Assembly: GCA_016932995.1 (NCBI GenBank) | Contig: JAFGBU010000042.1 | Location: 1-62,450 of the forward strand | Reading direction: 5' to 3' | Length of the DNA stretch: 62,450 nt | Source: Desulfovibrionaceae bacterium | Lineage (GTDB): Bacteria; Desulfobacterota; Desulfovibrionia; Desulfovibrionales; Desulfovibrionaceae | In this document: positions 1 to 62,450 of the stretch, one piece after another | How positions within the stretch are numbered: the first letter of the stretch is position 1 | Layout of the letters: each line of letters opens with the position of its first letter | Notes under the pieces: model-generated | What the model was told of the DNA's origin: nothing | Databases searched by the model: none | What the model saw: the letters and a program-made list of their open reading frames with translations, nothing else | Position numbers and translations under genes: made by a program

Positions 1-44
1 CAGGATTAGGAATCCTGTGCTCTATCCTACTGAGCTACGGGGCC
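1..44 (-). tRNA. tRNA-Arg (anticodon CCT), truncated by the window edge
   Basis: Read on the minus strand, the acceptor 5' strand GGCCCCG is followed by a GCTC/GAGC D-stem with loop AGTAGGATA, then an anticodon stem CAGGA/TCCTG around loop TTCCTAA. The anticodon is therefore CCT, reading AGG codons. The T-arm and 3' half lie outside the window. A decayed copy of the same gene lies upstream at 112-182, and a strong promoter at 198-226 would transcribe both. Confidence 0.9.
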
Positions 45-111
45 ATTGTCTTTTTCGCATCTTCTGAAGGGTCGTCTTCCTTGTTCCAGGCCTCGGAACC
101 ACACACATGAT

Positions 112-182
112 CCGGCGGTTTTCGAACCTTCCCCGCGCAGCGGATCAAAAATCCTGCGCCCTGTCCTGGCGAGCCACGGGGC
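112..182 (-). pseudogene. Decayed tRNA-Arg-like element in the tRNA-Arg leader
   Basis: The minus strand from 182 downward aligns closely with the tRNA-Arg at 1-44. It has GCCCCGT, a GCTC/GGGC D-stem with an AGGA-containing loop, and CAGGATT followed by TTTGATCC where the functional gene has CCTAATCC. A T-arm-like GGTTCGAAAACC follows at the right distance. It is not a normal tRNA: the anticodon stem carries a 2-nt insertion on its 3' side, the T-stem is mismatched, and no 3' strand complements GCCCCGT. I read it as a degenerated tandem duplicate. A functional tRNA-like RNA or a processing signal is a less likely alternative. Confidence 0.55.
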
Positions 183-197
183 GGCGCAGGGACTGAA

Positions 198-226
198 TTG
201 ATAATAGCGGCCCGAACCGCTGTCAA
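198..226 (-). promoter_or_regulatory. Sigma70-type promoter for the tRNA-Arg leader
   Basis: On the minus strand TTGACA (221-226) is separated by 17 nt from TATCAA (198-203). A TATTAT at 201-206 overlaps but has a shorter spacer. The near-perfect -35 and the position upstream of the tRNA-like element and tRNA-Arg suggest a stable-RNA promoter. Confidence 0.6.
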
Positions 227-269
227 GCCGAACCCGCGCCTGCGGCGCGCGGACGAGCGGGCCAAGGCC

Positions 270-297
270 TTTACATCGCGCCGAAAGGACCTATATA
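270..297 (+). promoter_or_regulatory. Candidate sigma70 promoter for the DegP-type protease gene
   Basis: TTTACA (270-275) and TATATA (292-297) are separated by 16 nt. This is about 60 nt upstream of the protease start and is the only AT-rich patch in the divergent spacer. I see no CpxR or sigmaE-type consensus. Confidence 0.5.
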
Positions 298-359
298 AAT
301 TTATTGTCGGGCTGACCACCCGAAGGCCCTGTTCCCCGGGGCGGACAAGAGGAGGCTTC

Positions 360-1784
360 ATGATCCGCAGAAAACTATACCTCTGCGCGGTGTTGGCCGC
401 GCTGCTCAGCCTGTCGCCGGCCGCCCGGGCCATGGCCCAGCTGCCCGACTTCACGGACCTGGCCGAAAGGGCCGGAAAGGCCGTGGTCAACATCAGCACG
501 GTCAAGACCGTGTCCCAGAAGAGCTTCCAGTTCTTCAACAAACCCAACCAGGGCCACCCGTTCGAGGAGTTCTTCGACCAGTTCGAGAAGTTCTTCGGCC
601 CGCACAACATGCCGCCCAGGAAGCAGAACTCCCTGGGCTCGGGGTTCGTCATCTCCCGCGACGGCTACATCGTGACCAACAACCACGTCATCCAGGACGC
701 GGACAAGGTCACAATCAAGCTCCAGAACAACGGCCACGAGTTCGAGGCCAAGGTCGTGGGCCGCGACAAGGAGACCGACCTGGCCCTGCTCAAAATCGAG
801 GCCGGAAAGGACCTGCCGGTGCTCGAGTTCGGGGACTCGGACAAGGCCAGGGTCGGCGAGTGGGTCGTGGCCATCGGCAACCCCTTCGGCCTCGGCCACA
901 CGGTCACCTCGGGCATCATCAGCGCCAAGGGCCGGGTCATCGGGGCCGGGCCGTTCGACAACTTCCTGCAGACCGACGCGAGCATCAACCCGGGCAACTC
1001 CGGCGGCCCGCTCATCGACATGAACGGCCGGGTGATCGGCATCAACACGGCCATAGTCCCGGGCGGCGAGGGCATCGGCTTCGCCATCCCCAGCTCCATG
1101 GCCAGCAAGATCATAGACCAGCTCAAGGCGGGCAAGAAGGTCCAGCGCGGCTGGCTCGGCGTGACCATCCAGAACGTGGACGAGAACGCGGCCAAGGCCC
1201 TGGGCCTCAAGGAGCCGGCCGGCGCCCTGGTCACCTCGGTCATCAAGAATGACCCCGCGGACAAGGCCGGGATCAAGACCAGCGACGTGATCATCGAGGT
1301 CGACGGCGAGCCCGTGGCCGACACGGGAGCCCTGCTGCGCAGCATAGCCGGCATGCTCCCGGGCCATAAAACCGAGCTGACCATCTGGCGCGACAACAAG
1401 AAAATCAAGCTCGACGTGACCCTTCAGGAGCGCGGCGACAAGGCCGTGGCCGCGGCGGACAGGACCCCGGAGAGCGAGGAGTCGGCCGACGAGATCGGCC
1501 TGTCCCTGCGGCCGGTGACCAAGGACGCCGAGGCCCGGGCCCTGGGCCTGGACAAGCCCCGCGGCCTGGTGGTCACCGGGGTCAAGCCGGACTCGGTCGC
1601 GGGCCAGGAGGGCGTAAGGCCGGGCGACGTGATCCTGGAGGTCAACCAGCGCCCGGTCGCCGGGGCGGACCAGTTCCGCAAGATCGTGGACAGCGACGGC
1701 AAGGCCAAGGGCGCGGTCATGCTGCTCATAAAGAGGCAGGGCCGCAACATCTTCATCACCCTGCCCCTGGAAGACAAGAACTAG
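360..1784 (+). CDS. degP: DegP/HtrA-family periplasmic serine endoprotease
   Basis: This is a Do-type protease that degrades or refolds misfolded envelope proteins. Residues 1-27 form a signal peptide (RRK, then a hydrophobic core, ending AARAMAQ). The trypsin-like domain has the full triad: His109 in TNNHV, Asp140 in ETDLALL and Ser214 in NPGNSGGP. Two PDZ domains follow, at about 260-350 and 375-465. The length (474 aa) matches the family. The reading frame extends further upstream, but the ATG at 360 is preceded by AAGAGGAGG at proper spacing and begins the signal peptide. A strong terminator follows, so it is probably monocistronic. DegP and DegQ cannot be told apart here. Confidence 0.95.
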   Translation: MIRRKLYLCAVLAALLSLSPAARAMAQLPDFTDLAERAGKAVVNISTVKTVSQKSFQFFNKPNQGHPFEEFFDQFEKFFGPHNMPPRKQNSLGSGFVISRDGYIVTNNHVIQDADKVTIKLQNNGHEFEAKVVGRDKETDLALLKIEAGKDLPVLEFGDSDKARVGEWVVAIGNPFGLGHTVTSGIISAKGRVIGAGPFDNFLQTDASINPGNSGGPLIDMNGRVIGINTAIVPGGEGIGFAIPSSMASKIIDQLKAGKKVQRGWLGVTIQNVDENAAKALGLKEPAGALVTSVIKNDPADKAGIKTSDVIIEVDGEPVADTGALLRSIAGMLPGHKTELTIWRDNKKIKLDVTLQERGDKAVAAADRTPESEESADEIGLSLRPVTKDAEARALGLDKPRGLVVTGVKPDSVAGQEGVRPGDVILEVNQRPVAGADQFRKIVDSDGKAKGAVMLLIKRQGRNIFITLPLEDKN

Positions 1785-1794
1785 ACGCCGACCA

Positions 1795-1824
1795 GGAGGG
1801 GCCCTCGGGCCCCTCCTTATTTTC
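1795..1824 (+). terminator. Rho-independent terminator after the protease gene
   Basis: A perfect inverted repeat, GGAGGGGCCC (1795-1804) and GGGCCCCTCC (1807-1816), is followed by TTATTTT. It ends only 3 nt before the ispE start codon, so it also forms the ispE upstream region. Confidence 0.85.
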
Positions 1825-1827
1825 CCC

Positions 1828-2676
1828 ATGCCCGAAAAAACGACCCTCAAGGCCCCGGCCAAGATCAACCTGTTCCTGGAGATCCTCGGCCGACGGGCCG
1901 ACGGGTACCACGAGCTGCGGACCCTGTTTTATCCCCTGCCCACGCCCCACGACACCCTGGAGTTCGAGCCCCGCGACCGCGAGGGCCTTGAGCTCTGGTG
2001 CAGCGACCCGACGCTGGCCGGGGACGACAACCTCGCGGCCCGGGCCTGGCGCGCCTTTGCCGAGAAGACCGGGTTCGCGCCCGGGCTCAGGGTCCGGCTG
2101 ACCAAGGGCGTCCCCGTGGCCGCGGGCCTGGGCGGCGGCAGCTCGGACGCGGCCGCAATGCTCAGGTTCCTGAATGAAAGGGCCGGGCACAGGTCCCTGG
2201 GGCCCGAGGACCTGGCCCGCCTGGCCGCGGGCCTGGGCGCGGACGCGCCCTTTTTCCTGGACCCCCGGCCGTCCTGGGCCGAGGGCATAGGCGACCGGCT
2301 GAGGCCCGTGGACCTGGACCTCTCGGGGCTGAGCCTTGTTCTGGTCTGCCCGCAAACCCGCGTGTCCACGGCCTGGGCCTACGCCGAGTGGGACCGGCTG
2401 GCGGCCAGGAGGCCGGCCTTGACAACTTCGGCCCCAGAGAATAAAAATTCACCTCCCTTTTCACCGCTGGTCCTGAAAAACGACTTCGAGGCCGCGGTGT
2501 TCGACGCCCACCCGGAGCTTCTGGAAATCAAGGAGAAACTCCTGTCTCTGGGCGCCTCGGCCGCGGCCATGAGCGGGTCCGGGGCCAGCGTGTTCGGACT
2601 GTTCAGAAAGGGGGCCGCGGCCGCGGCCGAGGCCATGGGGGCCGAGGGCGCGAAGGTTTTTGTCCATGGCTTTTAG
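1828..2676 (+). CDS. ispE: 4-diphosphocytidyl-2-C-methyl-D-erythritol kinase
   Basis: This enzyme phosphorylates the 2-hydroxyl of CDP-ME in the non-mevalonate (MEP) isoprenoid pathway. It is a GHMP kinase with the N-terminal substrate motif APAKINLFL (residues 9-17, Lys12), the ATP-binding glycine-rich loop AAGLGGGSSDAAA (98-110) and the catalytic Asp139 in LGADAPFF. The length of 282 aa is normal. The start ATG lies 3 nt after the T-rich tail of the preceding terminator and has no Shine-Dalgarno sequence of its own. The only GGAGG nearby is inside the hairpin. The conserved motif close to the N-terminus leaves no better start. The last MEP enzyme gene, ispH, is at the far end of the window. 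Confidence 0.93.
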   Translation: MPEKTTLKAPAKINLFLEILGRRADGYHELRTLFYPLPTPHDTLEFEPRDREGLELWCSDPTLAGDDNLAARAWRAFAEKTGFAPGLRVRLTKGVPVAAGLGGGSSDAAAMLRFLNERAGHRSLGPEDLARLAAGLGADAPFFLDPRPSWAEGIGDRLRPVDLDLSGLSLVLVCPQTRVSTAWAYAEWDRLAARRPALTTSAPENKNSPPFSPLVLKNDFEAAVFDAHPELLEIKEKLLSLGASAAAMSGSGASVFGLFRKGAAAAAEAMGAEGAKVFVHGF

Positions 2677-2689
2677 CCGCAACGGTTGT

Positions 2690-2764
2690 TGGGGTGTAGC
2701 CAAGCGGTAAGGCAACGGGTTTTGGTCCCGTCATCCGAGGGTTCGAATCCTTCCACCCCAGCCA
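2690..2764 (+). tRNA. tRNA-Gln (anticodon TTG), CCA encoded
   Basis: The acceptor stem is TGGGGTG with CACCCCA, the D-arm GCC/GGC, and the anticodon stem ACGGG/CCCGT encloses TTTTGGT, giving anticodon TTG. The T-arm is GAGGG/CCTTC around TTCGAAT. The gene ends in encoded GCCA. It sits 13 nt after ispE and 21 nt before prs. Confidence 0.97.
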
Positions 2765-2785
2765 CAGGAAACCAAGGGCGTTTCA

Positions 2786-3730
<945 letters not shown>

Positions 3731-3750
3731 AAACCAAGTACAGCCTCATG

Positions 3751-3780
3751 CCCCCGGCCGGGCCGCAAAGGCCCCGGGGG
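3751..3780 (+). other. GC-rich hairpin between prs and rplY
   Basis: CCCCCG and CGGGGG close an inner stem GGGCC-GCAAA-GGCCC, with three unpaired bases on one side. No T-tract follows. The hairpin ends 5 nt before the rplY Shine-Dalgarno sequence, so it could be an RNA-processing or translational element rather than a terminator. Confidence 0.5.
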
Positions 3781-3798
3781 TTCACAAGGAGAAGAAAA

Positions 3799-4437
3799 AT
3801 GGCTGAAATGCTGACACTCAAGGTCCTGGAACGGGCCGAAAAGGGAAAGGGCCCCAACCGCAGGCTGCGCGGCCGGGGCGTGGTGCCCGGGGTCTACTAC
3901 AACTACAAGGGCGACAACATCCCGGTCAAGGTCGAGGAGCTCAAGCTGACCAAGCTCTACGAAAAGCTGGGCGGCTCAAGGGTCTTCCAGCTGGAGATCG
4001 ACCAGCAGGGCCAGGCCCAGGCCAAGCCCTCGCTGATCTGGGAAATGGTCTTTGACCCGGTCGACAGCCGGCCCCTGCACGTCGACTTCCTGGGCGTGGA
4101 CCTGGACAAGGAGATCAAGGTCCACGTGCCCTTCGAGGTCTCGGGCAAGGCCAAGGGCCTGGTCGAGGGCGGCAAGCTCGAGGTCTACCGCGACAGCTGC
4201 GAGATCATCTGCAAGCCCATGGACATCCCGGAGAACATCACCCTGGACGTCAGCGGCCTGGGCGTCGGGGACAGCATCCAGATAGCCGACGTGGCCTTGC
4301 CCGCCGGGGTCAAGGCCGTGTTCGAGGAGAACTACTCCGTGCTCGGGGTGATCATCCCGGTCGAGGCCGAGGAAGAGGCCGCGCCCGGCGCGGCCGAAGA
4401 GGCCGAGGCCGGCGCAACCGAGGAAGAAGAGGCCTAG
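3799..4437 (+). CDS. rplY: 50S ribosomal protein L25 (CTC-family, long form)
   Basis: This is the 5S rRNA-binding ribosomal protein. The N-terminal L25 domain (residues 1-93) starts MAEMLTLKVLERAEKGKG and contains RLRGRGVVPGVYYN. A TL5/CTC C-terminal beta domain follows, and the tail (about 190-212) is very acidic and Ala/Glu-rich, typical of delta-proteobacterial L25. An upstream in-frame ATG at 3748 is rejected: the ATG at 3799 has AAGGAGAAG just upstream and matches the family N-terminus. Confidence 0.95.
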   Translation: MAEMLTLKVLERAEKGKGPNRRLRGRGVVPGVYYNYKGDNIPVKVEELKLTKLYEKLGGSRVFQLEIDQQGQAQAKPSLIWEMVFDPVDSRPLHVDFLGVDLDKEIKVHVPFEVSGKAKGLVEGGKLEVYRDSCEIICKPMDIPENITLDVSGLGVGDSIQIADVALPAGVKAVFEENYSVLGVIIPVEAEEEAAPGAAEEAEAGATEEEEA

Positions 4438-4485
4438 GTCCGGGGGCCGGACCCCGGCCCCTGGACCGGACCGCGGACCCGGAGC

Positions 4486-5091
4486 ATGGCCTTCAAGGGA
4501 CTCGTCGTCGGCCTGGGAAATCCGGGCCCGGAATACGCCCGCAACCGGCACAACTTCGGTTTTCTGGTCGCGGAGCACCTCCTGGCCTGGGCCGAGGCCC
4601 GGAAAAGCCCGCGTTGCGAGCGCCTGCCCGACGTCTGCGAGGCCCAAATCTGGCGCCTGAACCTGGCCGGACAGGGCCTGGTCCTGGCCAAGCCCCAGAC
4701 CTTCATGAACCTGAGCGGCCGGGCCGTGGCCTGTCTGGCCCGCAGGCACGGCCTGGAGCCCGGCCAGGTCCTGGTCATGCACGACGAGCTGGACCTCGCC
4801 CTGGGCCGCATCAAGCTCAAGCTCGGGGGAGGCAACAACGGCCACCACGGCCTGGAGTCCGTGGAGGAGCGGCTCGGCTCGGGCGATTTCTTCAGGCTCA
4901 GGCTGGGCATCGGCAGGCCCCCGGAGGACGTCTCGGTCACCGACTGGGTCCTGACCGACTTCGAGCCCGGCCAATGGGAACAGGTCCCGGACATCCTGGC
5001 CGCGGCCCGAAAGGGCCTGGACCTGTTCTTTCGCCGGGGCCAGGAGGAGGCCACGCGCTTTCTGAACGCCTTTGCCCCCGCCGGGAACTAA
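4486..5091 (+). CDS. pth: Peptidyl-tRNA hydrolase
   Basis: It cleaves the ester bond of prematurely released peptidyl-tRNAs. The 201-aa protein has the family core: VGLGNPGPEYARNRHNFG (residues 8-25) with Asn12 and catalytic His22, FMNLSG with Asn75, catalytic-base partner Asp100 in MHDELDL, and GGGNNGHHGLESV (114-126). It follows rplY by 48 nt, and the rplY-pth pair is common in bacteria. Confidence 0.96.
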   Translation: MAFKGLVVGLGNPGPEYARNRHNFGFLVAEHLLAWAEARKSPRCERLPDVCEAQIWRLNLAGQGLVLAKPQTFMNLSGRAVACLARRHGLEPGQVLVMHDELDLALGRIKLKLGGGNNGHHGLESVEERLGSGDFFRLRLGIGRPPEDVSVTDWVLTDFEPGQWEQVPDILAAARKGLDLFFRRGQEEATRFLNAFAPAGN

Positions 5092-5178
5092 TTTCCAATG
5101 ACCATGGACTCCGGACCTCGATTGATGTAGTCTAGTTGTTCTTGGGCGTGTTCGCGCCGCCCGCAAGGAGTCCCATTG

Positions 5179-5706
5179 GTGTTTCGGGTCAACGAACTGG
5201 TGGTCTACCCTTCACAGGGAGTGGGCCGGGTTGAACGCATTGAAAATCAGGAGATCGGCGGCGCCGTTGCGGAGTTCTACATCGTCCGCATCCTGAGCAA
5301 CAACGTGACCCTGATGGTGCCGGTGAAGAACGCCGGCAACGTCGGGCTGCGGCCGGTGTGCAGCAAGCGCTCCGGCCAGCACATCTTCGAGTCCCTGCGC
5401 GACCGCTCGGACTTCACCGGGTACACCGGCCAGAACTGGAACCGCCGCTACCGCGAGTACTCGGAAAAGCTCAAGAGCAGCGACCTGGCGGACGTGGCCT
5501 ACGTGCTCAAGGAGCTGTTCCTGATCGGCAAGGACAAGGAGCTGTCCTTCGGCGAGCGCCGGCTCCTGGAGCAGGCCATGGGCCTGGTGTCCATGGAGCT
5601 GGCCTACGCCCTGAACCGGGAGCAGGAGAACGTCAGGACGGACATCGGCGCCATGTTCAAGGACGTCCTGGAAAACCAGGACAAAAAAAAGGCCAAGGAG
5701 GCCTGA
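5179..5706 (+). CDS. carD: CarD-family transcriptional regulator
   Basis: CarD proteins bind the RNA polymerase beta subunit through an N-terminal Tudor-like RID domain and stabilise the open complex, especially at rRNA promoters. Here the RID domain (1-60) begins FRVNELVVYPSQGVGRVE, and a helical DNA-binding C-terminal domain follows. The first in-frame start codon is TTG at 5176, but the next codon, GTG at 5179, lies 8 nt after AAGGAG and gives the expected M-F-R-V N-terminus, so I chose it. The 175-aa length is normal. It is followed by a long spacer and rho. Confidence 0.9.
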   Translation: MFRVNELVVYPSQGVGRVERIENQEIGGAVAEFYIVRILSNNVTLMVPVKNAGNVGLRPVCSKRSGQHIFESLRDRSDFTGYTGQNWNRRYREYSEKLKSSDLADVAYVLKELFLIGKDKELSFGERRLLEQAMGLVSMELAYALNREQENVRTDIGAMFKDVLENQDKKKAKEA

Positions 5707-6043
5707 AGCCCCTTGCCAAGCCTTGGCCTATCGGTTAAGGCCTTGCTTGACGCAACCAGGCCGGACATCACAGGCAAGAACCGATAAGCCGCCTCGCTCC
5801 GGCAAGCCCGCCAGACACGATCAGCGACAACGAGGATTATTGCGGTATACCTCTGTCCCGTACGTAAGACTGTATCCGTTTTTTTGAAAACAGCCCCGGC
5901 ATGCCGCCGGACAGGGCAAAACCCGGCCATGCGCCGGAAATGAAATTGACGATCGGGCTCCGGCGGGGCCCTTTGGGCCACGATGCAGCTAGAAGTCGTC
6001 CTTTCACAAACCACAACCCTTTAAGCCATCACGCCCGCAGGTT
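5707..6043 (+). other. 337-nt spacer between carD and rho (carD terminator and rho leader)
   Basis: I see no convincing gene here. The main feature is the terminator-like hairpin at 5844-5885. Downstream are GC-rich partial inverted repeats (CCGGCATG near 5897 with CATGCGCCGG near 5929) and a short GGCCC-TTT-GGGCC hairpin near 5968. I could not assign a convincing promoter for rho. Confidence 0.5.
5844..5885 (+). terminator. Terminator or attenuator upstream of rho
   Basis: GGTATAC (5844-5850) pairs with GTATCC (5872-5877) with one bulged T, and GTC/GAC adds an inner stem. A seven-T tract follows at 5879-5885. It lies 137 nt after the carD stop and 158 nt before rho. It could end carD transcripts or serve as a rho leader attenuator. 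Confidence 0.6.
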
Positions 6044-7348
6044 ATGAAGAACAACTCAAAGAATAATTCAAATACGGACAACCTCCCCGGCGCAGACAAT
6101 CTGAACCTGACCGACCTCAAGCAGAAGAGCATGTCCGAGCTCATGGAGCTGGCCAAGCGCTTCAGCGTCGAGAACCCGAGCGGCATGCGCAAGCAGGAGC
6201 TCATCTTCGCCCTGCTCCAGGAGTGCGCCTCGCAGAACGGGCAGATCTACGGCGAGGGCGTCCTGGAGATACTTCCGGACGGCTTCGGGTTCCTGCGCTC
6301 GCCCATGTACAGCTACATGCCCGGTCCGGACGACATCTACATCTCGCCCTCCCAGATCCGGCGCTTCGGACTGCGCAAGGGCGACGTGGTCTCCGGCCAG
6401 ATACGGCCGCCCAAGGAGGGCGAACGCTACTTCGCCCTGCTCAGGGTCAACGAGATCGGCTTCGAGCCGCCCGAGCACTCCAAGAACCTGGTCCTGTTCG
6501 ACAACCTGACCCCGATCTACCCGGACAGGCCGTTCAAGATGGAGAACGGGCCCGAGAACTACTCGGCCCGGGTCATAGACCTGCTGGCCCCGATCGGCTG
6601 CGGCCAGCGCGGCATCCTGGTCGCCCCGCCGCGCACCGGAAAGACCATGATGCTCCAGACCATCGCCAACTCCATCAACGCCAACAACCCCGACGTCTAC
6701 CTCATCGTCCTGCTCATCGACGAGCGGCCCGAGGAGGTCACGGACATGGAGCGCACGGTGCGCGCCGAGGTCATCAGCTCGACCTTCGACGAGCCGCCCC
6801 AACGCCACGTCCAGGTCACCGAGATGGTCCTGGAAAAGGCCAAGCGCCTGGTGGAGCGCAAGCGCGACGTGGTCATCCTCCTGGACTCCATCACCAGGCT
6901 GGGCCGGGCCTACAACGCGGTCACCCCGTCCTCGGGCCGGGTCCTGTCCGGCGGCCTGGACTCCAACGCCATGCAGCGGCCCAAGCGCTTTTTCGGCGCG
7001 GCCCGGAACATCGAGGAGGGCGGCAGCCTGACCATAATCGCCACCGCGCTGATCGACACCGGCTCGCGCATGGACGAGGTCATCTTCGAGGAGTTCAAGG
7101 GCACCGGCAACATGGAGATATACCTCGACCGCCACCTGGCCGAGAAGAGGATCTTCCCGGCCATAGACCTGAACCGCTCCGGGACCCGCAAGGAGGAGCT
7201 GCTCCTGTCCGAGGAGGTCCTCAACCGGGTCTGGATACTGCGCAAGCTCCTCGCGCCCATGGGCCCGATCGACAGCATGGAGTTTCTGCTGGACAAGATG
7301 CGCGGGACCAAGAGCAACCGAGAATTCCTGGACATGATGAACAGGTAG
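6044..7348 (+). CDS. rho: Transcription termination factor Rho
   Basis: This is the hexameric RNA-dependent ATPase helicase that terminates transcription. Domain order is an N-terminal helix bundle ([17 protein letters not shown], residues 22-38), an OB-fold RNA-binding domain with GFGFLRS (80-86), and a RecA-like ATPase with Walker A PPRTGKT (195-201), Walker [11 protein letters not shown], a Q-loop and an R-loop. Before the core lies a short Asn-rich tail (KNNSKNNSN). The 434-aa length is close to the family's usual size. A strong terminator follows. Confidence 0.97.
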
Positions 7349-7379
7349 CCTGTCCTGTGGACAAGGGCGCCTGAAAAAA

Positions 7380-7408
7380 GGATACTGGCCCGGTCCGGTA
7401 TCCTTTTT
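7380..7408 (+). terminator. Rho-independent terminator after rho
   Basis: GGATACTGG (7380-7388) pairs with CCGGTATCC (7395-7403) around a 6-nt loop, followed by TTTTT. It is preceded by six A residues, so it could act on either strand. Confidence 0.9.
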
Positions 7409-7470
7409 CCGCTTTTTTCCAGGCCACAGGCCGGGCAAAAGCCCATGCTCGAATCAGGGGGTTTGAGGCC

Positions 7471-8907
7471 GTGAGCACCAAACGAGCACTCTGCGCACTG
7501 GCCCTGGCCGCCCTGGTCCTGATCCAGGCCCTTGTCCGGCCCGCGCCGGTCCGGGCCTTTTTCGGCGACATCACCCTCAAGGACGAGCTCGAGATGGGCC
7601 GCAAGTTCAACGACATGGTCCGGGCCAAGATGCCCATGGTCGAGGACCCGGAGGTCATCAACTACGTCAAGGGCGTGGTGGATTGCATAGTCAGCCGGGG
7701 CCTGCCCCCGCAGCCGTTCAAGATCACCGTGGCGGTGATCAACAACGGGAGCATGAACGCCTTTGCCGTGCCCGGCGGCTACGTCTACGTGTTCACCGGG
7801 CTGATCAAGGGCGTTGAAAAGGAAGGCCAGCTCGCCGCGGTCCTCTGCCACGAATTGGCCCACGTCACCCAGCGCCACGTGGTCAAGCGCATGGAGGACA
7901 TGCGGCTCATCAACCTGGTGTCCATGGTCGGCCTGGTCTCCGGGCTGCTGCTCGGCGCCGGCGGCGGCGGGGACACCAAGGACCTGGGCAAGGGCCTGAT
8001 CGTGGGGGCCCAGTCAGCGGGCCAGGCGGCCTTTCTGTCCTACACCCGGCAGAACGAAAACGAGGCCGACCACGTGGGCATGAACTACCTCCTGGCCGCG
8101 GGCTACAACCCCCAGGACATGCCCGACACCTTCAAGACCATGCTCAAGAAGAAGTGGTACGCCGGCCAGTCCTCGGTGCCCTCGTACCTGTACACCCACC
8201 CGCAAACGGAAGAGCGCGTCGCCTACATGGAGGACCGCATCAAGCGCATGCCCCCGGACGACCTGATGCGCAAGACCGACAACACCGAGTTCTACCGCAT
8301 CCAGACCCTGATCCGGGCCAAGTCCGGGGACCCGGCCCAGGCCCTGGCCTTTTACAAGGACAAGAACGAGAAGACCGGCCTCAACTGCCTGGACCACATG
8401 GGCAGGGGCATGGCCCTGTCCCGGCTCAACCAGGCCGGTCAGGCCCAGCGGGCCTTTGAGCAGGCCATGGCCTGCGCCCCGGAGGACCCCCTGGTCCTGC
8501 GCGAGGCCGGGTATTTCTACTTCACCCAGGGCGAGTTCGCCAAGGCCGGTCCGCTGCTGCAAAAGGCCGCGTTCCTGGCCCCGGACGACGCCCTGGCCCT
8601 GTTCTACACGGCCAGGCTCGAGGGCGAGAGAAAGGACTACGGCCAGGCCATCTCGACCATGCGCAAGGTCTGCAGGGCCGTGCCCGAGGACAGCGAGGTC
8701 CGCTACCACCTGGGCCGGCTCCTGGGCGAGTCCGGCGACCTGTTCGGGGCCCATCTCCAGCTGGCCTACGCCTCGATCTACGACCGCAACCCCAAGAAGG
8801 CCAGGTTCCACCTGGAAAAGGCCAGGGCCCTGGCCAAGACCCAGGACCAGAAGCAGGCCCTCGGCGATCTGGACAAGCTGCTCAAGGACCGCTTCGACAA
8901 GGACTAG
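7471..8907 (+). CDS. BepA/YfgC-like periplasmic M48 metalloprotease with TPR repeats
   Basis: Family members degrade or chaperone outer-membrane assembly intermediates. The N-terminus has a signal peptide (hydrophobic 8-22, ending PVRAF). The M48 domain carries the zinc motif HELAH (His127, Glu128, His131), with the third ligand in NENEADHVG. From about residue 270 to the end there are several TPR-like helical pairs (for example AGQAQRAFEQAMACAPEDP). The start is GTG at 7471, with AGGGGG at good spacing. The 478-aa length fits BepA. It stands alone between the rho terminator and ribF. Confidence 0.9.
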   Translation: MSTKRALCALALAALVLIQALVRPAPVRAFFGDITLKDELEMGRKFNDMVRAKMPMVEDPEVINYVKGVVDCIVSRGLPPQPFKITVAVINNGSMNAFAVPGGYVYVFTGLIKGVEKEGQLAAVLCHELAHVTQRHVVKRMEDMRLINLVSMVGLVSGLLLGAGGGGDTKDLGKGLIVGAQSAGQAAFLSYTRQNENEADHVGMNYLLAAGYNPQDMPDTFKTMLKKKWYAGQSSVPSYLYTHPQTEERVAYMEDRIKRMPPDDLMRKTDNTEFYRIQTLIRAKSGDPAQALAFYKDKNEKTGLNCLDHMGRGMALSRLNQAGQAQRAFEQAMACAPEDPLVLREAGYFYFTQGEFAKAGPLLQKAAFLAPDDALALFYTARLEGERKDYGQAISTMRKVCRAVPEDSEVRYHLGRLLGESGDLFGAHLQLAYASIYDRNPKKARFHLEKARALAKTQDQKQALGDLDKLLKDRFDKD

Positions 8908-8982
8908 GCCGGACTTGAAGCCCCGCCCGTTTTGAGTTAGCAATACCAGTTCGCAATTTCAACAGACCTAGAAAAACGGGCA

Positions 8983-9975
8983 ATGATCGTCGCCAGAAAG
9001 ATAGACGAGCTCAAGGGGACCCTGGACGGGTCCTGCGTGACCATAGGCAACTTCGACGGCGTTCACCTCGGCCACCAGGAACTCATCTCCCTTACCTGCT
9101 CCAAGGCCAAGACCCTGGGCCTGACCAGCGTGGTGGTGACCTTCGACCCCCATCCGCTGCGGGTCCTGGTCGGCAAGAACACCCCGCCGTTCATCACCCT
9201 GACCGAGCAGAAGCTCGAGCTTCTGGCCGAGCTGGGCCCGCAGACCGCCCTGGTCCTGGCCTTTGACAAGGCCATGGCGGCCATGGAGCCCGAGGAGTTC
9301 GTCAGGACCTATCTTTTGGACGGGCTGAACATGCGCGAGCTGGTCATCGGCTACGACTACGCCATGGGCCGGGGCCGCAGGGGCAACTACGAGACCCTCA
9401 AGGCCCTGGGCGCGAAGTACGGCTTCAACGTGCACCGCCTGGAGCCCGTGGTCCTGGACGACGCCGTGGTCAGCTCGACGCGCATCCGGGACCTGGTCGA
9501 GTCCGGCAAGGTCTGGGAGGCCCGGGCGCTTTTGGGCCGCTTCTACCAGGTCCGGGGCCGGGTGGTCCGCGGCCGCGACCGGGGCGGCAGGCTGCTGGGC
9601 TTTCCCACCGCCAACCTGGAGCTGGCCGACGAGCTCTTTCCCCGGCCCGGGGTCTACGCGGTCTGGGTGGAGAGAAACGGCTCGGCCTGGAAGGGGGTGG
9701 CCAACATCGGCGACAACCCGACCTTCGGCAACGACCAGATATCGGTCGAGGCCCACGTCCTGGACTTCGACCAGGACATCTACGGCCTCAACATCCGCAT
9801 CCATTTCGTCCAGCGCATCCGCTCGGAGAGGCGCTTTGAGAGCATCGAGGCCCTAAAGGCCCGCATCGGCGAGGACATCGTCCTGGCCAGGCGCATACTC
9901 GACGCCGCCGAGGCCCAGATAAAGCTTACCCGGCCCAAGGGGCCGGTCAGCGCCGAGGGCCGGACCAGGCCATGA
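8983..9975 (+). CDS. ribF: Bifunctional riboflavin kinase / FMN adenylyltransferase
   Basis: It converts riboflavin to FMN and then FAD. The N-terminal nucleotidyltransferase domain has GNFDGVHLGHQ (22-32) and the GYDYAMGRGRRGN motif. The C-terminal riboflavin kinase domain has GFPTANLEL and the family WKGVANIGDNPTF and FVQRIRSERRFES motifs. The 330-aa length is normal. Its stop overlaps the start of the ClC gene by 4 nt (ATGA), so the two are translationally coupled. Confidence 0.95.
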   Translation: MIVARKIDELKGTLDGSCVTIGNFDGVHLGHQELISLTCSKAKTLGLTSVVVTFDPHPLRVLVGKNTPPFITLTEQKLELLAELGPQTALVLAFDKAMAAMEPEEFVRTYLLDGLNMRELVIGYDYAMGRGRRGNYETLKALGAKYGFNVHRLEPVVLDDAVVSSTRIRDLVESGKVWEARALLGRFYQVRGRVVRGRDRGGRLLGFPTANLELADELFPRPGVYAVWVERNGSAWKGVANIGDNPTFGNDQISVEAHVLDFDQDIYGLNIRIHFVQRIRSERRFESIEALKARIGEDIVLARRILDAAEAQIKLTRPKGPVSAEGRTRP

Positions 9976-11807
9976 ACCTGATCCGGGCCATCCAGAGACT
10001 GCTGAAGCCGGCCAAGGGCCGGCCCACGTTCACCTCGGTGCGCTGGCTGGCCGTGGCCGTGGTCGTGGGCGCCCTGTCCGGGCTCGGCGCGGTGGCCTTC
10101 TTCTCCGCGGTCGAAACGGGCAAGTTCCTGATCCTGCACAAGCTCGCCGGGCTCACCCTGCCCGCGCCCGCCGGGGAGGAGATATTCAAGGGCCCGGCCG
10201 GCCTGTTCCGGCCCTGGATCATCCCCCTGTTCACCACGGCCGTGGGCCTGGCCACCGGGTTTCTGGTCATGCGCCTGATGCCCGAGACCATGGACAGCGG
10301 CACGGACGGCACCGACGCCATGATCAAGGCCTTCCACCGCCAGGGCGGGCTGATCCGGCCCCTGGTGCCCCTGGTCAGGGGCCTGGCCGCGGTGGCGACC
10401 ATCGCCTCGGGCGGCAGCGCCGGCCGCGAGGGGCCCATCTCCCAGTTGGGCGCGGGCGTGGGCTCCTATGTGGCCCAGAAGCTCAACCTCTCGGTCCGCG
10501 AGCGCCGGCTGCTGCTTTTGGCCGGCGCGGCCGGGGGCCTGGGGGCCATCTTCCGGGCCCCGCTGGGCGGCGCGCTCACGGCCGTGGAGGTCATCTACCG
10601 GGAGGACTTCGAGGCCGAGGCCATCCTGCCCGCGGTCTTGTCCTCGGTCACGGCCTACTCCCTGTTCACCCTGTTCTTTGGCACCGACCCGATCTTCGGC
10701 ATCCCCAGCTTCGACTTCCACGACGTGCGCGAGCTGGTGTTCTACGCGGTGCTCGCCCTGGCCTGCACCGCGGTGGGCTGGATGTACGTGAAGGCCTTCT
10801 TCTTCATCAAGCACTCGGTGTTCTTCCGCATCCGGGACCGGCTCGGGCTGATGTGGGCCACGGGCCTGGGCGGCCTGCTCATGGGCCTGACCGGCGCGGC
10901 CTTTCCCGAGGTCCTGTCCGGGGGCTACGGCTGGCTGGAGCTGGCCATCAAGGGCGAGGTGCCGTTGATGATGATGTGCCTGATCATCCTGGCCAAGACC
11001 ATGGCCACCTCGGTGACCATCGGCTCGGGCATGAGCGGCGGCATGTTCGCCCCGACCCTTTTTGTGGGCGGCATGTGCGGCGGGGTCGTGGGCCAGACGG
11101 CCCACGACCTGTTCCCGGACATCGTCACCCAGCCGGGCGGCTACGTGCTCGTGGGCATGGCCGCGTTCTACGCCGGGGTGGCCAACGCGGCCATCGGCCC
11201 GCTGATCATGGTCTGCGAGCTGACCCAGGGCTACGGCCTGCTGGCCCCGCTCATGCTCGCCTCGGCCCTGTGCATCATCCTGGGCCGCAGGTTCTCGCTC
11301 TACGAGCACCAGGTGGAGAACAAGTTCGAGTCCCCGGCCCACGCCGAGGACGCGACCATCAACATCCTGGAGCAGCTGCGGGTCAAGGACTTCTGCAAGT
11401 TCGGCCGGGTGACCATCCTCGAGGAGGGCACAACGCTAAAGGCCCTGACCGACATCATCGCCAACACCAACGAGCTCTACTTTCCGGTCAAGGACCGCTC
11501 CGGGACCATGACCGGGATCGTGTCCATCCACAACGTGCGCAACGTGCTCTTCGAGCGCAGCCTGTTCGAGCTCTTGGTGGTCGGCGAGCTGGCCGCCAAG
11601 CCGGCCTCCCTGACCCCGGAGGACGACCTGTACACCGCCCTGCTCAAGTTCGTGGACACGGACTACGGCCAGATACCGGTGGTCTCGCCCGACGACCCCA
11701 ACGAGATCCTCGGGCTCATCAACCGCGAGGACGTGTTCACGGCCTACGCCGCGGCCATCAAGGAGGTCCGGGAGGAGAACAACGGCCGGGCCGAGGCCGC
11801 GGGATAG
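9972..11807 (+). CDS. ClC-family chloride channel/antiporter with C-terminal CBS pair
   Basis: A polytopic ClC core (about residues 25-430) is followed by a cytoplasmic CBS pair (about 445-590). The anion-selectivity motif GSAGREGP (148-155) keeps the gating glutamate Glu153, and GSGMSGGMFAP provides the second pore motif. Retention of Glu153 is compatible with Cl-/H+ exchange. CBS pairs in such proteins usually sense nucleotides or ionic strength. The gene is translationally coupled to ribF, though the functional link is unclear. Confidence 0.92.
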   Translation: MNLIRAIQRLLKPAKGRPTFTSVRWLAVAVVVGALSGLGAVAFFSAVETGKFLILHKLAGLTLPAPAGEEIFKGPAGLFRPWIIPLFTTAVGLATGFLVMRLMPETMDSGTDGTDAMIKAFHRQGGLIRPLVPLVRGLAAVATIASGGSAGREGPISQLGAGVGSYVAQKLNLSVRERRLLLLAGAAGGLGAIFRAPLGGALTAVEVIYREDFEAEAILPAVLSSVTAYSLFTLFFGTDPIFGIPSFDFHDVRELVFYAVLALACTAVGWMYVKAFFFIKHSVFFRIRDRLGLMWATGLGGLLMGLTGAAFPEVLSGGYGWLELAIKGEVPLMMMCLIILAKTMATSVTIGSGMSGGMFAPTLFVGGMCGGVVGQTAHDLFPDIVTQPGGYVLVGMAAFYAGVANAAIGPLIMVCELTQGYGLLAPLMLASALCIILGRRFSLYEHQVENKFESPAHAEDATINILEQLRVKDFCKFGRVTILEEGTTLKALTDIIANTNELYFPVKDRSGTMTGIVSIHNVRNVLFERSLFELLVVGELAAKPASLTPEDDLYTALLKFVDTDYGQIPVVSPDDPNEILGLINREDVFTAYAAAIKEVREENNGRAEAAG

Positions 11808-11818
11808 CCGGCCCGGCC

Positions 11819-11846
11819 TTGCCAAACGGTTTGGGGGAATTATCCT
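11819..11846 (+). promoter_or_regulatory. Possible promoter for the macrodomain-hslVU run
   Basis: TTGCCA (11819-11824), a 16-nt spacer and TATCCT (11841-11846) lie in the only AT-rich spacer before 11874. No sigma32-type consensus was recognised, although hslVU is heat-induced in many bacteria. Confidence 0.35.
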
Positions 11847-11873
11847 CTTGCCATTGTTTTTTCGAGGCGCGCC

Positions 11874-12434
11874 ATGAGGGCCTGGACCATCTCCGGACGC
11901 AGCCTGACCCTGCGCCAGGGCGACCTGACCAGGGCCCGGACCGAGGCCGTGGTCAACGCGGCCAACCCCGGGCTGGCCGGGGGCGGCGGGGTCGACGGGG
12001 CCATCCACCGGGCGGCCGGGCCCATGCTCTTGGAGGCCTGCCTGGCCATTGTCCGGAGTCGCGGCCGGCTGGCCCCGGGCCGGGCCGTGCTGACCCAAGG
12101 CTTCGGGCTCGCGGCGCGCTACGTCATCCACACGGTCGGCCCGATCTGGCGCGGCGGCGGCCGGCAGGAGGAGGCGACCCTGAGAGCGGCCTACGTGAAC
12201 AGCCTGGCCCTGGCCGCGGAGAACGAGATATCGAGCCTGGCCTTTCCGGCCATAAGCTGCGGGGCCTACGGCTATCCCCTGGACCTGGCCGCGGCCGTGG
12301 CCCTGCGGGCCCTTTGCGCGGGCCTGGAATCGGGCCTGGCCCAGGGCGCGGAGATGTATCTGCGGGGCGACGCGGCCTTTGAAATCTGGACGGACGCGGC
12401 CCGAAACATCCTCGGCCGGCCCGAGCGGGCATAG
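11874..12434 (+). CDS. Macrodomain protein (probable O-acetyl-ADP-ribose deacetylase, MacroD-type)
   Basis: A single macrodomain spans the 186-aa protein. The N-terminal part has the signature [20 protein letters not shown] (26-45), which binds ADP-ribose and carries the catalytic Asn/Asp of MacroD-type hydrolases. [10 protein letters not shown] forms the second binding loop. Known relatives remove acetyl from O-acetyl-ADP-ribose or ADP-ribose from proteins. It lies 9 nt before hslV and is probably cotranscribed. The functional link to proteolysis is unknown. Confidence 0.9.
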
Positions 12435-12443
12435 GAGACGGAC

Positions 12444-13001
12444 ATGGAAATGAGGGGAACGACCATACTCGCGGTCAAGGACGAGCTCGGCTCGGCCATG
12501 GCCGGGGACGGCCAGGTGACCATGGGCAACAACGTGGTCGTCAAGCACTCGGCCAAAAAGGTCCGGGCCATCTACAAGGACCGGGTCCTGGTGGGCTTCG
12601 CCGGGACCACGGCCGACGCCTTCACCCTGTTCGAGCGCTTCGAGAAGAAGCTGGAGACCTTTTCCGGAAACCTGACCCGGGCGGCCGTGGAGCTGGCCAA
12701 GGACTGGCGCACGGACAAGTACCTGCGCCGGCTGGAGGCCATGATTCTGGCCGCGGACGCGGAGAACATCCTGATCATCAGCGGCACCGGCGACGTCATA
12801 GAGCCGGACGACGGCCTGGCCGCGATCGGCTCGGGCGGACCCTACGCCCTGGCCGCGGCCAGGGCGCTCAAGCGCAACACGGACCTGGACTCCGAGGAGA
12901 TCGTCCGGCGGGCCATGGTCATCGCCTCGGAGATCTGCGTGTTCACCAACGAGAACATCGTGGTCGAGACCAGGAAAAAACAAGCCCCGGACAAGGCCTG
13001 A
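12444..13001 (+). CDS. hslV: ATP-dependent protease subunit HslV
   Basis: This is the proteasome-like peptidase of HslVU. The N-terminus reads [12 protein letters not shown]; the Thr of the GTTIL motif becomes the N-terminal nucleophile after processing, so a short propeptide is removed. GDGQVTMGN and [10 protein letters not shown] are family signatures. ATG at 12444 has AGGAG 6 nt upstream; an in-frame ATG at 12450 is a weaker alternative. It lies 2 nt before hslU. Confidence 0.96.
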
Positions 13002-13003
13002 CA

Positions 13004-14356
13004 ATGAGCACCCTGACCCCCAGAGAGATCGTCTCCGAGCTGGACAAGTTCGTCATCGGCCAGGCCGCGGCCAAGCGCATGGTGGCCATAGCCATCCGCA
13101 ACCGCTGGCGCAGGCAGCAGATCGAGCCCGAGCTGCGCGACGAGATCGCGCCCAAAAACATCATCATGATGGGCCCGACCGGGGTGGGCAAGACCGAGAT
13201 CGCCAGGCGCCTGGCCAGGCTCGCGGGCTGCCCGTTCTTCAAGGTCGAGGCGACCAAGTTCACCGAGGTCGGCTACGTGGGCCGGGACGTGGAGTCCATG
13301 GTCCGGGACCTGATGGAGATCGGGATCAGCATGGTCAAGGCCGAGGAGAACGAGAAGGTCCGGGTCAAGGCCGAGAAACAGGCCGAGGAACGGCTCCTGG
13401 ACCTGCTGCTGCCCGGGCCGGACTCCGGGCCCAGGGGCCGGGTCCCGGCGGTCCCGGCCGAGCAGCCCGAGCCAAAGGACTCCACCCGGGAGAAGTTCCG
13501 GCACATGCTCCGCCAGGGCCAGCTGGACGAGCGGAGCGTGGAGCTCGAGGTCGCCTCGCAGTCCGGCCCCCAGGTGGAGATCATGGCCCTGCCCGGGATG
13601 GAGGACATGGGCATCCAGATGCAGGACGTGCTCGGCCGCATGTTCCCGCCGCGCAAGAAGGCCCGGCGCATGAAGATCAAAGAGGCCCTGGGGGCCCTTA
13701 TCCAGGAGGAGTCCGAAAAGCTCATCGACATGGACCGGGTCACCGAGCTTGCCCGGGAGCGGGTCGAGCAGTCCGGGATCATCTTCCTGGACGAGCTGGA
13801 CAAGATCGCCTCGCGCCAGGAGCACTCGGGCGCGGACGTATCCCGCGAGGGCGTGCAACGGGACCTGCTGCCCGTGGTCGAGGGCTGCGTGGTGAACACC
13901 AAGTACGGCATGGTCAAGACCGACCACATCCTGTTCATCGCGGCCGGGGCCTTCCACTTCGCCAAGCCCTCGGACCTGGTCCCGGAGCTCCAGGGCCGCT
14001 TCCCTTTGCGCGTGGAGCTGGACGCCCTGGACAAGGGCGACTTCTACCGCATCCTGACCGAGCCCAGGAACGCCCTCGCGGTCCAGTACAAGGCCCTGCT
14101 CAAGACCGAGGGCCTGGACCTGGACTTCAGCCGGGAGGCCCTGGAGGAGGTCGCGTCCTGGGCCCAGAAGATCAATGAGGACACCGAAAACATCGGGGCC
14201 AGGCGGCTGTACACGATCATGGAGCGCATCCTGGCCGAGCTGTCCTTCGAGGCCCCGGACAGGCCCTCGGGCAAGGTCCTGGTGGACCGCGAGTACGTGC
14301 GCCGTCAGCTCAGGGACGTGGAGCAGGACCGGGATCTGTCCAGATACATCCTCTAG
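13004..14356 (+). CDS. hslU: ATP-dependent protease ATPase subunit HslU
   Basis: This AAA+ unfoldase feeds substrates to HslV. It begins with the Clp/HslU signature [17 protein letters not shown] and has Walker A GPTGVGKT (57-64), an inserted I domain (about 110-230), Walker [11 protein letters not shown], sensor and arginine-finger motifs, and the C-terminal tail DLSRYIL, which inserts into HslV. The 450-aa length is normal. Transcription ends in a hairpin shared with the convergent tetR. Confidence 0.97.
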
Positions 14357-14420
14357 TGTAAGGCCCGCGAGACGCGAGGATTCCGGTCTTGAACCGGGTC
14401 CCGCGTTTCAATACTCAACA

Positions 14421-14447
14421 CTTGAAAAAAACCTCGGTTTTTTCAAG
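14421..14447. terminator. Bidirectional A/T-rich terminator between hslU and tetR
   Basis: CTTGAAAAAA (14421-14430) pairs with TTTTTTCAAG (14438-14447) around ACCTCGG. The stem supplies its own T-run in either direction, and the two flanking genes converge on it. Confidence 0.7.
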
Positions 14448-14509
14448 CTTCACTCGCCCTTGACTCCAGCGCGCGCAATGTACTTGAAAACGAGCGCCCC
14501 GATGCCGGC

Positions 14510-15136
14510 CTACTCGCTCGGGCTCGGCTCGGCCTGGACCTGAAGGGCGTTGCGGCAGAACGAGACCAGTTGGGCCTCTATCTCTGACAGGTGCAGGGGC
14601 TCGAACAGGCGCATGCGCACGGTGCCGGTCAAAAGCCCGATGACCAGCAGCGCGCCCTGGTCCTCGGAGATGTTGCGGATCGAGCCGTCGCTGACCCCGA
14701 GGCGGATGCCCACGCGCACCAGGTCGATCATCTTGTCGTAGATGCGCTTCATCTCCTCGCGGCAGGGCTCGCCGATCCCGGGCATCTGGTAGGGGTTGTT
14801 GCGGTGGATGAGGTCGAAATCGGTCTCCCGGGTCTCGTAAAAGTGACAGTAGAGCCTAAGCAGGCTGATGATCATCTCCAGGCCGCTGGCAAGGCCCTTG
14901 AAGCGGAACTTGCGCTCCAGGTCGTCGAAGAAGTTCTCGCGGATACTCTTGAACAGATGGTAGAGCAGGTCCTCCTTGCTCTTGAAGTGCCGGAATATCG
15001 CGCCCTCCGAGACATTGGCCTCGCGGGCTATCTCGGACACCGGAGTGGCGTCGTAGCCCTTGACGGCGAAAAGCCTGGTGGCCGAGTCCATTATGGCCTG
15101 CTTCCTCTTGTTCATCCCTGCCCCGATTTTTTTCAC
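14510..15136 (-). CDS. TetR-family transcriptional repressor
   Basis: The N-terminal TetR HTH (about residues 12-60) has MDSATRLFAVKGYDATPVSEIAREANVSEG, cut here into its helices: AIMDSATRLFAVKGY, then TPVSEIAREANVSEGAIFRHF. The ligand-binding C-terminal region (65-208) is not specific to a known subfamily. I place the start at 15136 (AAGG upstream), but ATG at 15115, preceded by GGGGCAGGG, is nearly as good. The gene is divergent from two micro membrane-protein genes. AAGT-N4-GCTC motifs sit in the shared promoter region and again before the second micro gene, suggesting autoregulation and control of both. The ligand is unknown. Confidence 0.85.
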   Translation of the reverse strand: MKKIGAGMNKRKQAIMDSATRLFAVKGYDATPVSEIAREANVSEGAIFRHFKSKEDLLYHLFKSIRENFFDDLERKFRFKGLASGLEMIISLLRLYCHFYETRETDFDLIHRNNPYQMPGIGEPCREEMKRIYDKMIDLVRVGIRLGVSDGSIRNISEDQGALLVIGLLTGTVRMRLFEPLHLSEIEAQLVSFCRNALQVQAEPSPSE

Positions 15137-15143
15137 ATTTAGC

Positions 15144-15172
15144 TTGCCTTTCTAAAAAACGCCAGCTAAACA
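15144..15172 (+). promoter_or_regulatory. Promoter for the 29-residue micro membrane protein
   Basis: TTGCCT (15144-15149), 17 nt, TAAACA (15167-15172). The predicted start site near 15179 falls at the edge of the operator-like repeats at 15178-15213, as expected for a TetR-repressed promoter. Confidence 0.5.
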
Positions 15173-15177
15173 TACAA

Positions 15178-15213
15178 GCGAGCACTCACTTACATTTTTA
15201 AAAGTGTCTGCTC
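15178..15213. promoter_or_regulatory. Inverted operator-like repeats (candidate TetR operators)
   Basis: GAGCACTCACTT (15180-15191) and AAGTGTCTGCTC (15202-15213) are imperfect inverted copies, 10 of 12 positions matching, separated by 10 nt. Each contains AAGT-N4-GCTC. A third copy of the motif lies at 15521-15532 in front of the second micro gene. The location between divergent tetR and its neighbour is typical for TetR operators. Confidence 0.6.
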
Positions 15214-15295
15214 AGCAACGCCGGTCGCCCGGCGGGGGGGCCGCGGGAGCGCCGGCGGATTGGGACCCACACTTAAATTTCACAGGAGAAACACC

Positions 15296-15385
15296 ATGGA
15301 ATACGCAATCCCCATCACCATCCTGGCCCTGATCGTGAGCGGAGCGGTCATGTTCTTCATCCGCCAGAGCAAAACAAAGCATTAG
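15296..15385 (+). CDS. Micro membrane protein, 29 aa (paralogue 1)
   Basis: ATG at 15296 is preceded by AGGAG with proper spacing and encodes a 29-residue peptide starting MEYAIPITILALIVSG. It has one hydrophobic span (about 5-23) and a basic tail (FIRQSKTKH), predicting a single transmembrane helix with its C-terminus in the cytoplasm. A second gene at 15790 has the same MEYA-[IL]-PI start and near-identical initiation region (GGAGAAA, then ATGGAATACGC), so the two are duplicates. I recognise no family. The divergent TetR gene and operator-like repeats suggest inducible expression. Confidence 0.75.
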   Translation: MEYAIPITILALIVSGAVMFFIRQSKTKH

Positions 15386-15789
15386 CCGCCCGCAACGCTC
15401 GCACGAACCTCCGACCCCGGGGCCCTGCCCCGGGGTCAAGACCCCTTCCGCAAAAAACAGCGCCCCACTTTTGTTTTGCCCTGGGCTTGCTTTTTTCTTG
15501 AAATATGCCTATTTCATTGTAAGTAATCGCTCACAAAAATTTGGCTTGTAATTATTGAAAATAGGCCTGACCGCTTTTTGGTTGGCCAGTAAAAACAGGT
15601 CGTTGGCAACCGGCTTCAGCCGGGGCGACGGGTTTTGCTCCGGACAACAGGGACCGACCAGGACAAACCGCTAGCAAAGGGAGGCCCGGGGCGGAAAAAA
15701 CATCACCTTCATCTTGGACACGTATCAGGCCGTCTTTGACGGCCGCTGGGAACTACTGGAACCAAAATTAAAGTTATGGAGAAAATACG
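15386..15789 (+). other. 404-nt spacer between the two micro genes
   Basis: No ORF with a ribosome binding site was found. A perfect hairpin GACCCCGGGG/CCCCGGGGTC (15413-15437) follows paralogue 1; its right arm can instead pair as GGGGTC-AA-GACCCC (15432-15445), so two structures exclude each other. Neither has a T-tract. The middle is strikingly AT-rich for this genome (15490-15560) and carries the paralogue 2 promoter and operator-like site. GGCCGTC-TTT-GACGGCC (15728-15744) forms another perfect hairpin in what would be a leader of about 255 nt. Confidence 0.55.
15498..15534 (+). promoter_or_regulatory. Promoter and TetR-like operator of micro gene 2
   Basis: TTGAAA (15498-15503), 16 nt, TAAGTA (15520-15525). 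The -10 hexamer lies inside GTAAGTAATCGCTCAC (15519-15534), which matches 11 of 16 positions of the reverse-strand site at 15178-15193 and keeps AAGT-N4-GCTC. Binding there would block the promoter. Confidence 0.5.
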
Positions 15790-15864
15790 ATGGAATACGC
15801 CTTACCCATAATTGTGCTGGTTCTGGCGGGCGCTTTTCTGGCCTACAAGTTTATTAAAAAATAG
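15790..15864 (+). CDS. Micro membrane protein, 24 aa (paralogue 2)
   Basis: ATG at 15790 follows GGAGAAAATACG and encodes 24 residues beginning MEYALPIIVLVLAGAFLA and ending YKFIKK. One hydrophobic helix of about 15 residues is followed by a basic cytoplasmic end. It shares the first seven residues (Ile/Leu exchange) and initiation region with the 29-aa gene at 15296. Small stress-responsive or complex-associated subunits often look like this, but nothing identifies a partner; the nearest membrane complex is the convergent Tmc operon. A strong terminator lies about 185 nt downstream. Confidence 0.75.
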   Translation: MEYALPIIVLVLAGAFLAYKFIKK

Positions 15865-16048
15865 CGGTTGAAAAACTAGACGCTGAGGCTGTCCGAAAGG
15901 TCCAAGGAAACTGCTTGACCGGCGAGGGCCCTGACCGCGGACGGCATTGAACATACTGCGGCCTTGACCGCTCGGCGAAGTGGGAGCTTTTAGCAGGCCA
16001 GATATCCGCCCAAGCATTGCGTTCCGGTCTTGAAACCCTGTCGGATCC

Positions 16049-16080
16049 AAAGGGGCCGTCGGACGGCGGCCCCTTTGTTT
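16049..16080. terminator. Terminator between micro gene 2 and the tmc-side genes
   Basis: AAAGGGGCCG (16049-16058) pairs with CGGCCCCTTT (16067-16076) over an 8-nt loop and is followed by GTTT. The flanking genes converge, and the A-rich left side makes it usable in both directions. Confidence 0.8.
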
Positions 16081-16084
16081 CGCC

Positions 16085-16324
16085 CTAGCGGCCGCTTATC
16101 TCGCCCTTGAGGGTCTTTTGGAGCCCTTCCAGGGTCCCTTTCCAGCCCGCGAGCTCGTCCCCGGGCAAAATCGAGACGATGATCGAGTCCTCCACGCTAA
16201 CCTCGACCACGATCTCGACGTCCCCGATGCTGAACACCGCCTCGGCCCAGCGCTCGGACGGCAGGCCCACGGCCTCGCAGTCGTAGTCCGTGCGCACCTC
16301 CGCAGTCATCCTGATCTCGCTCAC
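16085..16324 (-). CDS. Small acidic protein of unknown function downstream of tmcA
   Basis: The 79-aa protein has no signal peptide or membrane segment. It reads as alternating beta strands (residues 3-55: MTAEVRTDYDCEAVG, AVFSIGDVEIVVEVSVED, SIIVSILPG) with a short C-terminal helix (LEGLQKTLKG). GTG at 16324 is the start, with AAGGAGG 5 nt upstream. It lies 83 nt after tmcA on the same strand and is probably the last gene of that operon. One Cys (residue 16) is present. I do not recognise the family. Confidence 0.7.
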   Translation of the reverse strand: MSEIRMTAEVRTDYDCEAVGLPSERWAEAVFSIGDVEIVVEVSVEDSIIVSILPGDELAGWKGTLEGLQKTLKGEISGR

Positions 16325-16407
16325 CGCGCCCTCCTTTGTAAAAAAGGGACCGCGGGGAGTGGGCTTCCCGCGGTCCTGTCCGGTTCATCGGGCCCTGGGC
16401 CCGGGTC

Positions 16408-16782
16408 CTACGGCCTCTTGTGACACTCGCCGCAGGTCACGGGGCCCTTTTTCTTTTCCAGGTGGCAGTCCTCGCACTGCTTGTGGTAGGCGAGCATGAG
16501 CGGGGTGCCCTCGGCCGTCTTGACCTCGTGGCAGTCCGCGCATTTCACCGGATCGCCCTCCACGAACCTGCCCTCCTCGACCCCCTGGTGGTGACAGGGC
16601 AGGCAGCCGTCGATGGCCGCCTTCTCGTTGTGCGCGTCGTGATCAAAGACCGCTGCCGGCCTCTGGGCCTGGCCAAAGGCCGGGTCGGCCAGCTGCTTGA
16701 TGTCCTCCTGCGAAAACGCGGGCAGGAGGAACAAAAGCACGGCCGCGGCGGCCAGTATCAAAATCATCGGCTTCTTGCTCAT
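16408..16782 (-). CDS. tmcA: Tetraheme cytochrome c3, TmcA
   Basis: TmcA is the periplasmic acidic cytochrome c3 of the Tmc complex, accepting electrons from the soluble type I c3/hydrogenase pool. A signal peptide (ILILAAAAVLLFLLPAFSQ) is followed by four CXXCH heme sites: CLPCH, CADCH, CEDCH and CGECH, with extra His ligands (VFDHDAH). The frame extends 20 codons further upstream, but ATG at 16782 has AAGGAGAC and starts the signal peptide. The mature protein is about 100 aa, as for other c3. It is the fourth gene of tmcDCBA. Confidence 0.93.
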   Translation of the reverse strand: MSKKPMILILAAAAVLLFLLPAFSQEDIKQLADPAFGQAQRPAAVFDHDAHNEKAAIDGCLPCHHQGVEEGRFVEGDPVKCADCHEVKTAEGTPLMLAYHKQCEDCHLEKKKGPVTCGECHKRP

Positions 16783-16811
16783 GTTTCCGTCTCCTTGCTT
16801 TTTCCCGCTCA

Positions 16812-18149
16812 TCACTCGGCCGCGTTGGGCTTTTCCATGCACTCGTAGATGATGTCGATGAGGAACTTGAGCTCCATGCCCAGCTTGTAGCCGTGGATGA
16901 TGTCTTCAAGTCCGCCGTGGCAGTTGTGGCAGGGGGAGATGCAGACCTCGGCGCCGGTGGCCTTGAGCTGCTCGGCCTTGACCCTGTTGCCCTGGACGCG
17001 GACGTTCTTGAACGGCGGGCCGCAGTTGATCACCCCGCCGCCCGCGGAGCAGCAGTAGTTGTGCTCGCGGTTCGGGATCATCTCTATGAAGTTCGGGCAG
17101 AAGGCCCGGACCACCTCGCGGGCCTTTTCGTGCAGGCCCCGGCCGCGGATGACGTTGCACGGGTCGTGCAGGGTCACGGTCTTCTCAAAGGGCTTGGCGA
17201 CCTTGAGCTTGCCGTCCCGCAACAGCTCCCAGTAGAACTCCAGGGCGTGGACCACGGGCACCGGGTGCATGCGCCAGGCCAGGGCCCGGTTGCCCATGTC
17301 GTAGATGGAGCGGAAGGCGTGGCCGCACTCGCCCATGACGATGCGCTTGACCTTGAGCCTCTGGGCGCACTCGAAGTGGTCCCTCTTGAGCCTGGCCATG
17401 ATCTCGTTGTCCCCGGTGTACATGGCCATGTCGCTGTTGTCCCAGCCGGTCGTGGCGGGCATGGTCCAGTCCATGCCGGCCTCGTTCATGAGCACCGCGG
17501 CCTGCATGATGAGCTGGGTCCTGAACTTGGGCTCCGGACCGATGACCGAGTACATGATCTCCGCGCCCTCCTTTTCCAGGGGGATGCGCAGGTTGGGTAT
17601 CTCGTCCCGGGCCTCGTCCTCCTGCCACTGCAGGGCGTCGATCCACTCGTCGTCCTTGACCCACATCTGGTTCATGGTCGAGGCGTGGCTGTGGGCCGTG
17701 TCCTGGATGTACTGCGGGATCACGCCCAGCAGGTGGCAGATCCTGCGGACCACGAGCATGATGTAGGCCGTGTCGATGCCGAACGGGCAGTACTGGACGC
17801 AGCGCTTGCACAGGTTGCACTCGGTGTAGGCGACCTGGGCGGCCTGGTAGATGAACTCCGGGCTGACCTTGCCCTTCTTGTCGAGCATGACCCACATGGT
17901 CTGCTTGACCTTGCCCACCGGCGAATAGCTCGGGTCGCCGTCGTGGGACATGTAGAAGTGGCAGGCCTCGGCGCACAGGCCGCAGCGCACGCAGATCTCC
18001 GAGTAGGCCTTGAGCTTGGCCCCGGTCTCCCCGGCCAAGACCTTCTGGATGGTCTTCTGTATCCTCTCCGGGGTCAGCCGGGCCGCGCCCTGGATCAACC
18101 CGATGTCGTCCACCTTTCTGTTCTGAATGCCGTATTCTACCGCACCCAT
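16812..18149 (-). CDS. tmcB: TmcB, HdrD/DsrK-like iron-sulfur protein
   Basis: This is the cytoplasmic catalytic-type subunit of the Tmc complex, related to heterodisulfide reductase HdrD and DsrK. Two 4Fe-4S motifs lie near the N-terminus: Cys53, 56, 59, 63 and Cys111, 114, 117, 121-Pro. Two CCG-type cysteine-rich domains follow (HDPCNVIRG, YCCSAGGG, CISPCHNCHGG), which in HdrD bind a special 4Fe-4S cluster. The start ATG has TAGGAGGAA upstream. The true electron acceptor of TmcB is not established. Confidence 0.92.
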   Translation of the reverse strand: MGAVEYGIQNRKVDDIGLIQGAARLTPERIQKTIQKVLAGETGAKLKAYSEICVRCGLCAEACHFYMSHDGDPSYSPVGKVKQTMWVMLDKKGKVSPEFIYQAAQVAYTECNLCKRCVQYCPFGIDTAYIMLVVRRICHLLGVIPQYIQDTAHSHASTMNQMWVKDDEWIDALQWQEDEARDEIPNLRIPLEKEGAEIMYSVIGPEPKFRTQLIMQAAVLMNEAGMDWTMPATTGWDNSDMAMYTGDNEIMARLKRDHFECAQRLKVKRIVMGECGHAFRSIYDMGNRALAWRMHPVPVVHALEFYWELLRDGKLKVAKPFEKTVTLHDPCNVIRGRGLHEKAREVVRAFCPNFIEMIPNREHNYCCSAGGGVINCGPPFKNVRVQGNRVKAEQLKATGAEVCISPCHNCHGGLEDIIHGYKLGMELKFLIDIIYECMEKPNAAE

Positions 18150-18173
18150 GGCGATTCCTCCTAGGGGCTTGTA

Positions 18174-18833
18174 TTACCAATCCTTGACGTGCCGCACCTT
18201 GCCGAACTCGGAGCCAGCGTAGGCCCGGGTGAAAAGCCCCAGGAACATGTGGCTGAGCCTGGTGAAGGGGATCAGGGCCAGCCAGGCCAGCCCGGACACG
18301 ATGTGCAGGATGATCATGAACTTGTAGTTGAATATCTGGTGATAGGCCAAAAAGCCGGTCACGAACGGCGAGGCGACCAGGATCAGGATGAGCCAGTCCT
18401 TGTAGCTGGTCACGTACCTGGCCCTCAGGTCCGTGGCCCGGCGCACGCCGAAGAACACGCAGGCCGCGATGACCGCCAGGGTCATGTAGTCGGCCGCCTG
18501 ATCCGGCAGGGTGGCCCAGGTGATCCCGAAGAACTTCTGCCACAGGACCACGTGCGCCAGCAGGAAGACGGGCACCGCGATCAGGCAGATGTGGAACAGG
18601 AAGGTGGCCACGGTCATGGCCGGGTTGCGCTTCCAGTTGGTGGCGTAGAACGGGATGCTCCAGACAAAGATGGAGCGCAGGCTGAACGGAAGGCTCATGT
18701 AGTCCAGGGAGGAGTAGTCTTTTGCCCTGGCCAGGGAGTACATGTAGATAAGTTTGTAGATGATGCCCACGACGAATATGCCCCAGCCGACCCAGGCCAG
18801 GGGACCGACAACGAAGTTATAAATCTCGACCAT
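18174..18833 (-). CDS. tmcC: TmcC, NarI/DsrM-like cytochrome b membrane subunit
   Basis: The 219-aa protein has about five to six membrane spans (starting at FVVGPLAWVGWGIFVVGIIY) and His residues within or near spans (HICLIAVPVFLLAHVV, ILHIVSGLAW), compatible with two b hemes as in NarI/HdrE/DsrM. It passes electrons between periplasmic TmcA and cytoplasmic TmcB. AAGGGGGG lies just upstream of the start. It lies between tmcD and tmcB with short spacers. Confidence 0.9.
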   Translation of the reverse strand: MVEIYNFVVGPLAWVGWGIFVVGIIYKLIYMYSLARAKDYSSLDYMSLPFSLRSIFVWSIPFYATNWKRNPAMTVATFLFHICLIAVPVFLLAHVVLWQKFFGITWATLPDQAADYMTLAVIAACVFFGVRRATDLRARYVTSYKDWLILILVASPFVTGFLAYHQIFNYKFMIILHIVSGLAWLALIPFTRLSHMFLGLFTRAYAGSEFGKVRHVKDW

Positions 18834-18848
18834 TTTATCCCCCCTTGC

Positions 18849-20105
18849 CTAGAATTCGCTGGTCAAAGCGACTATGCGGCAGTATTGGCCGTTGTCCACG
18901 GCGCGGATCAGGACCTTGTCGCCCTCGGGGCTGAAGACCGGGTCCCAGACCTGATCGAAATCCTGGCCAAAGGGCCTGCCGTCCAGAAGCACCGTGTACT
19001 TGCCGTTTGTCTCGACCTTGGCGGCCACGCGCCGAGCGTCCGGGCTGAACACCGGGGTCCAGGCCCTGGCGTAGCGGCCGGGCCAGGCGGCGCCGTCGAC
19101 CATGATCGTCCACATCTCGTCCTCGTCCTTGCCCAGGGCCGCGGCGCGCGAGCCGCAGGCGGACAGGACCAGGTCCACGACCACCGGGAAGTACAGGCCC
19201 CATTCGGCCTTGTCCACGGCCACGGTGAACTTGCCGTACTTGGGCGAGACAATGGCCGCCGCGACCTTGCCGTCGGCGCTGAAGGCCTGGTGCCAGCACT
19301 GGAAGTACTTGGCGTCCCAGATCAGGTTGTCGTCCTCGGCCAGGCCCCACTTGCCGCCGCTGCGCACGGGCGCGACGATGCCGCCGCCGGGCCTGAAGGC
19401 CGGCTCCCAGACGCAGGTGTAGTTGCCGGGCCATATCTTGCCGTCCACGGCTATGGTGTAGTCGTAGAGGGTCTTGCGGACCTGGGCGGCCACGCGCTCG
19501 CCCGCGGGATCAAAGACCGGGGTCCAGACGTTGACGAACCTCTCGTCCCAGGCCCGGCCGTCCACGGCCACGCTGAAGATGCCGCCCTGGAACTTGTTGA
19601 TGTCCGCCTGGTCAAGGGGCTCGACCTGGACCGCGGCCGCGGTCGCGTTTCCGGTCGGGCTGAGGGCGAAGTTGTTGGCGTTGTCAAAGAGGTTCTCCCA
19701 GGCCTCGCCGTCCTTGGCCATCCCGTACTTCATGTCGTCCTGGAGGGCCACGGCGATGACCGAGCCGTCCCGGCTGAACTTGGTGTTGAACAGGTAGCCG
19801 TGGCCCTCTTCCCACGGCTCGTCGTCCACGGCCACGGTCCACTCCATGCCGTCGCTGCACAGGGCGGAGAGCCTGCCGTCAGGGCCGAAGCGGGGGTACC
19901 AGATCCTGGAGTAGGTGTTCCCCCAGTTCTCGCCGTTGACGCAGACGCTGAACTCCAGCTCGCCCAGATTGACCACGGCGGCGCATTTTTCACCGTCAGG
20001 GCTGGCCTGCAACTCCTCCAGCCACTCGAAGCCCTCCTTGCACTTGGCCGTGTCCAGCACGACCCGCTTTCCGGGCTCCCAGTTCCATGCACTCTTATCC
20101 TGCAT
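18849..20105 (-). CDS. tmcD: TmcD, tryptophan-rich repeat (propeller-like) subunit
   Basis: This is the non-cofactor subunit of the Tmc complex. About nine repeats of roughly 45 residues run along the protein, each with a pattern such as VAVDGRAWDERF, then VWTPVFDPAGERVAAQV; this looks like a beta-propeller of WD40/TolB type. No signal peptide or membrane span is seen, so it is probably cytoplasmic. An earlier in-frame start exists, but ATG at 20105 follows TAAGGAGG at ideal spacing. It is the first gene of tmcDCBA. Confidence 0.88.
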   Translation of the reverse strand: MQDKSAWNWEPGKRVVLDTAKCKEGFEWLEELQASPDGEKCAAVVNLGELEFSVCVNGENWGNTYSRIWYPRFGPDGRLSALCSDGMEWTVAVDDEPWEEGHGYLFNTKFSRDGSVIAVALQDDMKYGMAKDGEAWENLFDNANNFALSPTGNATAAAVQVEPLDQADINKFQGGIFSVAVDGRAWDERFVNVWTPVFDPAGERVAAQVRKTLYDYTIAVDGKIWPGNYTCVWEPAFRPGGGIVAPVRSGGKWGLAEDDNLIWDAKYFQCWHQAFSADGKVAAAIVSPKYGKFTVAVDKAEWGLYFPVVVDLVLSACGSRAAALGKDEDEMWTIMVDGAAWPGRYARAWTPVFSPDARRVAAKVETNGKYTVLLDGRPFGQDFDQVWDPVFSPEGDKVLIRAVDNGQYCRIVALTSEF

Positions 20106-20224
20106 ATTAGCCTCCTTAGCCGGAAATTCCGTTTCACTCCCCATACAGGTTTAACTGAAAAGCGCTGCCGCGCCCCGTTTCAAAAACTACTCCCGCCAAG
20201 CGGAAGAAAACAAATGTTCGGCAC

Positions 20225-20349
20225 GATATACCATTTTCAAAGACACGCAAACTGCCAGAATCAAAAAAATATTCCATACTTCTGCGGTATGGTATGCACG
20301 AACAGGCCGCGGTTTGCAAGCGCAATCTAATTCATACCATTAAGGTATG
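20225..20349 (-). promoter_or_regulatory. tmc operon upstream region with two CATAC-N7-GTATG boxes
   Basis: Two inverted repeats share CATAC-N7-GTATG: CATAC-TTCTGCG-GTATG (20275-20291) and CATAC-CATTAAG-GTATG (20333-20349), 58 nt apart start to start. This is the T-N11-A form bound by LysR-type regulators. On the minus strand a TATATC -10 element lies at 20225-20230, which places the first box near -65 and the second near -123, a classic LysR activator layout. No LysR gene is in the window. Confidence 0.5.
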
Positions 20350-20388
20350 TTTTATCCCGACCCGGTTGCGGGCCGCATTGAACTACGG

Positions 20389-21453
20389 CTACAGCCCGAG
20401 CTTGTCCCTCACGATCGAGTAGTCGATGACCGAATTGACCAGCTGGGCCCCGTGGTTGACCTTGATCATGTCCCTGAGCTTGTGGCTGGTCAGGATCTCC
20501 TCCATCTTCTTGGCCACGGTGTAGGTGTCCTCGCGGACCATGACGATCGGCGTGTCCAGGACCTCGGAGCGGGTCAGGATGATGTCGTTGGGATAGAGGT
20601 TGCCGGTCAGGATCAGGCACGGGCAGCTGCCCTCCAGGGCGACCAGCTGGACGTCGGAGCGGTCGCCGCCCACGATGACCGCGGAGTTCTTGTTGCGCCT
20701 GAAGTGGGTCAGGAAGTTCTCGACCTGCATGGTCCCGATCAGGAAGTTCTCGACCACCCGCTCGGCCCTGGAGTGGGCGGAGATGATCTTGCCCGAGAGC
20801 CTCTCGGCCAGGTCCGAGACCTTGATCGCCGAGAGCAGCGGGTCCACGGGCATCACGCCCAGGACGTCCACCCCGTTCTTTTTCAAAAACGGGCAGATCA
20901 GGTCCTTGAGCTCGGCCATGTAGTGCTCGGGGATGCTGTTGAAGACCACGCCCACCAGGTCCTTGCCCAGGGCCTGGCCCGCGCGCAGGATGTGGTCGTA
21001 GTGGACCTCGTTCTTCCAGCGGTCGATGAGCACCGCCTTGGCGCCCAGGGCCTCGACGACCTTGAGGGCGTTGACCCCGCAGTAGGTGCCCGAGCTCATG
21101 AACGCCCCGGAGCCGCTTATGAGCATGAGGTCCTTGCCCCTGGACAGCTCGGCGTAGGCCTTTTTCACGCCGCTGATCAGGTCCCCGCAGCCCTCGGTAA
21201 AGGCCTTGACCGTGAAGTCGCGGGTGACCACGACCGGGGTCACCAGCGAGGGGTCCTGGTCCAGGCCGAGCACGCCCTGGACAAAGGCCGCGTCCTCGTC
21301 GCCGATGCGTCCCTCGGTCTTGAAGGGCACCGCGCCCACGGGCTTCATGTACCCGACGTTCAAGCCCTCCTTCTGGAACCTCAGGCCCATGGACATGGCG
21401 ATGAGGTTCTTTCCGGAGTAGCCCCTGGTTGATCCGATGTACAAGCCGACCAT
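20389..21453 (-). CDS. BioD-like P-loop / DRTGG-domain protein (phosphotransacetylase N-terminal type)
   Basis: The N-terminal half resembles the BioD-like regulatory domain of large phosphotransacetylases, with a P-loop GSTRGYSGKN (7-16). The C-terminal half is a DRTGG-like domain (about 215-320, VIVGGDRSDVQLVALEG). The catalytic PTA domain is absent; full-length Pta is about 700 aa and this is 354 aa. AAGGAGG precedes the ATG at 21453. It lies 25 nt after the acyl-CoA synthetase gene in one operon, so a regulatory role in acetyl-CoA/acetate metabolism is likely but inferred. Confidence 0.8.
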   Translation of the reverse strand: MVGLYIGSTRGYSGKNLIAMSMGLRFQKEGLNVGYMKPVGAVPFKTEGRIGDEDAAFVQGVLGLDQDPSLVTPVVVTRDFTVKAFTEGCGDLISGVKKAYAELSRGKDLMLISGSGAFMSSGTYCGVNALKVVEALGAKAVLIDRWKNEVHYDHILRAGQALGKDLVGVVFNSIPEHYMAELKDLICPFLKKNGVDVLGVMPVDPLLSAIKVSDLAERLSGKIISAHSRAERVVENFLIGTMQVENFLTHFRRNKNSAVIVGGDRSDVQLVALEGSCPCLILTGNLYPNDIILTRSEVLDTPIVMVREDTYTVAKKMEEILTSHKLRDMIKVNHGAQLVNSVIDYSIVRDKLGL

Positions 21454-21478
21454 AACTCCTCCTTGGGCGCGTTTTCGC

Positions 21479-23584
21479 CTAGACGTTGAGGGTCATGCGC
21501 ACGTCCGCGACCACGGCCCTCTCGTGGTTGACCAGGACCGGGTTGAACTCCGCCTCGTAGAGGTCCGGGAAGTCCATGGCCAGGGCGGACATGGTCAGGA
21601 TTATGTTCTCTATGGCCTTGAAGTTCACGGGCGGCTCGCCGCGCACGCCCTTCAAGAGCATGTAGGACTTGATCTCGCGGACGATCTCGAAGGCGTCCGC
21701 GCCGGACAGGGGCGCCAGCCTGAAGGCGATGTCCTTGAGCACCTCGACGTAGATCCCGCCCAGGCCGAACATGATCAGGGGGCCGAACTGCTCGTCGCGC
21801 TTGAACCCGATGATGATCTCCTTGCAGCCCGGCGGGGCCATCTCCTGGACCAGGCAGCCGGCTATGAACGCGTCCTGTTTCTGGCGCTGGGCCCTGGTGG
21901 TGATGTCCCAGAAGGCCTCGCGCACCTCTTCCGGGTCCTTGAGCCCGACCTTGACCCCGCCCACGTCGGACTTGTGCGAGATGTCCGGGGAGGCGATCTT
22001 GAGGACCACGGGAAAGCCGATCTTCCCGGCCGCGGCCGCGGCCTCGTCGCTGGTGCGGGCCAGCGCGGTCCTGGGCGTGGGCAGGTTGTAGGCCTCAAGC
22101 ACGCGCTGGGCCTGGAACTCGACTATCTCCCGCCGGTTCGCGGCCCGGGCCTCGGCCAGGACCTCGTCGGCCCGGTCCCGGTCGCGCCTGATCTCCGGAT
22201 ACACGGGCTTGGGCCGGTTGCGCCACAAAAAATAGCTGTACATGGACTCGATGCTCTCGATGGCCGGCTCCGGGAAGCAGTAGCAGGGCACCCCGGCCGC
22301 AAGGAGCATCTTCCTGCCCGGCCCGACCCGCTCCTGGCCCATGAAGCAGGCGAAGATCGGCTTGGGGGACTTTTTGGCCACGTCTATGACCGCCTGGGCC
22401 GTGGCCTCGATCTCGGCCGACCCGGTCGGGGTCAGGAGCACGAGCATGGAATGGACCTGGTCGTCCTCGGCCACGGCCTTGAGCGTCTTGCGGTAGCGCT
22501 CCGCGCCCGCGTCGCCGATGATGTCCACGGGGTTGTACAGGGCCGCGTACGGGGGCAGGAACTCCTGGAGCTTGTTCACCGTGGCCAGGCCGAACACGGC
22601 CATCTGGAGGCGCGAGCGCTCGCAGGCGTCCGCGGCCAGGATGCCCGGCCCGCCGGAGTTGGTGACTATGGCCAGGTTCGGGCCCCTGGGCAGGGGCTGC
22701 TCGGCAAAGGCCTGGGCGAGGTTGAACAGGCTCTCAACGTCCGGGACCCTGATCACCCCGGTCTTGCGGAAGGCCGCTGTGTAGGCCTGGTCCGAGCCGG
22801 CGATGGCCCCGGTGTGCGAGGAGGCCGCCTTGGCGCCCGCGGCCGTGGTCCCGGACTTGATCATGATCACCGGCTTGTTCGGGCTGGCCGCGGCCGCCCG
22901 GTCCAAGAACCCCTTGCCGTGCTCCACGTTCTCTATGTAGCCCAGGATGACCCTGGTCTCCGGGTCCCGGTCCAGGTATCCGAGCATGTCCGCCTCGTCG
23001 AGCACGGCCTTGTTGCCCAGGCTCACGAACTTGGAGAAGCCGATGTCCTGGCCCAGGGCCCAGTCCAGGATGGCCACGCACAGGGCCCCGGACTGGGAGA
23101 AGAAGGCGATCTGGCCGGGCATGGGCTGGCCGGCCGAGAACGAGGCGTTGACCCCGTGCGCGGCGTTGATCATGCCCAGGCAGTTCGGCCCGAGCATGGC
23201 CATGCCGCGTTTGCGGCACAGCTCGGCCATGTCCCGCTCCAGGAAGAAGCCCTCCTTGCCGACCTCCTTGAACCCGGCGGTGATGACGATGCACGAGCGC
23301 GCGCCGATGTCGGCCAGCTCGGCGAGGGACGGGAGCACGAACTTGCGGGGCACGGCGATGATCGCCAGGTCCAGGCCCCGGGGCAGCTCGGGGATGGACT
23401 TCACGACCTTGAGCCCGAGGATCTCGTCGGCCGAGGGGTTGACCGGGAACAGGCGGCCCGAATAACCGGCCTTGAGCATGTTCGAGACCACGGTGTGCCC
23501 GACCTTGCCCTCGTGGGCCGAGGCCCCGATCACGGCCACGCTGTCGGGATAGAAAAAGGCGTGCAGATTGTCTTTGTCCGCCAC
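21479..23584 (-). CDS. ADP-forming acetyl/acyl-CoA synthetase, alpha-beta fusion
   Basis: It interconverts acyl-CoA + ADP + Pi and acid + CoA + ATP. The alpha part (1-460) has a CoA-binding Rossmann domain (SVAVIGASAHEGKVGH) and succinyl-CoA-ligase-like domains with the active-site histidine in SSHTGAIAGSD (about residue 257). The beta part (480-701) is an ATP-grasp domain with GFPVVLKIASPDISHKSD and a Gly-rich VGGVKVGL. The 701-aa single chain is the fused form. No GNAT domain is present, so it is not a Pat lysine acetyltransferase. The start is GTG at 23584. In sulfate reducers this enzyme can make ATP from acetyl-CoA. Confidence 0.88.
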   Translation of the reverse strand: MADKDNLHAFFYPDSVAVIGASAHEGKVGHTVVSNMLKAGYSGRLFPVNPSADEILGLKVVKSIPELPRGLDLAIIAVPRKFVLPSLAELADIGARSCIVITAGFKEVGKEGFFLERDMAELCRKRGMAMLGPNCLGMINAAHGVNASFSAGQPMPGQIAFFSQSGALCVAILDWALGQDIGFSKFVSLGNKAVLDEADMLGYLDRDPETRVILGYIENVEHGKGFLDRAAAASPNKPVIMIKSGTTAAGAKAASSHTGAIAGSDQAYTAAFRKTGVIRVPDVESLFNLAQAFAEQPLPRGPNLAIVTNSGGPGILAADACERSRLQMAVFGLATVNKLQEFLPPYAALYNPVDIIGDAGAERYRKTLKAVAEDDQVHSMLVLLTPTGSAEIEATAQAVIDVAKKSPKPIFACFMGQERVGPGRKMLLAAGVPCYCFPEPAIESIESMYSYFLWRNRPKPVYPEIRRDRDRADEVLAEARAANRREIVEFQAQRVLEAYNLPTPRTALARTSDEAAAAAGKIGFPVVLKIASPDISHKSDVGGVKVGLKDPEEVREAFWDITTRAQRQKQDAFIAGCLVQEMAPPGCKEIIIGFKRDEQFGPLIMFGLGGIYVEVLKDIAFRLAPLSGADAFEIVREIKSYMLLKGVRGEPPVNFKAIENIILTMSALAMDFPDLYEAEFNPVLVNHERAVVADVRMTLNV

Positions 23585-23803
23585 GGGCCGCCCCCGGGTT
23601 CAAGTTCAGGCCGTTGAAGGCCGCGCTGCCGCAGTGCAGGCCGTTTCCAGGACCCTACACCCAAGAACCGAATTTTCCAAGCCATCCGGGTTCAAAAATC
23701 CCGGCCCGGGACTCGGGCCGCGGGCCGGCGCGGCCGGTTGAAACCAGAAAAACATCCCCCGCCCTGCCTGCCCCAAGGCCCGGCCAGAGTCGGCCCCCAG
23801 GGT

Positions 23804-23832
23804 TTGACAACAGCCGGGACATCCTTCAATAA
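23804..23832 (+). promoter_or_regulatory. Promoter for the secreted repeat protein
   Basis: A perfect -35 TTGACA (23804-23809), 17 nt, then CAATAA (23827-23832) lie about 30 nt before the ATG at 23862. The rest of the 277-nt spacer (23585-23861) is GC-rich and shows no other recognisable feature. Confidence 0.55.
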
Positions 23833-23861
23833 GGACCTTCGGCTATATTAAGGAGAAAGAC

Positions 23862-24176
23862 ATGAACATGGTTTTGGCCGGGGTCATTGTCCTGGCCCTG
23901 TGCCTGACGGCCGGGGCCGGCCTGGCCCAGGACCCGGGCGAACGCCTCGAAAACCGGCTGGAGCAGAAGCGCGAGCGCACCGAGAATCGGCTGGAGCGAC
24001 AGGGCCAAGGCCTGGAGCAGAAGCGCGAGCGCACCGAGAATCGGCTGGAGCGACAGGGCCAGGGACTGGAGCAGAAGCGCGAGCGCACCGAGACCAGGCT
24101 GGAGCAGCAGGGCCAGGGCCGCGGGGCGCGCGAGGCAGGCAAATCCTCCAAGGCCAGGGGCCGCGGCCGCAAATAG
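23862..24176 (+). CDS. Secreted protein made of charged 18-residue repeats
   Basis: A signal peptide (MNMVLAGVIVLALCLTAGAG, then LAQ-D) precedes about 80 residues dominated by three tandem copies of LEQKRERTENRLERQGQG or close variants. The body has almost only E, R, Q, K, L, N, G and T and is predicted to be one long amphipathic helix or coiled coil, with a basic Gly/Arg/Lys tail (KARGRGRK). AAGGAGAAAGAC before the ATG and a consensus -35 support expression on this strand rather than the antisense frame. The family is unknown to me. Confidence 0.8.
   Translation: MNMVLAGVIVLALCLTAGAGLAQDPGERLENRLEQKRERTENRLERQGQGLEQKRERTENRLERQGQGLEQKRERTETRLEQQGQGRGAREAGKSSKARGRGRK
23958..24119 (+). repeat. 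Three tandem 54-bp repeats inside the secreted-protein gene
   Basis: Units begin with CTGGAGCAGAAGCGCGAGCG at 23958, 24012 and 24066. Units 1 and 2 are nearly identical; unit 3 diverges at its end. Each encodes 18 residues, so copy-number change by slippage would keep the frame. Confidence 0.9.
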
Positions 24177-24191
24177 ATCTGTCCGGCGCGG

Positions 24192-25175
24192 CTAATCAGC
24201 CCCAAAAGGCCCGCCGCCCCTGTCCGCAAGCAGGCACAAAACCCTGACCAGGTCCGGGTCGTAGCGGGCCCCGTCCCCGAGCAGGGCCAGGGCCGCCAGG
24301 TGGGCGTCCTTGGGCCGCTTGTAGGGCCTCTCGCTGATGCTCGCGCAGTAGGAGTCGGCCACCGCGCACACCCGGCCGGCCAGGCCGATGTCCCCGGCCG
24401 CAAGGCCCCGGGGATAGCCCGAGCCGTCCAGGCGCTCGTGGTGCTCCCTCACGCAGTCGATGACCATCCGATCCGAGACCTCGAGCCTGTTCAGCATGTT
24501 CAGGCCGCTCTCCACGTGGCGGCGCAGGGAGTCGCGGTCACTTGGCATGAGAAAGCCGGTCTTGGCGCTGACAAAGGCGGGCACAAGGGCCATGCCCAGG
24601 TCGTGCAGGGCCAGGCCCAGGGCCAGGGACTCGATGTCCGGGCGGGCAAGGCCCTTTTCCCCGCCCGCAAGGCACAGGGCCAGGCCGATCAGCAGGCAGT
24701 TCAGCGAGTGGTTGGCCAGGCCGTACTCCCGGTCCAGGCCCCGGAGCAGGGCGTCCATGCGGCCGGGCTCGGTTTGGACGTACTCGACCAGGGTGCTCAG
24801 GTCGCGCCGCAGGTCGTCCAGGGCGGGCTTAAGCGGCCGGCTGAAGAAGGCCTCGATCCGGGCCTTGAGCGCGCGGCGCAATATCTCCGCGATCTCCCCC
24901 TGGCCCAGGCCGGAGCAGAACAGCGCGGGCCCCAGGTTGGCGCTCATGTGGCCGACAAAGGCCTCGTGGTCGGCGCGGCTGAGGAGCAGCCCGCCCCGGC
25001 CGCAGGCCTCGATCAACTCGGCCCTGCGGCCGGCGGGCAGAAACTCCCCGGCCCGGTGCGCGAGCCTGACCTCGTCCAGGCCCGGGTCATGGACGTACAG
25101 GCTGACCAGGGGCCTGGAGCACAGAAGCCCGGCCAGTATCTGGGCGCTGATCTGAAAATAGTCTTTGCTGGGCAT
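24192..25175 (-). CDS. HD-GYP-domain protein (probable c-di-GMP phosphodiesterase)
   Basis: The N-terminal 140 residues are an unrecognised, possibly sensory region. The HD-GYP domain (about 150-320) keeps the metal and signature residues: His156 (NHSLN), HD 191-192 in LALHDLGM, His220, HHERLDGSGYPRGL (245-258) and AVADSY. This predicts hydrolysis of c-di-GMP to pGpG or GMP. In the usual motif HDIGK, the Lys is replaced (HDLGM), so activity should be checked. It is divergent from hyuA across a spacer with a 28-bp palindrome. Confidence 0.85.
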   Translation of the reverse strand: MPSKDYFQISAQILAGLLCSRPLVSLYVHDPGLDEVRLAHRAGEFLPAGRRAELIEACGRGGLLLSRADHEAFVGHMSANLGPALFCSGLGQGEIAEILRRALKARIEAFFSRPLKPALDDLRRDLSTLVEYVQTEPGRMDALLRGLDREYGLANHSLNCLLIGLALCLAGGEKGLARPDIESLALGLALHDLGMALVPAFVSAKTGFLMPSDRDSLRRHVESGLNMLNRLEVSDRMVIDCVREHHERLDGSGYPRGLAAGDIGLAGRVCAVADSYCASISERPYKRPKDAHLAALALLGDGARYDPDLVRVLCLLADRGGGPFGAD

Positions 25176-25229
25176 GTGCGTTCCGGGCAGAGGCTATCAA
25201 AAGCCGGGGCCAAAGGCACCAGGTTTTTC

Positions 25230-25257
25230 CCGGGCCTTTGGCCGGCCAAAGGCCCGG
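25230..25257. repeat. 28-bp perfect palindrome
   Basis: CCGGGCCTTTGGCC (25230-25243) is followed directly by its exact reverse complement (25244-25257) with no loop. It lies in the spacer between divergent HD-GYP and hyuA genes. No T-tract follows on either strand, so it is not a terminator; a DNA-binding site or cruciform is possible. Confidence 0.8.
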
Positions 25258-25335
25258 CGTAGACGAGGCCGGCTGGTTTCCGCTACATTCGGCCCGGACC
25301 AAAACCTGAACACAAGACCGCGAACCGGACCAGGC

Positions 25336-27348
25336 ATGCCCGAAGACCAGACCCCCCCGCCCTGCCGCCCGCCCCAGGTGGCCGGCGCGGACACCGGCGG
25401 CACGTTCACCGACGTGGTCTTCCTCGGCCCCCAAGGCCTTGCGCTGCGCAAGGTCCTGTCCACGCCCCGGGACCCGGGCCGGGCCGTGCTCGAGGCCCTT
25501 AAGGCCCTCGGCCTGGACAGGGACACGGCCGTGGTCCACGGCTCGACCGTGGCCACCAACGCCATCCTGGAGCGCAAGGGGGCGAGGACCGCCCTGGTCA
25601 CCAACCAGGGCTTCGAGGACCTCATCGAGATCGGCCGCCAGAACCGGCTGCGGCTCTACGACCTGGCCTACTCGCGGCCCGAGCCCCTGATCCCGGCCGG
25701 GCTGCGCTTCGGGGTCCGGGGCAGGATCACCAGCCAGGGGACCGAGCACGAGCCCCTGGACCCGAACCAGGCCGAAGAGGCGGCCCGGGCCGTGGCCGAG
25801 TCCGGGGCCGAGTCCGTGGCCGTGTGCCTGCTGTTCTCGTTTTTGAACCCCTCCCACGAGCTGGCCCTGGGCCGGGCCCTGGCCGGCCTCGACCTGCCCG
25901 TGTCCCTGTCCCACGAGATACTGGCCGAGTTCAGGGAGTACGAGCGGACCTCGACCACCGTGGTCAACGCCTACGTCGGGCCAAAGATGACCGGGTATCT
26001 GAAGGGCCTCAAGGCCGCCCTGCCCGGCGGGCTAAGGGTCATGCAGTCCAACGGCGGCGTCATCTCCGCGGACACGGCCATGGCCGAGCCGGTGCGCACC
26101 ATCCTCTCGGGCCCGGCCGGGGGCGCGGTGGCCGCCCTGGAGGCGGCCCGGGCCGCGGGATTCGAGCGCATCATCAGCCTGGACATGGGCGGCACGTCCA
26201 CGGACGTCTGCCTGGCGGACAAAGGCCTGCCCCTGGCCCTGGAGGCGAGCATCGCCGGGCTCGCGGTCAAGACGCCCATGATCGACATCCAGACCGTGGG
26301 CGCGGGCGGCGGCTCCCTGGCCTGGATCGACGCCGGGGGCGCGCTCCGGGTCGGGCCCGAGAGCGCGGGCGCGGACCCCGGCCCGATCTGCTACGGCAAG
26401 GGCGAGCGGGTCACGGTCACGGACGCCGACCTGTTTCTGGGCAGGCTGGACCCGGAGCGCTTTCTGGGCGGGGCCATGCCTCTTCATGGCGAGCGGGTCG
26501 AGCCGGCCATGCGGGCCCTGGCCGAGCAGGCCGGGCTCTCGGCCCTGGACCTGGCCCAGGGCGTGCTGGCCGTGGTCAACTCGAACATGGAGCGGGCCAT
26601 AAGGGTGGTCTCGGTGGAGCGCGGCCTTGACCCGGCCGAGTTCAGCCTGGTCGCGTTCGGCGGGGCCGGGGGCATGCACTGCGCGGACCTGGCCAGGTCC
26701 ATGTCCATGCCCCGGGCCCTGGTGCCCAGAAACCCGGGCCTGCTCTCGGCCCTGGGCATGATCCTGGCCGACGTGGTCAAGGACTTCTCGAGGACGGTCA
26801 TGCTCCGGGCCGAGGACCTCGGGCCCGAGGACCTGGACCGGCTGTTCAGGCCCCTGGAGGAGCGGGCCGCCCGGGACATGGCCGGGCAGGGCGCGCGAGC
26901 GGGGCAGGTCTTCCTTGAGCGCTCCCTGGACATGCGCTACCAGGGCCAGTCCTTCGAGCTCACGACCCCGGCCCCGCCGGGCGCGGACCTGCGCGAGGCC
27001 TTCGAGGCCCTGCACGAGCGGGCCTACGGCCACCGCAACCCGGACGCGGCCGTGGAGGCGGTCAACCTGCGGCTGCGCGCCCGGGCCGCGACAAAGGGCC
27101 CGGGGTTCGCGAAGATCGAGCCCGGCGGCAGGCAGGTCCCAAAGGCCGCGCTTCTTAGGACCCGCAAGGCCGTGTTCCAGGGCCGGGCGCTGGAGACCCG
27201 GGTCCTGGACCGGGACCGGCTCCTGGCCGGGAATTGCTTCCAGGGCCCGGCCCTGGTCGTGGAGTACAGCTCGACCGTGGTCGTGCCGCCCGGGGCCTCG
27301 GTCCTGGTGGACGGGTTCGGCAACCTGATCCTTAAGATCGACGGCTAG
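25336..27348 (+). CDS. Hydantoinase/oxoprolinase family protein, HyuA-like
   Basis: HyuA-type ATPases of the actin/hexokinase superfamily hydrolyse N-methylhydantoin or 5-oxoproline-like rings, or carboxylate acetone or acetophenone. The 670-aa protein has the N-terminal phosphate loop GADTGGTFTDVVF (17-29), the second loop DMGGTSTDVC (about 283-292), GAGGGS, and the typical FGGAGGMHCADLA. The frame is open far upstream, but ATG at 25336 gives the canonical N-terminus. No HyuB partner is adjacent, so the substrate cannot be named. Confidence 0.88.
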   Translation: MPEDQTPPPCRPPQVAGADTGGTFTDVVFLGPQGLALRKVLSTPRDPGRAVLEALKALGLDRDTAVVHGSTVATNAILERKGARTALVTNQGFEDLIEIGRQNRLRLYDLAYSRPEPLIPAGLRFGVRGRITSQGTEHEPLDPNQAEEAARAVAESGAESVAVCLLFSFLNPSHELALGRALAGLDLPVSLSHEILAEFREYERTSTTVVNAYVGPKMTGYLKGLKAALPGGLRVMQSNGGVISADTAMAEPVRTILSGPAGGAVAALEAARAAGFERIISLDMGGTSTDVCLADKGLPLALEASIAGLAVKTPMIDIQTVGAGGGSLAWIDAGGALRVGPESAGADPGPICYGKGERVTVTDADLFLGRLDPERFLGGAMPLHGERVEPAMRALAEQAGLSALDLAQGVLAVVNSNMERAIRVVSVERGLDPAEFSLVAFGGAGGMHCADLARSMSMPRALVPRNPGLLSALGMILADVVKDFSRTVMLRAEDLGPEDLDRLFRPLEERAARDMAGQGARAGQVFLERSLDMRYQGQSFELTTPAPPGADLREAFEALHERAYGHRNPDAAVEAVNLRLRARAATKGPGFAKIEPGGRQVPKAALLRTRKAVFQGRALETRVLDRDRLLAGNCFQGPALVVEYSSTVVVPPGASVLVDGFGNLILKIDG

Positions 27349-27431
27349 GCCCGGAAAGGGGCCGGGGCATGGGCGGCGCGGGTTTCTTGACTTGGCCCGG
27401 GTCCGGTTGTAATTAGCCCGTCTCACCACAG

Positions 27432-27507
27432 GCCAGCGTAGCTCAGTTGGTAGAGCAGCTGATTCGTAATCAGCAGGTCAGGAGTTCGAGTCTCCTCGCT
27501 GGCTCCA
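27432..27507 (+). tRNA. tRNA-Thr (anticodon CGT), CCA encoded
   Basis: Acceptor GCCAGCG/CGCTGGC, D-stem GCTC/GAGC, anticodon stem GCTGA/TCAGC around TTCGTAA (anticodon CGT, codon ACG), T-arm GGAG-TTCGAGT-CTCC, encoded TCCA end. A terminator starts 9 nt downstream, so it is a single-gene unit. Confidence 0.97.
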
Positions 27508-27516
27508 GGAAACAGC

Positions 27517-27550
27517 AAGGGCCTGCGTCAAGATCGCCGCAGGCCCTTTT

Positions 27551-27551
<1 letters not shown>
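27517..27551 (+). terminator. Terminator of tRNA-Thr
   Basis: AAGGGCCTGCG (27517-27527) pairs with CGCAGGCCCTT (27538-27548) over a 10-nt loop, followed by a T-run to 27551. The T-run touches the stop codon of the convergent histidine kinase gene. Confidence 0.9.
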
Positions 27552-30298
<2,747 letters not shown>

Positions 30299-30453
30299 GA
30301 AATAACGACCTCATCTCTATTGAAGCGGGCCGCGGCGTCAAAATATGCGCCTGATTCTCATGCTACGGGCCAAGCGACCAGGAGACAAGCTTTTTTATTT
30401 GAAGCACATCGGCCGGGGCCTCAGGGACCCGGGCAAGGGGAACGGACCGTGGA

Positions 30454-31806
30454 TCAGGGCGCGTCGATGAGCACGGCCGCGACATCCATGACATTGGTCC
30501 GGGTCGGGCCGGTCACCAGCAGGCCGCCCAGGCCCTTGAAGAACGTGTGCGAGTCGTTGTCCGCAAGGCTCGCCTCGGGGTCCAGGCCCAGGTCCCTGGC
30601 CCGGCGCATGGTGTCCGGCAGGACCACGGCCCCGGCCGCGTCGGTCGGGCCGTCTTGGCCGTCGGTCCCGAGGCAGGCGAGGCTGACCCGCGTTCTGATC
30701 GGCTCGGGGAGCCGCGAAAGGGCCAGGCCAGCGGACAAAACCAGCTCCTGATTGCGGCCGCCCCTGCCCCGGCCACTGACGGTCACCGTGGTCTCGCCCC
30801 CGGCCAGCAGGCAGACCGGAAAGCGCCTGTCGCCCCTGCGGCAGACCTCGGCGGCCAGGGCCGCGAGCCTTTCACCGGCCGGCCCGGCCTCGCCCTCAAG
30901 CGGCTCCTCCAGTATCTCGGCCTCAAAGCCCAGGCCCGCAGCGGCCCGGGCCGCGCCCTGAAGGGCGGTCATGTTGTTGGCCAGGATCACGCTCTGAACC
31001 CGTTCAAAGCACGGGTCCCCGGGCCTCACGGTCTCCGGGACCTGCCCCAGGGCCCCTTTTTCCAGGATGTCCAGGACCTGCGGCCCCACGCGCCGGGTCA
31101 GGCCGTACTTGTCCAGGATCGCCAGGCAGTCCCCGAAGCTCGTGGCGTCGGGCGCGATCGGGCCCGAGCCGATGACCTCGAGCCGGTCGCCGACCACGTC
31201 CGAGATGGTCAGACCGAGCACCGCGGCCGGCTCCAGGGTCTTGGCCAGGCGGCCGCCCTTGAACAGGGAGAGGTGTTTTCTGAGCGCGTTGATCTCCTGG
31301 ATCTCGGCCCCGCATTCCAGCAGCCTCCTGGTCAGGGCCTGCTTTGCGGCCAGGGTCAGGGGCGGCCTCGGGCAGGCGGTCAGGGCGCTGGCCCCGCCCG
31401 AGAGCAGAAACAGGACCAGGTCCCTGTTGCCCGCGGCCCGGGCCAGGGAGAGCATGCGCAGGGCCGCGCGCTCGCCCGCCCGGTCCGGGACCGGGTGCGC
31501 GGCCTGCGCGAGCTCGATCCTGTCCAGGGCCAGGCCGTGGCCGTACTTGGTCACCACCAGGCCGCCCCAGAGCCTGGGGCCGAGCAGGTCCTCGACGGCC
31601 CGGGCCATTGCCGCCGCGGCCTTGCCCGCGCCAAGGACCAGGACCCGCTCGAACCCGGACAGGTCAAGGCAGCGGCCGTCCAGGCGCAAGAGGTCGCGGT
31701 CCAAGGTCAGGCGGCGACGCAAAACCGGGCCCGGGGCGGCCGCCTCGATGGCGGCCAGGGCCAGGTCCCGGAGACGCTCCGCTTGGCGCTCAAAGGCCGA
31801 GTTCAC
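30454..31806 (-). CDS. Glycerate 2-kinase (GckA/MOFRL family)
   Basis: It phosphorylates D-glycerate to 2-phosphoglycerate using ATP. The N-terminal DUF4147 domain has VLVLGAGKAAAAMARA (near 55-70), TKYGHG and LLSGGASAL. The C-terminal MOFRL domain has CLLAGGETTVTVSGRGRGGRNQE, split here as LLAGGETTVTV then GRGRGGRNQELVL, and GTDGQDGPTDAAGA. The 450-aa length is normal. It lies 41 nt after a hydroxyacid dehydrogenase that could supply glycerate from hydroxypyruvate, or its glyoxylate-level equivalent, so the two plausibly form one pathway step pair. Confidence 0.92.
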   Translation of the reverse strand: MNSAFERQAERLRDLALAAIEAAAPGPVLRRRLTLDRDLLRLDGRCLDLSGFERVLVLGAGKAAAAMARAVEDLLGPRLWGGLVVTKYGHGLALDRIELAQAAHPVPDRAGERAALRMLSLARAAGNRDLVLFLLSGGASALTACPRPPLTLAAKQALTRRLLECGAEIQEINALRKHLSLFKGGRLAKTLEPAAVLGLTISDVVGDRLEVIGSGPIAPDATSFGDCLAILDKYGLTRRVGPQVLDILEKGALGQVPETVRPGDPCFERVQSVILANNMTALQGAARAAAGLGFEAEILEEPLEGEAGPAGERLAALAAEVCRRGDRRFPVCLLAGGETTVTVSGRGRGGRNQELVLSAGLALSRLPEPIRTRVSLACLGTDGQDGPTDAAGAVVLPDTMRRARDLGLDPEASLADNDSHTFFKGLGGLLVTGPTRTNVMDVAAVLIDAP

Positions 31807-31847
31807 CGGACCCCCTCGTGTTTCGCCGCCTGGGCCTGGGCTCGGGC

Positions 31848-32828
31848 TCAGGGCTTAAATACCTCGGGGTTCAGGCAGGTCTCGGGACGCTCGCCCCGGA
31901 GCATGGCCAGAAGGTTGCGCGCGGCCAACACGGACATGCCCTGGCGGGCCGAGACCGTGGCCGAGCCCACATGGGGCAGGAGCACCGCGTTCTCCAGCTC
32001 GCACAGGCCGCCGGCCGTCGCGGGCTCGAACTCGTACACGTCCAGGCCCGCCCCGGCTATCTCGCCGGACTTGAGGGCCTGGACCAGGTCGGCCTCGTTG
32101 ATCACCGGGCCGCGGGCCGTGTTGATCACGTAGGCCGTGGGCTTCATGGCCCTGAAGGCCCGGGCGTCGAACAGGTGCCTGGTTTCCGGGGTCAGCGGGG
32201 TGTGGATGCTGACGAAGTCCGACTCGGCCAGAAGGGTTTCAAAGGGCGCCAGCCTGGCCCCGAGCTCGGCCTCCAGGACCGCGTTGGCCCGGCCCGAGGC
32301 GTTGGCGTACAGGACCTTCATGTCAAAGCCCCGGGACATCAGGGCCATGGCCGTGCCGATGCGCCCGGCGCCCACAATGCCCAGGGTCCTGCCCCTGACG
32401 TCCGCGCCGATGAGCTGCAACGGGCCCCAGCCCTGCCAGCGGCCGGAGCGCATGACCCGGTCCGACTCGGCCACCCGCCGGGCCACGGCGAACAGCAGGG
32501 CCCAGGCGCATTCGGCCGTGGCCTCGGTGAGCACGCCCGGGGTGTTGGACACCGGCACGCCCCGCCTGGTGGCCTCGGCCAGGTCGATGTTGTCGTAGCC
32601 CACGGCGTAGTTGGCGTAGCCCCTGAGGCAGTCCGCGGCGTCGAAGAACTCGGCGTCGATCCTGTCCGTGAGCAGGCCCAGGACCCCGTGCCTGCCCCTG
32701 ACCCTGGCCAGGAGCTCGTCCCTGGCCAGGACCCGGTCCAGGGGATTGACCTCGACCTCGCACTCGGCCCCGAGCAGGTCCAGCCCCTGGCTGGGGATCA
32801 TCCTGGTCACGTATACCCTGGGTCTCAT
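31848..32828 (-). CDS. D-2-hydroxyacid dehydrogenase (glyoxylate/hydroxypyruvate reductase type)
   Basis: NAD(P)H-dependent reduction of glyoxylate or hydroxypyruvate is the likely reaction. The 326-aa protein has the Rossmann motif GAGRIG (153-158), the catalytic Arg239 in NTARGP, an acidic residue in VYEFEP (266-268) and His286 in LPHVGSAT. TPGVLTEATAE and the short spacer to glycerate kinase support a glyoxylate reductase role over phosphoglycerate dehydrogenase. Cofactor preference cannot be read safely. Confidence 0.9.
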   Translation of the reverse strand: MRPRVYVTRMIPSQGLDLLGAECEVEVNPLDRVLARDELLARVRGRHGVLGLLTDRIDAEFFDAADCLRGYANYAVGYDNIDLAEATRRGVPVSNTPGVLTEATAECAWALLFAVARRVAESDRVMRSGRWQGWGPLQLIGADVRGRTLGIVGAGRIGTAMALMSRGFDMKVLYANASGRANAVLEAELGARLAPFETLLAESDFVSIHTPLTPETRHLFDARAFRAMKPTAYVINTARGPVINEADLVQALKSGEIAGAGLDVYEFEPATAGGLCELENAVLLPHVGSATVSARQGMSVLAARNLLAMLRGERPETCLNPEVFKP

Positions 32829-32868
32829 GTCCCGCTCCGGGCCGTCCCCCTGCCTGCGCGGCCCGGGT

Positions 32869-33246
32869 CTAGAGGATGGAGGCCCTCTTGATGGTGCTCA
32901 CGACCTTCTCGAAGTCGCAGGGCTTGACCAGGTAGTCGTAGGCCCCGTTCTCGATGGACAGGTCCGCCTCGGCCTTGCCTCCGTGGCCGGTCAGGATGAC
33001 CACCCTCATCATCGGCTCAATGATCCTGAACATCTTCAGGACCTCGATGCCGTCCATGTCGTCCATCTTGAGGTCCAGGAGGGCGACGTGGAACGACTCC
33101 TTCTTGAGCAGCTGAATGGCCTCGCGGCCGCCGTACACGGGAGTGGCCTCGATGCCCCGAAGGCGCATGCGCTTGGCCAGCACGTTGGCGTACGAAATCT
33201 CGTCGTCGATAATCAGGCACTTGATGGGAATCTCGTGCTTGCTCAT
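32869..33246 (-). CDS. Single-domain response regulator (receiver only), copy B
   Basis: The 125-aa protein is a stand-alone receiver with the acidic pocket DDE (14-16), phospho-acceptor Asp58 in ALLDLKM, Thr in VVILTGHG and Lys in YLVKPCD. No output domain is present. A TTG four codons upstream is possible, but ATG at 33246 is preferred. It follows the other receiver gene closely and both follow a histidine kinase, forming a kinase plus two receivers array. KPCD is shared with copy A, suggesting duplication. Confidence 0.88.
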   Translation of the reverse strand: MSKHEIPIKCLIIDDEISYANVLAKRMRLRGIEATPVYGGREAIQLLKKESFHVALLDLKMDDMDGIEVLKMFRIIEPMMRVVILTGHGGKAEADLSIENGAYDYLVKPCDFEKVVSTIKRASIL

Positions 33247-33259
33247 GTCAGGGCCCAAG

Positions 33260-33691
33260 TCAGATCATCCTTCCGGTGATTTCCTTCATCTGGGCCTGGA
33301 GGATCTTCTCCTCGTGGTCGGCCTTCTTCTTCTTGGCGCTCTTGACCAGATTGAGGAGGTTGTCGATGTCGCAGGGCTTCATGAGGTAGTCGAAGGCCCC
33401 GTTCTTCATGCCCATGATCGCCGTCTCCACGGTGGCGTGGCCGGTGAGCATTATCACCTCCACCAGGGGGTGGTCCCTGCGCAGGGCCTTGAGCACCTCG
33501 ATTCCGTCCATGCCCGGCATCTTCACGTCCAGGATGACCACGTCCACGTCCTTGTTCTTGGACATGACCCCCAGGCAGTCGTCGCCGCTCTCCGCGGTCA
33601 GGACTTCCAGGTCGCGGCCAGTGAGGCGCTTCTGCATGATATTGAGGAACCCGACCTCGTCGTCCACAAGAAGGACCTTGGCAAAACTCAT
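33260..33691 (-). CDS. Single-domain response regulator, copy A
   Basis: Receiver domain with acidic residues DDE (10-12), phospho-acceptor Asp55 in VVILDVKMPGMDG, Thr in IMLTGHA and Lys in YLMKPCD. A lysine-rich helix of about 22 residues follows (KSAKKKKADHEEKI), longer than a bare CheY. It lies directly downstream of the histidine kinase (35 nt), so it is the likely primary phosphotransfer partner. Confidence 0.9.
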   Translation of the reverse strand: MSFAKVLLVDDEVGFLNIMQKRLTGRDLEVLTAESGDDCLGVMSKNKDVDVVILDVKMPGMDGIEVLKALRRDHPLVEVIMLTGHATVETAIMGMKNGAFDYLMKPCDIDNLLNLVKSAKKKKADHEEKILQAQMKEITGRMI

Positions 33692-33725
33692 CTTCCCCTC
33701 CTTGCCCCTGCTCTTTTGGGCGCGT

Positions 33726-35417
33726 TTATTTTTCTACCTTACGCTCTATGGGAATACAAACGTGAAAATTGGTGCCCTCGTTTATCTTGCTCTCCACGGT
33801 GATCTTGCCGCCCATCTTCTCGATTATCCCGTAGCAGATGGACAGGCCCAGGCCGGTGCCCTTGCCCACGTCCTTGGTGGTGAAGAAGGGCTCGAATATC
33901 CTGCCGATTATCTGGCCCGGAATGCCCTGACCGTTGTCCGCCACGTCAATGGCTATGTACTCGCCCTCCAGCCGGGTCCGGACCACGATGACCCCGTTGT
34001 CCTTGTCGATGGCGTCTATGGAGTTGTTGAGCAGGTTCAGGACCACCTGCTGGAGCTCCGAGGGCGAGGCGTGGAGTACGGGCAGGTCCGGGGCGAACTC
34101 GGTGCGTATCTCGACCTTCTTGTACTTGCCCTTCTGGGCCGAGAAGTTGACCAGCTCCTCCAGGAGGTCGTTTATGTTCACCTCCTTGAGCCGCGCGTCG
34201 GTCTTGCGCGCGAAGCTCAAGAGCTTGTGGGTGATGTCCTTGCACCTGATGCCCTGGGTGGATATCTCCTGCAGGGAGTTGGCGATCTCCTCGTACTGGG
34301 AGATGCACGAGACGTCCTCCTTGGACAGCAGGTCCTGGACCCAGCCCGCGTTCTCGATCATGATCGCCACCGGGTTGTTTATCTCGTGGGCGATGCCCGC
34401 GGCCAGCTCGCCGATGGCCGCGAGCTTGCCCGCCTCGATGACCTGCTTCTGCATGGCCTCCTGCTCGTGCTCGGCCCGGGAGATGCGGGCCACGGTCCTC
34501 TTGGTCAGAAAGACCACGGTCAGGACGATGCCCACGCTGCCCAGGACCATGATCAGGCCCGCGATCTTGGTGATCAGGCTCAACTGGCTCAGGGCGTCGG
34601 CCTTTTCCTGAGAGTAGACCAATATCCACTGGCCCTTCTTGATCGGCGCGGTCACGTACAGGACCTGCCGGCCGGCCGGGTCGGGCATCTCCCTGAACAT
34701 GACCTGGGCCTTGCCGAAGCCCTGGCTGGCCAGGTCCTTGAGCGTGGCCTCGTCCTCGGTCCCCTCGGTCCGGCGCTCGGTCTGGAACTCGCCCTCGCGG
34801 TTTATGATGTACGCGCTGCCGGTCCTGCCCATGCGGATGCCCTTGACGATCTGGTTGAACTCGGCGAAGTCGATGGTCGCCCGCAGGAGCCAGTCCCGAC
34901 CCTTGGGCCCGGGCTTCTTGACCGTGACGATGAAGTGCGGGATGCGCCGCAGGCCCAGGAACACGTCGCTGACGTACTCGTCCTGGCCGATGGCCGACCT
35001 GAACCACGGGGCCTGGCCGTAGTCGGCCTTCTTCAGGCTGAACGGCCCGGCGTAGGCCACCTGCCTGCCCTCGGAGTCCACCAGCCCGATGTCGCTGTAG
35101 GAGTTGTGGTAGGCGATGTTCAGGGCCTCGAGGTAGCGGTTCAGGATCGCCTGGTCCTTGAGATCGTCGATGCCCGAGTCCAGGGAAAGCATCTTGATGT
35201 TCGCCAGCCTGTCGTTGAGATAGGTGTCGATGTCCACGGCGTGCTTCTGGATCGTGGCCTGGATGTGCTCGACGACCTTCTTGGTGTAGGTCTTCCAGTA
35301 GTAGTTGGTCAGGATGGCCACGATCAGGATGAGGGGCGTTATGGACACGATGATGGACATGAACATCATCTGTCTGCCGAGCCTTCTGGTGCTCTTGTTC
35401 AACTGATTGTGCTGCAT
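33726..35417 (-). CDS. Membrane sensor histidine kinase with extracytoplasmic Cache-like domain
   Basis: Two membrane spans (about 18-40 and 260-285) enclose a periplasmic dCache-like sensor. A HisKA domain follows with His in AAGIAHEINNPVAIM (near 343), then HATPase with NLLNNSIDAID (N box), DNGQGIPG and GKGTGLGLSICYGI. The start ATG at 35417 is placed after a G-rich stretch; an upstream in-frame GTG-type start is less likely. Kinase plus two receiver-only regulators resembles the set that, from memory, neighbours tmc in Desulfovibrio vulgaris. Confidence 0.9.
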   Translation of the reverse strand: MQHNQLNKSTRRLGRQMMFMSIIVSITPLILIVAILTNYYWKTYTKKVVEHIQATIQKHAVDIDTYLNDRLANIKMLSLDSGIDDLKDQAILNRYLEALNIAYHNSYSDIGLVDSEGRQVAYAGPFSLKKADYGQAPWFRSAIGQDEYVSDVFLGLRRIPHFIVTVKKPGPKGRDWLLRATIDFAEFNQIVKGIRMGRTGSAYIINREGEFQTERRTEGTEDEATLKDLASQGFGKAQVMFREMPDPAGRQVLYVTAPIKKGQWILVYSQEKADALSQLSLITKIAGLIMVLGSVGIVLTVVFLTKRTVARISRAEHEQEAMQKQVIEAGKLAAIGELAAGIAHEINNPVAIMIENAGWVQDLLSKEDVSCISQYEEIANSLQEISTQGIRCKDITHKLLSFARKTDARLKEVNINDLLEELVNFSAQKGKYKKVEIRTEFAPDLPVLHASPSELQQVVLNLLNNSIDAIDKDNGVIVVRTRLEGEYIAIDVADNGQGIPGQIIGRIFEPFFTTKDVGKGTGLGLSICYGIIEKMGGKITVESKINEGTNFHVCIPIERKVEK

Positions 35418-35433
35418 TGGCCCCCCCAAGCGG

Positions 35434-35462
35434 CCCGCCGGCCGGACCCCGGCCGGGCGGGG
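35434..35462 (-). other. GC-rich hairpin in the leader of the histidine kinase gene
   Basis: CCGGCCGG (35438-35445) and CCGGCCGG (35449-35456) pair over 3 nt, extended by CCCG/CGGG with one bulge. It ends 17 nt before the kinase start in the 145-nt spacer behind the beta-helix gene. No T-tract follows; it may affect relative expression within the operon. Confidence 0.5.
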
Positions 35463-35562
35463 TCAAGCTTTCTTCGTAAGCCACTCTTATGAACCGGGCA
35501 AGGCCCGGGGTCAAACCGGGCCGCGCCGCGGCCGACACTTCTTACGGCGTTCGCGCCCTGTC

Positions 35563-37011
35563 TCACCACAGCCTGAAACGCTCGGTGTTGCCGTCGCTGA
35601 TGGCCACCCGGGGATACATGCCCCTGCGTCCGCCCTCCAAAAAGGGCTGGAGGATGTTGAAGGACACGTTCTGGGTCTTCTGGGCGTGGCCCCTGGTCTC
35701 TGGCCTGCCGTCGTAATAGGCCCCGTTCTCCTCCAGGATGTGCTCGATGCGCCTGGCAAAGGCCTCGACGAACAGCCTCCCGTGGCCCGAAAAGCGCAGG
35801 CCCCCGAGGGCCAGGTCCCGGGACCCGGCGAGCTCGTCCAGGTCCAGGCGGTTGCGCTCCAGGTCGGCCTGCCTGCGCACGTAGCCCCAGACCAGGCTCT
35901 TGGGCGGGATGTCTATGGGCTCCTGGGCGTCGATTATGGTGTGGGGCATGACGATGCTCTCCGCGCCCACGCCTATCCGGGCGTCCTCCCGGCCGCGCAC
36001 AAAGGCGTTGAACCCGACAAAGGCCTTGCGGCCCAGAGTGCAGTGGATGACCTTGCCGCCGTGGGCGGTGACGTTCAGGCCCTCGTAGGTCGAGTTCAGG
36101 ATGTAGCAGTTCTCCTGGGCGTTGGCCCCGGTGCCCAGATAGGAGTCCTCGATGTGCGCCCGCTGGGCCACGAGCACGTTCTCGCCGACCCGGCAGTCGC
36201 CCTTGACCACTGCGTAGGGGCTGACGAACGAGCCCTGGGGCACGCCCGCGGCCGGCTCGGGCTGGACCGAGGAATAGATGGCCACGAAGTCCTCCTTGCG
36301 TTCGGACAAGAAGCGGACGAACTCGCCCTGGAGCCTGAACTCCGGGTCCAGGGAGACGTACTTCTCGACCACGCCCTCGGGAAAGGAGTAGTCGAACTCG
36401 AACTTGCCCCGGACCCTGATCCAGACCCTGCCCGGGCCGATGGTCTCGTGGGACAGGTCCCCGGCCTGGACATAGGAGAAGTCGCCGACCACGCAGTTGT
36501 GGAACATGGACAGGTCCACGGTGGAGAACGGGCCCAGGAAGCAGCCCTCGGTGTTGGTGCCGTGGATGTTGGCGTAGTGCAGGGCCACGGTGTTGAGTAT
36601 CTTGAACACCTCCGGGCTCTCCGGGTCCTTGGAGCTGTTGTGGACCAGGGTCTTCACCAGGAAGCTGTTCCTGATCCTGATTATCTCGTCGTCCACCAGC
36701 CTGATCCTGATGCCCTCGAAGTCCACCTCGGTGCCGCGCTCCTTGAGCTCGTCGCCCCGGATGTCGCTCTTGTAGAGCACGCTGTGGGCCACGTCGCACT
36801 TGCCCAGGAAATAGGTCCCGGCCAGGCTGCTGTCCTCGAAGCGGAAGTACAGCGGGTGGTGCGAGGTCAGGGCGTAGAACGCGTAGTACATGGAAAAGCT
36901 GTCCTCGGGCACGGCCCGGCGCAGCAGGGGCCCGACGTCCATGCCCGCGCCCCTGACGTTGACGTTCACCCTGGCGGCTATGCTTTCTATGAGTTCCTCG
37001 AGCTGTCTCAT
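35563..37011 (-). CDS. Left-handed beta-helix protein of unknown function
   Basis: The 482-aa protein has hexapeptide-like repeats in the middle (about 150-380), for example GSFVSPYAVVKGDCRVGENVLVAQRAHIEDS in pieces, IGVGAESIVMPHTII and VTAHGGKVIHCTLG. These are typical of trimeric acyl- or nucleotidyltransferases, but the N- and C-terminal regions are not those of GlmU or LpxA. No signal peptide is seen. It lies between an anion transporter and a histidine kinase, in one apparent operon. A transferase or a structural role is possible; substrate unknown. Confidence 0.7.
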   Translation of the reverse strand: MRQLEELIESIAARVNVNVRGAGMDVGPLLRRAVPEDSFSMYYAFYALTSHHPLYFRFEDSSLAGTYFLGKCDVAHSVLYKSDIRGDELKERGTEVDFEGIRIRLVDDEIIRIRNSFLVKTLVHNSSKDPESPEVFKILNTVALHYANIHGTNTEGCFLGPFSTVDLSMFHNCVVGDFSYVQAGDLSHETIGPGRVWIRVRGKFEFDYSFPEGVVEKYVSLDPEFRLQGEFVRFLSERKEDFVAIYSSVQPEPAAGVPQGSFVSPYAVVKGDCRVGENVLVAQRAHIEDSYLGTGANAQENCYILNSTYEGLNVTAHGGKVIHCTLGRKAFVGFNAFVRGREDARIGVGAESIVMPHTIIDAQEPIDIPPKSLVWGYVRRQADLERNRLDLDELAGSRDLALGGLRFSGHGRLFVEAFARRIEHILEENGAYYDGRPETRGHAQKTQNVSFNILQPFLEGGRRGMYPRVAISDGNTERFRLW

Positions 37012-37084
37012 CGGCCTGCGTCCCGGTTTTTGGTCCCCGCGGCCCGGCGGTTTCGCGCCGGGCCGCAGGGTTGTGGATTCCGAA

Positions 37085-38554
37085 TCATCCGCCCGCGGCC
37101 AGGGTCACGGGCATGCCCATGATCGGCCAGATGACCAGCGCGGCCAGCCCGACCACGACCATGAGCAGGACGCTGGCCGGTATGCCGTAGGCAAAGAACT
37201 CGCCGGTGCTGAACTGCTTGGAGTCGTAGGCAATGGCGTTGGGCGCCGCGCCGACCAGCAGCAGGAAGGGCATGCCCGCGGTGACCAATGCGGCGAACAG
37301 GATGACCTCGGGCGCCACGCCCAGATAGGGGGCGATGACCAGGGCCACGGGCAGGGATATGGCTATCGCCGCGACGTTCATGATGAAGTTGGTCATGACC
37401 ATGACGAAGAAGGCGATGCTCAGGACAAAGACGAACCAGTTGGCCTCCTGGAACATGACCAGCCAGTTGACCGCCAGCCACTTGGCCGCGCCGGTCTCCC
37501 AAAGGCAGAAGCCGATGCTCATGGCCCCGGCGAAGAGCAGGATGATGTTCCAGGGGATGTCCTCCAGGTCCTTGAGGTCCAGGATCTTGAAGACAAAGAA
37601 CAGGACGCTGGAGACCAGGATGATGGCCGTCTTGTCGATGACCTTGAGCTCGGGGACGAACGAGCGCAGGCTCATGACCAGGATGACCACGCCGACGATG
37701 ACCGCGGCCAAAATCTCGTTCCTGCTCAGGGGCCCGAGCTGCTCGTTCAGATGCCTGGCCTTCTCGCGCAGGCCGGGGATGGTGGCCTTCTCGGGCTTGA
37801 GAAAGATCATGAAGAAGCCCCAGAGCAGAAAGACCATGAGCCAGCCTATGGGCGCCATGTAGTAGGTCAGCTCGAAGAAGGTGATGTCCTTGTGGATGAT
37901 CTCGCTGAAGAAGCCGACGGCCACTGCGCCCCGGGCCGCGCCGAGCAGGGTGATGATCGATCCGGCCCCGGCCACGTAGGCCATGCCGATGAACAGGCCC
38001 TTGCCGAACTTGGTGGGCTTGTTGCCCTCGCCGTAGAGCGAGTAGATGGCCAGAAGCAGCGGGTAGACCGTGGCCGCCACCGCGGTGTGGGCCATGATGT
38101 GGGTCAGCAGGGCGGTGACGATGAACACGCCCAGGTAGATGCGGCTGGTCTTCTCGCCCACGATCACGAGCATCTTGTAGGCCAGCCTCTTGGTCAGGCC
38201 GGTCTTGGTGAACACCAACCCGATCATCACCGAGGCGAAGATGAAGAGCACCGAGGGGTCCATGAAGTCCTTGAAGGCGACCTTGGCCGGCCGGATCAGG
38301 AACATGGCCTGGAGCACGCCGATCATCAGGCTGGTCACGCCGATGGGCACGACCTCGAAGACCCACCAGGTGCCGGCGAGCAGGAACACGGCCAGGGCGC
38401 CCTTGGCCTCCCTGGTCAGGACGAAATGACTGCCCATGGGGTCGATCGCGTCGGGCCACGGCGGCGCGTAATAGACGATGGCGAAAAGCGAAACCCCGAG
38501 AAGCATGAACAGGACACGCTTCATGTCGACCTTACCGGTTTCCGAAGCAACCAT
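37085..38554 (-). CDS. DASS-family (SLC13-like) sodium/anion symporter
   Basis: The 489-aa protein has about 11-13 membrane spans. Family features include WWVFEVVPIGVTSLMIG near the N-terminus, an LLGAARGAVAVGF-type helix hairpin and AIAISLPVALVIAPYLG. DASS transporters move sulfate, succinate, malate or citrate with Na+. In a sulfate reducer sulfate is an attractive substrate, but the sequence alone does not decide. ATG at 38524 with AAGG upstream is an alternative start. It is followed by the beta-helix gene and preceded by a CBS gene. Confidence 0.85.
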   Translation of the reverse strand: MVASETGKVDMKRVLFMLLGVSLFAIVYYAPPWPDAIDPMGSHFVLTREAKGALAVFLLAGTWWVFEVVPIGVTSLMIGVLQAMFLIRPAKVAFKDFMDPSVLFIFASVMIGLVFTKTGLTKRLAYKMLVIVGEKTSRIYLGVFIVTALLTHIMAHTAVAATVYPLLLAIYSLYGEGNKPTKFGKGLFIGMAYVAGAGSIITLLGAARGAVAVGFFSEIIHKDITFFELTYYMAPIGWLMVFLLWGFFMIFLKPEKATIPGLREKARHLNEQLGPLSRNEILAAVIVGVVILVMSLRSFVPELKVIDKTAIILVSSVLFFVFKILDLKDLEDIPWNIILLFAGAMSIGFCLWETGAAKWLAVNWLVMFQEANWFVFVLSIAFFVMVMTNFIMNVAAIAISLPVALVIAPYLGVAPEVILFAALVTAGMPFLLLVGAAPNAIAYDSKQFSTGEFFAYGIPASVLLMVVVGLAALVIWPIMGMPVTLAAGG

Positions 38555-38594
38555 TTTTACCCAACCTCCCTCGCAATCTGATTGATTTTCCGGT

Positions 38595-39143
38595 CTACTT
38601 CGCCTTGCAGGAGATTATGCGCCTGCGCACGGCCTCGAACACGTCGCCGAGCCTGAGCACGCCGACGACTTGGCCCTGCCTGCGGACCAGAAGGGGCTGG
38701 TGCACGCCGCTGATGAACAGGTGCACGGCCTTCTCGACCTGGTCGGCCTCGTCGAGCGTCTCGCCGGGCCCGGGCCGGTGCATGATCTCGGCGACCGTGA
38801 GGTCCACGACCTTGTCGCACTGCTCGTACAGGGACTCGGCCCAGAGATTGAACTCCTTGAAGACCTTGGCCACGTACTCGCTGGTCAGGGTGTCGTGGGC
38901 CACGGCCCCGGTCTCGATGGCCCGGTAGGCGGGCTCCAGGGCCCTGAACACGTCGAGCATGGTCAGCTTGCCGCACAACGCGCCGTCGGCCCCGAACACG
39001 AGCAGGTCGCGGTGGGCGTGCGCGTCGCCCCTGCACCTCTGCCTGTGGTCCTCCAGGGCCATGAGCGCGTCGAGCAGGGTCGCGTCCTCGCGCACGGAAA
39101 CATACTCGGATACGGGAATCATCAGCTCCTTTACCGTGGACAT
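38595..39143 (-). CDS. CBS-domain pair protein
   Basis: The 182 residues are made of two CBS motifs: MIPVSEYVSVREDATLLDALMAL with LLVFGADGALCGKLTMLDV, and AEIMHRPGPGETLDE with PLLVRRQGQVVGVLRLGDV. Between them lies a helical insert. CBS pairs sense adenosyl ligands. It lies 40 nt before the DASS transporter gene, so it may gate or report on the transporter. Confidence 0.88.
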   Translation of the reverse strand: MSTVKELMIPVSEYVSVREDATLLDALMALEDHRQRCRGDAHAHRDLLVFGADGALCGKLTMLDVFRALEPAYRAIETGAVAHDTLTSEYVAKVFKEFNLWAESLYEQCDKVVDLTVAEIMHRPGPGETLDEADQVEKAVHLFISGVHQPLLVRRQGQVVGVLRLGDVFEAVRRRIISCKAK

Positions 39144-39207
39144 CTCGCCAACTCCCTTTGCTTGGTTGAACCGCCCGGCCGGCCGGGCGGCCTGAAATCC
39201 TAAACCG

Positions 39208-39564
39208 TCACTGCGCGGCCCGAAGCTTTCGGGCCAGGTCGTCCACGTCCACCGGGACCGGGACCTCGTCGTGGGCCCCGAGCTTCATGGCCTCTATGGA
39301 CAGGGGCACCTCGCCGGTGTGGTTTATGAGGATGACCTTGACCCCGGGACAGCCCTTGCTGACCTTGGAGATGAAGTCCAAGGGCTCCCGCCTGCGGCCG
39401 CGGACGCCGACCATAACGGCCCTGAACCGGCCCCCGCGGGCCAGGTCAAGGGCCTCGTCGAACCCGTCCACGGCCGAGGTCTCGAACCCGGCCCCGGCCA
39501 GGGCCGCGCACAAATGGCCCCGAAAAGACCTGTCCGACTCGACCAAAAGCACTCTCATTCCCAT
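39208..39564 (-). CDS. Pseudo-receiver (response-regulator fold without phosphorylation residues)
   Basis: The 118-aa protein aligns along the whole receiver fold: MRVLLVESDRSF, GRFRAVMVGVRG, VKVILINHTG, and GAHDEVPVPVDVDDL. The expected phospho-acceptor Asp is Gly53, the switch Thr is Asn81 and the conserved Lys is Val103, while the acidic pocket is E9-S10-D11. It cannot work as a normal phosphorylated receiver. It is the first gene after a sigma54-type promoter and heads the run CBS, DASS, beta-helix, kinase. Confidence 0.82.
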   Translation of the reverse strand: MGMRVLLVESDRSFRGHLCAALAGAGFETSAVDGFDEALDLARGGRFRAVMVGVRGRRREPLDFISKVSKGCPGVKVILINHTGEVPLSIEAMKLGAHDEVPVPVDVDDLARKLRAAQ

Positions 39565-39620
39565 TGACCGGCCCTTGCCTTGGCCAGACCCCCAAATGGG
39601 TCCGGCCCTGCCCTGGCCAA

Positions 39621-39637
39621 TGGCAACAATGATGCCA
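39621..39637 (-). promoter_or_regulatory. Sigma54 (-24/-12) promoter before the pseudo-receiver operon
   Basis: On the minus strand the sequence TGGCATCATTGTTGCCA has GG and GC separated by exactly 10 nt, matching TGGCA-N6-TTGC. The start site would be near 39609, about 45 nt before the pseudo-receiver ATG. A sigma54 activator gene lies directly upstream. The element is also a palindrome, TGGCA-N7-TGCCA, so protein binding is an alternative reading. The rest of the spacer to 39761 is AT-rich with GAAAT/GAAAC-type repeats that could hold activator sites. Confidence 0.65.
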
Positions 39638-39761
39638 TCGGTGAATATGCAATTATAAAGGACGGTTATAAGACGGGGGAAAACAGGCGGGTCAGCTCTT
39701 GAATTATTTTGAAACGATCTGAATCATAGGCCCCTAGGTCGAAATGAAACGAAATAAAACA

Positions 39762-40112
39762 TCAGCCGGGCTGGGGGTAGAGGTTGTCCCCGGCCGAGAG
39801 GGTGCCGGCCAGAAGGGCCGCCAGGGCCGAGTCCGCCGGACCGACCACGTCGTCCAGGACCCGGACCTTTTTCCAGGTCAGAAACTGGTAGTACTCCTCG
39901 TCTATCCCGGCGCAGATCACGCTGTTGACCGCCTCGGACAGGACCAGCCGGCACAGGACCTCGGCCGAGGCCTGGGGCAGGACCACGACCTTGTCGTCCA
40001 AAACCAGCGGGGCCTTGCCCGAGATGTCCAATTGGACCACCCTGACCTCGGTGGCCAGGTCGAAGCGCGGCGCGATCTCCTCGCCTGAAAGCGGAATCAT
40101 GAGTTTTTCCAC
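39762..40112 (-). CDS. NifX/NifB-type dinitrogenase-cofactor-binding-like protein
   Basis: The 116-aa protein matches the small iron-molybdenum-cofactor-binding-like domain: IPLSGEEIAPRFDLATEVRVVQLD in two strands, VNSVICAGIDEEYYQFL and VVGPADSALAALLAGTL. In Desulfovibrio such proteins occur in metal-cluster systems such as the orange protein complex as well as in nitrogen fixation; no nif genes are here. It lies 3 nt after the sigma54 activator gene and is surely cotranscribed with it. Confidence 0.8.
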   Translation of the reverse strand: MEKLMIPLSGEEIAPRFDLATEVRVVQLDISGKAPLVLDDKVVVLPQASAEVLCRLVLSEAVNSVICAGIDEEYYQFLTWKKVRVLDDVVGPADSALAALLAGTLSAGDNLYPQPG

Positions 40113-40115
40113 GTC

Positions 40116-41528
40116 CTACCCCTCGATCCCGTGGCGCCTGATCTTGCGCCACAGGGTGCTCCGGCCCCAGCCGAGCAGCTCGGCCGCCCGGCCCTTCCGG
40201 CCCTTGCTGCGCATCAGGGCCTCGACGATCATCCGGCGTTCGGCCTCGGCCCAGGTCTCCCGCCCGCGGCCCGGGGACCCGGCCGCGCTCCGCTCCGGGA
40301 GGCGTCCGGCCGCATCAAACGGGCCCTGGACCTCGGCCGGGGCCGGGCCCTGGTCCAGGATGTATTCGGGCAGGTCCTCCAACCTGATGCCCTCGGTCTG
40401 GCAGAAGTTCACCGCGTACTCGACTATGTTCCTGAGCTCGCGGACGTTGCCCGGAAACGGGTAGTGGTCCAGGACCCGGGCCGCCTCCTCGCTGAAGCCC
40501 TTGACCGTCTTGTTGAAGCGCTCGCAGAAGACCTTGAGGAAGTGCTTTCTGAGCAGCTGCACGTCCCGGTCGCGCTCGCGCAGGGGCGGCAGGTGGACCC
40601 GGACCACGTTGAGCCGAAACAGCAAGTCCCGGCGGAAGCGGCCCTCCCGGGCCATGGCCTCAAGGTCGCGGTGGGTGGCGGCGATGATCCTCACGTCCAC
40701 CTCCTGGCCGGTGTTGCCGCCCAGCGGGTACACGACCCGGTCGTCCAGAAAGGACAACAGCTTGACCTGCAGGGCCAGGGACAGGTCCCCGATCTCGGTC
40801 AGGAACAGGGACCCGCCGTGGGCCATGCGGAAGCGGCCGGGCTTGTTCCTGTCCGCGCCGGTGAACGCGCCCTTGAGGTGGCCGAAGAGCTCGGACTCCA
40901 GCAGGGTGTCCGGCAGGGCCCCGCAGTTGACCTTGACGAACGGGCCGTTGGCCCGGTCCGAGGCCTTGTGGATGGCCTCGGCCAGCAGGTCCTTGCCCGT
41001 GCCGGTCTCCCCGGTGATGAGCACCGAGGAGTTGGTCTGGGCCACGCTCTGGATCATGTCCAGGACCCGGCGCATCTTGGGGCTGTCGCCGATGAAGCCC
41101 TTGACGCTGTAAGCCTGACCGCTTCTGGTCAGCTCGCTCACCTCGCGCATGTCCTGCACGGTCTCCAGGAAGAAGGCCTCCGCGCCGTCCGCGGCCGGCA
41201 CCAAGGCGACGGTCATGCGCACCGGGATGCGCTGCCTGTCCCTGGCGATGATGTCCCCGTTGTGGGAGACGGGCGAAAAGGCCCTGCGGCCCTCGGGCAC
41301 GGGGCAGCCCTTGGCGCAGAAGTCGCAGCGCAGGGCGTGCATGCAGCCCAGGCCCGCGAGCCCGGAGCGGTCCGCCCCGGTCAAGGCCTCGTAGGCCCTG
41401 TTGACCAGGACCACGCGGCCCCCAAGGTCCAGGAGGGCGAGGGCCACGGGCGCCTCGTCCAGCAGGGCCGAGAGCGGCAGCTCGTCCATGGGGCCGCCGG
41501 ACATCCGGCAGATGAGCTCCTCGAACAT
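40116..41528 (-). CDS. Sigma54-dependent transcriptional activator with cysteine-rich PAS domain
   Basis: Domain order: PAS (about 15-130), AAA+ sigma54-interaction domain (about 160-380) with Walker A GETGTGKD and the sigma54-contact loop GAFTGAD, and a Fis-type HTH at the C-terminus (GRAAELLGWGRSTLWRKI). The PAS domain carries Cys62, Cys68, Cys71 and Cys75 (C-X5-C-X2-C-X3-C), which could bind an iron-sulfur cluster or other metal, suggesting redox sensing. I place the start at 41528; the frame extends 14 codons upstream. It precedes the NifX-like gene, and a sigma54 promoter lies just beyond that. Confidence 0.9.
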   Translation of the reverse strand: MFEELICRMSGGPMDELPLSALLDEAPVALALLDLGGRVVLVNRAYEALTGADRSGLAGLGCMHALRCDFCAKGCPVPEGRRAFSPVSHNGDIIARDRQRIPVRMTVALVPAADGAEAFFLETVQDMREVSELTRSGQAYSVKGFIGDSPKMRRVLDMIQSVAQTNSSVLITGETGTGKDLLAEAIHKASDRANGPFVKVNCGALPDTLLESELFGHLKGAFTGADRNKPGRFRMAHGGSLFLTEIGDLSLALQVKLLSFLDDRVVYPLGGNTGQEVDVRIIAATHRDLEAMAREGRFRRDLLFRLNVVRVHLPPLRERDRDVQLLRKHFLKVFCERFNKTVKGFSEEAARVLDHYPFPGNVRELRNIVEYAVNFCQTEGIRLEDLPEYILDQGPAPAEVQGPFDAAGRLPERSAAGSPGRGRETWAEAERRMIVEALMRSKGRKGRAAELLGWGRSTLWRKIRRHGIEG

Positions 41529-41621
41529 GGTCTTAAGACATAGCCGCGACCGGCCGCGGGGTAAACCCAAATCCCGGACAATGTGCCCGGCTCGCCCGGA
41601 AATCCATCCCGATGTTCGGGC

Positions 41622-43253
41622 CTAGCCGCGGACCCGGTCCTCGACCAGGGCCTTGAAGGCGTTCTTGCCCCCGGACATAACCCCCATGTAGCCCCCGCCC
41701 GGGTCGGACCAGGCCCCGGCCAGGTACAGGCCCTTGACCGGCGTGCGCACCGGAAGCCGGGACATGAAGGAGTTGTCCGGGGTCTGGTTGTAGCCGTATA
41801 TGGCCCCGGCGGTGTTGGCGGTGAAGCGCCGGTTGGTCAGGGGCGTCGAGGACTCGCGCATGACGATCATCTTGGACAGGCCCGGGAGCAGGTGTTTTTC
41901 GGCCTTAGCGATCAGCATCTCTGTCAGGCGCTCCTTTTCCCGGTAGTAGGCCTCTTTGTTCCCGGCGTCGTAGTCGGCCTCGAACCTCTTCCAGGGCCCG
42001 TACCCGCTGAGCATGGTCAAGGACACGGTGCTCTTGCCCTTGGGCGAGAAGCCCTGGACCAGGTTGTCGAACACGGTCATGCTGAGCCCGGTCCGCCCCG
42101 GGTCGCAGGCCATGGTCCCGGCAAAGGAGCCGTCCGAGTCGTATCCCGGGTTCAGGCTTATCTCCCCCCGGGCCTCGATCTTGGTGACGTCCCGGTCCAG
42201 GCCGAGCCAGACGACCATCGAGCTCGGGCTCGGGGAGAAGGTCTTCAGCCTGGCCAGGTACTCGGGGTCAAAGGCCTCCTTGGGCAGCAGCCGGTCCACG
42301 GCCTGGGGCAGGGCGGCGTTCAGGACCACGGCTGCGGCCCGGAAGGTCTCGCCGGAGTCGGTCCTGACGCCCGCGGCCCGGCCCTGTTCGAGGACTATCC
42401 CCGTGACCTCGCAGCCGGTCCGGACCTCGCCCCCGCGGGCGGTGATCGAGTCGGCCAGGGCGTTGCTCAGGGCCTGGGAGGTGCCCTTTAGGTAGTATCC
42501 GCCGTAGGTCAGGTACTGCCAGGTCGGCCACAGGTAGTAGAACGCGGCCAGCCTGGACGGCGGCAGGCCGTAGTAGCCCCAGGACTGGCAGATGACCGCC
42601 TTGGCCTGGGCCGAGGTCACGAACCGGTCCACGACCTGGGCCAGGGTCTTGTCCCTGATCCCCCAGAGCGTGGGGAACCTGAGCGGGAAGAGCAGCTTCG
42701 GGCCCGGGCCCTTGGCGTACATCTCGTTCATCTCCTGGGCCAGCTTTTCCCAGAACCCGAAAAGGCCCTTGATCCCGTCGCGCTCGGCCGGGAAACGATC
42801 CAGGAGCAGCTTCTCAAAGGGCCCCAGGCCGCCGGGCTCGACCTCCAGGGAGAAGTCCGGGAACACGCTGCACCAGGCGTACTTGTGGGGCGCGAACTCG
42901 AGCCGGTCCAGGACGCCCATATCCTTGAGCAGGGCGCGGTCTCCGGGCGCGGTCGGGGTGGTCGCGTGCAGGGAGACCTCGCAGGAAAAGACGTTTCCCG
43001 CCTCGTCCGTGCGCTCGAAGGAGCTGGCGTAGCCCCCGACCACGTCGTGCCTCTCCAGGACCAGGGGCCTCAGGCCGTTTCCGGCCATGAGCGCGGCGCA
43101 GGCCAGGCCGCCCAGCCCGGCGCCGACGACCACGGCGTCGTATTCGCCGGGCCCGGCCTTCTTGTCCGCGGCCAGGGCCGGGCAGGTCCACCTGGCCAGG
43201 GAGGCCCCGGCGGTCAGGGCCATGATCTGGAGAAAGGTTCTGCGGCTGAACAC
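41622..43253 (-). CDS. Tat-exported FAD-dependent oxidoreductase (CrtI/phytoene desaturase-like)
   Basis: GTG at 43253 lies 7 nt after AAGGAGG and starts a 543-aa protein with a twin-arginine signal FSRRTFLQ (2-9), a hydrophobic stretch (10-22) and a likely cleavage after ALAAD. The Rossmann motif DAVVVGAGLGGLACAALM (39-56) and VLERHDVVGGYASS follow, then the C-terminal LYLAGAWSDPGGGYMGVMSGG of the CrtI/retinol saturase family. The frame stays open beyond the start by chance. The substrate is unknown; export of a CrtI-like enzyme is unusual. Confidence 0.85.
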   Translation of the reverse strand: MFSRRTFLQIMALTAGASLARWTCPALAADKKAGPGEYDAVVVGAGLGGLACAALMAGNGLRPLVLERHDVVGGYASSFERTDEAGNVFSCEVSLHATTPTAPGDRALLKDMGVLDRLEFAPHKYAWCSVFPDFSLEVEPGGLGPFEKLLLDRFPAERDGIKGLFGFWEKLAQEMNEMYAKGPGPKLLFPLRFPTLWGIRDKTLAQVVDRFVTSAQAKAVICQSWGYYGLPPSRLAAFYYLWPTWQYLTYGGYYLKGTSQALSNALADSITARGGEVRTGCEVTGIVLEQGRAAGVRTDSGETFRAAAVVLNAALPQAVDRLLPKEAFDPEYLARLKTFSPSPSSMVVWLGLDRDVTKIEARGEISLNPGYDSDGSFAGTMACDPGRTGLSMTVFDNLVQGFSPKGKSTVSLTMLSGYGPWKRFEADYDAGNKEAYYREKERLTEMLIAKAEKHLLPGLSKMIVMRESSTPLTNRRFTANTAGAIYGYNQTPDNSFMSRLPVRTPVKGLYLAGAWSDPGGGYMGVMSGGKNAFKALVEDRVRG

Positions 43254-43306
43254 GACCAAACCTCCTTGTTTAAGGTCCGGGGCGCGCCGCCGGGCAGAAA
43301 CCGGGC

Positions 43307-44809
43307 TCAGCCGGCCCGGGCCTCGGAGCTCGCGGCCCGGGCCGCCTCGCCGGATCGGACCAGGCCCAGCCAGGCCCGGACCAGATCCGGGTCCCACTGC
43401 GAGCCCGCGCCCTCCAAAAGCATGTTGACGGCCATGTCCGGGTCCACCCCCTGGTGATAGGAACGGTCCGAGGTCAGGGCCTCGTAGCCGTCGACCACGC
43501 TCAGGGCCCTGGCCAGCAGGGGGATGTCGCCCGCCCTGAGCCCGTCCGGATAGCCCCGGCCGTCGTAGCGCTCGTGGTGGTGGTAGACCAGGGGCAGCAC
43601 GTCCCTGAGCGTGGTCACCCGGGACAAGATGTCCCTGCCCACCACCGGGTGGGTCTTCATGATCTCGAACTCCTTGTCCGTCAGGGCCGAGGGCTTGTTC
43701 AGTATCCTGTCCGGGATGCCGATCTTGCCGATGTCGTGGAGCACCCCGGCTATGCGCAGGGACTCCACATCGCGGCGCTCCAGGTTCAAGCCCCGGCCCA
43801 GGAGCGCGGCATAGGCGCTGACCCGCTCGGAATGGCCCCGGGTATAGATGTCCTTGGCCTCCACGGCCCTGGCGTAGGAGGTGATTATCTCCAGGTTGAT
43901 GGCCTGGATGCGGCTGCGGGCCTTGACCGTCTCCACGCTCGGCGCGGCCTGGGAGGCGAAGACGTCCAAAAGCTGGAGCTCGTGCGCCGTATAGGGCCGG
44001 CCGTCGGCCCTGATCACGGCCACGACCCCGGACTTCCTGCCCCCCCCGGCCACCAGCGGCGCGATCATGGCCGAGCCGGCCGGGCCCTGGGCCCGGCCGC
44101 GGATATCCGGGGGCAAATGGTCCACCATCTTGGGCCGGCCCAGGACGAAGCAGCGTTCGGCCATGGACAGGAGCCAGGCGCAGGCCCGGGGCCCGGACTT
44201 GAGGATCTCGCCCCACAGGAGCCTGGCCTCCAGGGACCTGCCCCGGCCGTTCGGGAGGAACAGGGCCATGGCCTCGGGCGCAAAGGTCTTTTTCACGTGC
44301 ACCAGAAGCTCCCTGAGCATGGCCTGCTGGTCGTCGTGCCTGCGCAGGGCCGAGTTCAGCTCCAGGATGCTGGGCATCCCGTCCGGCCCGGACCGCTCGC
44401 TCCTGAGCCTGCGCTCCTTGAGGCAGTCGTCGATCTTGGCGAACAGCTGGTCGAGGTCAAAGGGCTTGAGCAGGTACTCGCGGGCGCCCATGCGCATGCA
44501 GGCCACGGCGTTCTCGATGGTCCCGTAGCCGGTGAGGAAGATCACGTCCACGCCCAGGCCGAGCTCGTTGATGCGCCTGAGCATGTCCATGCCGCCCATG
44601 AGCGGCATCTTGAGGTCGGAGAGGACCACATCGACCCGGGCCCGGCCGAGGACCGAAAGGGCCTCCTCGCCGTTGGCCGCCCTGAAGACCTCGAAGCCCC
44701 GGTCGTTCAGGGCCTCCTCGCAGACGTCCAGGAGGCCCTGCTCGTCGTCCACCACCAGGATGGACGGCTGGGCCTGGGCATGACGCGGCTGGGCCTGGGA
44801 TTGTGTCAT
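43307..44809 (-). CDS. Response regulator with GAF-like and HD-GYP domains
   Basis: The N-terminal receiver (about 15-130) has DDE, phospho-acceptor Asp65 in VVLSDLKMP and Lys in YLLKPFD. A GAF-like region (about 155-310) follows, then a canonical HD-GYP domain (about 320-490) with VLHDIGKIGIP, HHHERYDGRGYPDGL and VVDGYEALTSDR. It should hydrolyse c-di-GMP when phosphorylated or ligand-bound. ATG at 44809 was chosen because the conserved receiver starts soon after. It is divergent from the HDOD hybrid kinase. Confidence 0.9.
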   Translation of the reverse strand: MTQSQAQPRHAQAQPSILVVDDEQGLLDVCEEALNDRGFEVFRAANGEEALSVLGRARVDVVLSDLKMPLMGGMDMLRRINELGLGVDVIFLTGYGTIENAVACMRMGAREYLLKPFDLDQLFAKIDDCLKERRLRSERSGPDGMPSILELNSALRRHDDQQAMLRELLVHVKKTFAPEAMALFLPNGRGRSLEARLLWGEILKSGPRACAWLLSMAERCFVLGRPKMVDHLPPDIRGRAQGPAGSAMIAPLVAGGGRKSGVVAVIRADGRPYTAHELQLLDVFASQAAPSVETVKARSRIQAINLEIITSYARAVEAKDIYTRGHSERVSAYAALLGRGLNLERRDVESLRIAGVLHDIGKIGIPDRILNKPSALTDKEFEIMKTHPVVGRDILSRVTTLRDVLPLVYHHHERYDGRGYPDGLRAGDIPLLARALSVVDGYEALTSDRSYHQGVDPDMAVNMLLEGAGSQWDPDLVRAWLGLVRSGEAARAASSEARAG

Positions 44810-45017
44810 ATCTGCAATCGGTTGTACCCTGCGCTCAAGGGGTCGGCAAATGCCTTGATCCGTTCTCGGGTCCCTGGGCGGTGAAACCCGCCGCCGGGAG
44901 ATCGCGGGCGACGCGGCCCGCTTTTCAGCGCAAATAGCACCGGCCGCAGGACATGTCCACAGCATCGGCCGACCGCCGGGCCCGGGCCTCCCGGCGGGCC
45001 GGGGTTTTCAAAACGGA

Positions 45018-45046
45018 TTGCTTTCGATCTGTTCACCGGGTAAACG
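45018..45046 (+). promoter_or_regulatory. Possible promoter of the HDOD hybrid kinase operon
   Basis: TTGCTT (45018-45023), 17 nt, TAAACG (45041-45046) lie about 47 nt before the ATG at 45093 in the 283-nt spacer between divergent genes. The remainder of the spacer is GC-rich without other clear signals. Confidence 0.4.
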
Positions 45047-45092
45047 ATGTCAAATCCTGGAGTTGCTGCGGCCGGCCGGCCGGGGAGCGTCT

Positions 45093-47750
45093 ATGAAAGC
45101 CACAGGCCCCAACCACATCCAAGACATCGTCAGGTGCATCGAGGACCTGCCCGCGCCCCCGGCCGTGGCCGGAAAGATACTGGACTGGGTCGGCCGGGAG
45201 GAGCCGGAGATAAGGGAGCTGGTCCGGCTGGTGGAGACCGACCAGTCCCTGACCCTCAAGGTCCTCAAGCTGGCCAACGCCAGGGCCTACGGCATCCAGG
45301 GCAAGGTCTCCAGCGTGGAGTCCGCGGCCCTGCTCCTGGGCGTGCCCGCGCTCAAGCACGCGCTCATGACCATCTTCGTGCGCGACGGCCTGATCCGGGA
45401 CCGCAAGCCCGACGACCCGCACCTCAAGGCCATCTGGCGGCACTCCCTGACCTGCGCCAGCGCGGCCCAGGTCCTGGCCGGGGAGCACTTCCCGGCCCTC
45501 AAGGGCCTGGCCTTTTCCGCGGGCATGGTCCACGACTGCGGCAAGCTGGTCCTGCTCAGCGCCCTGCCCGAGACCTACGAGCGCGTCCTGGAGCAGAGCG
45601 AGGCCCCGGGGGCCGACCTGCTGGAGATCGAGGCCCGGGTCCTGGGCGCGGACCACGCCACGGTGGGCAAGTGGCTGACCGAGCAGTGGGAGTTTCCCGA
45701 GCCTTTGGTCACCGCGGCCTGGCTCCACCACCTGCCCGCGGACGCCATCCTGGACCTGGGCGAGCAGAGCGGGCTCGCGGCCATGGTCGCCCTGGCCGAC
45801 ATCCTGGCCCGGGAGATCATGGCCGAGTACCTGGGCCCGGAGGACAGGTCCCGCCGCGACGCCCTGCTCGATTCCCTGGGTGTCCGGGACTCGCGCCTGG
45901 ACGACCTGAAGCTGGCCATCGGCGCGCAGTACGCCGAGCGCGCCGACAAGTTCGACACCGAGGGCGAGGACGCGGCCAGCCAGTATTTCATGGCCCTGCA
46001 GGGGGCCGGCCGGCGCATCGGCGAGGCCAACTTCAGGCTCCAGCAGGGCAACGAGGCCCTGTCAACGGCCAACCGGATACTCTCGGCCGTGACCGAGGCC
46101 GGCCGGGAGATCGCCTCGGCCACGCACGCCCAGGGCGTGCTCCAGGCCATGGCCTCGGTCCTGGCCGGACCCCTGGCCATGCCCGGGGGCTGCGTCTACG
46201 CCCTGGACTCCCAGGACATGGTCCTCAGGGGCCTGTACTGGACAGGGAACGACCGGCCCAGGTCCTTTGAATGCGGCCTGGACCAGCCCTCGGCCACTCC
46301 GGCCCAGGACATCGAGGCCCAGGGCCTGCCCCGGGACCTCTCGGCCCTGGTCGCCGGCCGCCAGGCCAGGACCGCGCCGGGATTGCGGCCGGACACCGGG
46401 CCGTCCTACAGCCGGCCGTTCCACATCCTTCCGCTGACCTCCGGGCCGCTGTTGCTGGGCGAGATGATCTTCGAGCCCGGCGACAGGCCCGTGGGCCCCG
46501 CGCCGCTGGACGGACTCGCGCCCCTCGGCCAGTTGGCCAGCCTGGCCGGGGCCTGCCTGGAGCGCCTGGCCGGGGCCAGGCGGCTGGAGGAGCGCAGCGA
46601 GCGCCTCGGCCTGGCCATGCGCAGGATAAGGACCATGAACATGAAGCTGGTCCAGGCCGAGCGCCTGGCCGCCGTGGGCCAGCTGGCCGCGGGCGCGGCC
46701 CACGAGATAAACAACCCCCTGGCGATCATCTACGCCCGGATCCAGATGCTGGGCATGAAGGAGCCAGACCAGGACAAGAAAAAGGTCCTCAAGCAGATCG
46801 AGGGCCAGATCAGCCGCATCACCTCCATACTCACCCGGCTCATGGACTTCGCCAGGCCGGTCCCGCCCAGGTTCGGCGAGGTCCGGATCAACGAGCTCGC
46901 GGACCGGGTCTCGTCCATGATGGCCGCGAACTTCAAGAAGCGCGGCATAGCCCTGCTCAAGGACCTGGACCCGGACCTGCCGGTCATCCAGGGCGACGAG
47001 CACCAGCTGGAGCAGGTCCTCTTGAACCTGCTGATCAACGCGGAGCACGCCATGGAGGGCGCAGGCGGAGAGGTCCGGGTCAAGACCCGCAAGGACCTGC
47101 CCGCGGGCGCGGTCGTGATCGAGGTCCGGGACCAGGGCCGGGGCATGTCCAAGGAGACCCTGGACAGGATATTCGACCCCTTCTTCACCACCAAGCAGGA
47201 GGGCACGGGCCTGGGCCTGTCCACCTCCTACGGGATAGTCAAGAACCACCACGGCGAGATACACGTCCAGAGCAGCCCGGGAAAGGGCTCGACCTTCAGC
47301 CTGGAGCTGCCCGTGAGCCAGGAGGCTGCCGGGGCCAGGCGGCCGGCCATGGGCCGGCCGGCCGAAAAGCCCCGGGGCCGGACCAAGTCCGTGCTCGTGG
47401 TGGACGACGAGGAGCACATCCGGGACATCCTCGAGGAGGCCTTGAGCGCCGAGGGCTACCGGGTCGAGACCTGCTCCGACGGGGACCAGGGCCTGAAGAG
47501 GCTGTCCGGCAAGGACTACGACCTGCTGCTTTTGGACCTCCGCATGCCGGCCAGAAACGGGCTCTCGCTCCTGGCCGAGATGGGCGAGAGGACCAGGGAC
47601 GTGCCGATCATGGTCATCACCGGCCTGGCCAGCCCCGAGGAGATCAACGAGGCCCTGGCCCTGGGCGCGCTCAAGTGCATCCAGAAGCCGTTCCGCATGG
47701 ACGACCTGCTGCGCGACGTGCGCAAGGCCCTGGGCAACGGGGGGGCCTGA
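45093..47750 (+). CDS. HDOD-GAF-histidine kinase-receiver hybrid protein
   Basis: Domain order in 885 residues: HDOD (about 10-210, LPAPPAVAGKIL, GMVHDCGKLVL), a helical linker and GAF-like region (about 300-500), HisKA with His in GAAHEINNPLAI, HATPase (NLLINAEHAME, DQGRGMS, GTGLGLSTSYGI) and a C-terminal receiver (about 765-880, LVVDDEEH, LLLDLRMP, IQKPF). ATG at 45093 has GGGGAG upstream; the frame begins 25 codons earlier. HDOD kinases often link signal input to motility or cell-cycle control. The next gene starts 1 nt after the stop. Confidence 0.9.
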   Translation: MKATGPNHIQDIVRCIEDLPAPPAVAGKILDWVGREEPEIRELVRLVETDQSLTLKVLKLANARAYGIQGKVSSVESAALLLGVPALKHALMTIFVRDGLIRDRKPDDPHLKAIWRHSLTCASAAQVLAGEHFPALKGLAFSAGMVHDCGKLVLLSALPETYERVLEQSEAPGADLLEIEARVLGADHATVGKWLTEQWEFPEPLVTAAWLHHLPADAILDLGEQSGLAAMVALADILAREIMAEYLGPEDRSRRDALLDSLGVRDSRLDDLKLAIGAQYAERADKFDTEGEDAASQYFMALQGAGRRIGEANFRLQQGNEALSTANRILSAVTEAGREIASATHAQGVLQAMASVLAGPLAMPGGCVYALDSQDMVLRGLYWTGNDRPRSFECGLDQPSATPAQDIEAQGLPRDLSALVAGRQARTAPGLRPDTGPSYSRPFHILPLTSGPLLLGEMIFEPGDRPVGPAPLDGLAPLGQLASLAGACLERLAGARRLEERSERLGLAMRRIRTMNMKLVQAERLAAVGQLAAGAAHEINNPLAIIYARIQMLGMKEPDQDKKKVLKQIEGQISRITSILTRLMDFARPVPPRFGEVRINELADRVSSMMAANFKKRGIALLKDLDPDLPVIQGDEHQLEQVLLNLLINAEHAMEGAGGEVRVKTRKDLPAGAVVIEVRDQGRGMSKETLDRIFDPFFTTKQEGTGLGLSTSYGIVKNHHGEIHVQSSPGKGSTFSLELPVSQEAAGARRPAMGRPAEKPRGRTKSVLVVDDEEHIRDILEEALSAEGYRVETCSDGDQGLKRLSGKDYDLLLLDLRMPARNGLSLLAEMGERTRDVPIMVITGLASPEEINEALALGALKCIQKPFRMDDLLRDVRKALGNGGA

Positions 47751-47751
47751 G

Positions 47752-49185
47752 GTGTCCCGGGTCGGGACGCACTTCATATCCATCGCCAGCGGCAAGGGCG
47801 GGGTGGGCAAGACCAGCGTGTCCGTGAACCTGGCCTGGGCCCTGGCCGAGGCCGGGCAGCGGGTCTGCCTGCTGGACGCGGACCTGGGGCTGTCCAACGT
47901 GGACGTGCTCCTGGGCGTGTCCTGCGAAACGACCCTGGAGCAGGTCATCTTCGAGGGCCTGCCCATGGAGCGGGCCGCGACCAGGGTCGCCCCCAACCTT
48001 CAGGTCATCTCCGGCAGCTCCGGGGTCTCGCGCATGGCCGAGCTGTCCAGGGCCAAGCGCCGCAGGCTGATCGAGGAGTTCAAGAAGCTGGAGGCCTACG
48101 ACTACGTCCTGATCGACAACTCGCCGGGCATAACCGCCCAGGTGGTCTCGGTGTGCCTGTCCTCCAGGGACGTGGTCCTGGTGGTCAACCCGGACGCGGG
48201 CTCGATCACCGACGCCTACGCCCTGATCAAGGTCATGCGCGAGAACGGGCTCTGGTGGCCGCCGCTTCTGCTCATGAACAGGACCAGGAGCGCGGAGACC
48301 GCGCGCCGGATATTCGAGCGCGTCAAGCAGACCGCGCAAAAGCACCTCAACCTGGACTGCGGCTACCTGGGCTGGCTGCCCGAGGACCCCTCGGTGACCA
48401 GGGCGGCCATTGTCCAGAGGCCGGCCGCCGAGGCCTTCCCGGACTCGCCGTTCACCAGGGCGGTGCTCCGAACGGCCGGGGTGATCAGGAGATACTCGGC
48501 CACGGCCAAGGGCCGGGTGGTGGCCGGGGACCAGTTCTGGGAGAACTCGGTCATGCGCCTGAAGTCCGGGCCAAAGACCGCCCGGCCCGGAAAGGACGAC
48601 GCCCGGTCCTGGACCAGACAGGCCCGCGAGCTGCTCGACGGGGTTTTGACCGACCTGGACCGGGCCGCAGAGGGCCTGGCCGGATGCTCGGCGATCGAGC
48701 GGCCAAAAGAGACCGACCGGGCCGTGGCCGGGGCCCTGGACCTGGTCCGCGGGGCCAGGGCCAGGCTAGGCCGGGCCCGGGGCGGACGGGACCCGGACGA
48801 ACGCAAGGCGGCGGAACCCGAAAAAAGGCCCGGGCCAAAGGCCCCGGCCACGGCCCTGGTGGTCTGCCAAGACCAGGGCATGCTCGCCCTGCTCTCGGAG
48901 ATCGTGATCGAGGCCGGGCTCAGGCCCGAGGCCGCGGCCTTGGACATCGGGCTGTCCGGCCTGGACCCCTCAATCCACGACCTGTGCCTGGTGCTCTGGA
49001 ACGGACCGGACCAAGACCTGGCCGAGATGAGCAGCCGGGCCAGCAAGACCCCGGTGCTTCTGATCGACGCCAGCTACGGCCGCCTGGCCAGGGCGGCCGA
49101 GGACATGCCCGGGATAACCGAGATCATCCCCGCGCCGTTCAAGGTGGACCGGGTCCTGGAGGCCATCGCCCGGCAAAGGCCCTGA
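47752..49185 (+). CDS. MinD/FlhG-like ATPase fused to a degenerate receiver
   Basis: The N-terminal 260 residues are a MinD/ParA ATPase with the deviant Walker A KGGVGKT (15-21), LLDADLGLSNVD and VLIDNSPGI, nearest to FlhG/FleN-type proteins. After a charged linker (about 280-360) comes a receiver-like fold (about 363-475): ALVVCQDQGM, CLVLWNGPDQ, PVLLIDASYG, EIIPAPFKVDRV. Trp/Asn replaces the phospho-acceptor Asp and Ala the Lys, so it is a pseudo-receiver. The start is GTG at 47752, 1 nt after the kinase-receiver gene, hence translational coupling. Role in localisation is inferred. Confidence 0.85.
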   Translation: MSRVGTHFISIASGKGGVGKTSVSVNLAWALAEAGQRVCLLDADLGLSNVDVLLGVSCETTLEQVIFEGLPMERAATRVAPNLQVISGSSGVSRMAELSRAKRRRLIEEFKKLEAYDYVLIDNSPGITAQVVSVCLSSRDVVLVVNPDAGSITDAYALIKVMRENGLWWPPLLLMNRTRSAETARRIFERVKQTAQKHLNLDCGYLGWLPEDPSVTRAAIVQRPAAEAFPDSPFTRAVLRTAGVIRRYSATAKGRVVAGDQFWENSVMRLKSGPKTARPGKDDARSWTRQARELLDGVLTDLDRAAEGLAGCSAIERPKETDRAVAGALDLVRGARARLGRARGGRDPDERKAAEPEKRPGPKAPATALVVCQDQGMLALLSEIVIEAGLRPEAAALDIGLSGLDPSIHDLCLVLWNGPDQDLAEMSSRASKTPVLLIDASYGRLARAAEDMPGITEIIPAPFKVDRVLEAIARQRP

Positions 49186-49325
49186 GCCGGTCCTGCCGCA
49201 GCCTTCACCCTGACCCCGACCGGCGCCACACCCCCGGCCGAACCTTGTCCTCTTCTTCCCGCCTGTGGTAACCTGCTTCAAGTGCGAAAAACCGGAGCGA
49301 TCGCAATCTGGGAGGTGCCCAAGCC

Positions 49326-49742
49326 ATGCCCGACCTCAAACTCTGGGGACAGATGGAGCTGGACAGGATGCGCCGGGACCTGGACAGGCTCTTCGAGACC
49401 CTGTGCCTGGACTACGGCCTGCCCCTGCCCGCCGGGCCGGGCGAGTCCGAGATCAGCGTATCCGAGGGACCAAAGGCCCTGGTGGTCACGGCCAGGCTGC
49501 CCGGGCTCAAAGCCAAGGACCTGGACCTGACCGTGACCGGCCTGAAGCTGACCATCTCCTGCGCCAGGACCGAGAGCTTCCCGGGCGGCAGCCGCTCCAG
49601 CGCCCTGACCAGGGAGATCAGCCTGCCCTGCCCCGTGGACCCGGACGCGGCCCGGGCCGTGGTCAAGGACGATATGCTGGAAATCACCCTGCCCAAGATT
49701 TCGGCCCGGCCGCGCAGGACCGTGCCCGTGAACCCGACCTGA
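49326..49742 (+). CDS. Hsp20-family small heat-shock protein
   Basis: A single alpha-crystallin domain (about 40-130) follows a helical N-terminus (WGQMELDRMRRDLDRLF). Features are ALVVTARLPGLKAKDLDLTV, the LTREISLPCPVDPDAARAVVKDDMLEITLP block (in pieces), and an extension ending RRTVPVNPT in place of the I-X-I motif. The 138-aa length is typical. GGGAGG precedes the ATG. A possible promoter TTGTCC-N18-TAACCT lies at 49245-49274. It lies 16 nt before the Lon-like protease, suggesting a small protein-quality-control operon. Confidence 0.92.
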   Translation: MPDLKLWGQMELDRMRRDLDRLFETLCLDYGLPLPAGPGESEISVSEGPKALVVTARLPGLKAKDLDLTVTGLKLTISCARTESFPGGSRSSALTREISLPCPVDPDAARAVVKDDMLEITLPKISARPRRTVPVNPT

Positions 49743-49758
49743 AACAGCGGAGTGCGAA

Positions 49759-52251
49759 ATGACCAAACGGCCAGCATCCCCGGAACTTCCGGTTGAAAAG
49801 CTCAGGTGGCGGCTGGACCCAGGCGGCCTGCCCTTCAGGTCCACGGACGAGATCACTGCCCTGTCCGAGATAATCGGCCAGCAGCGCGGGGTCGAGGCCT
49901 TCCGCTTCGGCATGGGCATGGCCAGGAAGGGCTACAACATCTTTGTCAGCGGCCAGCCGGGCACGGGCCGCCTGTTCACGGTGAAAAAGCTCTTGGGCGA
50001 GCTCTCGGGCAAGGACGGCGTGCCCGACGACCTGTGCTACGTGAACAACTTCAAGCAGCCCGAGGCGCCCATCCTGCTCAGGTTCAAGGCCGGCCTGGGC
50101 GGCCGCTTCCGCAAGGACATGCATGAATTTCTGGAAAACGTGAAGCGCGAGGTCCCGCGCCTGTTCGAGAGCGAGGAGTACCTCGGCCGCAAGAACGCCA
50201 TCGCCGAGGCCCACGAAAAGCAGGTTTTGCAGTTCTACAAGGCCGTGGAGGACAAGGTCAGGGACACGGGCCTGGTGGTGGTCAAGATGCAGATGGGCCC
50301 GTTCCAGCACCCGGACGTCCTGCCCGTGGTCGACGGCGAGCCCAAGCGGATGATCGAGCTCGAGGAGATGGTCGACAAGGGCCGCTTCCCCCGGGACGAG
50401 TTCGAGCGGCTCAAGGCCAAGCGCCAGGAGGTCAAGGATGAGCTCGACCACATCGTGCAGCAGGTCAAGGAGCTGCACAAACAGGTCGGCCGCAAGCACG
50501 AGGAGGTGGACCGGCTGATGTTCATGGCCCTGGCCCAGGAGTTCGCCAAGCCCCTGCGCGAGGCCTACCCGGACAACAAGGTCCTGGAGTACCTGGACGC
50601 GGCCCTGGAGAACATGGTCGAGGACCTGGAGAACATCAAGTCCATGGGACAAACGGGCGCGCCGCAGATGCCGTTCATGGGCCCGCCGCCGCCCGAGGCC
50701 GTGCTCCACCCCTACGAGGTCAACCTGCTGGTGGACAACTCCGAGCAGGCCGGGCCGCCGGTGGTCATCGAGTCCTATCCGACCTACCGCAACCTGTTCG
50801 GGAGCATCGAGCGGATCATGGAGCGCATGGGCGGCTGGCGCACGGACTTCACCAAGATCAAGGCCGGCTCGTTCATCAAGGCCAACGGCGGCTACCTGGT
50901 CCTGAACCTCATGGACGCCATCATGGAGCCCGGGGTCTGGCAGACCCTGAAGCGCTCGCTCAAGACCAAGCAGATAGAGATCGAGACCTACGACCCCTAC
51001 TACTTCTTCACCTCCACCGGGCTCAAGCCCGAGCCCATCGACATGGAGGTCAAGGTGGTGGTCCTGGGCGACCCCTGGCTCTACCACCTGCTGCGGCGCT
51101 ACGACCAGGACCTGCCCAAGATATTCAAGGTCCGGGCGGACTACGAGACCTCCATGGAGCGCACCGAGGAGTCCGTGCTCCAGGTGGCCGGGTTCGTCAG
51201 GGCCGAGCAGGACAAGCAGGGCCTCATGGCCTTCAGCGCGGAGGCGGTGGCCGAAATCCTGGAGCAGGCCGTGCGCATGACCGGCCGCCAGGAGAAGATA
51301 TCCACGGCCTTCCCGGTCCTGGCCGACCTCCTGGCCGAGGCCGACCACTTCGCGCGCTTGGCCGAGGCCGAAAAGGTCTCGGCCGAGCATGTGGACCAGG
51401 CCGTGGAGGCCAGGATACACCGCTCCAACCTGATCGAGGAGCGCATCCAGGAGCTGATCGACCGCGGCAGCCTGTTCGTGGACACGGACGGCCAGGTCGT
51501 GGGCCAGGTCAACGGCCTGGCCGTGTACTCGGCCGGGGACTACATGTTCGGAAAGCCGGCCCGGATCACCGCGAGCACCTCCATGGGCAAGGAGGGGATC
51601 ATCAACATCGAGCGCGAGGCCGAGCTCTCGGGCCCGACCCACAACAAGGGCGTGCTCATCCTGGCCGGGTACCTGCGCCGCAAGTTCGCCCAGGACCGGC
51701 CCCTGTCCCTGGCCGCGAGCATCGCCTTCGAGCAGTCCTACGGCGGCGTGGACGGGGACTCGGCCTCGAGCACCGAGCTCTACGCCCTGCTCTCCAGCCT
51801 GTCGGGCAAGCCCCTGCGCCAGTACATCGCGGTCACCGGGTCCGTGAACCAGAAGGGCGAGGTCCAGCCCATCGGCGGGGTCAACGAAAAGATCGAGGGC
51901 TTTTACCTCTGCTGCAAGCACGCCGGCCTGACCGGCGACCAGGGGGTCATGATCCCCGAACCCAACGTCAAGGACCTCATGCTCCGCAAGGACGTGGTCC
52001 GGGCCGTGGCCGAGGGCAGGTTCCACGTCTGGGCGGTCCGGGACATCGACCAGGGCATCGAGATACTCACCGGGGTCAGGGCCGGAAAGAGAAAAAAGGA
52101 CGGCTCCTACCCCAAGGGCTCGGTCAACCAGCTGGTGGACCACAGGCTCAGGCAGCTGGCCGAGGGCCTCCGGGACTTCGGGGGCGAGGCCTCGGCCCCG
52201 CGCAGGCCCCGGCCGAAAAAAAGCCCCGGCCCGCCAAGCCCTGAGCCCTAA
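49759..52251 (+). CDS. Lon-related ATP-dependent protease (AAA_32/LonB-like family)
   Basis: The 830-aa protein lacks the LON N-terminal domain. It has an AAA+ module with an atypical Walker A GQPGTGRL (Arg in place of Lys, a family feature), a long helical insert (about 110-240), a second ATPase part (FIKANGGYLVLNLMDAI), a lid, and a Lon protease domain with the catalytic Ser in DGDSASST and Lys in GGVNEKIEGF. It should degrade unfolded proteins in the cytoplasm. It follows hsp20 in the same direction. Confidence 0.9.
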   Translation: MTKRPASPELPVEKLRWRLDPGGLPFRSTDEITALSEIIGQQRGVEAFRFGMGMARKGYNIFVSGQPGTGRLFTVKKLLGELSGKDGVPDDLCYVNNFKQPEAPILLRFKAGLGGRFRKDMHEFLENVKREVPRLFESEEYLGRKNAIAEAHEKQVLQFYKAVEDKVRDTGLVVVKMQMGPFQHPDVLPVVDGEPKRMIELEEMVDKGRFPRDEFERLKAKRQEVKDELDHIVQQVKELHKQVGRKHEEVDRLMFMALAQEFAKPLREAYPDNKVLEYLDAALENMVEDLENIKSMGQTGAPQMPFMGPPPPEAVLHPYEVNLLVDNSEQAGPPVVIESYPTYRNLFGSIERIMERMGGWRTDFTKIKAGSFIKANGGYLVLNLMDAIMEPGVWQTLKRSLKTKQIEIETYDPYYFFTSTGLKPEPIDMEVKVVVLGDPWLYHLLRRYDQDLPKIFKVRADYETSMERTEESVLQVAGFVRAEQDKQGLMAFSAEAVAEILEQAVRMTGRQEKISTAFPVLADLLAEADHFARLAEAEKVSAEHVDQAVEARIHRSNLIEERIQELIDRGSLFVDTDGQVVGQVNGLAVYSAGDYMFGKPARITASTSMGKEGIINIEREAELSGPTHNKGVLILAGYLRRKFAQDRPLSLAASIAFEQSYGGVDGDSASSTELYALLSSLSGKPLRQYIAVTGSVNQKGEVQPIGGVNEKIEGFYLCCKHAGLTGDQGVMIPEPNVKDLMLRKDVVRAVAEGRFHVWAVRDIDQGIEILTGVRAGKRKKDGSYPKGSVNQLVDHRLRQLAEGLRDFGGEASAPRRPRPKKSPGPPSPEP

Positions 52252-52504
52252 AATCGGGCGCCCTCCGGCCCCTGGGCCGGAATACCCGTGCAAAATCCGG
52301 GCGCTTGTGGACAAAGGCCCAGGTCCGGCCAGGCCCCGCCCTTCCGACTCGCCGATATATACATAAAATTCTATATGTTGATAGGCAAAACTGGACGCCG
52401 CCCTGTTTTATCCACAGGAAGGGGTTGAAAAAAACCAGGCTTGACTGCGCATATTGTTTAAATTAGGTTACAATGTTTCCATTTTTATAGACCTTTCCAC
52501 AGAC
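52252..52504 (+). other. 253-nt spacer with an AT-rich core
   Basis: No gene or clear terminator was found. The stretch 52353-52390 (CGATATATACAT, then TTCTATATGTTGATA) is far more AT-rich than its surroundings. TTGACT (52441-52446), 17 nt and TAGGTT (52464-52469) form a weak promoter candidate for the binding-protein gene. Confidence 0.4.
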
Positions 52505-53701
52505 ATGACTGCTCGGATTAAATTTACCAGATCGCTCCAGCGATTGGGCCTGTTCGCGGCCCTGGCCGCGGCAGTGGGCTGGGTCACGGCCTCCTGCGCG
52601 CAGGAGGACAGGCCCGCCAAGGAGTTCCGGGTCGGGCTCGTGGCCCCGCTCAGGGGGGCCTGGTCCGCCCTGGACCAGGGGCTCCTGGTCGAGGCCGCCC
52701 GGATGGCCGAGGATGAGGCCAACAGGCCCGGCGGGCTGAGCCTCGGCGGGCGGCTGCTCAAGGTCAGGCTGATCATCGAGGACAACCTGAACCAGGTCGA
52801 CTTCAGCGTGAACGCGGCCAGGCAGCTGATCAACCAGGAGCGGGTCTCGGCCCTTGTCGGCCCGTTCATCAGCGCCAACGCCATCCCGGTCTCGTTCGTG
52901 GCCGAGAAGGCCCGGGTGCCCATGCTCTCGCCCACGGCCACCAACCCCGAGGTCTTCCGGGGCAAGGAATACGTCTTCGCGGTCTCCCCGTCCGACGTCT
53001 TCCAGGGCTCGGCAATGGCCGATTTCGCGGCCAAGGACCTGGGGGCGCGCAGCGCGGCCGTGATCTATGACCGCTCCGACCCCTACAGCCGGGACCTGGC
53101 CCGGTTCTTCAGGCAGGCCTTTGAGCGCCACGGCCGGATAAGCGCGTTCGAGCCGTACGTGGGCGGGGAAAAGGACTTCGCGGCCAGTCTCAAGCGCGTC
53201 AAGGCCCAGGGGACCGACGTCCTGTTCCTGCCCAACTACCCGGACGATCTGCTGATCCAGATGAGGCAGGCCCGGCGGATAGGCGCGGCCCGCCACTACC
53301 TGGGCGGGGACTCGTGGTTCGTCTATCCGCTCATGGGCTCGCCGGACCTGGACGGCGGGTACTTCAGCACCATGTATTTCCCGGACAATCCAGGGCCCGA
53401 GAACACAAGATTCCGGGAGCGGTTCGAGAAACGCTGCGGCAAGCCGCCGGACAGCGACGCGGCCCTGACCTACGACGCCTTCAGCCTGCTCTTTACGGCC
53501 GCGAAAAGGGCCGGCAGCGACTATCCGGAGCTCATCCGCCGGGCCCTGGCCGAGACCAGGGACTTCCGCGGGGTGACCGGGAGCCTGTCCTTCGGCCCCA
53601 AGGGCCTAGAAAAACGCAGCATGTTCATCTTAAGGATCCAAAAGGCAAGGCCGATGTTGGTCAAGGAGACCGACCCGGACGGCGAAAAAGACAATGGCTG
53701 A
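52505..53701 (+). CDS. Periplasmic branched-chain-amino-acid-type binding protein, probable lipoprotein
   Basis: This is a Leu/Ile/Val-binding (type I periplasmic) protein. The N-terminus has a basic and hydrophobic stretch ending in VTASC, a lipobox-like site with Cys31, followed by FRVGLVAPLRGAWSALDQG. ALVGPFISANAIPVSFVAE and YSRDLARFF are family motifs. ATG at 52505 was chosen although its ribosome binding site is weak. No ABC permease genes are adjacent; instead its stop overlaps the start of a membrane diguanylate cyclase by 8 nt, suggesting a ligand-sensing role. Confidence 0.85.
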   Translation: MTARIKFTRSLQRLGLFAALAAAVGWVTASCAQEDRPAKEFRVGLVAPLRGAWSALDQGLLVEAARMAEDEANRPGGLSLGGRLLKVRLIIEDNLNQVDFSVNAARQLINQERVSALVGPFISANAIPVSFVAEKARVPMLSPTATNPEVFRGKEYVFAVSPSDVFQGSAMADFAAKDLGARSAAVIYDRSDPYSRDLARFFRQAFERHGRISAFEPYVGGEKDFAASLKRVKAQGTDVLFLPNYPDDLLIQMRQARRIGAARHYLGGDSWFVYPLMGSPDLDGGYFSTMYFPDNPGPENTRFRERFEKRCGKPPDSDAALTYDAFSLLFTAAKRAGSDYPELIRRALAETRDFRGVTGSLSFGPKGLEKRSMFILRIQKARPMLVKETDPDGEKDNG

Positions 53702-55715
53702 CGAAGGCAGCGGCAAACCGATATCCGCGGCCAGGAAAAGGGGCCTGACCACCCGCCTGGTGAGCGGATACCTGTTCTTGTCCGTGATCACCGTGACCAT
53801 GGTCGCGGTGATCAGCTACGTGGCGGCCAAGTCCGCGCTCAAGCACGAGGTCGTGAGCCGTCTGGAGCTCGCGGCCGGGCTCAAGAAGGCCCAGTTCGAG
53901 CGCTGGCTCGACGAGCAGGAGCTGGACCTGGTCTTTTTGGCCGGCTCGCCCGAGATCCGCGGCCTGTCCGCCAGGCTCAATCTCCCGGAATCCGACCCCG
54001 GCCGCTGGGAGGCCGTGGGCGGGCTCTGCGAATACCTGATAGACGCCGCGAGGCACCACCCCAACTTCAACGAGCTGTTTCTGATCGAGCCGTTGGACGG
54101 GCGCGTGGCCGTGTCCTCGGCCCCGGCAAGGGCCGGCAGGTTCGTGCCCGGCCATTCGTACTTCAAAAAGGGCCTTGAGGGGACCTTTGTCCAGCCCGTG
54201 CACCCCAGCCCCGAGACCCTGGAGCCGGTCCTGACCATGTCCACCCCGGTCCTGGGCCCGGGCGGCGACCTGGCCGGGGTCCTGGCCGCCCAGCTGGACC
54301 TCAAGCGCATGGACACCGGCAACGGCAAGTCCTCCGGGCTCGGGGAGAGCGGCGAGATGTACTTCGTGGACGCCTACCACGTGTTCGTGTCCGGGGAGCG
54401 CTTCGGCAGGGAAAGCTTCAAGCGCGGCGTGCACACCGAGGCCATTGACAAGGCCGTGGCCGGGGCCGACGGCAGCGGCCTGTACGACAACTACGACCGG
54501 ATACCGGTCATCGGCGTCTGGCGCTGGCTGGACAAGCCCAAGCTGGCCCTGATCGTGGAGATGGGTCAAAAAGAGGCCTTTGCCCCGGCCGTGCGCCTGG
54601 CCGGGACGATCATCGGCGTGGGCCTGGCCCTGTCCACCCTGCTGGCCCTGGCCATGTTCTGGCTCACCAAGCGGACGGCCAGGCCCATCTTGGCCGTGGC
54701 CGCCGCGGCCGAGAAGGTCGCGGGCGGCGACCTGGAGACCACCGCCCCGGTCATGACCCAGGACGAGGTCGGCACCCTGGCCACGGCCTTCAACAAGATG
54801 ACCTGCGACCTCTCCCGCCTGTACCAGGAGATCCAGTCCCAGGTCACGGAGCGCACGGCCATACTGCGCAACTCCTACGACGGCATCGCCATGATCAGGC
54901 CGAACGGCGAGATGACCTTCTACAGCCCGGGCATGGAGCGCATCTTCGGGTTCATGGCCTGGGAGAGCCGGACCATCCAGGACTGGGCGGTCAACGTATT
55001 TCCGGACGAGACCGACCGCCGGGAATTCCTCCGGACCTGGGAGGAGAACCTGAGCAGACCCAGCCCCTCCGAGCACATCTTCCGCTTCTCGCACAAGGAC
55101 GGCCACTGGCGCTGGGCCAGGTTCCAGATGTCCCGGATGCCCGGCGGGGACCTGGTGATAAACGGCCAGGACATCACCGACCTCAAGAAGTCCGAGGAGT
55201 ACATCACCTACCTGGCCCTGCACGATCCCCTGACCGGACTGCCCAACAGGCAGCTGTTCCTGGACCGGCTGGAACAGGCCCTGAAGCACGCCAGGCGCTA
55301 CGGCGCCAACCTGGCCATCCTGTTCATCGACCTCGACGAGTTCAAGGAGATCAACGACAGCCTGGGCCACGCCCTGGGCGACGAGGCCCTCAGGGAGACG
55401 GCCAAGAGGCTCACCGCCTGCCTGCGCCAGTCCGACAGCGTGGCCCGCATCGGCGGCGACGAGTTCGTGGTCATCCTGCCGGACCTCAAGGACCCCAGGG
55501 ACGCGGCCCTGATCGCGGACAAGATCGCCAGGATACTGGGCGAGCCCAGCCCCAGGAAGGGCCTGCCCCTTTCCGGGGCGAGCATCGGCATCAGCACCTA
55601 TCCCGAGGACGGCGAGGACGAGGACACCCTCCTGGTCAAGGCGGACAAGGCCATGTACAAGGCCAAGAAGTCCGGCGGCGGCTGCTACCGCTTTTTCCGC
55701 GACCTGAAGTCATAG
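53694..55715 (+). CDS. Membrane diguanylate cyclase (Cache-HAMP-PAS-GGDEF)
   Basis: It makes c-di-GMP from two GTP. Domain order: span (about 25-45), extracytoplasmic Cache domain (50-290), span (about 298-320), HAMP, PAS (about 390-495) and GGDEF (about 505-665). The active site GGDEF (587-591) is intact, and the inhibitory RQSD (578-581) lies five residues before it, so product inhibition is expected. It overlaps the binding-protein gene by 8 nt, implying a joint signalling unit. Confidence 0.92.
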   Translation: MADEGSGKPISAARKRGLTTRLVSGYLFLSVITVTMVAVISYVAAKSALKHEVVSRLELAAGLKKAQFERWLDEQELDLVFLAGSPEIRGLSARLNLPESDPGRWEAVGGLCEYLIDAARHHPNFNELFLIEPLDGRVAVSSAPARAGRFVPGHSYFKKGLEGTFVQPVHPSPETLEPVLTMSTPVLGPGGDLAGVLAAQLDLKRMDTGNGKSSGLGESGEMYFVDAYHVFVSGERFGRESFKRGVHTEAIDKAVAGADGSGLYDNYDRIPVIGVWRWLDKPKLALIVEMGQKEAFAPAVRLAGTIIGVGLALSTLLALAMFWLTKRTARPILAVAAAAEKVAGGDLETTAPVMTQDEVGTLATAFNKMTCDLSRLYQEIQSQVTERTAILRNSYDGIAMIRPNGEMTFYSPGMERIFGFMAWESRTIQDWAVNVFPDETDRREFLRTWEENLSRPSPSEHIFRFSHKDGHWRWARFQMSRMPGGDLVINGQDITDLKKSEEYITYLALHDPLTGLPNRQLFLDRLEQALKHARRYGANLAILFIDLDEFKEINDSLGHALGDEALRETAKRLTACLRQSDSVARIGGDEFVVILPDLKDPRDAALIADKIARILGEPSPRKGLPLSGASIGISTYPEDGEDEDTLLVKADKAMYKAKKSGGGCYRFFRDLKS

Positions 55716-55812
55716 GCCCGCGGGTCTTCTATTTTCCCCTCCCAACTGCTATGGCTCCGGTGTTTCGCCGCAAGGCCGAGCACCGGACGATAAAACGCAA
55801 AGGAAGACGACC

Positions 55813-59026
<3,214 letters not shown>

Positions 59027-59034
<8 letters not shown>

Positions 59035-59452
59035 ACTTGATCATGGTCAGGACGTTGTCTTGGCTGCCTGCGGCGTACTCCACGCGGTCCATGGCCTTGC
59101 GGATGATGTAGATGCCGCGCCCGCCTTCGGGCGCGCTGCGCGGGTCCCTGGACTCCGGGCTCACCAGGCCGAGGCCCTCGAAGCCCTGCATGGGCCGGCC
59201 CCAGTCCAGGACCTGGAACACGACCTGGTCGCTGTCCAGGCTGATCCTGACCTCGACCTCGCGCTCCGGGTCCTGGTCGTAGGCGTGCTGGATGGAGTTG
59301 TTCACCGCCTCGCAGACCGCGAGCTCGAGGATGTAGGCCTGGCCCTGGGACAGGGCCAGCTCCGAGCACACGCCCCGGACGGCCAGGCCGACCAGGGAGA
59401 CGTTCTTGAGCTCGCTGCCGACCTTCAAGGTCATGCGCCGCGTGAAGTCCAT
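59027..59452 (-). CDS. RsbW-like anti-sigma/serine kinase (HATPase_c)
   Basis: The 141-aa single-domain GHKL ATPase has the N box LAVCEAVNNSIQHAY, the G1 box VLDWGRPM and the lid GGRGIYIIRKAMD. Such proteins bind or phosphorylate STAS antagonists and may sequester a sigma factor or effector. ATG at 59452 starts the domain; the frame reaches 17 codons further. It is downstream of the STAS gene in a three-gene partner-switching operon, and its 3' end overlaps carB. No sigma factor gene is nearby, so the output is unknown. Confidence 0.9.
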
Positions 59453-59468
59453 GGGTCCCCCGGCCGGG

Positions 59469-59807
59469 TCAGCCCTGAAAGGACCTGACGCCCTGATCCA
59501 CATCGTCCACGATGCTGAACACCCTGTCCAGCCTGGTTATGGCGAGCAGCCGCCTGATCTTCTCGCCCGGCCCGGCCAGGACCATCTCGCCCCGCTCGGC
59601 CATGGCCTTGTTGCAGGACAGCAGGGCCCCCAGGCCGGTGCTGTCCACAAAGTCCAGGCCGGACATGTCCAGGACCACGCGGGTCACGCCCTGGCCCAGC
59701 CTGGCGAGCATCTGGGCCTTGAACCGGGGGGCGTTGGCGGCCTCCAGCCGATCCTCGGCCATCTTGGCCACCAGCACCCCGCCGAGCTCGGCGAAGTTCA
59801 GCTTCAC
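59469..59807 (-). CDS. STAS-domain anti-sigma factor antagonist
   Basis: The 112-aa STAS protein has the phosphorylation-site motif MSGLDFVDSTGLGALL with Ser56. In partner switching the RsbW-like kinase phosphorylates this Ser and the SpoIIE-type phosphatase removes it. Its start overlaps the phosphatase stop by 4 nt (ATGA), so the proteins are made in step. Confidence 0.92.
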   Translation of the reverse strand: MKLNFAELGGVLVAKMAEDRLEAANAPRFKAQMLARLGQGVTRVVLDMSGLDFVDSTGLGALLSCNKAMAERGEMVLAGPGEKIRRLLAITRLDRVFSIVDDVDQGVRSFQG

Positions 59808-61756
59808 GCCCGGCCTCCATTGTTTTCAGGTCCCTTGATCCGGAAACACAACAGCGAGATATCGTCCTTTTGTTCGGCGCCTTTTGCAAAGGACTGTATG
59901 GCGGAGAGGATGTTTTCCAGAATCCCGGCCACGGGCCCGCCGCGGCTCTCGAAAAAGGCCTGCCTGATCCCGGCCTCGCCAAAGACCTCGCCGTTCGGGG
60001 CGCTCGATTCGGTGCAGCCGTCGGTATACAGCAGCATCGTGTCCCCGGGCTCCAGGACGACCTCGCCCTCGTCAAAGGACACCCCGCCCAGGCCGATGAT
60101 CGGTCCGCCCTCGTCCAGGGCCTCCATGCCGCCCCTGGCCCTGGCCAGAAGCGGCGGCGGATGCCCGGCGCAGCTGTACCTGGCCAGCCCGGTCCGGCAG
60201 TTGACGACCATGTAGAACATGGTCAGGTACTTGTCGAAGCGCTCCAGGGGAAAGGCCTTGTCCAGGGCCTTGAGCACCTCGGCCGGGGGCATGGGCACAA
60301 AGGCCTCGCCCCTGCGCGAGGCGCGGACCAGGATTCCCCGGCCGGCCTGCAGCTCCTGGGTCACCAGCAGGGCGACCAGGGCCGAGGGCACGCCGTGGCC
60401 GCTCACGTCGAGCATGTACACGGCCACATGGTCCTGATCCAGACAGACCAGGCTGAAGATGTCGCCGCCGATGGACGCGCTGGGCTGAAACCGCCAGTCC
60501 ACGTCCAGGCGGTCCGGGGCCGGGTTGGCCTTGGGCAAAAGGTTTCTCTGTATCTCGGCCGCGGCCTTGAGGTCGGCGTCCAGCCTCATCTGCCTGTCGG
60601 CGAGCATGGCGTTGGCCCAGACCAGGGCCTGCTCGGCCTTCTTGCGCTGGGTGATGTCGCGCATGATCCCGGTGAACAGGACCTCGCCGCCGATCTTAAG
60701 CTCGCTCAGCGCGAGCTCCAGGGGGAACTCGCCGCCGTCCTTGCGCAGGCCATTGAGCTCCCTGCCGCCCTGGCCGATGACCCGGGCCTGGCCGGTGCCG
60801 AGGTAGCGCTCTATGAACTGGTCGTGCCGGCTGCGAAAGGGCTCGGGCATGAGTATGGACATGTTCCGGCCCACAAGCTCCCAGGCCGTGTACCCGAACA
60901 TCTCCGTTGCCGCCCGGTTCACGGACCCGATGATCCCCCTGGAGTCCACGGTCACGATGCCGTCCACCGCGGTCTCCACCAGGCCCTTGAGCCTGGCCTC
61001 GCTCTTGGCCAGGGCCTGCTCGGCCTTCTTGCGCTTGGTGATGTCCACGGCCACGGCCAGAAAACCCAGGGGCTCGTCCGCGCTGCCGCGCACCGAGGAC
61101 ACGGTCATCTGGGCGATGATCCGGGTCCGGTCGCTGCGCAGCATGGTCCACTCCCTGGTCTCGCTCCCGCCCCGCCTGGCGATGGCCACCAGGGCGTCGA
61201 AGCCGCGCACCGGGTCGGCGAACCTGGGGCTGATCTCCTCGGCGTAGGCCTCAAGCTCCGAGGCCGGGACAAGGGCCTCGGGCGTAAGCCGGCCGATCAC
61301 GTCCTCGGGCCGGTATCCGAGGATCTCCTCGGCCCCCCGGTTGAAGGTCGTGATCAGGCCGTTCTGGTCCGTGGCCACGATGGCCACGCGCGAGGCCGCG
61401 TCCAGGATGCCGGCCAGGCTGGCGTTCAGGGTCTCCAGGGCGCGCTCGGACTTCTCGTGCTCGATGATCTCGGCCTCGAGCTCGCCTATGGCCGACTCCA
61501 GGCGCCTGGCGTGCCAGAATATCTCCTGGCGCAGGGCGCGGTTGGCCTCCACGGCCCGGGAAAGGCGCAGGGCGCAGGCAAAGGACCCGGCCGAGCCGGC
61601 CAAGAAAAGGGTCAAGAGCGCCGGCCAGTGGCCCAGATAGGCCAGGGCCAGGGCCGCGACCGCGGCCAGCAACAGGACCACGGGCGCTGACAGGGCCGCG
61701 GCCCTCAACACGGACCGGACCGAGGCGCTCTTGTGCGACGGGTGCGGCATGCTCAC
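59804..61756 (-). CDS. PAS-containing SpoIIE/RsbU-type serine phosphatase
   Basis: The N-terminus carries two membrane spans (about 18-65). Two PAS domains follow (about 118-235 and 245-365), a coiled linker, and a PP2C-like SpoIIE domain (about 395-640) with QPSASIGGDIF, MLDVSGHGVPSALVALL and MLLYTDGCTES, the metal-binding acidic residues of the family. The likely substrate is the phosphorylated STAS protein encoded next. The start is GTG at 61756 or ATG at 61750, both acceptable. Its PAS input probably senses redox or small ligands. Confidence 0.9.
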   Translation of the reverse strand: MSMPHPSHKSASVRSVLRAAALSAPVVLLLAAVAALALAYLGHWPALLTLFLAGSAGSFACALRLSRAVEANRALRQEIFWHARRLESAIGELEAEIIEHEKSERALETLNASLAGILDAASRVAIVATDQNGLITTFNRGAEEILGYRPEDVIGRLTPEALVPASELEAYAEEISPRFADPVRGFDALVAIARRGGSETREWTMLRSDRTRIIAQMTVSSVRGSADEPLGFLAVAVDITKRKKAEQALAKSEARLKGLVETAVDGIVTVDSRGIIGSVNRAATEMFGYTAWELVGRNMSILMPEPFRSRHDQFIERYLGTGQARVIGQGGRELNGLRKDGGEFPLELALSELKIGGEVLFTGIMRDITQRKKAEQALVWANAMLADRQMRLDADLKAAAEIQRNLLPKANPAPDRLDVDWRFQPSASIGGDIFSLVCLDQDHVAVYMLDVSGHGVPSALVALLVTQELQAGRGILVRASRRGEAFVPMPPAEVLKALDKAFPLERFDKYLTMFYMVVNCRTGLARYSCAGHPPPLLARARGGMEALDEGGPIIGLGGVSFDEGEVVLEPGDTMLLYTDGCTESSAPNGEVFGEAGIRQAFFESRGGPVAGILENILSAIQSFAKGAEQKDDISLLCFRIKGPENNGGRA

Positions 61757-61792
61757 GGCCTTGGCCTCTGGGATCTCTCGGCCGGTTCAGGC

Positions 61793-62356
61793 TCAGGGGG
61801 CCCGGAGAAAGGACTTGACCCGGCCGACCCCGGTCACGGACTCGGCGTCGGTCACCGCCCTGGCCGCGTCCTTCTTGTCCCTGACCAGGCCCAGAAGGAC
61901 CACGGTGTCCCCGTAGACCTCGGTCTCTATCTGGGTCGAGCTGAGCTCCCCGTCCGCGACCAACACGGCCCTGACCTTGGCCTCCAATTTCAGGTCCGCG
62001 GCCAGGTCCTCGTCCCCGGCCAGGGGGGCCCAGAAGGTCTCCACCCCGCTCACCCCGTCCGCGGCCCGGGCCGTGTCCAGGGCAAAGGACTTGAACGCCT
62101 CGTCCGCCAGCCTGCCCACGAGAAAGACCCGGCCCTTGAAGCAATAGACCTTGACCTTCAGGGCCTTGTCCTTGTCCCTGTCCAGGAGCCGGGTCTTGAT
62201 GTCCGCGGATATCTTCTTGTCCTTGGCCATGGTCCCCACCGAGCGCTCGTCCCTGGCCGCGCCGTAGATCGCCCCCCAGGGGGTCCAGGCCTCGGCCCGG
62301 GCCACAGGGCCGAGGCAAAGGGCCGCGGCCAGGATGATCGTCGCCAAAAACCTCAT
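61793..62356 (-). CDS. Secreted protein with two BON domains
   Basis: The 187-aa protein has a signal peptide (FLATIILAAALCLGPVARAEA). Two BON domains follow: ISADIKTRLLDRDKDKALKV with FLVGRLADEA, and LEAKVRAVLVADG with VVLLGLVRDKKDA. BON domains bind phospholipid or stabilise the outer membrane, as in OsmY and DolP. Its ATG overlaps the ispH stop (ATGA). Confidence 0.9.
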   Translation of the reverse strand: MRFLATIILAAALCLGPVARAEAWTPWGAIYGAARDERSVGTMAKDKKISADIKTRLLDRDKDKALKVKVYCFKGRVFLVGRLADEAFKSFALDTARAADGVSGVETFWAPLAGDEDLAADLKLEAKVRAVLVADGELSSTQIETEVYGDTVVLLGLVRDKKDAARAVTDAESVTGVGRVKSFLRAP

Positions 62357-62450
62357 GCGCCCTCCCCTCCGGCCGGATTGAGCCCGGCCAGGACCTCGCA
62401 GACCTCGTCCACTATGTCCCTGGGCGTGGACGCCCCGGCGGTCAGCCCGA
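62353..62450 (-). CDS. ispH: IspH, 3' end only (4-hydroxy-3-methylbut-2-enyl diphosphate reductase)
   Basis: The visible 31 codons read GLTAGASTPRDIVDEVCEVL, then a short tail AGLNPAGGEGA and TGA. GLTAGASTP is the conserved C-terminal signature of IspH, the iron-sulfur enzyme that completes the MEP pathway. The 5' part lies outside the window. The stop overlaps the BON gene start. Confidence 0.8.
   Translation of the reverse strand, partial: GLTAGASTPRDIVDEVCEVLAGLNPAGGEGA

Follow-up and report, generated by a model that had tools for sequence, protein, structure and literature searches.

Annotation frequently overlooks small membrane proteins, and for many of them the inducing signal is not known. 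DinQ and TisB are shorter than 30 amino acids, and dinQ is repressed by LexA. In PMC3567139, DinQ is described as a single-helix peptide of the inner membrane which is SOS-regulated and countered by an antisense RNA. YohP of Escherichia coli (27 amino acids) is, according to PMC12719787, oriented mainly N-out/C-in and associated with stress, the reported circumstances being starvation and stationary phase. AcrZ of E. coli appears in PMC7267776 as a small helix that binds a partner in the membrane and alters its activity.

Here we describe a locus within a 62,450-nucleotide stretch of DNA from a Desulfovibrionaceae bacterium (assembly GCA_016932995.1, contig JAFGBU010000042.1, positions 1 to 62,450; hereafter called the window), in which two micro-genes for predicted membrane proteins lie next to the gene of a TetR-family repressor. 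Common to this locus and the DinQ and TisB systems are a single-helix peptide and a gene that is off, here presumably, until a stress signal arrives. Unlike DinQ and TisB, the present microproteins have a chargeless core, the regulator is a local TetR protein, the leader is inconsistently structured, the system is not known to have an antisense RNA, and no sequence relation was shown. No TetR protein paired with such a microprotein was found in the titles and abstract beginnings of the openly licensed literature among the matches listed, and neither Desulfovibrio nor TetR is mentioned in the main text of PMC10903887.

Results

Micro-gene copy 1, which is proximal to the TetR gene, occupies positions 15296..15385 of the plus strand (ATG 15296, TAG 15385) and encodes 29 amino acids, MEYAIPITILALIVSGAVMFFIRQSKTKH. 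Copy 2 extends on the same strand over 15790..15864 (ATG 15790, TAG 15864) and encodes 24 amino acids, MEYALPIIVLVLAGAFLAYKFIKK. The sizes of 29 and 24 codons and the gap of 404 nucleotides reported in a first-pass annotation of this DNA were thereby confirmed, as was the divergent orientation of the TetR gene, which is located on the minus strand at 14510..15115 (ATG 15115, with an in-frame GTG upstream at 15136; Pfam TetR_N, E 5.4e-19). Plus-strand ribosome-binding sites were read from the sequence at 15284..15288 (AGGAG, copy 1) and 15778..15781 (GGAG, copy 2). The start regions of both copies have GGAGAAA and ATGGAATACGC in common, in line with the near-identical translation starts that had been claimed. 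When aligned as units the two copies reach a score of 47, the best of 300 shuffles being 32; their whole upstream regions show no clear likeness (P 0.037; reverse-strand control 0.033). A GC-rich hairpin 3' of copy 1 (15413..15437, plus strand), also read from the sequence, is a possible terminator without a U-run; it received no terminator call, and the two hits of the scan in this region equal the shuffle mean.

Among 348 genomes of the class, a DNA-level search located the strict MEYA-x-PI pattern in the window genome alone, where it occurs twice. Relatives differ at one or more of its positions; the pattern was thus too strict, and we turned to TetR-led and profile searches. The former returned 58 matches in 54 of 285 Desulfovibrionaceae genomes, comprising the TetR protein of the window, seven relatives at 46–56% identity and, after a gap, proteins of 37% identity or less. 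All seven close relatives have beside them a divergent single-helix ORF of 26–30 amino acids whose start motif is related and which is preceded by a ribosome-binding site, such as MEYALPLGLLAIVAIFAIRFFVKQGKS in genome G089 and MDFILPVAILVVLAIGLGYYYVKQFRSH in G065. A search for conserved pairs of TetR and short ORFs had been suggested at the outset, and the idea was to be given up if close relatives failed to conserve the peptide start or the ribosome-binding site; in all seven cases TetR is paired with one micro-gene, and both elements are present.

Within 1500 nucleotides on each side of 51 distant TetR genes, whose products are 26–37% identical to that of the window, no family-like ORF was found. 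These loci represent 22 of 50 from the first TetR search and 29 of 41 from a second; a further distant match, returned by both searches and located on contig C26 of the window genome, was read separately and turned out to be a TetR–sulfate permease pair. The best non-member among 8314 short-ORF candidates from the flanks of TetR loci had an E value of 3.3 and came from a carrier's locus; the best one beside a distant TetR had 7.7. Searching contigs with a single TetR sequence gave no match, and with a TetR alignment it gave three carriers plus eight other TetR loci, in whose flanks no ORF resembled the family. Plasmids contained no TetR match at 1e-15.

The TetR–sulfate permease pair of the window genome (G000:C26:2131-4855) consists of a TetR paralogue and, directly after it, a gene for a sulfate permease (Sulfate_transp, E 1e-104, plus STAS), and it has a site of its own, GAGCGAGTACTCAGTT. 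Judged by reading, a gene with a similar start comes after the related TetR gene at two further loci (L011 and L012).

A profile of the nine TetR-linked microproteins brought in four more members, located in other genera (G277, G279, G280 and G290). All four of these solo genes start with GTG, and none lies beside the linked-type TetR; a clear GGAG-type ribosome-binding site precedes three of them, the corresponding site in G290 being GGGGG. At E up to 1 the same profile also listed 161 of 285 genomes, mostly with pieces of longer proteins. The G290 member (E 2.7e-5, vs 2.9e-5 for a helix within a 589-codon frame) was accepted because of its short frame and start motif. By a second-round profile with all members included, the family comprises 13 members in 12 of the 285 Desulfovibrionaceae genomes; no new member appeared, the weakest member being found at E 1.1e-10 and the next hit at 3.6e-5. 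The duplicated pair described in the first-pass annotation is real in the window genome and peculiar to it, as each of the other 11 carriers holds one member.

To avoid testing the profile on sequences from which it was built, each group was left out in turn. All 13 members were recovered as the top candidates of their stretches (E 9e-5 for the weakest of them, as against 0.18 for the best non-member), including that of G290 at E 2.1e-10. A profile built without the window copies ranked copy 1 first (E 6.3e-9) and copy 2 second (8.9e-5) among 1026 candidates, the next being at 13. In 60 genomes from other families of the order there were two matches at E <0.01, located inside frames of 282 and 340 codons. 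A sample of 297 genomes of the phylum yielded, apart from the two window copies, three matches at E <1e-3, one of them from the window's own family and all inside frames of at least 419 codons.

The start of all 13 proteins conforms to [ED][YF]x[LI]P with an invariant proline (one extra residue precedes it in G063), which describes the relatives better than the MEYA-[IL]-PI start proposed originally; the latter holds for the two copies of the window genome. Every member carries a single acidic residue and nothing basic ahead of a core of 15 residues, which is chargeless and uniformly hydrophobic with a low moment (0.05–0.10), and two or three basic residues in a tail that varies in length and letters. 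According to the positive-inside rule the basic end of a membrane protein is cytoplasmic, and from the charge pattern we infer an N-out/C-in topology. A single hydrophobic helix is also what characterizes type I toxin peptides such as TisB and DinQ.

None of the families in Pfam, NCBIfam, PHROGs or PDB matched the members consistently, and the original proposal of an uncharacterised small-membrane-protein system is supported in this respect. Weak matches (best E 8.6e-4 in NCBIfam and 0.0012 in PHROGs) concerned one to three members each and differed between members. The AcrZ, KdpF and CydX families are represented in the Pfam and NCBIfam libraries; neither they nor other curated small membrane proteins were among the matches of the 13 members at E up to 1, with the reservation that very short queries score low. 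A PDB profile search with the microprotein gave a single hit, to MHC class I, at E 0.38.

At the codon level, close pairs show the pattern of purifying selection. G065 and G066 differ at 9.0 of 20.7 synonymous vs 5.0 of 60.3 nonsynonymous sites (dN/dS 0.13, Fisher P 1e-3), and G065 and G067 at 13.0 of 20.0 vs 5.0 of 61.0 (dN/dS 0.06, P 1e-6), these two pairs, which define the range of 0.06–0.13, being from one genus. For G279 and G290 the numbers are 12.0 of 16.7 vs 11.0 of 55.3 (dN/dS 0.10, P 2e-4). Purifying selection was not supported by the comparisons W1–W2 (0.45) and W1–G338 (1.42), and several distant pairs were saturated or nearly so.

Between the TetR gene and copy 1 lies an operator-like palindrome, AAGCGAGCACTCACTT (15176..15191). 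It agrees at 14 of 16 positions with the perfect palindrome AAGTGAGCGCTCACTT found between TetR and micro-gene in G062, a value reached by none of 2000 shuffles; the G062 palindrome was the reference for site scoring, and G062 is hence no test. The corresponding sites are identical to the reference at 15 positions in G063 (0 of 2000 shuffles) and 12 in G065 (P 0.0045), marginal in G067 and G066 (11 each; P 0.04 and 0.05), and not recognizable beyond chance in G089 and G338 (10 each; P 0.31 and 0.26). Similar operator-like sites had been claimed for both promoters; the one of copy 1 is well supported by these figures, and that of copy 2, AAGTAATCGCTCACAA (15521..15536; 12/16, shuffle P 0.008), must be considered tentative. 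Palindrome strength was mostly not above that of shuffles (P 0.05–0.99), so only site identity was used. The best upstream matches of 22 distant TetR genes amount to 10–13 of 16 positions, which argues that this type of palindrome is not peculiar to the linked group. In the window genome the degenerate consensus AAGYGAGYRCTCRCTT has one perfect match, at 15176-15191, and only one other with up to two mismatches, which is located before the TetR paralogue of the sulfate permease gene. A control pattern read backwards likewise hit each strand once when up to two mismatches were allowed, so that by count the paralogue's site does not exceed chance.

Directly 5' of the palindrome there is a promoter-like pair, TTGCCT-N17-TAAACA (15144..15172, plus strand; 7/12 of the consensus, with a pair in 27% of region shuffles). 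Its tentative counterpart before copy 2, TTGCTT-N17-TATTTC (15487..15515, plus strand; 6/12), is the second-best pair in a region where 60% of shuffles have any pair. On the same strand as the micro-gene, all eight TetR-linked regions possess a TTG-N16/17-TA pair (found in 9–29% of shuffles per region). In the window, G062, G063 and G065 the palindrome starts 1–6 bases past this pair, which is followed by related GAG/CTC repeats in G066 and G067 and by repeats of other sequence in G089 and G338. A strict sigma-70 scan of the region came back without a promoter. The arrangement of pair and palindrome is compatible with a repressor that silences the micro-gene by blocking the polymerase. Accessibility of the ribosome-binding sites followed no pattern (0.23–0.62). 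In genus g4 (L006–L008) the leader between operator and micro-gene contains the conserved hairpin-like blocks GACGGATGGNCGACGGCGG and TTCGNCGGAACCGTTC, a degree of conservation that exceeds the need of a promoter and a ribosome site.

AlphaFold2, applied to the window TetR along with three relatives, predicted a TetR fold (pLDDT 89.7) with the TetR_N helix-turn-helix and the all-helical ligand domain typical of this family. The best PDB matches of the model were FadR, MtrR, TtgR and other TetR regulators, with MtrR (Z 19.5, rmsd 2.4, 191 residues aligned) and FadR 5gpc (Z 18.8, rmsd 2.3, 184 residues aligned) matching over the whole chain; no ligand is deducible from the predicted fold and pocket. 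By sequence the eight linked TetRs form a distinct subfamily: they are at least 43.5% identical to each other, and no distant TetR exceeds 37% to any of them. C90 and H175 are present in all eight linked and in none of the 51 distant TetRs (with one gap in the case of H175), and M129 and G115, likewise found in all eight, occur in one and four of the distant proteins, respectively. C118 is shared by the linked TetRs and by 26 of the 51 distant ones. A sensor based on a thiol or a soft metal is possible in the linked TetRs, and is to be taken only as a lead.

The neighborhoods of the eight TetR-linked loci were compared over roughly 12–22 kb with typing of selected neighbors. The only gene besides TetR that is common between genera encodes a class III cytochrome c, located about 0.5 kb and 6 kb from the micro-genes of the window and G089. 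The window further contains a gene pair with the Pfam domains Proteasome and AAA_2, which we take to be HslV/HslU, and a cytochrome/Fe-S cluster. YchJ is found near the pair in genus g4; an ammonium transporter, a P-II protein and a histidine kinase in genus g2; TerC and AsmA in G089; Omp85 and an acetyltransferase in G338. That the pair is kept while, with one exception, each genus has other neighbors suggests a functional tie in addition to mere proximity. The comparison revealed no conserved gene next to the pair that could encode a partner, and the membrane target therefore is a guess. Three solo members of genus g37 have a divergent EamA transporter gene as neighbor, and upstream of the G277 member lies a gene with the IMS domain of Y-family polymerases. 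EamA was rejected as a partner, as the three genomes in which it adjoins the micro-gene all belong to one genus.

In two g37 genomes (L113 and L114) the solo micro-gene is located between the divergent EamA gene and a convergent gene of the sulfate permease family. The minus strand of the window at 16408-18833 carries in a row the genes of a class III cytochrome c, an Fe-S/CCG-domain protein and a membrane protein, an order similar to that of the Desulfovibrio electron-transfer cluster tmc. Between this cluster and the micro-genes there is an ORF of 79 amino acids (16085-16324, minus strand) without a match in Pfam or NCBIfam.

A tree of HslU proteins (28 rows from 30 genomes; G338 without a match, the two-piece G087 left out, the G063 row cut to 322 residues, and 8 of 25 inner branches open) places the carriers at three positions in the family, a distribution that does not discriminate between loss and transfer.

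Discussion

The repressor and its micro-gene probably constitute a self-contained sensor-effector unit, in which release of TetR by a ligand would switch on an N-out/C-in helix that acts on the membrane or on a partner within it. Based on the site, the layout and the protein family, a TetR dimer would bind the palindrome at the promoter start of the micro-gene and block transcription, and the fold suggests that a ligand fitting an AcrR/FadR-type pocket would release the repressor. The derepressed gene would then give rise to a protein of 24–30 amino acids that inserts as one helix with its acidic N-terminus outside and its basic C-terminus inside. Our best guess is that this helix acts by contact and, in a way reminiscent of AcrZ or YohP, binds and adjusts either a complex of membrane proteins or the membrane as such when the repressor senses stress. 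In the window genome the second micro-gene may have a weaker operator of its own. We are evenly divided on the broader proposal that the microproteins represent an undescribed membrane protein family of 24–30 amino acids and that a specialised TetR subfamily, marked by C90, serves as a one-repressor, one-microprotein device whose whole output is a single membrane helix.

Equal size and a single helix would also be compatible with a stress peptide like TisB, DinQ or TimP that depolarises the membrane, is toxic in excess and is curbed by TetR and perhaps an antisense RNA, and the varying copy number among genomes agrees with that. DinQ, likened to tisB-istR in PMC3567139, likewise combines SOS regulation with an antisense RNA. 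Moreover, four of nine leaders are more stable than their shuffles with z below −2 (window copy 1, −3.2; G338, −2.6; G067, −3.2; G066, −2.1). However, z is +0.3 in G063, −0.2 for copy 2 and −0.9 in G065, i.e., there is no consistent structure, and the inferred leader of G063 is only about 50 nucleotides long. Rfam returned two chance-level matches in the region and none near the gathering score. The core is uniformly hydrophobic, chargeless and of low moment in 13 of 13 members, and the solo members keep a ribosome-binding site without TetR. A toxin of this kind is thus unlikely; the core without a polar face, the inconsistently structured leader and the solo members are the reasons why we prefer an AcrZ-like or YohP-like helix to a pore-forming toxin.

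Size and the N-out/C-in charge pattern would equally suit a small subunit that assists a respiratory or transport complex or its assembly (such as CydX, KdpF or a cytochrome oxidase small assembly protein), in which case TetR control would be incidental. One of the 13 members touches NF038351, the family of the cytochrome oxidase small assembly protein, at E 8.6e-4, but its 19.1 bits, the best of all, stay below the cut-off of 27.5, and the other 12 have no match to this family at E up to 1. The class III cytochrome c lies within 7 kb at two loci (window and G089), and in one genus the solo gene is divergent from EamA in three genomes and beside the sulfate permease family gene in two of them; yet no respiratory or transport gene is common to most loci, and a patchy occurrence in 12 of 285 genomes is unlike that of a core subunit. 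We consider this alternative quite improbable.

It is very doubtful that the microprotein feeds back on its repressor by using the basic tail to recruit or sequester TetR at the membrane. The co-occurrence of both genes in differing neighborhoods and the presence of the basic tail in 13 of 13 members would be in agreement with such a role, but length and letters of this tail vary, and four members are not beside TetR. These solo members, which lack the linked TetR, indicate that the microprotein serves an independent function and is not a mere accessory of TetR. That the micro-genes are chance ORFs or decayed fragments, as their very short length and the restriction of the strict motif to the window genome might suggest, is contradicted by their conservation, by the selection seen in close pairs and by the leave-one-out profiles, and is extremely unlikely.

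Because all of the close TetR relatives identified come with a micro-gene, the preferred reading, a ligand-released repressor controlling one membrane helix, seems to describe a genuine and so far overlooked membrane-protein system that can be switched. The adjoining repressor provides a natural handle on it because the ligand would reveal the stress answered by the microprotein, and solo members in other genera allow the role of the protein to be separated from its control. The work adds a family without a Pfam, NCBIfam or PHROGs match in sulfate reducers and their relatives.

With YohP the microproteins share their length, the predicted N-out/C-in topology and a presumed association with stress; YohP is reported from starvation and stationary phase, and for the present family no link was found in Pfam. 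They resemble AcrZ as small membrane helices, partner binding being established for AcrZ and a guess here; they differ in that AcrZ was absent from the Pfam hits and no efflux pump was noticed among the typed neighbors of the loci. The repressor has the fold of the FadR/MtrR/TtgR/AcrR group across its whole chain, whereas it is 14–23% identical to these proteins among the matches listed, carries C90, M129 and H175, and has a micro-gene as its divergent neighbor. The TetR–sulfate permease pair of the window genome is alike in having a TetR paralogue and a similar site two mismatches away, and unlike in its 30% identity, its permease gene on the same strand after TetR and its lack of a micro-gene. 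Small stress-linked membrane proteins are known as a kind; new here are a family that matches no library entry and, as read from the DNA, the regulatory arrangement.
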